34,645 bases of DNA, taken from the NCBI GenBank assembly GCA_014803575.1, contig JAAVBO010000003.1:23617-58261 (forward strand). The letters run 5' to 3'. Shown piece after piece: positions 1 to 34,645 of this stretch (the stretch's first letter is position 1; the number at the start of each line of letters is the position of its first letter). Both the position numbers and the translations under genes were made by a program. Under the pieces are notes generated by a model that was not told the origin of the DNA, did no database searches, and saw only the letters and a list, made by a program, of their open reading frames with translations. This DNA is from a bacterium. Lineage in GTDB: Bacteria > Pseudomonadota > Alphaproteobacteria > Rs-D84 > CACZYB01.

Positions 1-401
1 TTTTCATCTTCTTTGCTTAAAAGAGGAATACCAAAGTTCATATTCATTGCAACTTTGATTGCACTTGTGCAGGTGGTGTTTTTGCAATATAAATCCAATG
101 CCTGAGAGTAAGCGTTTGCGCATAATCTTTTTGCGATTAGGTTATCACTTGATGCAGGTGTTCCGCAAACCATAGATGTTTCGGAGGTTGCATTAGAATT
201 TGTTGTTGCAAATGTTATGTTTGTTTGTGTCGGAGTGTATGTGGAAGTTGAGGTATTATATGTTCCGGATATATTTGTTTTTGTCGTTGTGACAGCACGT
301 TTTCTTGTCGTAGTGGCGTTTCGTTTCGGTGCGGAAAAAACCTCTGTATTAAATAAAATACAGCTTAATAGAATTGTTGATATTTTAAAAGTTTTCCTCA
401 T
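1..401 (-). CDS. secreted Cys-containing hypothetical protein (N-terminal part; runs off the window start)
   Basis: Reading on the minus strand from ATG at 401 gives 133 visible residues with no stop before the window edge. Residues 1-23 form a signal peptide (basic MRKTFK start, hydrophobic core, likely cut after VFS). A Thr/Arg/Lys-rich stretch follows (APKRNATTTRKRAVTTTK), then a region with cysteines (MVCGTP, RLCANAYSQ, LYCKNTTC). The post-signal basic segment and the Cys spacing resemble the proteins at 2882-4072 and 4074-5570, so I infer the same family. The function is not recognised; export to the periplasm or surface is the only supported inference. The start is supported by a promoter whose -10 box lies 7 nt upstream (see 409-437). 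The gene follows ruvA by 43 nt. Confidence 0.8.
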   Translation of the reverse strand, partial: MRKTFKISTILLSCILFNTEVFSAPKRNATTTRKRAVTTTKTNISGTYNTSTSTYTPTQTNITFATTNSNATSETSMVCGTPASSDNLIAKRLCANAYSQALDLYCKNTTCTSAIKVAMNMNFGIPLLSKEDE

Positions 402-408
402 ACTTTGA

Positions 409-437
409 AGTATAGCATAAAATTAAGATTATGTAAA
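409..437 (-). promoter_or_regulatory. sigma-70 promoter of the 1-401 gene, probably leaderless
   Basis: On the minus strand TTTACA (437-432) is separated by 17 nt from TATACT (414-409), and the ATG starts 7 nt after the -10 box. A normal transcription start would fall on or next to the A of ATG, leaving no room for a ribosome binding site. The promoter fits almost exactly into the 43 nt between the ruvA stop and this gene. Confidence 0.6.
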
Positions 438-444
438 ACAGTTT

Positions 445-1047
445 TTAGAAATTATTGATGTCTTTTAGAGCAAGTTTTATAAGTTCGTTCATATCAATAT
501 TTGGATTTTTATTTATTATTTTCATCACAGTTTCAAAGCTTTGTGAGCGAGTAAAGCCAAGGTTTGAAAGAGCGGAAATTGCATCTTCGGAAACAGTGTT
601 TGATTCTGTGGTTTTTGTAATTTCGGAAAATTCCATATTTATGTTTACTTTTGTGATTTTGTCCTTTAATTCGGTGATTATTCGTTCGGCAGTTTTTTTG
701 CCAATGCCGTTTGCGGAAGCGAAACTTTTTGAATCACCGGATAGGATTGCGGTTGAAATTTGGTTTGGAGTAAGGGCGGAAAGTATGGAAAGACTTGCCT
801 TTGGACCTATGCCCTGAACTGTGGTTAAAAGGTTGAAAAATTCTTGTTCCGTTTGTGTAGTAAAGCCGTAAAGGGTGATAGAATCTTCGCGGACAATTGT
901 TTCAATAAAGAGACTTTTTGTTTCACCGATTTTTAGTTGAGATATTGTTTTTTGTGAAACTATTACACCATAACCAACACCGGCAACATCTATTATGATG
1001 TGAGTGTCTAAAATTGTATCAATTATTCCTTTTAATTTAGCTATCAT
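445..1047 (-). CDS. ruvA: Holliday junction branch migration protein RuvA
   Basis: RuvA binds Holliday junctions as a tetramer and loads the RuvB motor for branch migration in recombinational repair. The 200-residue product has family length and layout: an OB-fold domain (1-62, beginning MIAKLKGIID), two helix-hairpin-helix motifs (VQGIGPKAS at 77-85 and NGIGKKTAERI at 113-123), and a C-terminal RuvB-contacting three-helix domain (about 150-197). The ATG overlaps the TGA of the upstream secreted-protein gene by 4 nt (ATGA), so translation is probably coupled. Neither ruvC nor ruvB, its usual partners, lies beside it. There is no terminator before the next gene. Confidence 0.97.
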   Translation of the reverse strand: MIAKLKGIIDTILDTHIIIDVAGVGYGVIVSQKTISQLKIGETKSLFIETIVREDSITLYGFTTQTEQEFFNLLTTVQGIGPKASLSILSALTPNQISTAILSGDSKSFASANGIGKKTAERIITELKDKITKVNINMEFSEITKTTESNTVSEDAISALSNLGFTRSQSFETVMKIINKNPNIDMNELIKLALKDINNF

Positions 1048-2795
1048 TTATTAATATTTTCCACTATTTGTTTTGCATTAACACAGGGTATAAATCCGGT
1101 TTGATTTATTCCTGTTTGTTTTTTATATGAGCTTAATACTTTATTTATAATAGTAGATCCATTTAATTCTATAACCTTTTTATTATCTTTACATTTTTCT
1201 GGTCCTAGTGCAGTTACCAGATTTTTATCATTTGTGTATAATTTACAATAGTCTGTTATTATTTCCGAATAATTTTCTATTATATTTTTTTCGTCATCGT
1301 TAAGAGTTTTAACAGGATTTTTTTCTTTTACGTTTTCCTTTGAAGTTCTTTCTGTTGTTTCGAATTTTTCATCTTTTGTATATATTCGAGTATATATTGT
1401 ACACATTTTGTTAAATTCACTTTTTAATTTACTTAGAACTTTGGTTTTTTCTTGTTCACTTTGAGTTTTTTTACACTTTTCCTCAAGTTCTTTTAAAGTT
1501 GTATTCTTATCTTTTTTAAAGTCTTCAACTCCTTCACATTTAAAGTTATCTATTTTACATTGCTCCAGTTGTTTATCAATAATAGGTGTTTGACCTTTGT
1601 ATTCGGGTTTTGTATTATTGTTTCCATCATACCACTTCTCATATTTATCTACGTTATGAATACATTCTTTTATTGGACAAGAGTTTTCTTTTTCTATTTC
1701 ATTTATATAATTTTGTAAACCTGTATTATTATAATCTATGATGTTTGCTTTTTTTTCTATACATTTTATCCACTCACTTTTTTCTGATGTAGATGTGCTT
1801 TTGATGTTGTCTATTGTTAATTGTTTTCCATTGCAAGTTATTCTTTTTCCTGAAATACCTATTGTTTGGTATGTAAAGGTGTTATTGTTAAATGGTTTTT
1901 GAGGTGCAGTTGCGATTACATCTATACCACCATATATTTGACATTCAAGTTTATTTAGTTTTTGTAGAGGATCTAATAAATTTTTGTATGTATCATCTAT
2001 TTTTTTATTTAGCTTTTCATCTAGTTCTTTTTGGGCATTGTTTAATCTTTCAATATTTCTGTTTGTTAAAGCAATTTCAGATTCAGGGTTGGTGTCAAGG
2101 TATTTATTTAAATCCTCGTTTGTTAATGTTTCATTCTTTCTTAGTGTATCTATGTAAGCATTTATTGCTGTATCTAAGGTTTCTTTGTTGCTTATAATAA
2201 AATCTTGTATGTTCTCGAAATGTGTTTCTAAATCATCTGGAATGTCTGTTCCTAATTCCTTTCTAAGACGTATTTCTTCTTCGATAAGTTGTTTTAGTTT
2301 TGTACTAATTTTTGATAGTAATTCTTCTTTTTCTTTTCCTTGTTTTATTTTCTCATTTTCTTCTTGTGTCTTTATTGTTGTATCAATTTCTTTTTCAAGC
2401 ATAGATATTTCAGGGATTGTATCAAGGGTGTTATAGAACTGTTTTATTTGTTCAAATTTTCCTACTAACGTATCGGCATTTAGACCGGAAAAGTTTGTTA
2501 TATAGTTTATTTTTGTTGCAATATTACCGTTGGATTCACACACACAATTATATATATCGCCGATAGTTTTTTTAGGATTGCAGGATGTTTCTTCTAATTC
2601 CGTTTGAAATTCTATGGTATTGTTGTTGTTAGTGTCTATGCATATGTTGTCTTTTATATATTTTGTTAAATCATTTTTTATTTTTATTAAATTGTCTTTT
2701 ACACTTTTATCTATTTGTATTTGTATATTAGTAGTTTGTGCAAAGATTGGGTTTGCAAAGATACAGAATAGTAATGTTAAAAGAAATTTCTTCAT
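1044..2795 (-). CDS. secreted coiled-coil, Cys-rich hypothetical protein
   Basis: The 583-residue product starts MKKFLLTLLF with a signal peptide cut near residue 19 (PIFA|QT). An N-terminal Cys-containing region is followed by a charged Glu/Lys-rich stretch, roughly residues 130-285, that reads as coiled coil. A second half has about a dozen scattered cysteines. I do not recognise a domain. Periplasmic or surface location with disulfides is inferred. The frame can be extended 12 codons upstream, but that stretch lies inside the promoter, so ATG at 2795 is preferred. The gene is first in a unit with ruvA (4-nt overlap). It lacks the Arg-rich post-signal segment of its neighbours and may not be the same family. 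Confidence 0.8.
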   Translation of the reverse strand: MKKFLLTLLFCIFANPIFAQTTNIQIQIDKSVKDNLIKIKNDLTKYIKDNICIDTNNNNTIEFQTELEETSCNPKKTIGDIYNCVCESNGNIATKINYITNFSGLNADTLVGKFEQIKQFYNTLDTIPEISMLEKEIDTTIKTQEENEKIKQGKEKEELLSKISTKLKQLIEEEIRLRKELGTDIPDDLETHFENIQDFIISNKETLDTAINAYIDTLRKNETLTNEDLNKYLDTNPESEIALTNRNIERLNNAQKELDEKLNKKIDDTYKNLLDPLQKLNKLECQIYGGIDVIATAPQKPFNNNTFTYQTIGISGKRITCNGKQLTIDNIKSTSTSEKSEWIKCIEKKANIIDYNNTGLQNYINEIEKENSCPIKECIHNVDKYEKWYDGNNNTKPEYKGQTPIIDKQLEQCKIDNFKCEGVEDFKKDKNTTLKELEEKCKKTQSEQEKTKVLSKLKSEFNKMCTIYTRIYTKDEKFETTERTSKENVKEKNPVKTLNDDEKNIIENYSEIITDYCKLYTNDKNLVTALGPEKCKDNKKVIELNGSTIINKVLSSYKKQTGINQTGFIPCVNAKQIVENINK

Positions 2796-2802
2796 AGATA
2801 AA

Positions 2803-2831
2803 AGTATATCATAAATTAAGGGTTGGGTCAA
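2803..2831 (-). promoter_or_regulatory. strong sigma-70 promoter, probably leaderless, for the secreted protein-ruvA unit
   Basis: On the minus strand TTGACC (2831-2826), a 17-nt spacer and TATACT (2808-2803) are followed after 7 nt by the ATG at 2795. The geometry is identical to the promoter at 409-437, with no Shine-Dalgarno sequence. It also decides the start of the downstream gene. Confidence 0.7.
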
Positions 2832-2846
2832 GTTAGATTTGAAGTT

Positions 2847-2875
2847 AAAAAAAGCCTCCTGTTTTAGGAGGCTTT
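2847..2875 (-). terminator. intrinsic terminator of the paralogous secreted-protein pair
   Basis: A perfect 10-bp stem AAAGCCTCCT / AGGAGGCTTT (2851-2860 with 2866-2875) with a 5-nt loop is followed on the minus strand by a run of Ts. It lies just after the stop at 2882 and just before the next promoter. Confidence 0.88.
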
Positions 2876-2881
2876 GTTTTG

Positions 2882-4072
2882 TTATTCTTCTGTTTCTTCG
2901 CTATAGACCGGTTCATATTTTTCTATACATTCTCTTGTACATTTAGTATATTCAGTAGAAGGTGATGGATATTTACTACATTCCTCTATACATTTTTCTT
3001 CTGCTTTTTCATAGGCAGATTTTTTATTTTTATCTTTCTTTGGAGTTTTCTCTGTTGAGTCTTTTTCAGGTAAAGCTTTTACGCCTTGTTCTTTTGCTCT
3101 GTCAGCCCAATTTTCACCTGCAAATACACCGATTTGATCAATTACGAAATCGGATGTTCCCTTTAAGATACCCTTTTCTTGGACTGCTTTTTGTAAGGAA
3201 GTTTGTTTGATTTCCAATGGCATATTTGTATCATAAAGTTCGGTGTATCTGTCTGGACCACACATTACGTTTCCTTGTGATTTGATAGTGTTTACCAACT
3301 GGACTAATTCACGTGGGAAGGATGAGCTTTTGAAATCTATTTTTAAATCTAAAACACGAGCAGGGTATGCCATTAGGTCAGATACGCCAATGTTTCCAAC
3401 CTTTGAAAAATATTTGGCTAAATCATCATTGCCAATACTACCGTTAGCTTTATTTTCACCTGTGAGTGCATTATATTGATTTGTGATACCCTCTGCACCA
3501 CATTTTGATTTTAAGTCATCTTCTTTTATTATTACTTTTTCAGATTGATTTGTCATAACATAAAGGTAACAATCTTCTGCAGCGAAGGCTTTTGCAAGTG
3601 CAATATTACAGTTTTCTTCGTTAAGAGTTGCAACTGAGTCATAGGAGTTCCAAAGTTTATTGACTGCGGTTTCAAGGAAGTTTGCACAGTAGGTTTCTCT
3701 GTTAGCTGATGGAATAGAAATATTGGTTGTACTGTCTAACATGTCATCTTTGAAACTGAGGCTTGCATAAGTTTCAGTTGCGTTTTTACATTTATTGACA
3801 CCATTACATTGTTTTTTTAATGCTTGGACTACAAGGTTGGTGCATTCACGTTCTGCTTGTTTATCAGTAATAGGAGCGATTTTATCATAATCAGTTTTTC
3901 CGGCAGTTGTATCGGCAATAGTTGCACTTATTGTCGTAGTAGTTCCGGTTACATTTACATTTGTTGTGGTACGAGGAGTGATTATTCTTGCACCTCTTGT
4001 ATTTCTTGCAGCATTTGTATTAACACTTAATAGAGTTAAGATTGTTGCCAAAATTATTGATTCATTTCTCAT
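2882..4072 (-). CDS. secreted Cys-rich protein, paralogue of the upstream gene
   Basis: This 396-residue protein has a signal peptide (cut near residue 21, NTNA|AR), then an Arg/Thr-rich low-complexity segment (ARNTRGARIITPRTTTN). A body with paired cysteines follows, and the C-terminal tail is charged and Cys-containing (KCIEECSKYPS). It shares several blocks with the 4074-5570 product: CGAEGITNQYNALTGE against CGVAGINQQYQKLFGE; an MCG block; and a final block with SLQKAVQEKG...IGVFAGENW against SLQRMIDEKG...VAVFVGDNR. The two are therefore tandem paralogues. The function is unknown and no enzyme motif is visible. The gene is second in its operon: AAGGAG sits 7 nt before the ATG and overlaps the end of the upstream gene. 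Confidence 0.85.
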   Translation of the reverse strand: MRNESIILATILTLLSVNTNAARNTRGARIITPRTTTNVNVTGTTTTISATIADTTAGKTDYDKIAPITDKQAERECTNLVVQALKKQCNGVNKCKNATETYASLSFKDDMLDSTTNISIPSANRETYCANFLETAVNKLWNSYDSVATLNEENCNIALAKAFAAEDCYLYVMTNQSEKVIIKEDDLKSKCGAEGITNQYNALTGENKANGSIGNDDLAKYFSKVGNIGVSDLMAYPARVLDLKIDFKSSSFPRELVQLVNTIKSQGNVMCGPDRYTELYDTNMPLEIKQTSLQKAVQEKGILKGTSDFVIDQIGVFAGENWADRAKEQGVKALPEKDSTEKTPKKDKNKKSAYEKAEEKCIEECSKYPSPSTEYTKCTRECIEKYEPVYSEETEE

Positions 4073-4073
4073 T

Positions 4074-5570
4074 TTATTCTCCTTTAACGGTTCCTTTTAT
4101 ATTCAAATCTGTTTTTTCTGTTTTACCTATCATTTTTGTTAATAATGAGTTTGGTAGGTTTAAGTCCTCTGTATAATTAATGGATTCATAGTCGCATTTC
4201 TTATCACCTGTATTACTCCAATTTGATGTTTTTATAATTGTATAATATTCCTTTGTGTCGCTACCATCTGTTTGTTTGAATGTGAAAAGGGCGTAAGGAA
4301 TGTTTGAAGTTTCTTTCTTTAAATTCTCTTCTATTTCTTTCTTGATAGCGGAGGTTGATGTTGCTCCTGTTATGTCATAGGCTTTTGAACCGTCTGCACC
4401 AACTTCTTCATCCTTTATTCCGCCAACTATACCTTCACGTTTTATTTTATTTACTCTGTTGTCACCAACGAATACGGCGACTTGGTTTGATGCCCATTCG
4501 GAAGCACCGGCAAGAGAACCCTTTTCATCAATCATACGTTGAAGTGAGGATTTTTCGGAGACTATTTGAATGTCTTCGTTGTGCATTGAAACTGCGTATT
4601 CTTGTCCGCACATTGCAGATACTTGATTTAGATAAGAGTTATTGATTACGGTAATTTCGCGTTCCCATGTGTCGGTTTTGTCGGTTATTTTACCGTCAAG
4701 AAGTTTACCCATATATTCTATACCATTTGCGAGACTTGTTTTTCCGGCACTTGTGTATAGTCCGGGGATATTTGTTGGGAATGTTATTCCTGCAGGAACT
4801 TCGCCAAAAAGTTTTTGATATTGTTGGTTTATGCCAGCAACTCCGCAAGTATTGTTCAAGTATGATTTTATAGAGTCTACCGCACCTTGAGCCTTTCCCG
4901 TTGATAAAACCAAGGCAAAACATTCTGAAGATGCGTTTGCGATTGCCCTTGCCCTTTTACAAGCAATTGAATTTGCACCTGTCACTTCGTAATCGACGGC
5001 AATGCTTTTCATTAAATCTTCTGTATAAATGTTGCAAACTTCGTCATATAAATAGGTTTTGTTATCCTTATATACTTTTAAAGTGCTTGTATTAAATAAT
5101 GAATAAAGTTCGGTTGGGTCATAGCATTTAAATTCGCTGTTGTTTCCGCCACCCTTACCGTTATACAAATAAGAATCCTTGCATTGAGCATGAACTGCTT
5201 TTATAAGGACATTTCCGCATTCTTTTTTAAGGGCGAGAGCCGTATCTGAATTTTTCAGAATGCATTTTGTTTTATCATCAGGGCTTACAATATAATTTTC
5301 ATCTTCACAAACACAATAATTATTTGCACCCTTTATTTGTCCGGTTGGGCAACTGAATGCAGGGATAGGACTGTTATTGTTTGGACCAATGCAATTAGGA
5401 TCCCCTGGGTTTGAACAAATTATTGTTGAATTTGGAGTTACCAGTCCGACGGATTTTTTGCTTGTTGCCTTGCTGTTTGCATTTTTAAATGATCTTCGTT
5501 GAGAATAACCATTAGTTGGTAAAGAAAATATACCAATCAATAATAATATATTCGTAATATTATGTTTCAT
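4074..5570 (-). CDS. secreted Cys-rich protein, first gene of the paralogous pair
   Basis: The product has 498 residues from ATG 5570. The signal peptide is MKHNITNILLLIGIFSLP..., cut near residue 23 (GYS|QRR), followed by a basic segment (QRRSFKNANSKATSKKS). A short Cys-bearing stretch comes next (CSNPGDPNCIGPNN, CPTGQIKGANNYCVCEDENY) that resembles a small EGF-like or Cys-knot module. The body is shared with the 2882-4072 product. A C-terminal domain unique to this copy contains a TGATSTSAIKKEIEENL stretch. An in-frame TTG at 5630 would add 20 codons but lies inside the -35 box. The real start has GAGG 6-7 nt upstream. The role is unknown; a secreted, disulfide-stabilised protein is inferred. 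Confidence 0.85.
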   Translation of the reverse strand: MKHNITNILLLIGIFSLPTNGYSQRRSFKNANSKATSKKSVGLVTPNSTIICSNPGDPNCIGPNNNSPIPAFSCPTGQIKGANNYCVCEDENYIVSPDDKTKCILKNSDTALALKKECGNVLIKAVHAQCKDSYLYNGKGGGNNSEFKCYDPTELYSLFNTSTLKVYKDNKTYLYDEVCNIYTEDLMKSIAVDYEVTGANSIACKRARAIANASSECFALVLSTGKAQGAVDSIKSYLNNTCGVAGINQQYQKLFGEVPAGITFPTNIPGLYTSAGKTSLANGIEYMGKLLDGKITDKTDTWEREITVINNSYLNQVSAMCGQEYAVSMHNEDIQIVSEKSSLQRMIDEKGSLAGASEWASNQVAVFVGDNRVNKIKREGIVGGIKDEEVGADGSKAYDITGATSTSAIKKEIEENLKKETSNIPYALFTFKQTDGSDTKEYYTIIKTSNWSNTGDKKCDYESINYTEDLNLPNSLLTKMIGKTEKTDLNIKGTVKGE

Positions 5571-5601
5571 TTTTTTCCTCAACTTCTTTTTTGCTTCTAT
5601 A

Positions 5602-5630
5602 AGTATATCATTTTTTTTGACTTTAATCAA
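5602..5630 (-). promoter_or_regulatory. sigma-70 promoter of the secreted paralogue operon
   Basis: On the minus strand TTGATT (5630-5625), 17 nt, then TATACT (5607-5602). About 24 nt of leader with a GAGG ribosome site precedes ATG 5570, so this promoter, unlike the two leaderless ones nearby, makes a conventional mRNA. Confidence 0.65.
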
Positions 5631-5695
5631 ATAAAATAATTATTTTTCTTAATTTAGAATAAAAACTTGAAAATTTATAAAAATAGAAGTAAAAC

Positions 5696-5723
5696 TATAA
5701 TATTTAATAATTAGATATAGGAG
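5696..5723 (+). promoter_or_regulatory. -10 box and ribosome site of the TrcR-like gene
   Basis: A consensus TATAAT at 5696-5701 precedes a short leader with ATAGGAG at 5717-5723, 6 nt before the ATG. The nearest TTGAAA (5667-5672) is 23 nt from the -10 box, too far for a normal -35, so only the -10 is convincing. Confidence 0.4.
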
Positions 5724-5729
5724 TTTATT

Positions 5730-6314
5730 ATGGTTGGTAAAATTTTAATGCCTAAGGCAACAGCAGTTTGGTTGATTGATAATACTGCACTTACTTTTGA
5801 ACAAATCGCCGATTTTTGCGGTATGCATGCTTTGGAAGTTCAGGCTTTGGCAGACAGAGAATCAACAGATTATATTGTTGGGTTAAGCCCTGTATTAAAC
5901 GGTATGCTTTCAAAAGAAGATATTGCCAAATGTGAAGCTGATCCGAAAGCAAGGCTTGTTTTGAATAAACATTCTGAGGAATTTATTAAGAAAAGTCATG
6001 ATGTTAAATCTCGTTATACTCCTATGGCACATAGGCAAAACAGACCTGATGCAATTTTATGGCTTGTGAAAAATCATCCTGATATTACGGATGCACAGAT
6101 TTGCAAACTTGTAAGAACAACAAAGGCAACAGTAGAATCTATTCGTGAAAGAACACATAAGAATATGTCAGAAATCACACCAAGAAATCCTGTGCTTTTA
6201 GGAATTTGTTCCGAGTTTGATTTGAGAAAAGCTATTGATGATGCCGAAAAAAAGGTGTTGGCTTCTGAAAAGAAAGCTGCAAAAATGGCAAAGAAAGAAA
6301 AAAAGGAAGATTAA
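5730..6314 (+). CDS. DUF1013 / TrcR-type cell-cycle transcriptional regulator
   Basis: The 194-residue product begins MVGKILMPKATAVWLIDNTA, followed by TFEQIADFCGMHALEVQALAD (22-42), a helix-turn-helix-like segment characteristic of DUF1013. A second HTH-like stretch lies at about 118-139 (ITDAQICKLVRTTKATVESI). The C-terminal tail is Lys-rich. DUF1013 proteins are conserved in Alphaproteobacteria and include TrcR, described as a cell-cycle transcription factor associated with CtrA-era regulation. This is the window's best taxonomic marker. The gene is divergent from the secreted-protein operon and precedes rpoD, which has its own promoter. Confidence 0.9.
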   Translation: MVGKILMPKATAVWLIDNTALTFEQIADFCGMHALEVQALADRESTDYIVGLSPVLNGMLSKEDIAKCEADPKARLVLNKHSEEFIKKSHDVKSRYTPMAHRQNRPDAILWLVKNHPDITDAQICKLVRTTKATVESIRERTHKNMSEITPRNPVLLGICSEFDLRKAIDDAEKKVLASEKKAAKMAKKEKKED

Positions 6315-6334
6315 TTTCTTTCTTTTTCTTGTTA
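6288..6334 (+). terminator. possible weak AT-rich terminator between the TrcR-like gene and rpoD
   Basis: AAAGAAAGAAA near the end of the gene can pair with TTTCTTTCTTT just after the stop, and more Ts follow. The stem is almost all A-T, so termination would be weak; I include it with low confidence. Confidence 0.25.
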
Positions 6335-6341
6335 AAATAAA

Positions 6342-6370
6342 TTGACTTTTGTCATAAATTAAATTATATA
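6342..6370 (+). promoter_or_regulatory. rpoD promoter
   Basis: TTGACT (6342-6347), a 17-nt spacer, then TATATA (6365-6370). The -10 end is 43 nt upstream of the GTG start. No heat-shock-type alternative was recognised. Confidence 0.55.
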
Positions 6371-6413
6371 TGTTTTGATGTTGATTTTTAACCTTAAAAT
6401 ATGAGGTAGGGTT

Positions 6414-8489
6414 GTGTTCTTTAAAAAAAAATCTGTTGATGAGTTTGATCAAAGTAATTTAAAAGAAAATCAGATTGCGGAGTCTAATAATGATGATATG
6501 GCATCTGATTTTTTATTATCCAGTCTTTCGGAAAATTTAAAAAAGCTTATTAAAAAGGCGAAAAATTCCGGAAGTGTGTCTAAAACTATGGTGGAAAAGG
6601 CCGCAGAAATGGATGGCCTTGGTGTTGAGGAAATTGATGATGCCTTAGTTCTTATTTCTGAAATAGGTGTTAATGTGAAAGAAGAATATGATGAAGGTGA
6701 AGAACTTTCATTGGGTGAAGACGATTCTGATGATGACCTTCATTTGGATGATGACGATGAGGATATTGAAGAGGAAGATGAAAGCCTTTATGGTGTAAGC
6801 AAATCTAAAATAGAGCATAGCACTGCGTTAAAGGAGTTTTTATCAACTCATCAGGAAGATGAAGATTTTCAAGGTGTTGATAGCAGGAGCAGTGATCCTG
6901 TTCGTAATTATTTGCGTGCTATGGGCAGTATTGAACTTTTTTCCCGTGCCGGTGAAATTGCAATTGCAAAGCGTATTGAGGCAGGTCGCAAACTTATGAT
7001 TGAAGGACTTTGCGATAGTCCTATGACGGTTAAGAAAATTCTCGGTTGGTATAATGATTTAGTAAAGGGAGAAATGCAACTTCGCGATATTGTTAATCTT
7101 GATTTAATGTATGGCGATATTTATATGGATAAGGATTTTCCCGAGGAAGTAATGGAAGAAGATGAAGATAATCCTATGGATAGTGATGATGAAGGAATGG
7201 ATGACGGCGAATTTTATGAGGATACATCTTCGGTTTCTGTGGCTGCGATGGAAGATGCTTTGATGGATACTGTTGTTGATACATTTGAAAATATTAAAAA
7301 GATTTATGCAAAGATTGAGAAATTGGAATCTAAAAAAGGTGAGCTTAAAACAAAGGCTGATATTGCTTCGTTTAATGAAAAGTATTCTAAACTTTATTTT
7401 GAGCTTGTTTCCTATATGGCGACTATAAAACTTAATGATGTAAAGATTGCGGAAGTTATGGACGAGATGGTTGATAAGAATCGCAAACTTTTGTCGTTGG
7501 AAGGAAAGCTTTTAAGATTGGCTGAAAATTCACGAATTAAGCGTGAAGATTTCCTTGAAAAATATTCGGAAAGTGGTCTTACCGATGCTTGGATTAAGAA
7601 AATTTCCAAAATTTCATCAAAGGATTGGAAAAGATTTACCACTGTTCATATTGATGAAATTTACCGTATAAAGGAAGAAATGGATAAAATTTCCGGTGAA
7701 ACAGGACTTCCAATTAACGAATATAAAACTGTTGTTGAAGTGGTTCGTAAGGGTGAAAAAGAAGAATCTCGTGCGAAAAAAGAAATGATTGAGGCGAATC
7801 TTCGTTTAGTTATTTCCATTGCAAAAAAGTATACGAATCGCGGACTTCAATTCTTGGATTTGGTGCAAGAGGGAAACATAGGTCTTATGAAAGCGGTTGA
7901 TAAATTTGAGTACAGGCGTGGATACAAGTTTTCAACTTATGCGACTTGGTGGATAAGGCAAGCTATTACCCGTTCTATTGCTGATCAGGCAAGAACTATA
8001 CGTATCCCTGTGCATATGATTGAAACTATTACCAAACTTAAAAAGACTTCTCGTCTTATGATGCAAGATATGGGAAGGGAGCCTACACCGGAAGAGCTTG
8101 CAAAGAAAATTGGTATGCCTATGGAAAAGGTCAGAAAGGTTCTTCGTATTGCAAAATCACCTATTTCTTTGGAAACTACTGTTGGTGATGATGAGGATAC
8201 TTCATTCAGAGATTTTATTGAAGATAAGAATGTTGTTAAACCGCTGGATGCAGTGGTCAACAGTAATCTTCGTGAAATTACTTCACAGGTGCTTTCGACA
8301 CTTACCCCAAGGGAGGAACGTGTCCTTCGTATGCGTTTCGGTATCGGTATGAACAGTGATCATACGTTGGAGGAGGTTGGAAAGCAATTCTCGGTTACTC
8401 GTGAACGTATAAGACAGATTGAGGCAAAAGCTCTTCGTAAGTTGAAGCATCCTACAAGGGCGAAAAAGCTTAAAACCTTTATTGAATAG
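6414..8489 (+). CDS. rpoD: RNA polymerase primary sigma factor RpoD (sigma-70)
   Basis: The 691-residue product is the housekeeping sigma factor that directs RNA polymerase to -35/-10 promoters. Region 1.1 is near 40-90 and region 1.2 is [21 protein letters not shown]. Region 2 begins at [16 protein letters not shown] (from about 461) with [17 protein letters not shown] for -10 melting. Region 3 follows, and region 4.2 has the [17 protein letters not shown] (from about 660). Two strongly acidic stretches (about 90-124 and 237-272) lengthen it relative to E. coli sigma-70 (613). The start is GTG at 6414 with GAGGTAGGG just upstream. Unusually, dnaG is not adjacent. A hairpin terminator follows. 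Confidence 0.98.
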
Positions 8490-8493
8490 AAAG

Positions 8494-8516
8494 TCCCTCC
8501 GAGTGAGGGATTAAAA
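8494..8516 (+). terminator. rpoD terminator
   Basis: The stem TCCCTC / GAGGGA with loop CGAGT is followed by an A/T-rich tract. The same stem-loop recurs after the next gene (9585-9609). Confidence 0.65.
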
Positions 8517-8542
8517 AATATTTTTGCGAGAATCTGTTGGCT

Positions 8543-8585
8543 TTGTATAACTTATTGAATTTACAGGTGTTTTACCCCCCCCCAT
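8543..8585 (-). repeat. G9 element, copy 1 (C9 on the plus strand)
   Basis: The plus strand has C9 at 8575-8583. On the minus strand this reads G9, TAAAA, CACCTGTAAA, TTCAA and a TTATACAA tail, closely matching a second element at 12746-12786 on the other strand. The copy lies between the rpoD terminator and the next promoter and is not inside a recognised gene. Confidence 0.6.
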
Positions 8586-8598
8586 AGTGCTTTTTTCC

Positions 8599-8627
8599 TT
8601 GTAAAATTCCTTGTTTTATGCTATTAT
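8599..8627 (+). promoter_or_regulatory. promoter of the lipoprotein gene
   Basis: TTGTAA (8599-8604), 17 nt, then TATTAT (8622-8627) with a TGC extended -10 in front. A strong AAGGAGG ribosome site precedes ATG 8660. Confidence 0.55.
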
Positions 8628-8659
8628 TAAATATGTTTAATCTTTTAAGGAGGAAATAA

Positions 8660-9580
8660 ATGAAAAGTAAAATTTTAATGTGTTTAGTTTTGGCATCTTG
8701 TTCAACTGCGTTTGTGAAGGAGGATAAGGTTAAGGATGTATATACTGATATGGTGAAGTCTACGGAAGTTGAAGATGATATTTTAATTAAAAAAGATGAT
8801 GTGTATGTTTGTGATTACAGATATAAAAATAGTGCCAGGAAAAAAAAGTATTTCAAGTTTTGTGATAAAGACGGGAAGCCTTTGAATAATACGATTGAGT
8901 TTGAGAATAGAAAGTATGAACTTCGTGACGGATATATTTATTATCAAGAGTTAAAGCCTAATAACTGGACAGTTTTTCAACAGATTAACAATCCTGAGTA
9001 TAGTGATACAGAATTGCCTTATATTGAAGAAGAAAGAATTTATAAAAATGGAAAATTAGCAACAGATAGATATGATGATTTATTGATGAATGTAGAAAGA
9101 AATTTTTGTTCCGATGGAAGAATGATTAGTGAGAATATAAAGGATTCTTATTATTCCTTGTCTATTTATAATGAAGTGAAAAAAGACGGTGTGAAATTAA
9201 ATGGTCCGTTGATTGTTGAATCCATAGATAAATCAAAGTTGGATGAAAAAACAGGTGTGAAAATAGATAAAAAAAATGTTCATTTTGTAAATGGTAATCG
9301 AGTGACTGATGGCTTTTTTGAAATTGCAGATTGTTATGGCGTGACTTCGTATAATCTTAAAAATGGAAAATATGAAGGAGATGTTGTTTATGATACCTCC
9401 GTTATTTCAAAGATAAAGAAGTATGAAAACGGAGAATTAAAGTCAGAAATTCATATTTTTAAAGATGACAAGCCAATGTTAGCTGGTGTCGGGTATTATA
9501 ATAAGTATGAAGTTATAATGGATAAAGATGACTATACATTCAGATATTACCTTGACGATAAGTTGATTAAAGAATATTAA
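8660..9580 (+). CDS. predicted lipoprotein with MORN-like/YwqK-like repeats
   Basis: This 306-residue protein begins with a short signal peptide ending in a lipobox, LVLASC, with the lipidated Cys at residue 14, so it is probably membrane-anchored. The body contains repeated Tyr/Gly/Asn-Gly-Lys units (EERIYKNGKLATDRY, YNLKNGKYEGDVVYD, KKYENGELKSEIH) that recall MORN-variant or YwqK-type repeats. This is pattern recognition, not a proven family assignment. The product is rich in Lys, Asp and Tyr with no catalytic motif. It is a single-gene unit with its own promoter and terminator. Function unknown. Confidence 0.8.
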   Translation: MKSKILMCLVLASCSTAFVKEDKVKDVYTDMVKSTEVEDDILIKKDDVYVCDYRYKNSARKKKYFKFCDKDGKPLNNTIEFENRKYELRDGYIYYQELKPNNWTVFQQINNPEYSDTELPYIEEERIYKNGKLATDRYDDLLMNVERNFCSDGRMISENIKDSYYSLSIYNEVKKDGVKLNGPLIVESIDKSKLDEKTGVKIDKKNVHFVNGNRVTDGFFEIADCYGVTSYNLKNGKYEGDVVYDTSVISKIKKYENGELKSEIHIFKDDKPMLAGVGYYNKYEVIMDKDDYTFRYYLDDKLIKEY

Positions 9581-9584
9581 CAGG

Positions 9585-9609
9585 TCCCTCCGAGTGAGGG
9601 ATTTTTTTT
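9585..9609 (+). terminator. terminator of the lipoprotein gene
   Basis: GTCCCTC-CGAGT-GAGGGA followed by eight Ts is a canonical intrinsic terminator. Its stem and loop are identical to the rpoD terminator at 8494. Confidence 0.85.
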
Positions 9610-9635
9610 GATGTGAAACTTTTCTGTAAAAATCG

Positions 9636-9663
9636 TTGACATTCATTTTTTTTTGTTTATACT
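9636..9663 (+). promoter_or_regulatory. near-consensus promoter of the SPFH/four-HTH operon
   Basis: A perfect TTGACA (9636-9641), 16 nt (mostly T), then TATACT (9658-9663). This is among the strongest promoters in the window. Transcription would start about 9670, at the foot of the hairpin at 9672-9683. Confidence 0.75.
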
Positions 9664-9671
9664 TTTTTTAT

Positions 9672-9683
9672 GTCCGAAAGGAC
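9672..9683 (+). promoter_or_regulatory. 5'-end hairpin GTCC-GAAA-GGAC in the SPFH mRNA leader
   Basis: A 4-bp GC-rich stem with a GAAA (GNRA-type) loop sits 1-3 nt from the predicted transcript start. It could protect the 5' end. GACGGTTTAATTTT after it is only loosely terminator-like. Any role is inference. Confidence 0.35.
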
Positions 9684-9713
9684 GGTTTAATTTTGTAAAT
9701 GAAAGGTATGAAG

Positions 9714-10496
9714 ATGAAAAATAAACTTACTCCTGTTTTGGCTACTATTTTGGCTGGAATGTTGACTGCTTGCACCGTTGTAGATGAAGGTGAAATCGGT
9801 GTAAAAACATGGTTCGGTAAAACAAAGGAAGGGGATAAATCTTTGTTACAACCTGGTATACATGCTATGGGTATCGGAACTGAATCTTTTAAGTTTAATG
9901 TAAGAACTCATAAAATAGATTTTGAAACTGCAACTTATACAAAGGATATTCAAGAGGCTACATTAAGGGGCTCTGTTGTTTTACATTTACAACCTGAGGA
10001 AGTCCTTAACGTTTTCCGTAAGTATGGAAAAAATTGGGAAATGCAAATTGTTTATCAACCTTTGCTTCCTATCATCAAAGCAGAAATAGGTCAATGGGAT
10101 GCAATTAAGCTTGTTGAAGGACGAAACGAAGCAACACAGAAAATAGAAAATGCTTTGGTTAATTATTTCAAAGAAAAAAATCTTCCTGTTGTTATAGAAG
10201 GTTTGCATATTCAGGATATTGCATACAGAAAAGAGTTTGAAGATTCCGTTGAAAGAAAAGTGATTGCTCAACAAGATGCTATGCAAGAAAAATTCAATAC
10301 CGAAAAAATTATTGAACAAGGAAGACAGAAAGTTGAACTTGCTAAGGCTGAGGCGGAAGCTATTGAAGAATTGTCAAAAGTGTTGGCAAGAAATCCGAAT
10401 GTTATAAATTGGGAAATAGTTAAAAAGTGGGATGGAAAAACTCCTATGGTTGTCGGTGATGGACAATCTATTTTACCATTGGAAAAAACAAGATAA
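9714..10496 (+). CDS. SPFH/band-7 (prohibitin-like) lipoprotein
   Basis: From ATG 9714 the product has 260 residues. A signal peptide ends in the lipobox LTAC (Cys20). An SPFH domain follows (VDEGEIGVKTWFGK..., LLQPGIHAM, FKFNVRTHKIDFETATYTKD, VVLHLQPEEVLNVFRKYG). Then comes an Ala/Glu-rich helical stretch (AKAEAEAIEELSKVLARN) typical of oligomerising stomatin/prohibitin proteins. SPFH proteins scaffold membrane microdomains or regulate membrane proteases. A lipid anchor in place of a transmembrane helix is notable. AAAGG lies 7 nt before ATG 9714; an in-frame ATG at 9699 is less well placed. It is co-transcribed with the next gene (14-nt gap). Confidence 0.88.
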   Translation: MKNKLTPVLATILAGMLTACTVVDEGEIGVKTWFGKTKEGDKSLLQPGIHAMGIGTESFKFNVRTHKIDFETATYTKDIQEATLRGSVVLHLQPEEVLNVFRKYGKNWEMQIVYQPLLPIIKAEIGQWDAIKLVEGRNEATQKIENALVNYFKEKNLPVVIEGLHIQDIAYRKEFEDSVERKVIAQQDAMQEKFNTEKIIEQGRQKVELAKAEAEAIEELSKVLARNPNVINWEIVKKWDGKTPMVVGDGQSILPLEKTR

Positions 10497-10510
10497 TTTA
10501 GGAGGTTTAA

Positions 10511-11206
10511 ATGCGTAGAATTTTATCATCAGATGAGAAAAGATTTGTTTGTGAAATGGTAAGAGATGAGCTTGCTTTGGGACAATCTCTTTCTTCTATA
10601 CTTAAAGTAATCAATGATACTATGGGTATTAAGTCAAATGAAGTTTATAAATGGAATAAGGACTTTAATATGATTTTCAAAAATAATCTTATTTCTGAGG
10701 AAGATAAAATCATTATGTGTGAGATTGTTTCTGAAAAAGTTCTTTTCGGAATAAATTTAGGTCTTGCGGTTAGAGAAGTGGCGGAGCATTTTAATATTGA
10801 AAAACATGCCATTTACAGATGGAATAAAGAGTTTAATATTTTTAATACTATGACTATATTTGATGATAAGAAAAAAATAGAAGTTTGTAAGAAAGTTGAA
10901 GCTGACAGATTATCTAATATGGATGTGGCTACTTCTGTTAGAAATAATGCTCTTAGGGTAGGTGTTGATGTTCATACTATTTATAATTGGAATAGGAAAT
11001 TCAAAATTTTTAAAGTAAGAGATTATGATATTAGAACTTCAATGTATTCCGATGAGTTTATTTCTTCTGTGTTAAAAGATTTTGTTGAAGTTGGTGGCGG
11101 TGAAAAAAATGTTCGTGAAATAGCAAAAAAATATTCTATTTCTACGACAACCGTTTATACATGGCGAAGAGAAAAAATACATTTGTTAAAGGATAAACAA
11201 CGGTAA
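10511..11206 (+). CDS. protein of four tandem helix-turn-helix-like repeats
   Basis: The 231-residue protein is almost entirely four copies of a roughly 55-residue unit (about 6-58, 62-112, 117-168, 179-227). Each ends in a Trp signature: VYKWNKDFNM, IYRWNKEFNI, IYNWNRKFKI, VYTWRREKIH, with the Trp at 48, 104, 160 and 218. The last unit (REIAKKYSISTTTVYTWRRE) reads as a transposase/resolvase-like HTH, so all four are probably HTH folds and the protein is probably a DNA binder with an extended site. No catalytic domain is present, so it is not a transposase. AGGAGG precedes the ATG. It shares the SPFH transcript. Function unknown; soluble regulator inferred. Confidence 0.8.
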   Translation: MRRILSSDEKRFVCEMVRDELALGQSLSSILKVINDTMGIKSNEVYKWNKDFNMIFKNNLISEEDKIIMCEIVSEKVLFGINLGLAVREVAEHFNIEKHAIYRWNKEFNIFNTMTIFDDKKKIEVCKKVEADRLSNMDVATSVRNNALRVGVDVHTIYNWNRKFKIFKVRDYDIRTSMYSDEFISSVLKDFVEVGGGEKNVREIAKKYSISTTTVYTWRREKIHLLKDKQR

Positions 11207-11229
11207 TTTTTCGGTTGTATTTTTTTGGT
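11197..11229 (+). terminator. possible terminator after the four-HTH gene
   Basis: ACAAC at the gene end can pair with GTTGT downstream, followed by ATTTTTTT. The stem is short with a long loop. The rest of the 139-nt gap holds the fabF promoter. Confidence 0.35.
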
Positions 11230-11284
11230 TTTATATAAGTGTTTCCTTTTTAAAGGGGCATTTTACGGCTTTGATGTTTTTGAC

Positions 11285-11313
11285 TTGAAAATTTTCTTAC
11301 TTTGATTTATATT
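11285..11313 (+). promoter_or_regulatory. fabF promoter
   Basis: TTGAAA (11285-11290), 17 nt, TATATT (11308-11313). The leader is about 26 nt and has AAAAGGAG before ATG 11346. No FadR/FabR-like operator was recognised. Confidence 0.55.
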
Positions 11314-11345
11314 TTTATTACTTAACAAATTAAAAGGAGTTTTTT

Positions 11346-12605
11346 ATGAGACGTGTTGTTATTACAGGTTTAGGAATTGTAAGTCCTCTTGGTCGTGGTT
11401 TGAAATATAACTGGGAAGAGGGGCTTTTGAAATCAAAAAGCGGTATTAAAAAAATACCTTACTTTGATACGGAAAATTTTGCAGTTAAAATTGCTGGTAT
11501 TGTTCCACATGGAAAGGGCGAAGGCGAATTTGATGCGGAATCTGTTATACCTTTTAAAGATATAAAAAAAATGGATTTGTTTATTCAATATGCTATGGCT
11601 GCGGCAACTGATGCCGTGGAAGATGCAAATTGGAAACCGGAAAGCGAAGAAGAAAAAGAAAGAACTGGTGTTATGATTGGTTCCGGTATTGGTGGACTTG
11701 GCACTATATATGAAACATCAAAATTTATGGTGGAAAGAAATACATCAAAAATTTCACCTTTCTTTATTCCGTCATCACTTATAAATCTTGCATCAGGTCA
11801 AGTTTCTATTAAATATGGTTTCAAAGGACCTAACCATGCGGTTGTGACTGCTTGTGCAACAGGAACTCATGCTATTGGTGATGCGGCAAGGATTATTGCT
11901 TTGGGTGATGCTGATGTTATGGTTGCCGGCGGTGCGGAAGCTGCTGTAAATCCTATCGGTGTTGCCGGATTCAGTTCGGCAAAGGCTTTGTGCTCTACAT
12001 ATAATGATGAACCGGAAAAGGCTAGCCGTCCATGGGATAAAAATCGTGGTGGTTTTGTTATGAGTGAGGGTTCAGGTGTTCTTGTTTTGGAAGAATATGA
12101 ACATGCAAAAGCTCGTGGTGCAAAAATTTATGCCGAAGTCATAGGTTATGGAATGAGTGGTGATGCGTATCATATGACTGCTCCGGCAAGTGACGGTAAC
12201 GGTGGTGAACGTGCTATGCGTGCTGCACTTAAAAATGCAGGTATTAAGCCGGAAGATGTTGATTACATAAATGCTCACGGAACTGCGACAATGGGTGATA
12301 TGTTGGAATTCGGTGCGGTTAAAAGAGTATTTGAAAATTGTTTGGATAAAGTTTCTATGTCATCAACAAAATCTTGTGTCGGACATTTGCTTGGTGCTGC
12401 CGGTGCGGTGGAAGCGATATTTTGCACACTTGCGATAAGGGATCAGATTGTGCCTCCTACAATCAATCTTGATGATCCGGAGGAAGAAACAAAATGTATG
12501 GATTTGGTTCCTCATGTTGCAAAAAAGCGAAAGGTTGATATAGCTCTTTCAAATTCCTTTGGGTTTGGCGGAACTAATGCAACGGTGATTTTGAAAAAGA
12601 TTTAA
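11346..12605 (+). CDS. fabF: beta-ketoacyl-ACP synthase II (FabF)
   Basis: FabF condenses malonyl-ACP with acyl-ACP in fatty-acid elongation. The 419-residue product matches the family over its whole length: MRRVVITGLGIVSPLG start, active Cys170 in VVTACATGTHAIGDA, His311 in NAHGTATMGD, His347 in KSCVGHLLGAAGA, and the Gly-rich FGFGGTNA end. The complete Cys-His-His set indicates an active enzyme and not a chain-length-factor paralogue. The usual partner acpP is not upstream; fabF here is a single-gene unit with its own promoter and terminator. Confidence 0.97.
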   Translation: MRRVVITGLGIVSPLGRGLKYNWEEGLLKSKSGIKKIPYFDTENFAVKIAGIVPHGKGEGEFDAESVIPFKDIKKMDLFIQYAMAAATDAVEDANWKPESEEEKERTGVMIGSGIGGLGTIYETSKFMVERNTSKISPFFIPSSLINLASGQVSIKYGFKGPNHAVVTACATGTHAIGDAARIIALGDADVMVAGGAEAAVNPIGVAGFSSAKALCSTYNDEPEKASRPWDKNRGGFVMSEGSGVLVLEEYEHAKARGAKIYAEVIGYGMSGDAYHMTAPASDGNGGERAMRAALKNAGIKPEDVDYINAHGTATMGDMLEFGAVKRVFENCLDKVSMSSTKSCVGHLLGAAGAVEAIFCTLAIRDQIVPPTINLDDPEEETKCMDLVPHVAKKRKVDIALSNSFGFGGTNATVILKKI

Positions 12606-12614
12606 AATATAAAG

Positions 12615-12638
12615 ACCGTCCTTTTGGACGGTTTTTTA
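12615..12638 (+). terminator. fabF terminator
   Basis: Perfect stem ACCGTCC / GGACGGT (12615-12621 with 12626-12632), loop TTTT, then a run of Ts. Confidence 0.9.
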
Positions 12639-12652
12639 TTGGGAAATATTTC

Positions 12653-12684
12653 TTGCATATATTCTTAAAAAGTGATATTATAAT
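12653..12684 (+). promoter_or_regulatory. promoter of the G9-tract gene
   Basis: TTGCAT (12653-12658) then, after 17 nt, TATTAT (12676-12681), overlapping TATAAT (12679-12684). The same GTGATATTATAAT block occurs in the promoter at 29464-29495. Confidence 0.55.
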
Positions 12685-12715
12685 ATAGGTTAATTTGTAA
12701 AAAGGAGAATTAGAT

Positions 12716-13066
12716 GTGTTTGGACAAAGAACGCAAAATTGTCGCTGGGGGGGGGTAAAAACACCTGCAAAATCAAAATATTACAATCTATTTCTTATCT
12801 TTTTGATTTTGTTTTTAGGGTTGATGAGTTCTTCTTTCCTTGTTAAGGCGGAAAATGAATTTTCTTTTGGTCCTGTTTGCGGTGAAGTTCCTGTTTTATG
12901 TGAAGAGGCGAAGAGTAAGTTTTTAAAAAATGAAGGTTTCGTTTTGAAAAATAAGGGGTGTTCTATGATTGATTGTCATTGTGATAATGAAGTTTATGCC
13001 AATGCTTTACGTTTAATAATAAATAATTGTCATAAAAAGTTAGAGCTTTATGAAAAAGAAAATTAA
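12716..13066 (+). CDS. small secreted Cys-containing protein, frame passing through a G9 tract
   Basis: The open frame is 116 codons from GTG 12716. A hydrophobic segment (about residues 24-45, NLFLIFLILFLGLMSSSFLV) ends in VKA|EN, a likely signal peptidase site. The roughly 70-residue mature part has six cysteines (PVCGEVPVLCEE, GCSMIDCHCDN, NNCHK), suggesting a disulfide-bonded periplasmic protein. AAAGGAG is best placed for ATG 12714, but that ATG is in another frame and reaches TAA right after the G9 tract (14 codons). With ten Gs the ATG frame would enter the signal peptide. Expression therefore depends on the weak GTG or on tract length. No family recognised. Confidence 0.6.
   Translation: MFGQRTQNCRWGGVKTPAKSKYYNLFLIFLILFLGLMSSSFLVKAENEFSFGPVCGEVPVLCEEAKSKFLKNEGFVLKNKGCSMIDCHCDNEVYANALRLIINNCHKKLELYEKEN
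12746..12786 (+). repeat. G9 element, copy 2
   Basis: G9 (12747-12755) is followed by TAAAAACACCTGCAAAATCAA and an AT-rich tail with ATTACAA. It matches the minus-strand element at 8543-8585 apart from a few changes. Here it lies inside the 5' part of a gene. Confidence 0.6.
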
Positions 13067-13156
13067 TACTTTCTAGGAATATTTAAATTAATTATATCTT
13101 GCTTTTTAGTGAATATTTTGTTATTTTTTTTGTGTTTAATTTGAGTAAGGTGTTAA

Positions 13157-14125
13157 ATGCAAAATAGTAAAGTTAAGGTTTCTATTATTATACCTGTTTA
13201 TAAAGTTGAAAAGTATATTCATAACTGTATGGGGACTATTTTATCTCAAACTTTAAAAGATATAGAGGTTATTTTAGTTGATGATGGTTCGCCTGATAAT
13301 TGCGGAAAGATTTGTGATGATTATGCTAAACAAGATAGTCGTGTGAAAGTTATTCATCAAACAAATGGTAGGCAGGGAAAGGCTCGAAATAACGGGGCTT
13401 TGATTGCAAAGGGTGAATATATTGGCTTTGTCGACAGTGATGATTGGATTTTTCCTGATATGTATAGAGAGCTTTATGAAAAGGCGAAAAAAACTGATGC
13501 TGATATAGTTATGTGTGATTATTCTAGGTGTCGTTTTGTTGGTGATAAAATTTCAAAAAAATCAAAAATTGATAAAGTATTTTTAGAAAAAGAAGTTTTT
13601 GATGTTGGGACCTTATCAAATATTCCAAGCAGAAAAAGTTTTTTTTGTGTGGCTGTGTGTTGGAATAAAATTTTTAAGAGGGATTTTTATTTAAAAAATA
13701 TAAAATTTCCTGAAAATATGATTTTTGAAGATACTCCTGTTATGTTTAGTGCTTTTATGAAAGCCAAACGAATTTCTGTTGTTAACAAGAAGTTGTATTG
13801 TTATAGGATAACCAATCAAAATTCGTCTTCGCTATCAAAAGACAGTCGTGTTTTGGATTTATTTAAATCTGTAAATTTAACTCTTGATAATTTAGAATAT
13901 TTGGATTATAATCATTTCCAATGTTTTGTTGTTACATCAATTATTAGAGATTGTATTCACCATTTAAGGGGACTTAGGGGTGTCGTTAGGCATCAATATG
14001 TTTTACAATTAAATGATGTAGTAAATAAGATTAAAGAATTAGATTTGTATAAATTTATTTCTTTGAAAGACAAAATTAGATTATATTTAATTATGAAAGG
14101 TTTTAAATGTCTAAATATTATATAG
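13157..14125 (+). CDS. family 2 glycosyltransferase
   Basis: The 322-residue GT-A enzyme transfers a sugar from an NDP-sugar to a growing glycan on the cytosolic side. Motifs: VSIIIPVYKVEKYI start, VDDGS (41-45) for nucleotide binding, and FVDSDDW (DxD-type, 93-96) for metal and donor binding. The C-terminal half (FEDTPVMFSAFMKAKRI) resembles capsule or LPS GT2 enzymes. No transmembrane helices. It is the first gene of the polysaccharide cluster. A weak TAAGG precedes the ATG, and the 90-nt gap upstream has only a poor promoter candidate (TTGCTT-N17-TATTTT). Its 3' end overlaps the next gene by 19 nt. Confidence 0.92.
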   Translation: MQNSKVKVSIIIPVYKVEKYIHNCMGTILSQTLKDIEVILVDDGSPDNCGKICDDYAKQDSRVKVIHQTNGRQGKARNNGALIAKGEYIGFVDSDDWIFPDMYRELYEKAKKTDADIVMCDYSRCRFVGDKISKKSKIDKVFLEKEVFDVGTLSNIPSRKSFFCVAVCWNKIFKRDFYLKNIKFPENMIFEDTPVMFSAFMKAKRISVVNKKLYCYRITNQNSSSLSKDSRVLDLFKSVNLTLDNLEYLDYNHFQCFVVTSIIRDCIHHLRGLRGVVRHQYVLQLNDVVNKIKELDLYKFISLKDKIRLYLIMKGFKCLNII

Positions 14126-14556
14126 TTTCCGGTGGTTTTGATCCAATTCATGAAGGTCATATTGAAAATATTATTGAAAGTCGTGAAAATTCCGATGGGG
14201 TTATTGCTCTTTTGAATAGTGATGCTTGGCTTGTTCGTAAAAAGGGTAAGGCGTTTATGAAGTTTGATACAAGAAAAACTGTTGTTGAAAATATTAAAGG
14301 TATTATTGAAGTTATATCTTTTAATGATGATGATGGAAGTTGCTGTGACGGTTTAAGAAAATGTCGTGAAAATTATCCAAATGATGAACTTGTGTTTGCA
14401 AAGGGTGGTGACAGGACTGCGGATAACATTCCGGAAATTCCCGTATGCAAAGAATGTGGTATTGATATAAAGTATAATGTAGGATTTAAAGTTTCCGGAC
14501 GACAAAAACCTAATTCTTCCTCTTGGCTTTTAAAGGAATGGAAAGAAGCAAAATAG
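14107..14556 (+). CDS. HxGH nucleotidyltransferase (glycerol-3-phosphate cytidylyltransferase / HldE-C like)
   Basis: This 149-residue single-domain protein has GGFDPIHEGHIENI, with the HxGH nucleotide-binding motif at 15-18, and a second conserved stretch KGGDRTADNIPE. The fold is that of the TagD/HldE-C cytidylyl- or adenylyltransferases, which activate a small phosphorylated alcohol or heptose as an NDP-donor. Substrate cannot be told from sequence; glycerol-phosphate, another polyol-phosphate or heptose-phosphate are possible. It overlaps the GT2 gene by 19 nt and has its own AAAGG, so it is translated within the cluster. It probably supplies an activated building block for the same polysaccharide. 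Confidence 0.82.
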   Translation: MSKYYIVSGGFDPIHEGHIENIIESRENSDGVIALLNSDAWLVRKKGKAFMKFDTRKTVVENIKGIIEVISFNDDDGSCCDGLRKCRENYPNDELVFAKGGDRTADNIPEIPVCKECGIDIKYNVGFKVSGRQKPNSSSWLLKEWKEAK

Positions 14557-14596
14557 GAGCTAATTGAATTTAGAAAAATAATAATAGGATTTTGAA

Positions 14597-15811
14597 ATGG
14601 TAAAAAAAATAAAAATGCTTTTTGATGGTCAATTATTATCTAGGGCGTTTATTCAAAAACAAACCGGTATTTTTCGTGTAAGTGATGAGATTTTTAAAGT
14701 TCTTTCCAAAAGAGATGATGTAGAACTTTATTTCTTGGTGACAAATAATAGAAGAGGTGAAACTGAAAAATATTTGGAAAGTAGGGGACTTTCTCATTTA
14801 ATACCTAATATTGTGAGATTACCAAAACTTTTAATGTCTACTAAGACAAGAAATTTGTATCATAAAATTTATGGTGGATTTTTACGAAAGATTTTGCCTT
14901 ATGTTTATGGGAAGAAGTTGAAGGAATTTGATGTTTATTTTTCTCCATTTCCCGCTATTTCTCCGGTTGTTAAAAAAGCGGGTGTTAAAACAGTGAGTTT
15001 TTTTTATGATATTATCCCTGTTTTGTATCCGAATTTTGCGTTTGTTTATAAATCGCAAGCAAAAAATTTTGTATCTTTTGTTAATAATATTAATTCTGAT
15101 TTAATATTGTTTGATTCGAAATCTGCAAGAGATGATTTTTTAAGGTGGAGATATCCGTTTGATTTTAACAGGGCAAAGATTTGTTATTTAGCTGCTGATA
15201 AAAGATTTTGTAAAAAATCAGATTCCGAAATTAAGAAGGTGGCGGATAAATATCATATTCCTCATAAACCTTATTTGTTTGGCATCAGTGAAGCAAATCC
15301 AAGAAAAAATTTTGCTCATGTCATTAAATCTTTTATTGAATATGTTGAAAAAACAGGTGATAAAAATTTGAATTTGGTTATTGCTGGAAAGAAGTTGCCT
15401 GGATATGATTATTTGGCTGAATGTTCCGATAAATTGGAAAAATATAAGGATAGAATTATTTTAACCGGATATGTCGATGATGAGGATATACCTGCACTTT
15501 ACAGTGGGGCAAGTATATTTATGTATCCAAGTTTGTATGAAGGATTCGGGCTTCCTTTGTTAGAAGCTATGCAATGTGGTATTCCCGTGATTACTGCTGA
15601 TAATTCTTCGCTTCCTGAAGTCGGCGGTGATGCGGTTGCTTATGTTTCCGGATTTGATGTAATTGAGACAGCAAATATGATTGAAAAGATTCTTAATGAT
15701 AAAGAATTTTCTGATGATTTAATTAAAAAATCTTTAGAAAGAGTAAAACTGTTTTCTTGGAAAGAAACGGTTGATATAATGATAAATGAAGTAAAAAAAA
15801 TAGGAGTATAA
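14597..15811 (+). CDS. family 4 glycosyltransferase
   Basis: The 404-residue GT-B enzyme has an N-terminal acceptor domain ([20 protein letters not shown]) and a C-terminal donor domain with [28 protein letters not shown] and a canonical EX7E motif (EGFGLPLLE, Glu315 and Glu323) followed by [15 protein letters not shown]. This layout is typical of retaining group-1 glycosyltransferases, often mannosyl-type. It lies 2 nt before gmd, consistent with use of a GDP-sugar, but donor specificity is inference. The ribosome site is weak (TAGGA). Confidence 0.92.
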
Positions 15812-15813
15812 AT

Positions 15814-16851
15814 ATGGAAAAGCAAAAGACTGCTATTATTACCGGTATTACCGGTCAAGACGGCGGATATTTAGCAAAGTTCCTGCTTGAAAAGGGCTAT
15901 AAAGTTATAGGACTTGTTCGTCGCGGTGCAACTGATACTTTTGTTAAATTAAAAGAACATGGTATCTTTGATAAAATTGAATTTGTGGATTTTGATTTAT
16001 TGGAATTTACTAATATTTGCAGGATTATTAAAAAGTATCGACCTGATGAATTTTATAATTTAGCTGCACAATCTTTTGTGGGTGTTAGTTTTGAAGAACC
16101 TATTTATACTACGGAAGCTGATGGTATGGGTGTTGTTTATATTTTGGAAGCAATTAGGGAATTTTCTCCGCATACAAGATATTATCAAGCATCAACAAGT
16201 GAGATGTTTGGTAAGGTTCAAGAAATGCCACAAACAGAAAAGACACCTTTTTATCCAAGAAGTCCTTATGGTGTTGCTAAACTTATGGCTCATTGGATGA
16301 CAACAAATTACAGGGAAAGTTTCGGACTTTATACTTGTTCCGGAATACTTTTCAATCACGAAAGTCCGATGAGAGGTAAAGAATTTGTCACACGCAAAAT
16401 CACTTCTCATTTTGCTGAATTATATGTTGGTAAAACAGATAAGCCAGTGGAACTAGGTAACCTTAATTCTAAGCGTGATTGGGGTTTTGCCGGTGATTAT
16501 GTTAAAATGATGTGGTTGATGTTACAACAAGATCATGGCGATACTTATGTCATCGCGACAAATGAAACTCATTCCATTCGTGAATTTGTGGAGGAAGTTG
16601 CAAAAGTTTGTGGATGGGATATTGAGTGGAAAGGTGAAGGTGTTGATGAGATTGGTGTTGATAAAAAGACAGGTAAAGTCCTTGTAAAAATAAACCCTAA
16701 ATTCTATCGTCCTGCGGAAGTAGATATTCTTATCGGTAATCCGGAAAAGGCGAAGAAAGTTTTGGGTTGGAAGCGCGATGTAGATTATAATGCCCTTTGC
16801 AAAATGATGATGGAAAGGGATATTGAAAGAGCACAAAACGGAAATTTATAG
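15814..16851 (+). CDS. gmd: GDP-mannose 4,6-dehydratase
   Basis: Gmd converts GDP-mannose to GDP-4-keto-6-deoxymannose using bound NADP. The 345-residue product has the Rossmann motif GITGQDGGYL (11-20), TSE (128-130) with the catalytic acid, and YxxxK (Tyr152, Lys156, PRSPYGVAK). It also has the family's NHESPMRGKEFVTRKI substrate segment and RPAEVDILIGNPEKAKKVLGW near the C terminus. TAGGAG overlaps the end of the GT4 gene. The next gene is a perosamine-synthase-like aminotransferase, so the product is likely used for GDP-perosamine, not for fucose (no GMER partner seen). Confidence 0.96.
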   Translation: MEKQKTAIITGITGQDGGYLAKFLLEKGYKVIGLVRRGATDTFVKLKEHGIFDKIEFVDFDLLEFTNICRIIKKYRPDEFYNLAAQSFVGVSFEEPIYTTEADGMGVVYILEAIREFSPHTRYYQASTSEMFGKVQEMPQTEKTPFYPRSPYGVAKLMAHWMTTNYRESFGLYTCSGILFNHESPMRGKEFVTRKITSHFAELYVGKTDKPVELGNLNSKRDWGFAGDYVKMMWLMLQQDHGDTYVIATNETHSIREFVEEVAKVCGWDIEWKGEGVDEIGVDKKTGKVLVKINPKFYRPAEVDILIGNPEKAKKVLGWKRDVDYNALCKMMMERDIERAQNGNL

Positions 16852-16860
16852 GAGGTTAAT

Positions 16861-18006
16861 ATGATAAAATATCATGTTTATATGCCAAGTTTAACTGGTA
16901 ATGAAAAGAAATATGTTAATGAATGTCTTGATACTACTTGGATTTCTTCAAGAGGAAAATTTGTATCCGAATTTGAAGAAAATTTTTCAAAGTATATAGG
17001 TGTTAATCATGGTGTTGCTGTTTGTAATGGAACAGTAGCTATCCATTTGGCTTTAACAGCTCTTGGTATTGGTGAGGGTGATGAAGTACTTGTCCCAACA
17101 TTTACTTATATTGCTTCGGTTAATCCTATTAAGCAACTTGGAGCAACACCTGTTTTTGTTGATAGTGATGAGGATGATTGGCAAATATCACCCGAAGATA
17201 TAGAACGTAAAATCACACCTAAAACAAAGGCTATTATTGCAGTGCATCTTTACGGACATCCTTGTAAAATGGATAAGATTATGGAAATTGCAAAGAAACA
17301 TAATTTGTTGGTTGTTGAAGATTGTGCAGAGGCAATAGGTTCCGAATTTAATGGTAAAAAAGTTGGTTCTTTTGGTGATGTCGCATGCTTTTCATTCTTT
17401 GGAAACAAAACTATGACTTGTGGTGAAGGTGGTATGTGTTTAACAAATGACCCTACTATTTATAACAGACTTGCAAAACTTAAATCACAAGGATTATCAG
17501 AGGACCGTGAATATTGGCATGATATGATTGGTTATAATTACAGAATGACAAATATTGCGGCGGCTATTGGTTGTGCTCAACTTGAACAAGTGCAAACCTT
17601 CATTGATAAAAAGCAAAAGATTGCAGGTTGGTATAAAAAATATTTAAAGGGTGTGCCGGTAACACTTCATGAACCAAAGGGTAAAGTTCTTCATACATAT
17701 TGGATGAATTCTATTTTGGTTGAAAAGGGTCAAAATAGAGAGGAGCTTCGTAAGTTCTTGCGTGAAGCAGGTATTGAAACGAGACCTACTTTCTATCCGG
17801 TTCATACTATGCCTATGTATTCTCCTAGATTTACATCTCTTAAGGTGGCAGAGGATATAGCTCTTCGTGGTATGAATTTACCATCCTATCCTGCTTTGAA
17901 AGAGGAAGATATTAAATATATTTGTGATAAAATAAAGGAGTTTTCATGCAGAAAAAATATGTTATCGTTGGCTGTGGAGGGCATGCAAAAAGCGTTGCTG
18001 ATGTAA
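16861..18006 (+). CDS. per: DegT/DnrJ/EryC1 aminotransferase, probable GDP-perosamine synthase
   Basis: This PLP enzyme should transaminate GDP-4-keto-6-deoxymannose to GDP-perosamine. The product of 381 residues carries VCNGTVAIHLAL, PTFTYIASVNPI, VEDCAEAIGS and FSFFGNKTMTCGEGG with the PLP lysine at Lys183. The FFGNKT...GEGG signature is that of perosamine synthases (RfbE/Per). Position directly after gmd (AGGAGG ribosome site) supports this. The last roughly 20 codons (after DKIKEF) run 61 nt into the next gene in another frame, giving a tail CRKNMLSLAVEGMQKALLM that does not look like a family C terminus, so the native stop may have been lost. Confidence 0.9.
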   Translation: MIKYHVYMPSLTGNEKKYVNECLDTTWISSRGKFVSEFEENFSKYIGVNHGVAVCNGTVAIHLALTALGIGEGDEVLVPTFTYIASVNPIKQLGATPVFVDSDEDDWQISPEDIERKITPKTKAIIAVHLYGHPCKMDKIMEIAKKHNLLVVEDCAEAIGSEFNGKKVGSFGDVACFSFFGNKTMTCGEGGMCLTNDPTIYNRLAKLKSQGLSEDREYWHDMIGYNYRMTNIAAAIGCAQLEQVQTFIDKKQKIAGWYKKYLKGVPVTLHEPKGKVLHTYWMNSILVEKGQNREELRKFLREAGIETRPTFYPVHTMPMYSPRFTSLKVAEDIALRGMNLPSYPALKEEDIKYICDKIKEFSCRKNMLSLAVEGMQKALLM

Positions 18007-18578
18007 TACTTTTTAATGAGCCTGATGCTGATATTATATTTTTAGATGATAATGCAAAACAGGGAGAGGAAATTTTTTCTTTTCCTGTTGTTGCTAATTA
18101 TAATGTTGACAACGAAAAAGTTATTCTTGGAATTGGAGACAATAACCTTCGCAGGGTTATGTATGATAAATTTCAATCTAATTTAGCTACTATTATTTCA
18201 AATGATGTTTATCAGGGAAAAGACAGTAGTGCAGGGTATGGAACTTTTATTGCTCATAATGCACATATAGGACCGTTGGTAAAAGTTGGTAATGGTTGTA
18301 TTATCAATACCCATTGTGTTTTGGATCACGAAGTGACGGTTGGAAATTTTTCTCATATATCTGTGAATGCTACATTGTGTGGTAAGGTAAAAATCGGAAG
18401 TAATGTTTTTGTGGGTGCCGGTGTTGTGATAAAAGATGGTGTGAAGGTTTGTGATGATGTTATAATAGGTGCCGGAGCTGTTGTCGTAAAAGATATTAAT
18501 GAAAATGGAATATATGTTGGTTGTCCCGCAAAAAAAATTAATACATTGGTTATCTCGCAAGAAAAATTAAGGGGTTAG
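17946..18578 (+). CDS. PglD/NeuD-family sugar N-acetyltransferase, probable GDP-perosamine N-acetyltransferase
   Basis: This 210-residue acyltransferase has the family's N-terminal Rossmann-like domain (YVIVGCGGHAKSVADVI) and a left-handed beta-helix of hexapeptide repeats (about 95-195) with the catalytic-base-type His128 in HCVLDHEVTVG. PglD/PerB enzymes use acetyl-CoA to acetylate the 4-amino group of UDP- or GDP-4-amino-sugars. After Gmd and a perosamine synthase, GDP-perosamine is the natural substrate, giving GDP-N-acetylperosamine; this is inferred from context. AAAGGAG lies 6 nt before ATG 17946, confirming the start inside the upstream frame. Confidence 0.88.
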   Translation: MQKKYVIVGCGGHAKSVADVILFNEPDADIIFLDDNAKQGEEIFSFPVVANYNVDNEKVILGIGDNNLRRVMYDKFQSNLATIISNDVYQGKDSSAGYGTFIAHNAHIGPLVKVGNGCIINTHCVLDHEVTVGNFSHISVNATLCGKVKIGSNVFVGAGVVIKDGVKVCDDVIIGAGAVVVKDINENGIYVGCPAKKINTLVISQEKLRG

Positions 18579-18579
18579 A

Positions 18580-21500
18580 ATGAAAATAGCTGTAGTGGCA
18601 CAAAGATTTTCAATTGGCGGATATAGAGTTTTATATAGATTGCTATCAGCGATTAAAAATAATGAAATTACTTTATTTATCGATTCACGAGATTCTGTTT
18701 CAAAATCTTGTATGAACTCAGATAAAACAGCTATAGATTCTTTAAAAAATAATGGTATTAAAATTGAAGAAATAAATATTGATAAATATAATTGGAATAA
18801 TTTATCCAAAAGAATAAATAATTTTGATACGGCTTTATTTTATTGGCCATTTTTTTGTTTCTGCCCAAAAAATATTAAAATTCCGTTTTATTTTTTGATT
18901 CATGATTTGACTGTTTTATATGATTTTGCTTTTCCATTTTGCGATTCCGCTTCTATAAAATCTAATCTAATATCTTTTTTGGAAAATGGTGGTATCCCTA
19001 TCGTTTTATCGGAATATGGAAAAAAAGATTTTCATAATTTCTTTGATACGGTAATTGAACCTAAAGTAATACATTGGTCAATATTTTCCAATGAAACAAG
19101 TTGTTCGGAAAAAGAAGAAAATGAAATATTGGAAAAATTTAATTTAGAAAGGAAAAAATATTTTATTTATCCAACAAATAATTCATCACATAAAAATATT
19201 CAGCTTTGTATTGGTATAATTGATGTTTTAAGGAAAAAATATCCGGATATTACTTGTGTGCTTTGTGGCTATGGAACGGAAAGTATGAAAGGTAATGTCA
19301 GAGATACACATATTGATAAACATAGCAGTGATTTTTATAATATTTACGGTTTGGGAATTATTAGTGATAAGGAATTATATGTTTTGATTAAAAATGCTGT
19401 TTGTCTTATTACTACAACGTTTGCCGAAGGTGGGTGCGGTCCGGCAAGTGATGCCTGGCTTTTTGGAACTCCGACAGTTATATCCGATATTCCAGTATTA
19501 AGAGAATATTCTGAGCTTTTTGGAGTTAAAACGGAATTTGCTTCACCATTTAATGCAAATGAGTTTGCAGATAAAATTATTGATATAAAAGAGAATGAAG
19601 ATAAGTATTTAAAAATTGTGAAACATAATAAAAAAGCGATTGTTGAAAATTATACTTGGGCTGATGTTGCTGAAAAATATTTATCTGTTTTTAATAATAA
19701 AGGAGAAAAAAAAATGAAAATAGCTGTAATTTGCACTTCATCTTCTGTCGGTGGTTTCAGATATTTATATAATTTATTGCTTGGTATCAAACAGGCTTCT
19801 TCATCTGTTATTATAAATGTTTTTTACAAAGTTGGTGAGGCTTCATCATCAGTTTTAGAAATTGAAGGTTTGAAGGCAAACGGAGTATCCTTTACAACAA
19901 TAACTGATAATCAAGTCAATGGACAAGAAAAGTCATTTATGAAAAGTTTAGAGGATTATGATGTTGTTTTTTACAGCTGGCCTTATGGTATAAAATGTTT
20001 AGATATTAATAAGCCGGTATTTTTTATTCCGCATGATTTTATTTATACACATGGCTTTGGACTTGATGGAATTGGGTTTTATGATCAGAATATGTATAAT
20101 GCTAATATGCTTTATCATAATACATTTATTTCCAATAATGCAATTCCGATAGTTTCCAGTGATTATATTAAAAATGAATTTAACGGGGTATTTCCTAATA
20201 GTTTGTATAAACCTAATGTTGTATATTTATCAACGTTGAATGATTATACCAAAAAATCAGATAAGGAGGTAGCGGAATTTTTAAAGAGTAAGAAAATTGA
20301 TTATGATTATGTATTGTTTGCTTCTAATAATATGCCACATAAAAATTTAGGAAATCTTTTAGGTGCTTGGTATTATGTTAAGCAAAAATATCCTAATTTA
20401 AAACTGTTAATTTCCGGATATGGAAATAATAATATAGCCGGAAAGATTAATACTCCATATTATATGGATCATATTGATATTAATAGTGAAGATTTTGATG
20501 TCAAATCGTTTGGATTGTTGTCTAATGATGAATTTTCAATGCTTATGCAGGGTGCAAAAATGGTTGTAAATTCTTCATTGTGTGAGGCAGGAAACGGCAG
20601 TGGATTGGATGCGTGGCAACTTGGGGTTCCCGTTGTTATGAGTAATATTGAGCCTTTTATGAATCAAATTGAACATCTTGGAGTTAAGGCTGAAACATTT
20701 GACCCAAGAAATTCTTCTGATATTGCAAGAGCAATACTTTATTTGTTGGATAATCCAAAAGTGGCCGAACAAAATGTGAAAGATTCTTTGGAGGCAATGA
20801 AAAAATATACTTGGAAAAAGGTTGGAAAACAATATCTTGATATTTTTGAAAAGTATTTAAAGGATTATAAATGTAAAAAATATTTAGCGGTTACTTTGGA
20901 TTATTCTGCTGTTATGGAAAATTTTGATAAAGAGGGTATTGTTGTTTATACCAAAAATCTTTTAGATGCTTTATTAAAAAATGATAATAGTTTAAATTTG
21001 GAAATTTGGTGTTATTCATATAATGTGGAGCATTGTAAAAGAATATTTAAAGATTTAACGGATAAATATGCAAGTAGAATTAAGTTCTGTGATGAAAAGT
21101 TATACGAAACTGATCATTATATTAATACTATTTATAAAAAGAAAAATTTAAAATATCATTTAAAAAGTGGTTTTTATAATTGTTGTTATGCTTTAACAAA
21201 AAATATTAGATATAGGCAAAAAAGACAAAAGATGAAGGATAAGTTGCTTCAAAATAATTATGTTCCTTTTTCTCAGGAAGAGTTGCTTCAAAAATCTGTA
21301 CAAGATTTTTCCAGAGCATCTTATTGTTATATTCCTGCTGTTAATTTAAAGGTAGGCAGATATTTTTCTTGTCCTAAATTTTTGCAAATTCATGATTTAT
21401 TTGCAATGATACCTGAAATAGAGAAATTATTTATTCCTTTGGTGCCAAATATTGCTGAGGAAAATAAAAAAATTACAGATAATTTGAATGATTATGCAAA

Positions 21501-22233
21501 ACTTAATACAGATTTTATTACTTCAAATGTATTTACGAGAGATAAGGAAATATTAAAATATACGAATATTAAGAAAAGTAATGTTAATGTTATTACTTTC
21601 CCGCCAATGATTAAACAATTTTATAAAGGTGATTTAATAACAGAAAAAGAAATAAGGAAGAAATATACAATTGATGGAAATTATATGTTTTATCCTTCTC
21701 AAAACAGACCGAACAAGAATATTATAGTATTATTGAAAGCATTAAAAAAATTAAAGGATAATGGTATAATTATAAAATTAGTTACTACGGGGCGTATTGC
21801 TTCTTATCCACCGGATTTGAATTTTATGAAAGATAATGATATTGAGGATTTAATTATTGAAACAGGTATGATGTCAGAAAGTGATTTATATGCTTTGTAT
21901 AAGTATTCTACTTTATCTGTTGTAACAACAAAAATTGAGGGATTAGGTATGCCGGGTCAGACTTTGGAGGCTTTGTCTCTTGGCAATATTCCGGTTATTT
22001 GCTCTAAATGTCTTGGTGTTAAAGAAAGTCTTGAAAGTGTCGGATTGAATTTTGAAACAGCCGATCTTAATTGGTTTGAACCTGATGATTATGAAGGTTT
22101 GGCTGAAAAGATACAGGATGTTTTGGCTAATCCAAAAAAACATATAGAAAAGCAGAAAGGTGTGATTTCTTATTATACAAAAAGAACTTGGGATGATGTT
22201 GCAAAGGATTACTTAGAATTATTTAATGATTGA
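18580..22233 (+). CDS. triple GT-B (family 4-like) glycosyltransferase fusion, 1217 residues
   Basis: Three glycosyltransferase modules lie in one frame: about 1-378, 379-763 and 764-1217. Modules 1 and 2 are tandem duplicates (MKIAVVAQRFSIGGYRVLY against MKIAVICTSSSVGGFRYLY; both with HKN, GYG and a DAW..G.P..S block). Module 3 is more distant. The EX7E signature is EX7D in modules 1 (Glu283/Asp291) and 2 (Glu669/Asp677) and EX9E in module 3 (Glu1120/Glu1130). Multi-module enzymes of this kind can add several sugars in succession; linkage is unknown. The module 1-2 junction contains AAAGGAG and an in-frame ATG at 19714 preceded by an A9 run, so module 2 may also be started internally. Confidence 0.9.
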   Translation: MKIAVVAQRFSIGGYRVLYRLLSAIKNNEITLFIDSRDSVSKSCMNSDKTAIDSLKNNGIKIEEINIDKYNWNNLSKRINNFDTALFYWPFFCFCPKNIKIPFYFLIHDLTVLYDFAFPFCDSASIKSNLISFLENGGIPIVLSEYGKKDFHNFFDTVIEPKVIHWSIFSNETSCSEKEENEILEKFNLERKKYFIYPTNNSSHKNIQLCIGIIDVLRKKYPDITCVLCGYGTESMKGNVRDTHIDKHSSDFYNIYGLGIISDKELYVLIKNAVCLITTTFAEGGCGPASDAWLFGTPTVISDIPVLREYSELFGVKTEFASPFNANEFADKIIDIKENEDKYLKIVKHNKKAIVENYTWADVAEKYLSVFNNKGEKKMKIAVICTSSSVGGFRYLYNLLLGIKQASSSVIINVFYKVGEASSSVLEIEGLKANGVSFTTITDNQVNGQEKSFMKSLEDYDVVFYSWPYGIKCLDINKPVFFIPHDFIYTHGFGLDGIGFYDQNMYNANMLYHNTFISNNAIPIVSSDYIKNEFNGVFPNSLYKPNVVYLSTLNDYTKKSDKEVAEFLKSKKIDYDYVLFASNNMPHKNLGNLLGAWYYVKQKYPNLKLLISGYGNNNIAGKINTPYYMDHIDINSEDFDVKSFGLLSNDEFSMLMQGAKMVVNSSLCEAGNGSGLDAWQLGVPVVMSNIEPFMNQIEHLGVKAETFDPRNSSDIARAILYLLDNPKVAEQNVKDSLEAMKKYTWKKVGKQYLDIFEKYLKDYKCKKYLAVTLDYSAVMENFDKEGIVVYTKNLLDALLKNDNSLNLEIWCYSYNVEHCKRIFKDLTDKYASRIKFCDEKLYETDHYINTIYKKKNLKYHLKSGFYNCCYALTKNIRYRQKRQKMKDKLLQNNYVPFSQEELLQKSVQDFSRASYCYIPAVNLKVGRYFSCPKFLQIHDLFAMIPEIEKLFIPLVPNIAEENKKITDNLNDYAKLNTDFITSNVFTRDKEILKYTNIKKSNVNVITFPPMIKQFYKGDLITEKEIRKKYTIDGNYMFYPSQNRPNKNIIVLLKALKKLKDNGIIIKLVTTGRIASYPPDLNFMKDNDIEDLIIETGMMSESDLYALYKYSTLSVVTTKIEGLGMPGQTLEALSLGNIPVICSKCLGVKESLESVGLNFETADLNWFEPDDYEGLAEKIQDVLANPKKHIEKQKGVISYYTKRTWDDVAKDYLELFND
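19701..19716 (+). promoter_or_regulatory. internal ribosome site and A9 slippery tract at the GT module 1-2 junction
   Basis: AGGAG (19701-19705) is followed by nine As (19706-19714), the last being the A of an in-frame ATG (19714-19716). With eight As the upstream frame would read AAA TGA, an ATGA stop/start overlap between two separate genes. The block looks like an old intergenic junction. Confidence 0.6.
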
Positions 22234-22249
22234 TTAAGGAGGTGAATTA

Positions 22250-23398
22250 ATGATTAATATTGCCTTTATAACTGATAATAATTATGTGTTTCCAGTAAAA
22301 GTTGCGATAAAATCCATTATTGCAAATAAAAATGTTGATACGCAATATAATATAAATATTATATGTGTAGAAATGTGTGATGATAGTTGTAGAGCATTGA
22401 AGTCTCTTGAAAAACTTGGAAATGAAAAAGTTTTTATTAATTTGATAGATAAAAAGAATATATTTAAAGATATAAAAATGCCGGCCTATGTTACTCCATC
22501 GGCTTTGTTTAAGTTTTCTTTGGCAGAGATACTTGATAATATAGATAAGTGTTTATATATTGACGGCGATACAATGATACAAAAAGATTTATCCGAATTT
22601 TATAATATTGATATAGATAGTGTATATGCCGGGGTTATTCAGGATTATCATACCATTTATTATAGAGAAATGAATAAAAAACTAAATCTTGATGGTTATT
22701 TTAACAGCGGTGTTATGCTTTTGAATCTTAAAAAAATGAGAAAGGATGGTATCGCCGAAAAATTAATGGCACAAAAGAAAAAGGAAATTGAAACTAATAC
22801 AGTTGTTTTTATGGATCAAAATGCATTAAATGTTGTGTTTGAAGAAAATGTTAAGTATTTGCCTATTATTTATAATTATTCTACTGTTTATAATATTGAT
22901 GAAACGGTTATTTGTCTTCCTGATGATATAAGAAATAATTTACAATATTATAAGGATAATGCGGTGATTGTTCATTTCGCCGGTGGAGCCAAGCCCTGGA
23001 AAATACTTTGTTTGGATAAGCATTTTGTTTCATTTTGGAAGTATGTTGATAGTAATGATTTCTTGCAAATTATGGATGCTGTTTGTAATACCATACAGCA
23101 GGAAAAAGTTAATTCAATTTATTATTTTGATGGTAAAATTAATGCGATGTCAGATAATATCAGTGTGTTGGAAAATAAAAACTTTGTATTAAACGGTGAA
23201 ATTGAAATATTAAGCAGGGAAATTGAAATATTAAATAACGAAATTGAAATATTAAAAAACAGGACTTTGATTTTAGAAAATGAAATATCTGTTTTAAAAG
23301 AAAATAAAAAATATCCAAAATGGTTTTGTAATTTAGTTTGTTGTTTTATAGTAAAGAAAAAGGACAGACATCATTTTAGAAATAAGTATTCACGTTAA
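22250..23398 (+). CDS. family 8 glycosyltransferase with C-terminal coiled coil and basic tail
   Basis: The 382-residue protein has a GT8 domain (about 1-270) with the metal-binding DGD (CLYIDGDTMI, 105-107), FNSGVMLLNL and HFAGGAKPW (His242), the marks of retaining galactosyl/glucosyltransferases such as LPS GT8 enzymes. It then has a coiled coil built of seven-residue repeats (EIEILSR, EIEILNN, EIEILKN...). The end is an aromatic/Cys/basic tail (WFCNLVCCFIVKKKDRHHFR) that would suit peripheral membrane binding. TAAGGAGGTG is a near-perfect ribosome site. It is the last gene of the polysaccharide cluster and is followed by a bidirectional terminator. Confidence 0.92.
   Translation: MINIAFITDNNYVFPVKVAIKSIIANKNVDTQYNINIICVEMCDDSCRALKSLEKLGNEKVFINLIDKKNIFKDIKMPAYVTPSALFKFSLAEILDNIDKCLYIDGDTMIQKDLSEFYNIDIDSVYAGVIQDYHTIYYREMNKKLNLDGYFNSGVMLLNLKKMRKDGIAEKLMAQKKKEIETNTVVFMDQNALNVVFEENVKYLPIIYNYSTVYNIDETVICLPDDIRNNLQYYKDNAVIVHFAGGAKPWKILCLDKHFVSFWKYVDSNDFLQIMDAVCNTIQQEKVNSIYYFDGKINAMSDNISVLENKNFVLNGEIEILSREIEILNNEIEILKNRTLILENEISVLKENKKYPKWFCNLVCCFIVKKKDRHHFRNKYSR
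23198..23260 (+). repeat. three 21-bp tandem repeats encoding coiled-coil heptads
   Basis: GAAATTGAAATATTAA begins at 23198, 23219 and 23240, each followed by 5 variable bases. Each unit is exactly seven codons, so gain or loss of a unit would change the coiled-coil length without a frameshift. A degenerate fourth copy follows. Confidence 0.85.
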
Positions 23399-23424
23399 TA
23401 ATTTTTGTTATCAGATAGTTTGGT

Positions 23425-23458
23425 AAAAAGGGGAAAATATTTCCCCCTTTATATTTTT
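23425..23458. terminator. bidirectional terminator between the GT8 gene and the tail-fibre module
   Basis: AAAGGGGAAA pairs with TTTCCCC(C)TTT. A T-rich tract lies downstream on the plus strand and an A-rich flank (Ts for the minus strand) on the other side, between two converging genes. Confidence 0.75.
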
Positions 23459-23720
23459 ATTCCTTTGGGTATTTATTTTTTATTTCAGTTATTTTTGTTT
23501 CCCAATTATTTGTTCCATTTATTTTATCCCAATAAATCATATCAAGTTGTTCATTTATACTTGGATATTCTTCTTGTCTTTTATATGTATAAGATAGTTT
23601 ATACGCCGGTGTTGGAACAGAATCTATTTCTTCTATGATAGTTCCCTTTGGAAAATCATTTATTATGTTTGCGTATTCTGTATAGCTTACTTGTCCGTTT
23701 GTTTCTGTTATTTTATACAT
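23457..23720 (-). CDS. small phage tail-associated protein (XkdW-like)
   Basis: The 87-residue product ends EEYPSINEQLDMIYWDKING...KITEIKNKYPK. The YPsi.EQLDm.w and final vK.kYPk pattern is common in small phage proteins placed just downstream of tail fibres (XkdW-type or tail-fibre chaperone). It overlaps the tail-fibre gene by 8 nt. No signal peptide. An assembly role for the fibre is inferred from position. Confidence 0.65.
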   Translation of the reverse strand: MYKITETNGQVSYTEYANIINDFPKGTIIEEIDSVPTPAYKLSYTYKRQEEYPSINEQLDMIYWDKINGTNNWETKITEIKNKYPKE

Positions 23721-24861
23721 TGTTTATGTCCCTTTCTTTGAATAAATATAGTATACAATCTCTGTTTACATCATTTTCACTTTCCATATTTATAATGTCA
23801 CCTTTTTTCACATTAAATGATAAGGTACTTCTTGTATATCCGCTACTATGATTTTCGAATACAGCTAATAAAGTCTTATTAAGACGCAGATTGGTTATAG
23901 CTCCATTTTTTAATCCCGAACAATAAAATACAGTGCCATTAAACGGAGCAGTATAGATATGTGATGATGTAGGATTAAATACAACTCCTCTTGTCGTATT
24001 TACATATGGTTTATCGTTTGCATCAATTGTACTTACTTCATTTATAGACATATATTGATTTGTTTGAAAAGAACCTATTAATCTGTATGCAACAAAGCCG
24101 TTGCTTGCAGCAATAGAGGTTGACATATTTAATCCTTCATTGCTTATAATCATATCTATGGTGTAATCTGCTTTTATTATAGCGAAAATGTAGTATTGTG
24201 TGTTTGGATTTATTGTTATATTTCGCTCCAAACCTCCGACATTAGAACCACTTTCCCAATAGGTGTTTATTTGTTTTACTATTGGTGTGGTCAGTCTTAT
24301 ATCATACATGTTATCAAAAGATCTTGCTTCTCCACAGTCTATTTTTATGGCTGAATCGGATACTTTTGTTAAATTAAAGCCACTTATATGATTTTTTGGC
24401 AGAGTAATATATTTTTTTATAAGTTCTGTTGCATTTTTTGGTGTCAGTGCTTTTGTATTATTGTTCCCAGTTAATGTTTCAGTTTTTGTTGCAAATTGGG
24501 TTGGTCCTATGTTTGTTTCAGTTGCAAGTTGGGTTGCATTGGAACAATCATCACTCATTACACCTTTTGATATTATAGTTTCTTTTGATACATTGCTTAA
24601 ATCTTGTTTTGCAATGTTTCTGTTTGCAATATCTTCACAGGAGACATTTTCCATATTGGATTTAGCAATACCTTTATCAACTATTTTTTGCATAGGGATG
24701 TTTGTTAAATCTTCACGAGCAAGAGGGATGCCTCCTGCGGTCATATTATCGTGAACGATAGCTGTTTTTTTTGTTGTATCTACGGTGATTTCTCCTTCCA
24801 GTCCCGTAAATAGTATATGTTCATCCGTAGAACCTCTACGAAATTGTATAGCTGTTGTCAT
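23713..24861 (-). CDS. phage tail-fibre-like protein with Mtd-type N-terminal domain
   Basis: The 382-residue protein starts TTAIQFRRGSTDEHILFTGL and continues EGEITVDTTKKTAIVHDN and GGIPLAR, the pattern of the N-terminal domain of Mtd-like receptor-binding and tail-fibre proteins. Degenerate repeats of about 18 residues follow (AREDLTNIPMQKIVDKGI, AKSNMENVSCEDIANRNI, AKQDLSNVSKETIISKGV), then a beta-rich C-terminal region that may bind a receptor. GGAGG precedes the ATG. A TATAAT lies at 24888-24883 with no clear -35 box. There are no phage structural, lysis or integrase genes nearby. Confidence 0.78.
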   Translation of the reverse strand: MTTAIQFRRGSTDEHILFTGLEGEITVDTTKKTAIVHDNMTAGGIPLAREDLTNIPMQKIVDKGIAKSNMENVSCEDIANRNIAKQDLSNVSKETIISKGVMSDDCSNATQLATETNIGPTQFATKTETLTGNNNTKALTPKNATELIKKYITLPKNHISGFNLTKVSDSAIKIDCGEARSFDNMYDIRLTTPIVKQINTYWESGSNVGGLERNITINPNTQYYIFAIIKADYTIDMIISNEGLNMSTSIAASNGFVAYRLIGSFQTNQYMSINEVSTIDANDKPYVNTTRGVVFNPTSSHIYTAPFNGTVFYCSGLKNGAITNLRLNKTLLAVFENHSSGYTRSTLSFNVKKGDIINMESENDVNRDCILYLFKERDINNV

Positions 24862-24889
24862 TTTACCTCCGTTTTTGTTTAGATTATAT

Positions 24890-24971
24890 CGTATATCAAA
24901 CCAATTTGTATTGTTTGAAATTTTGGAGATTGAAATTTTAAGGAAGATAGTTTTTGTTAGTTTGATATACG
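24890..24971. repeat. 12-bp perfect inverted repeat upstream of the tail-fibre gene
   Basis: CGTATATCAAAC (24890-24901) and GTTTGATATACG (24960-24971) are exact inverted copies separated by 58 nt. The proximal arm lies directly upstream of the tail-fibre -10 box, so it could be an operator half; alternatively the pair may mark ends of an inserted segment. Confidence 0.5.
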
Positions 24972-25043
24972 AGTTAAGATGACTAATATAGATATAATTA
25001 TCCCATTAGTTGAAAATTACTATACACTATTTTTTATAAAAAG

Positions 25044-25223
25044 TCAAGAACAATTTTAGAACACTTTATCCCATACCGTTTGCCATTCTTGTAATCTCAT
25101 AACTCAAACTAAGCTCCTCGCTAACACCGCTCGTTGCTAAGTTTTCGTTTTATTCGGTTTCAAGAATAATTTTAGAACATTATAATTTGTACCGTTTGCC
25201 ATTCTTGTAATCTTATAAGTTAA
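25044..25223. repeat. two imperfect direct repeats of about 63 bp
   Basis: Copy 1 (25044-25107) and copy 2 (25160-25223) share TCAAGAA-AATTTTAGAACA and an exact 23-bp core (ACCGTTTGCC...TCT). Copy 2 runs into the 3' end and stop codon of the DUF167 gene. With the inverted repeat, this accounts for the roughly 350-nt gene-free stretch 24862-25212, in which I see no other gene. Confidence 0.7.
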
Positions 25224-25461
25224 TTATGGTTTCGGAATCTATTTCTATGATTTTATTCTTTGAGGTTAGTCCCTTTATAATTTTAATATTTGATTTAGGA
25301 AGTTTTAATTCTTTTGATAAAAATTTTATTAAGGCTTCGTTTGCCTTTCCATCGATTGGCGTGGTTGTGATGGCGATTTTTATCATATCGTCAAAGGTTC
25401 CGCAAATCTCATTCCTTTTTGCATTGGGTTGAAGGTGTATTTTTAATATTTGTTTTGGCAT
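25213..25461 (-). CDS. DUF167 (YggU-family) protein
   Basis: The 82-residue product has the family pattern LKIHLQPNAKRNEICG, PIDGKANEALIKFLSKELKLPKSNI and KGLTSKNKIIEI, and matches the family in length. DUF167 proteins are small alpha/beta proteins of uncertain function. It is the last gene of the def-fmt-truA operon and overlaps the kinase gene by 19 nt. Its stop codon lies within a repeat copy. Confidence 0.92.
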   Translation of the reverse strand: MPKQILKIHLQPNAKRNEICGTFDDMIKIAITTTPIDGKANEALIKFLSKELKLPKSNIKIIKGLTSKNKIIEIDSETIINL

Positions 25462-26003
25462 ATTGTTTCGATATGTTTTAGTATTATTTCCTTTGTTTGA
25501 AGTGGTGAAAGGTTGGAATTATCAATTTCCAATTTATACTTATTTTTCATATTTATAAGTTGTCTTTGATATATTTGTTTTGCGATTTCCGTATCGGTTA
25601 GTTTCATTTTTTCCGCTCTTTCTTTATTTACTACACGGGAAAGCAAAGTTTCCTCTGTTGGGGTAAGAATGATGGGAATATAAAGGTGATTTATTTGTTT
25701 TGCAAATTTATTTACGAGTTTGTAAAATTTTATATCATCTTTTTCTTCTTCTAAAAAGGTTGTAAAAATTATATTTTCCTTTACACCGATTTTTTTGAAA
25801 TATTTGAATGCAATTTTGTATATTTTATCTATGTATTTACCTTTGCATTTCGGAAGAGTTGTTGTTATGTCGGTCAAACAAAATAGAACATTGTTGACAG
25901 TGTGATTGTCAAATATTTTGAAATCATTATCCTTTGCAAGTTCTTTGGCGATTGTAAGTTTACCGGCAGCCGGATAGCCAATAAGGTGTATTATGAATTT
26001 CAT
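25443..26003 (-). CDS. P-loop kinase-like protein
   Basis: This 186-residue protein has a Walker A motif GYPAAGKLT (9-17, Lys15) at the extreme N terminus, followed by FKIFDNHTVNNVLF and a helical C-terminal half with a lid-like Arg-containing stretch (TLLSRVVNKERAEKM). Layout is that of small nucleoside/shikimate-type kinases of the AAA_18/AAA_33 group. The substrate is unknown. It lies 10 nt after truA with AAAGGAGG before the ATG. It is not a usual member of the def-fmt-truA group. Confidence 0.75.
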   Translation of the reverse strand: MKFIIHLIGYPAAGKLTIAKELAKDNDFKIFDNHTVNNVLFCLTDITTTLPKCKGKYIDKIYKIAFKYFKKIGVKENIIFTTFLEEEKDDIKFYKLVNKFAKQINHLYIPIILTPTEETLLSRVVNKERAEKMKLTDTEIAKQIYQRQLINMKNKYKLEIDNSNLSPLQTKEIILKHIETICQNKY

Positions 26004-26013
26004 TTAACCTCCT

Positions 26014-26757
26014 TTAATATTCTGCTTTTTCAAAATAAAGTCCGCATGCTGGGGCGGTCGGGCCGGCCTTTGTTCGGTCCTTTGCCTCTAAAATATCGAT
26101 GAATTGTTGTTCGGTTAATTTGTGGCGACCAACCATTTCAAGAGTGCCGACTATGTTTCGGACCTGATGATGAAGGAATGATTTTGCATTGAGGCTTATT
26201 TCAATTAAATCGCCATTTCTTTTTACGCTTATTTCATCAAGGGTTTTAATAGGTGATTTTGCCTGACATTCGGAGGCACGAAATGATGAAAAGTCGTGTT
26301 TTCCTACTAGGTTTTGTGCGACTTTATCCATAAGTTCGGTATCAAGGGGGTGGTATACCCACCATACCCTTTGATTATCAATTATCGGACGGGTAGGGCG
26401 GTTTAGGATTTTGTATATGTAGTAGCGTTTTTTACAGCTGAACCTTGCGTGAAAATCGTCATGGACCTTTTCTACATTTAAGATTGAAATATCTTCGTTT
26501 GATTGTTGAAGATGAAAATTTGTTGCCATAAGGATTTTATAGGGGTCGTATTCCTTTGAAAGCTCTATATGTGCTGGCATACGAATCGCATGGACGCCGG
26601 CGTCTGTTCGGCCTGCGGAATAACATTCGGTATTTTCTCCGCAAAATTTGAAGATGGCGTTTTGGATGGCACCTTGGACGGACGGGCTGTCGTCTTGGAT
26701 TTGCCAGCCGGAATATTTTGTGCCTATGTATTCAATTTCAAGTTTATATTTAGTCAT
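26014..26757 (-). CDS. truA: tRNA pseudouridine(38-40) synthase TruA
   Basis: TruA isomerises uridines 38-40 in the tRNA anticodon arm. The 247-residue product has the family core: YIGTKYSGWQ, SVQGAIQNAI, the catalytic Asp52 in SAGRTDAGVHA, FHARFSCKKRYYIYKI, SFLHHQVRNIVGTLEMVGR and a C-terminal GPTAPACGLYFEKAEY. It overlaps the fmt gene by 8 nt. Confidence 0.96.
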   Translation of the reverse strand: MTKYKLEIEYIGTKYSGWQIQDDSPSVQGAIQNAIFKFCGENTECYSAGRTDAGVHAIRMPAHIELSKEYDPYKILMATNFHLQQSNEDISILNVEKVHDDFHARFSCKKRYYIYKILNRPTRPIIDNQRVWWVYHPLDTELMDKVAQNLVGKHDFSSFRASECQAKSPIKTLDEISVKRNGDLIEISLNAKSFLHHQVRNIVGTLEMVGRHKLTEQQFIDILEAKDRTKAGPTAPACGLYFEKAEY

Positions 26758-27679
26758 TTAGGTTTTTGCCAATTTCAAATTTGTATCCGTTTATAAAAGC
26801 CTTTGTTGTAAGAGGATTTCCGCCGGATTTTTGAAGTTCTTCTATTTTAATAATACTTCCGTTCCCGCAGGCGATTTGTAAATCATTTGTTAAAATTGTT
26901 CCTGCCGGTTGGTTGGTAGTTTCATTTATAAGTGATGTTTTTAAAACCTTTATTTGAGTATCATTGTGTATGAAGTATGCCTTTGGTGAGGGCATAAGTC
27001 CACGGACAAGATTGTGGATTTTTCCTGCTGAATTTTGCCAATTTATTTTTGATTCTTCCTTATCCAACTTTGGGGCAAGGGTGAAATTGTCAATTTGTTT
27101 TTGTGGTATGATAGAATCTTTTTTTTCAAGGTATTCTAGTATCATTTTTGCACCAAGTTCGGACATTTTGTTTTCAAGGTCGCCGTAAGTGATATTATCA
27201 TCAATTTCAATTTCTTCCTTTAAAAGCATATCGCCTGTATCCATACCTGCATCCATTTTCATAATGGTAATTCCGGTTTTCGAATCGCCGTTTAAAATTG
27301 AGCGTTGGATTGGATTTGCACCTCTTAAATTCGGAAGAAGGGATGCGTGGATATTTATACAGCCGAGTGATGGTATATCAAGAACCGTTTGAGGAAGTAT
27401 TATTCCGTAGGCTGCGACTATTATAATATCAGGGTGAAGATTTTTTAACTGCTCCACTGTTTCTTCTTTCTTAAAATTTTTAGGTGTGAAAACTGGGATG
27501 TTAAATTTTTCTGCGGTAATATTAACGGGTGATTTTGTTAAAATCATTTTTCTGCCTTGTGGCTTTGGTTCCTTTGTATAAACGCCGATAACATTATAAT
27601 TATTTATTAAATTTAAAAGTGCGGGAACGGAAAAATCCGGTGTTCCCATAAATACTATATTCAATTTTTTATTTCCCAA
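26750..27679 (-). CDS. fmt: methionyl-tRNA formyltransferase
   Basis: Fmt formylates initiator Met-tRNA with 10-formyl-tetrahydrofolate. The product is 309 residues from TTG 27679. It has FMGTPDFSVPAL, the catalytic Asn109/His111/Asp150 set (CINIHASLLP, DAGMDTGD) and the SLLP..RGANPIQRSILNGD loop. Most Fmt proteins start at M-x-IVFMGTPDF. Here that position is also TTG (27664), so the true start is one of two TTG codons and no ATG is available. The reading frame overlaps def by 11 nt. Confidence 0.96.
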   Translation of the reverse strand: MGNKKLNIVFMGTPDFSVPALLNLINNYNVIGVYTKEPKPQGRKMILTKSPVNITAEKFNIPVFTPKNFKKEETVEQLKNLHPDIIIVAAYGIILPQTVLDIPSLGCINIHASLLPNLRGANPIQRSILNGDSKTGITIMKMDAGMDTGDMLLKEEIEIDDNITYGDLENKMSELGAKMILEYLEKKDSIIPQKQIDNFTLAPKLDKEESKINWQNSAGKIHNLVRGLMPSPKAYFIHNDTQIKVLKTSLINETTNQPAGTILTNDLQIACGNGSIIKIEELQKSGGNPLTTKAFINGYKFEIGKNLND

Positions 27680-28217
27680 TTTTTATTTTTTTTAATTTTT
27701 TAGATACTAGTTTTTTCTTTAATGGACTTAGGTAATCAATGAAAAGTTTGCCGTCCAAATGATCAAGTTCGTGTTCAATACAACGGGCAAGCAAGCCGTC
27801 TGCTTCTAATTTTACGGAATTTCCCATTTCATCGGTGTAAGAAATTGAAATTTGTTTTGGACGTTCAATTTCGTAATAGATTGTTGGGACGGAAAGACAT
27901 CCTTCTTCCTTTGTACACAATTCCTTTGATACAGAAATTATTTCAGGATTTATTATTTTTAAATATCTTTTTGATGGAAGTGGGCATTTATCTTCACGAG
28001 CGATAGTTTCTGCATCAATTATAATTATTTTTTTCAAAAGTCCTATTTGCGGACCGGCAAGTCCTATACCATCAAAATGTTCCATAATTTCTGCCATATC
28101 ATCAAAGGTTTCCAACAAATCGTTGGTTATTTTATCAACCTTTGTTGTGGGTTGGCGAAGTATTGGGTCCGGTTCCGTATATAGTGTTATAGTGTTCTTC
28201 TTTTTTAAATCTTCCAT
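27669..28217 (-). CDS. def: peptide deformylase
   Basis: Def removes the N-formyl group from nascent proteins. The 182-residue product has all three motifs: GIGLAGPQIG (50-59), EGCLSVP (Cys107 metal ligand) and CIEHELDHLDG (His149, Glu150, His153). The tail is Lys-rich. It is the first gene of the minus-strand operon def-fmt-truA-kinase-DUF167, divergent from rmuC. The 58-nt divergent gap contains a TATAAT on the minus strand but no convincing -35 box. Confidence 0.97.
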   Translation of the reverse strand: MEDLKKKNTITLYTEPDPILRQPTTKVDKITNDLLETFDDMAEIMEHFDGIGLAGPQIGLLKKIIIIDAETIAREDKCPLPSKRYLKIINPEIISVSKELCTKEEGCLSVPTIYYEIERPKQISISYTDEMGNSVKLEADGLLARCIEHELDHLDGKLFIDYLSPLKKKLVSKKLKKIKIGK

Positions 28218-28275
28218 TTTATAAATCTTTCTGTTATTATATTGATATTATTTAATATAAGAGGAAAAGTTTAAA

Positions 28276-29457
28276 ATGACAATAGTTTTTATTTCTTTGA
28301 GTGTGGTATTGTTTGTTACTGCGGTTTATTTATTTTTGAAAAATCAAAATTTATCGCGGGAAAATTTTCGTCTTTCTGTTTCTTTGGAACAAGAGCGAAA
28401 ATCTGTTGAGGCAAAAGTTTCTGAAATTACAAAAGTGAAAGAAGAGTTTTCGCGGGAGTTTGAAAATATATCAAACAGGATTTTGAAAATGCAAAGGGAG
28501 GATTTTGATAGGGAACAAAGGGCATCTCTTTCCGTTCTTCTTAATCCGTTTCAAACTCAGATAAAAGATTTTAGGGATTTGATAGAAAAAACAAATCTTA
28601 AAAATGAAAATGACAAGGGAGCTTTGAGTAAGGAGTTAGCGGAGCTTAAGAACCTTAATGTAACTTTATCAAAGAATGCCGATGATTTGACTAATGCACT
28701 TAAAGGAAATACAAAAGTGCAGGGGGATTGGGGCGAACATATGCTTAAAGACATTCTTGATATGGCGGGATTTATTGAAGGAATGGATTATCAAATGCAG
28801 TTTAATGTGAAAGGTGAAAATGGTGAAAATTTGCGTCCTGATTGTGTGATAAATCTTCCAAACGGAAAAAAGCTTATTGTGGATTCAAAGGTTTCTATTT
28901 CTGCCTATATTGATTTTATAAGAGAGGAAAATCCGGATAGGAAAAAAGAGTTTTTAAAAAATCATATTAATTCCATAAAAAAACATATTATGGAGCTTTC
29001 AAATAAAGAGTATCAAAAAATTCTTTCTGATTTTGAATTTGTGTTTATGTTTATTCCCAATGAGCAGGCTTATATAGAGGCGTTGAAATGTGATAATTGT
29101 ATTTATGATACTGCATATAAGGCAAATATTGCTATTACTACGCCATCGTCAATTCTTCCAATACTCAGGACGGTTAAAAATCTGTGGAATATTGAAAAGC
29201 AAAATCAAAATGCTTCTGTGATTGCGGAAAAGGCGGGAAAGCTTTACGATAAACTTGTCGGCTTTGTTGAAAATATGAAAAAGATTGATAAAGGACTTGC
29301 AAGTGCAAGAAGTGCTTATGATGATGCGTTTAATCAGCTTTCTGACGGACGAGGCTCTGCAATTTCCATTGCTGAGGATATGAAGGCAAAGGGGGCAAGG
29401 ACGGTAAAAAATATTGGAATTGATAATCAAAAGTCTTTAATCGGTGATGCGGAATAA
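28276..29457 (+). CDS. rmuC: DNA recombination protein RmuC
   Basis: RmuC is a predicted membrane-tethered nuclease-like protein that limits inversion/recombination events. The 393-residue product has an N-terminal transmembrane helix (3-22), a long coiled coil (about 25-135), then the RmuC core: VQGDWGEHMLKDILDMAGF, LRPDCVINLPNGKKLIVDSKVS (a PD-(D/E)xK-type acid/acid-Lys pattern) and FMFIPNEQAYIEAL. AAGAGG precedes the ATG. It appears to be a single-gene unit with no clear terminator. Confidence 0.95.
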   Translation: MTIVFISLSVVLFVTAVYLFLKNQNLSRENFRLSVSLEQERKSVEAKVSEITKVKEEFSREFENISNRILKMQREDFDREQRASLSVLLNPFQTQIKDFRDLIEKTNLKNENDKGALSKELAELKNLNVTLSKNADDLTNALKGNTKVQGDWGEHMLKDILDMAGFIEGMDYQMQFNVKGENGENLRPDCVINLPNGKKLIVDSKVSISAYIDFIREENPDRKKEFLKNHINSIKKHIMELSNKEYQKILSDFEFVFMFIPNEQAYIEALKCDNCIYDTAYKANIAITTPSSILPILRTVKNLWNIEKQNQNASVIAEKAGKLYDKLVGFVENMKKIDKGLASARSAYDDAFNQLSDGRGSAISIAEDMKAKGARTVKNIGIDNQKSLIGDAE

Positions 29458-29463
29458 AATAGT

Positions 29464-29495
29464 TTGCGTTAAATTTTATTTTGTGATATTATAAT
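29464..29495 (+). promoter_or_regulatory. promoter of the two-helix secreted-type gene
   Basis: TTGCGT (29464-29469), 17 nt, then TATTAT (29487-29492) overlapping TATAAT (29490-29495), just after the rmuC stop. The GTGATATTATAAT block matches the promoter at 12653-12684. Confidence 0.55.
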
Positions 29496-29517
29496 AAAAG
29501 TTCTTAGGAGTTAATGT

Positions 29518-30183
29518 ATGAAAAAATTTTTAATTTTATTTTTTGTAATTATGTGTTGTTTCGGTAATATGGCTTTTTCCCAAACCAGAACCAGAGTGAG
29601 AAGGGCGAATGCTTCACGTGGAAACGGTTTTACTTTTTCCCAAGATGCAAAGGACAGAATAAAAATCGGGTGTCAGTCCGTTATGAAAAAGGCACAACAA
29701 TTTTCAAGGGAGATGAGGGCTAAGGGAAGTTCAAATATTGAATCGGAAATTGTGTATATGTGTTCGGTAAATTCTATTGAACTTGAAAAGGCGGATTTGG
29801 GTCCATGGGAAAAATTTGTGCATGCTTGTATAAAAGTGTTTAATCAATTCAGAAACCTTATTTATGTGGCGGCGGTGTTTATGTTGCTTTGGATTTTAGT
29901 AAAAGCTATGTATGAAGGTGATATGAAGTGGATGCATATTGGTATGATGATTATTGGTGTGACTATGCTTGCCTTTGCAGAAGTGTTTTTGGATATTGCG
30001 ACAAATAGGGTTACAATTGATGATATAAGGAATAGTGAAATTTATGTTGATTGTCGTGAACCGGACAATGGACTTTACAGATGTGCGGTTGATGTAGAGG
30101 GGGCAATGGATAAAGAATCTATCTATTTATTTGATGTAAATCATTTATCTACACAATCAAAGACATTTAAAGGACTTTACTAG
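29518..30183 (+). CDS. exported two-helix membrane protein, TrbC/VirB2-pilin-like topology
   Basis: The 221-residue product has a signal peptide (1-21, MAFS|QT) and an Arg-rich segment (QTRTRVRRANASRGN) like that of other secreted proteins in this window. A helical region follows (about 40-105), then two hydrophobic helices (about 112-132 and 139-160) separated by a short turn around EGDMKWMHIG. The C-terminal tail contains two cysteines (VDCREPDNGLYRC). Two helices after a signal peptide resemble TrbC/VirB2-type pilins, but the protein is about twice their size and no conjugation genes are near, so this is only a structural analogy. Function unknown. Confidence 0.75.
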   Translation: MKKFLILFFVIMCCFGNMAFSQTRTRVRRANASRGNGFTFSQDAKDRIKIGCQSVMKKAQQFSREMRAKGSSNIESEIVYMCSVNSIELEKADLGPWEKFVHACIKVFNQFRNLIYVAAVFMLLWILVKAMYEGDMKWMHIGMMIIGVTMLAFAEVFLDIATNRVTIDDIRNSEIYVDCREPDNGLYRCAVDVEGAMDKESIYLFDVNHLSTQSKTFKGLY

Positions 30184-30293
30184 ATTCTTATGTATTTTTC
30201 TTTATTTTTCGGGACAAACTTGTTTTTTTAGTATAAAAAACTGCTGTTTTTGGAGAAAAATTGATTTTTTTTAGGAATTTTAAAGATTTTTTA

Positions 30294-30323
30294 TTGACTT
30301 CTTTGCTTTTTAATAGTTAGAAT
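30294..30323 (+). promoter_or_regulatory. HU gene promoter
   Basis: TTGACT (30294-30299), 18 nt, TAGAAT (30318-30323), about 55 nt before the HU start. The rest of the 194-nt gap 30184-30377 is AT-rich and shows nothing else that I can support. Confidence 0.5.
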
Positions 30324-30377
30324 CTATCTTAGTTGAGAAATTCAACATTTGTTAAAACAAAAGAAAAGGAGATAGAT

Positions 30378-30653
30378 ATGAATAAGAACGATTTAATAAA
30401 TGCTATTGCAGATTCAACAGAACTTTCAAAAGTAAAAGTTGGTGAAGTTCTTGATAGCTTTGTAAATGTTGTAACAAAAGCACTTAAAAAAGGTGAAGAA
30501 GTTCGTCTTATAGGTTTTGGAACTTTTGCTGTTTCAAAAAGAAAAGCAACAAAAGGTCATAACCCAAGAACAGGTGAAGAAATTAAAATCCCTGCTTCTA
30601 AACAACCTAAGTTTAAAGCTGGTAAAACATTGAAAGAAGCTATTAACAAATAA
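30378..30653 (+). CDS. hup: HU-family DNA-binding protein
   Basis: HU is a dimeric nucleoid protein that bends DNA. The 91-residue product starts MNKNDLINAIADSTELSKVKV and carries GFGTFAVSKRKATKGHNPRTGEEIKIPASKQPKFKAGKTLKEAIN, with the RNPxTG-type arm motif as HNPRTGE and the intercalating proline. The frame opens 15 codons earlier at a TTG, but AAAGGAG sits 7 nt before ATG 30378 and matches the family N terminus. Single gene with its own promoter and terminator. Confidence 0.97.
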   Translation: MNKNDLINAIADSTELSKVKVGEVLDSFVNVVTKALKKGEEVRLIGFGTFAVSKRKATKGHNPRTGEEIKIPASKQPKFKAGKTLKEAINK

Positions 30654-30671
30654 CTTTTTTTTAACAAAGAT

Positions 30672-30701
30672 TCCCCTCTTATTTCAAGAGGGGATTTTTT
30701 T
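30672..30701 (+). terminator. HU gene terminator
   Basis: Perfect stem TCCCCTCTT / AAGAGGGGA with loop ATTTC followed by a T run. Confidence 0.92.
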
Positions 30702-30712
30702 ATTCTTTTATC

Positions 30713-30741
30713 TTGTTTAAGTCTAGAAATTGTGATATAAT
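30713..30741 (+). promoter_or_regulatory. promoter of the second secreted-protein pair
   Basis: TTGTTT (30713-30718), 17 nt, TATAAT (30736-30741), with a leader carrying GGAAAGGA before ATG 30780. Confidence 0.65.
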
Positions 30742-30779
30742 GGTTTTGTTAAAAGTAAAAAAACTGGAAAGGACAAAAT

Positions 30780-31784
30780 ATGAATAAAAAAATAAGTTTA
30801 TGCTGTTTGGCTTTGTGTTTGACAGTTTCTTCTGTTGATGTGCTTGCTCAACGCGGAAGATCATCAAGAAGGAGTGGCGGAACAACGGCAACACAAAAAA
30901 ATGTTAGTTCGTCAATTATTTCTGGATTTGGAAATAAGTATTTTAAAAATGCTTCTATAACATTGGTTGAAAAAAGGTCTGTTAACCTTTCACCTCTTAT
31001 GGTTGAAAATAATCTTAAAAATATAACAAAAACAGATGATGCGGATGCGAGTTATAAGTTGTGTATTCCATGTGCAAATATTGTTTTAGAGTATGAAAAG
31101 GATGGAAAACTTCAAAATTATTCTGGTGGCGGAAATTGTTATTCATTGGAACCAGGGTATACAAATTTAAGATTGACTGTTCAAGCTGGGGCAATTAAGG
31201 CTTGTAGTGAAAAAGTAAGAATGACAATTAATGATGTCAGAAATCCATCAACAATGCCGGAAGTTGACAGTGTCGTTTTAAATATATTACCAAATTCTTC
31301 TGCATACGATTATTCAAATCTTGAATTTATGCAGGAAAAGGAAATTTTGGAATTGGTAAAGGATTATGATGATGCGAAAAAAGAAGCAAAGGATGCATGT
31401 AATATAAGTTCAGGTACATTGAAAGAAATTAGGAATTTATTAACTGCATCAACAGCAGTGTCTGCTGTGGCAACTGCAACAGGTGCAACTGATACGGCTT
31501 TGCAGATTGGTGCAAATGTGAAAGAGAAAGACAGAGGAACAAATCCAAACAGTAGAGCTAGAGGACTGGATATTGCGTCAACAGCAGTGTCTGCCGTAAG
31601 TACCGCTGGAAATCTCGCTTCAACAGTTACATCATTTATTTCTGTTAAAAAGATAGATGATTTGATAGATGATATGAAGAAATGTACGAAGGCAGCAACA
31701 AAAATGCACAATGCTGGTCTTGCTTTGGAAGCTGGTCTTGAAGATATAACTTCGGCTGATAATATTGAAAAAGAAGGAGAATAA
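30780..31784 (+). CDS. secreted protein with Arg/Ser-rich N terminus and Ala/Ser/Val-rich C-terminal segments
   Basis: The 334-residue product has a signal peptide (1-23, VLA|QR), then a basic segment (QRGRSSRRSGGTTATQ). A beta-rich middle domain contains a CIPCAN motif and further cysteines. A C-terminal part has two similar low-complexity hydrophobic stretches (ASTAVSAVATATGATDTAL and ASTAVSAVSTAGNLAS), the last followed by KKIDDLIDDMKKC. The same ending appears in the next gene's product (LKGLIDDLEECKEGL). CxxC could be redox-active or metal-binding, but no family is recognised. First gene of a two-gene unit. Confidence 0.82.
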   Translation: MNKKISLCCLALCLTVSSVDVLAQRGRSSRRSGGTTATQKNVSSSIISGFGNKYFKNASITLVEKRSVNLSPLMVENNLKNITKTDDADASYKLCIPCANIVLEYEKDGKLQNYSGGGNCYSLEPGYTNLRLTVQAGAIKACSEKVRMTINDVRNPSTMPEVDSVVLNILPNSSAYDYSNLEFMQEKEILELVKDYDDAKKEAKDACNISSGTLKEIRNLLTASTAVSAVATATGATDTALQIGANVKEKDRGTNPNSRARGLDIASTAVSAVSTAGNLASTVTSFISVKKIDDLIDDMKKCTKAATKMHNAGLALEAGLEDITSADNIEKEGE

Positions 31785-31785
31785 A

Positions 31786-32364
31786 ATGAGAAAATTATTT
31801 TTAATTATGTTTTCGTTGGCATCTGTTGGTGCAAGTGCTGATACTTTTCCAAGATATACTGAAAAAGAAAAGGAAGCAATTAATCATTGCAAAAATTTGG
31901 ATGTAAAGTTGTTAGAGGATATAAAATCTCAGATGGTTACATCTGGTGTATTTAGTGGTGTTGGAACAGCATCAAGTGTTGTTAGTTTTAGCATATCAGC
32001 ATCAAATGTAGCAGGAAAAGATGATGCAGAAAGGGTGAATAGTAAAGCTAAAAATATAGCAGGTAATATTGCCGCGGGTGTTGGAACCGGAGCTTCCTTA
32101 CTTTCTGCTTCGTTTGCTGGAACTGCACTTACCAAGCTTAAAGGTTTGATTGATGATTTGGAAGAATGTAAGGAAGGGTTAGGCAATATTGCTGATTCTC
32201 CTGAAAATAAAGATGATACTAAAACAGAAGCAAGTTCTGGTTCAACATCTGAAAATAAAGATGATACTAAAACAGAAGCAAGTTCTGGTTCAACATCATC
32301 AGAATCATCAGGACAAAAGACTGAGACTACTACAACAACAGTTGTTACTGAAACTTCTAAATAG
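31786..32364 (+). CDS. secreted protein with Gly/Ala/Ser-rich hydrophobic segments and repetitive acidic/Thr-rich tail
   Basis: The 192-residue product has a signal peptide (1-18, GASA|DT), then NHCKNLDVKLLEDIKSQM and two glycine/alanine/serine-rich hydrophobic segments (SGVFSGVGTASSVVSFSISA, AAGVGTGASLLSASFAGTAL) that end in LIDDLEECKEGL. It resembles the C-terminal half of the preceding protein. The tail has two perfect 16-residue repeats (ENKDDTKTEASSGSTS) and a Thr-rich end. The start is ATG 31786 with AAGGAG overlapping the upstream stop. No family recognised; the glycine-rich segments might insert into or line membranes (speculative). Confidence 0.82.
   Translation: MRKLFLIMFSLASVGASADTFPRYTEKEKEAINHCKNLDVKLLEDIKSQMVTSGVFSGVGTASSVVSFSISASNVAGKDDAERVNSKAKNIAGNIAAGVGTGASLLSASFAGTALTKLKGLIDDLEECKEGLGNIADSPENKDDTKTEASSGSTSENKDDTKTEASSGSTSSESSGQKTETTTTTVVTETSK
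32202..32297 (+). repeat. perfect 48-bp tandem duplication
   Basis: Two identical 48-bp units (32202-32249 and 32250-32297) encode 16 residues each, in frame, in the tail of the secreted protein. Perfect identity implies a recent or frequently renewed duplication. Confidence 0.92.
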
Positions 32365-32379
32365 TAGTTATGTTATTTG

Positions 32380-32425
32380 AAATCAGCTCTTTAAATTTTC
32401 AATATTTAAGGGCTGATTTTTTTTT
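32380..32425 (+). terminator. terminator of the second secreted-protein pair
   Basis: AATCAGC and CTTTAAA pair with TTTAAG and GCTGATT across an AT-rich loop, followed by nine Ts. Confidence 0.8.
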
Positions 32426-32440
32426 GAGGAAAGGATGGTC

Positions 32441-32468
32441 TTGCTTTTTTACTTTTTCTTTGTATAAT
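32441..32468 (+). promoter_or_regulatory. dut promoter
   Basis: TTGCTT (32441-32446), 16 nt, TATAAT (32463-32468); GGGAG precedes ATG 32494. Confidence 0.5.
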
Positions 32469-32493
32469 TTTTTACAACTATGGGAGATTTGAT

Positions 32494-32961
32494 ATGAATA
32501 AAGTTAAAACAAAGATTTTTTATTTACCTAATTATGATATTAAGGCTTGGGGACCTATGAAGTATGCTTATACAACAGATTCTGGGTTTGATGTGCGTGC
32601 GTGTATTGATTCTGATATAACACTTGCTCCGATGGAGCGAAGGGTTGTCCCGCTTGGTTTTAAACTTGCACCGGAGGAGGGGTATGGCTATCAAATAAGG
32701 GCGAGAAGCGGAAATGCCTCTAAATTGGGATTGTCTATGGTTAATGGTGTTGGAACTATTGATAATGCTTATAGAGGTGAAGTCGGTGCCATACTTATTA
32801 ATCTTTCGGATAAGTCTATTGTGATAGAACGGGGTATGCGTATTGGTCAGTGTGTGGTGGAGCCAATTTATCAGTTTGATTTTGAGGAGGTTGCAAGCGA
32901 GGAGGAGCTTGGTGAAACTTCCCGAAATTATTCCGGATTTGGAAGCAGTGGTATAAAATAA
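32494..32961 (+). CDS. dut: dUTP diphosphatase
   Basis: dUTPase hydrolyses dUTP to dUMP, keeping uracil out of DNA and supplying thymidylate synthesis. The 155-residue trimeric-type enzyme shows all five motifs: SGFDVRA (30-36), RSGNASKLG (71-79), GTIDNAYRGEV (87-97, catalytic Asp90), RGMRIGQCVV (113-122) and RNYSGFGSSG (144-153). Motif 1 has Ser-Gly-Phe-Asp instead of the common Ala-Gly-Tyr-Asp. Its 3' end converges with the gene at 32965 with only 3 nt between and no terminator. Confidence 0.95.
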   Translation: MNKVKTKIFYLPNYDIKAWGPMKYAYTTDSGFDVRACIDSDITLAPMERRVVPLGFKLAPEEGYGYQIRARSGNASKLGLSMVNGVGTIDNAYRGEVGAILINLSDKSIVIERGMRIGQCVVEPIYQFDFEEVASEEELGETSRNYSGFGSSGIK

Positions 32962-32964
32962 TAT

Positions 32965-33237
32965 TTAATTATTGTGGCAGTTGCAATGTTCATGTGAACA
33001 GCAATCGCATTCGTCATCATCTTCTTCGTGATTATGGCAGCAACAATTTTCGTTGTGATTTGGTTTTTCTTCTTCCTCGTCTGGGTCTAAATTTTTATCG
33101 ATTTGGACGTTGAAAGAAGTACAATCGTCGGTAAAGCCGTATTTTTCGGCGTCCTTTTGATTTTGTATGAATTGGGCTATTTCCTCGTCTGTTAAGCCAA
33201 GTTCTTTTGCCTTTTTTAAAAGTTCTTCCGGTATCAT
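32965..33237 (-). CDS. small His/Cys/Asp-rich protein, possible metal binder
   Basis: This 90-residue protein has a helical N-terminal part (IPEELLKKAKELGLTDEEIAQ), then an acidic linker. The last roughly 35 residues are dense in His, Cys, Asp and Glu (NCCCHNHEEDDDECDCC, SHEHCNCHNN). Such tails commonly bind Zn, Ni, Cu or Co and act as a store or chaperone; the metal is unknown. There is no signal peptide, so it is cytosolic. AAGGA lies before the ATG and a promoter is visible. Family not recognised. Confidence 0.8.
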   Translation of the reverse strand: MIPEELLKKAKELGLTDEEIAQFIQNQKDAEKYGFTDDCTSFNVQIDKNLDPDEEEEKPNHNENCCCHNHEEDDDECDCCSHEHCNCHNN

Positions 33238-33261
33238 TTTGTTTTCCTTGGTTTTCTTTGT

Positions 33262-33289
33262 ATTTTAGCAGTTTTGAGGAATAAATCAA
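33262..33289 (-). promoter_or_regulatory. promoter of the His/Cys-rich protein
   Basis: On the minus strand TTGATT (33289-33284), 16 nt, TAAAAT (33267-33262). No recognisable Zur, Fur or NikR operator was seen. Confidence 0.5.
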
Positions 33290-33308
33290 TAAGAATTTAA
33301 AAAAGTGC

Positions 33309-33337
33309 TTGCATTTAGGAAAAAATGATATTATACT
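33309..33337 (+). promoter_or_regulatory. tRNA-Val promoter
   Basis: TTGCAT (33309-33314), 17 nt, TATACT (33332-33337), 13 nt before the tRNA. Confidence 0.7.
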
Positions 33338-33350
33338 TTTTTCATTCTTT

Positions 33351-33427
33351 GGGTGATTAGCTCAGTTGGCTAGAGCATCTCGTTTACACCGAGGAGGTCT
33401 GGGGTTCGAGTCCCTAATCACCCACCA
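33351..33427 (+). tRNA. tRNA-Val (anticodon UAC)
   Basis: A complete cloverleaf: acceptor GGGTGAT paired with ATCACCC, D-arm GCTC...GAGC, anticodon stem TCTCG/CGAGG with loop TTTACAC (anticodon TAC), T-arm with GGTTCGAGTCC, and an encoded CCA end. No terminator follows, so transcription may continue into the ligase gene 41 nt on. Confidence 0.97.
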
Positions 33428-33468
33428 TTAAAATAAGCATTGTTACAGTTAAGACTGCGGAGGTGAAA

Positions 33469-34185
33469 ATGCAACTTAATTTTATTCCAATAAAAACTCG
33501 TATAGTAAACCCACCAAAAGATGAAATTTGGGATATCCTTGATAATCTGTCAATAGTCGATGGTGATATTATTTTTATAACTTCGAAAATTCTTGCGATA
33601 CATCAGGGCAGGTGTGTGCCTGTTGTGGGTGCGGATAAGAAAGAACTTATTAAGCAGGAGGCGACCTATTATTTGCCGTATGAAAGTGATAAGGGGTTTC
33701 ATGTGAACCTGACTATTACAAATAACATACTTATTCCGGCGGCGGGTATTGATGAAAGTAATGCGAATGAGCATTATATTTTGTGGCCGAAAAATGTGGA
33801 TGATTTGTGTGCGGAAATTCGAAAATATTTGATGCAAAAAAATAATATAAAAAGACTTGGTGTCGTATCTACGGACAGTCATACTACTCCGCTTCGTTGG
33901 GGTGTGACGGGGATTACAATCGGACTTGCGGGTGTAAATCCGTTGGAAGATATTCGTGGAAAATCCGATATATTCGGAAGGACTATGAAACTTACACAAG
34001 TAAATAAAATAGACCCGTTGACGGCTATGGCTACACTTATCAGCGGGGAGGCTGATGAAAGAGTTCCTATTGTAATTCTTCGCGGGTATGAGGGTATAGA
34101 ATTCTCAGAAAATGCAAGTATGGAAAATTTCAATATACCGTTGGAGGTTGATATATACAGACCTTTGTTGGAAGTGTTGAAATGA
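33469..34185 (+). CDS. CofE/FolC2-family gamma-glutamyl ligase (COG1478)
   Basis: The 238-residue product (ATG 33469, GGAGG 6 nt upstream) matches the coenzyme F420-0:glutamate ligase family: IPIKTRIVNPPKDEIWDIL, GDIIFITSKILAIHQGR, NILIPAAGIDESNA, LWP, VSTDSHTTPLRWGVTGITIGLAG and SGEADERVPIVILRGYE. These enzymes add glutamate through a gamma bond using a nucleotide. In Chlamydia a homologue is proposed to replace folylpolyglutamate synthase (FolC2). No other F420 gene is in the window, and the next gene is DHFR-like, so a folate role is a reasonable inference. It follows tRNA-Val and overlaps the next gene by 3 nt. Confidence 0.85.
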   Translation: MQLNFIPIKTRIVNPPKDEIWDILDNLSIVDGDIIFITSKILAIHQGRCVPVVGADKKELIKQEATYYLPYESDKGFHVNLTITNNILIPAAGIDESNANEHYILWPKNVDDLCAEIRKYLMQKNNIKRLGVVSTDSHTTPLRWGVTGITIGLAGVNPLEDIRGKSDIFGRTMKLTQVNKIDPLTAMATLISGEADERVPIVILRGYEGIEFSENASMENFNIPLEVDIYRPLLEVLK

Positions 34186-34645
34186 AAATCGTAATGTGTG
34201 TTGCCGTCAGTTCGGATGGGAAAATTGCCGATGCTAACGGTAATGGCGATTTTTCTTCCGTTGAGGATAAAAAGCAGTTTAGGGAGTTTCTTCACAGTGA
34301 TGCAGTTGATGCATTTATAGCGGGAAGAAAAACAGCGGATGAGTTTAGAGAAAGGCTTTATTATAAACCGTTATATGTCCTAACAAATTCTTGTGTGGAG
34401 AAGTATTGTTTTAATGATAGAGCCAGGTTGCCGGATTTGAATTTTGCTTTGCTTGGCGGACTTAAAACTTATCAATATTTTTTATCGGAAAAATTGGTTG
34501 ATGAGGTAAGGTTGACTGTGGAGAAAAGTATTTTTTTCGGTTGCGGATTGCACCTTGATTTTTCCTTTTATGAAAAGGATTTCAAAGTTGTAAATAAGAT
34601 TGATTTAAGCAGTAAGACGGAGCTTGTCTTATATAAGAAAAACAG
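34182..34645 (+). CDS. RibD C-terminal / dihydrofolate-reductase-like reductase (3' end outside the window)
   Basis: The visible 154 residues form a RibD_C/DHFR-fold protein. MKIVMCVAVSSDGKIADANG is the NADPH-fold strand with the S.DGKIA motif. FIAGRKTADEF, then LLGGLKTYQYFLSEKLVDEVRLTVEKSIFFGCGL, is the family's C-terminal nucleotide-binding block. The short form without a deaminase domain fits a stand-alone reductase, which could act on a pterin/folate or a riboflavin precursor. Its ATG overlaps the ligase stop (ATGA), so the two are translationally coupled. The frame is open at the window end but probably nearly complete. Confidence 0.8.
   Translation, partial: MKIVMCVAVSSDGKIADANGNGDFSSVEDKKQFREFLHSDAVDAFIAGRKTADEFRERLYYKPLYVLTNSCVEKYCFNDRARLPDLNFALLGGLKTYQYFLSEKLVDEVRLTVEKSIFFGCGLHLDFSFYEKDFKVVNKIDLSSKTELVLYKKN

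Follow-up and report, generated by a model that had tools for sequence, protein, structure and literature searches.

The window, which is the whole stretch of 34,645 nucleotides that was analysed, contains a polysaccharide cluster at about 13157-23398, in which gmd, an aminotransferase gene, a NeuD-type acetyltransferase gene and several glycosyltransferase (GT) genes could be identified. Of the genes upstream of the ORF studied here, gmd (GDP-mannose 4,6-dehydratase) and the NeuD-family acetyltransferase scored above the NCBIfam cut-off, and the LegC/PseC-like aminotransferase just below it. With Pfam, three Glycos_transf_1 stretches were found in the ORF itself, where at least two GT4 modules per protein are taken to define a multi-module GT4 protein. 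An earlier note on this DNA had described two fused glycosyltransferases; the fusion could be confirmed, and the number of modules is three. The features of the locus are as follows:

18580..22233, plus strand: single ORF of 1,217 aa and 139.9 kDa with three GT4 (Glycos_transf_1) modules
18580..19713, plus strand: module 1, GT4, 378 aa, 43.4 kDa, stand-alone relative not found
19700..19705, plus strand: AAGGAG, Shine-Dalgarno-like (SD), 8 nt upstream of the internal ATG
19706..19714, plus strand: run of nine As (A9), codons (G)AA AAA AAA A(TG), A8 at the same place in the orthologue L002
19714..19716, plus strand: in-frame ATG, ancestral start of module 2 that may still be in use
19714..20871, plus strand: module 2, GT4, nested among the stand-alone genes of other genomes
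20872..22233, plus strand: module 3, GT4, joined to module 2 without a start codon, stand-alone in genomes G966 and G983

Over their length, modules 1 and 2 share 30% identity, and their first residues are similar (MKIAVVAQ and MKIAVICT, respectively); module 3 is more distant from both. Instead of the usual E-x7-E of GT4 enzymes, modules 1 and 2 carry E-x7-D (EGGCGPASD and EAGNGSGLD), and these residues are identical in L002 (2867-6529). An AlphaFold model of modules 1 and 2, calculated from three sequences and of low confidence (mean pLDDT 58), is in line with a helix that stops at residue 371 and, after a short linker, the opening strand of module 2 at residue 380.

The modular make-up and the neighbouring gmd, aminotransferase and NeuD-type acetyltransferase genes make it probable that the protein assembles a surface polysaccharide, with a GDP-4-amino-4,6-dideoxyhexose (for example N-acyl-perosamine) as its building block. 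The known pathway to GDP-perosamine underlies both the proposed N-acyl-perosamine-type sugar and the proposed role of the GT in building a polymer. The WbdA polymerases of E. coli O8/O9 and Klebsiella O5/O3 contain two or three GT modules per protein (PMC11231755). The protein described here resembles them in layout, as several GT modules (here three) lie on one polypeptide and a gene of a GDP-sugar pathway adjoins; however, WbdA depends on GDP-mannose, which itself is probably not the donor here.

The ORF 18580-22233 stays open through AATAATAAAGGAGAAAAAAAAATGAAAATA at the join of modules 1 and 2, and the GGAG-A9-TG described in the earlier note lies exactly at this position. When the length of the run was varied in silico, A9 gave the full 1,217 aa, A8 a product of 378 aa that ends in GEKK at a TGA (19715-19717) overlapping the ATG, A10 a product of 397 aa with its stop 19 aa later than that of the A8 product, and A11 a product of 379 aa. 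Stops are thus found just beyond A9 in both other frames. This bears out the frame arithmetic that had been proposed, in which removal of one A creates a TGA overlapping the start of module 2, and the expected 43-kDa product of module 1 agrees with the computed mass of 43.4 kDa.

One further fused copy was identified. The orthologue L002 in genome G581 has 1,220 aa, shows 74% amino acid identity, carries all three modules in frame and is preceded, as in the window, by gmd, aminotransferase and neuD-type genes. Its genome apparently belongs to another order than that of the window, since the order search from either genome did not return the other. At the join L002 reads AAT AAT AAA GAA ATA AAA AAA ATG, with a codon count identical to that of the window, a run of A8 and no SD. 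Between the two copies dS is ∼0.84, and dN/dS amounts to 0.19, 0.18 and 0.19 for modules 1, 2 and 3, respectively, and to 0.18 for the join (36 codons), where no indel is present. The fused frame is therefore under purifying selection in a diverged copy, as seen in one comparison; only two fused copies are known, so that conservation of the frame rests on this pair. As the fused frame was read in the assemblies of two different genomes, it is concluded that fused is the ordinary state of the DNA.

Searches of the genus (five other genomes) and of the family returned no further trimodular copy. The order and class searches and those around the genomes of both relatives yielded single modules only, besides L002 itself, and in viral, phage and plasmid searches nothing close to the trimodular gene was found. 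The absence from relatives in genus and family suggests that the gene was transferred horizontally into this lineage.

Stand-alone relatives were found for two of the modules. In L003, L004, L005 and G966 a stand-alone module 2 gene directly follows the neuD-type gene, and the stand-alone relatives of module 2 begin at a Met homologous to the junction ATG. Modules 2 and 3 are separate neighbouring genes in G966 (order 2 then 3) and, in reverse order (3 then 2), in G983, whereas they form one ORF here, as expected for a gene fusion. In the tree every module of the window groups with its L002 counterpart with full bootstrap support, and module 2 nests among the stand-alone genes; for module 1 no stand-alone gene was found among the relatives. 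The simplest history would be that separate tandem GT genes fused into one, and the direction of evolution would then be from separate to fused. In G983 (L069, 3512-6106) the module-3-like and module-2-like genes abut, module 3 first, and the stop codon of the module-3-like gene is directly followed by an ATG in the same frame, so that a single stop separates these genes from a different fusion.

The presence of both an SD and an ATG agrees with the earlier suggestion that the site resembles a former normal gene start. To judge how unusual such a signal is, 269 kb of the organism's own genome were used, in which an SD of at least 5 bases at 4-11 nt precedes 122 of 244 ORFs. GGAG-type SDs mostly lie 5-8 nt from the start, and a spacing of 8, as at the junction, was found for 13 of 81. 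An AGGAG-type SD precedes 4 of 1,390 internal in-frame ATGs, compared with about a third of starts. Judged by its sequence, the junction keeps a full gene start, either as a relic or in use.

Combining these results, the site is probably a fusion scar, in which the old start of module 2 is now read through. Tandem glycosyltransferase genes would have merged and now encode a single trimodular GT4 enzyme, in which the former start of module 2 (SD, A-rich spacer and ATG) would be translated as a short linker, NNKGEKKM. A 140-kDa protein with three modules is the predicted main product. As expected minor products, modules 2+3 (96.5 kDa) would arise by internal initiation at the retained SD-ATG, and module 1 alone (378 or 397 aa) by occasional slippage on A9. 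In an A8 transcript the TGA overlaps the ATG, so that module 2 could restart and slippage would do little harm. This overlap of stop and start may soften the damage in the A8 case and may be the reason why the run is tolerated here. We infer the product ratios, the role of the enzyme and the internal initiation. Two points weigh against a fusion scar. Common descent or chance could put both copies in frame even if the genes were in truth separate; furthermore, runs of A9 are otherwise avoided (see below) and the stretch is unbroken, so that the run may be favoured or excused by some factor. At the first join the former gene start is still visible, which makes the step from operon to fused enzyme directly testable.

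Internal initiation could also be a functional feature of its own, which provides separate modules 2+3 beside the full-length protein and thereby sets the module ratio without slippage. This is compatible with the fusion scar, so that the confidence given to each overlaps, and it is regarded as a tentative possibility, somewhat short of an even chance. The 8-nt spacing of AAGGAG, the rarity of AGGAG-type SDs at internal ATGs and the homology of the ATG to the start of stand-alone module 2 genes all speak for it, but a relic of the fusion would look identical. L002 lacks the SD, though SDs are rarely used in its genome (10 of 61 starts), and the loss of the SD in L002 was for this reason dropped as an argument against internal initiation. 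As a source of split products, initiation at the SD-ATG would be at least as good as slippage.

The run itself was compared with 240 kb of the organism's own coding sequence. Given the peptide GEKKM and the codon usage of the genome, the probability of A9 is ∼0.48. In the coding sequence as a whole, runs of at least nine As were observed 6 times, compared with 56 expected after codon shuffling and 39.5 after synonymous randomisation, and none of the 200 and 100 replicates, respectively, was as low as observed. This 7- to 9-fold depletion has a sharp threshold at nine, as A8 is not depleted (71 observed, 72 and 69 expected). One A10 was counted twice, since it lies in both dnaX ORFs, and the true depletion is therefore slightly stronger. 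Several of the other runs of at least nine lie close to the starts or ends of ORFs. When EKK[NIMK] stretches were inspected, 16 of 17 were broken by AAG or GAG, and the junction was the sole unbroken one. Avoidance from nine on has been seen in many bacterial genomes and was ascribed to slippage in transcription or replication (PMC1088944). In this small AT-rich genome, where nearly every A9 is interrupted, one has thus been left at a place where slipping would harm little, and the dnaX run has been kept, apparently for use. Within contig C3, of which 200 kb were analysed, just one other A9 lies on the sense strand, at 6423-6431 of the window, where it forms codons 4-6 of an rpoD-like sigma factor called from a GTG start; the true start of this gene may lie downstream.

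The dnaX gene, identified by NCBIfam, lies on the minus strand of contig C1 at about 26192-27798 (L065:6192-7798; loci L078-L088). At its A10 the zero frame stops within six codons, giving a gamma-like product, and the reading frame proceeds into the tau part when one A is removed. The A10 and the same layout are kept in all six genus members, and a run of A9-A11 was found in all 11 genomes of the family, with a tau frame that differs between genera: in the five genomes outside the genus, tau lies in the other shifted frame in one and in frame in three, and in the fifth its frame is not clearly readable. A two-ORF dnaX with 10 As has been described by GeneTack (PMC3711429), and by its layout the dnaX of this genome is of this known type, which a small family of reduced genomes has conserved. 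From its presence in this genome and genus it is clear that a run of this kind is retained where it is in use, and real slippage on A9 becomes plausible in this organism. The dnaX run differs from the GT junction in that its A10 is conserved and its tau part lies in a shifted frame.

Closer in form to the GT junction is dnaX of Thermus thermophilus, with nine As, a frame that continues and stops nearby in both other frames. The Thermus A9 yields about 50% shifted product, tau and gamma (PMC1088944, PMC5009743); there, however, the run separates two needed forms, whereas the GT run is not conserved. Blochmannia and Buchnera, with 114-153 polyA tracts of at least nine (PMC3017870), likewise have poly(A) runs within the genes of small AT-rich genomes. 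In these organisms long runs are frequent and frameshifting on poly(A) rescues a broken frame, whereas here the frame of the DNA is intact and long runs are avoided.

The earlier note had proposed that both fused and separate products are made from one gene by slippage on the run. For this, RNA polymerase would have to slip on A9 in a deliberate manner, giving a fixed mix of the fused protein, module 1 and re-initiated modules 2+3. The run reaches the length, about nine A or T in the coding strand, that defines a slippage site of this kind. That nine As are prone to slippage fits the avoidance that starts exactly at nine and the conserved frame transition at the A10 of dnaX in the same genome; the depletion of A9 but not of A8 indicates that A9 is costly, most simply because it slips. 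The transition in all six genus members, the dnaX runs of A9-A11 across the family, the stops close behind the run in either alternative frame and the high yield of the Thermus A9 are in line with such a mechanism. However, on A runs the RNA polymerase of E. coli slips less than on T runs, and it showed insertion rather than deletion, with no deletion slippage on the tested A runs (PMC6260861), so that the A8 form with its ATGA overlap may be the rarer one. Furthermore, the comparison of tract length in relatives, which the earlier note had called for, showed that A9 is not conserved, as the run is A8, a length not depleted in the genome of the window, in L002, the only other fused copy. Since the one comparable copy does not retain the tract, a programmed slippage switch at A9 is not supported, nor is the idea that A9 is maintained in order to make fused and separate products, and such a deliberate switch is considered unlikely. 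Slippage as a minor leak at A9 is plausible and likely to occur.

Equally improbable is a joint role of A9 and the SD-ATG as an inbuilt dose splitter that would, by slippage or internal starts, release module 1 and modules 2+3 in a set proportion. If true, one gene would give tethered and untethered enzyme and thereby tune the glycan.

Homopolymers are a common place for assembly and sequencing errors, and the assembly is a draft of 26 contigs with Ns in other stretches. It could therefore be argued that the true run is A8 and that the genes are a normal coupled pair. This is very unlikely, as the window is free of Ns and the independent assembly of a diverged genome shows the same fused frame and codon count with a different run length.

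Surface-polysaccharide genes are common contingency loci and A9 belongs to the avoided class of runs, but phase variation at the level of the DNA, in which replication slippage would toggle between fused and split forms in the population, has hardly any probability either, since each alternative frame leaves module 1 and a startable module 2, which would make a weak switch, and the tract length is not retained in L002.
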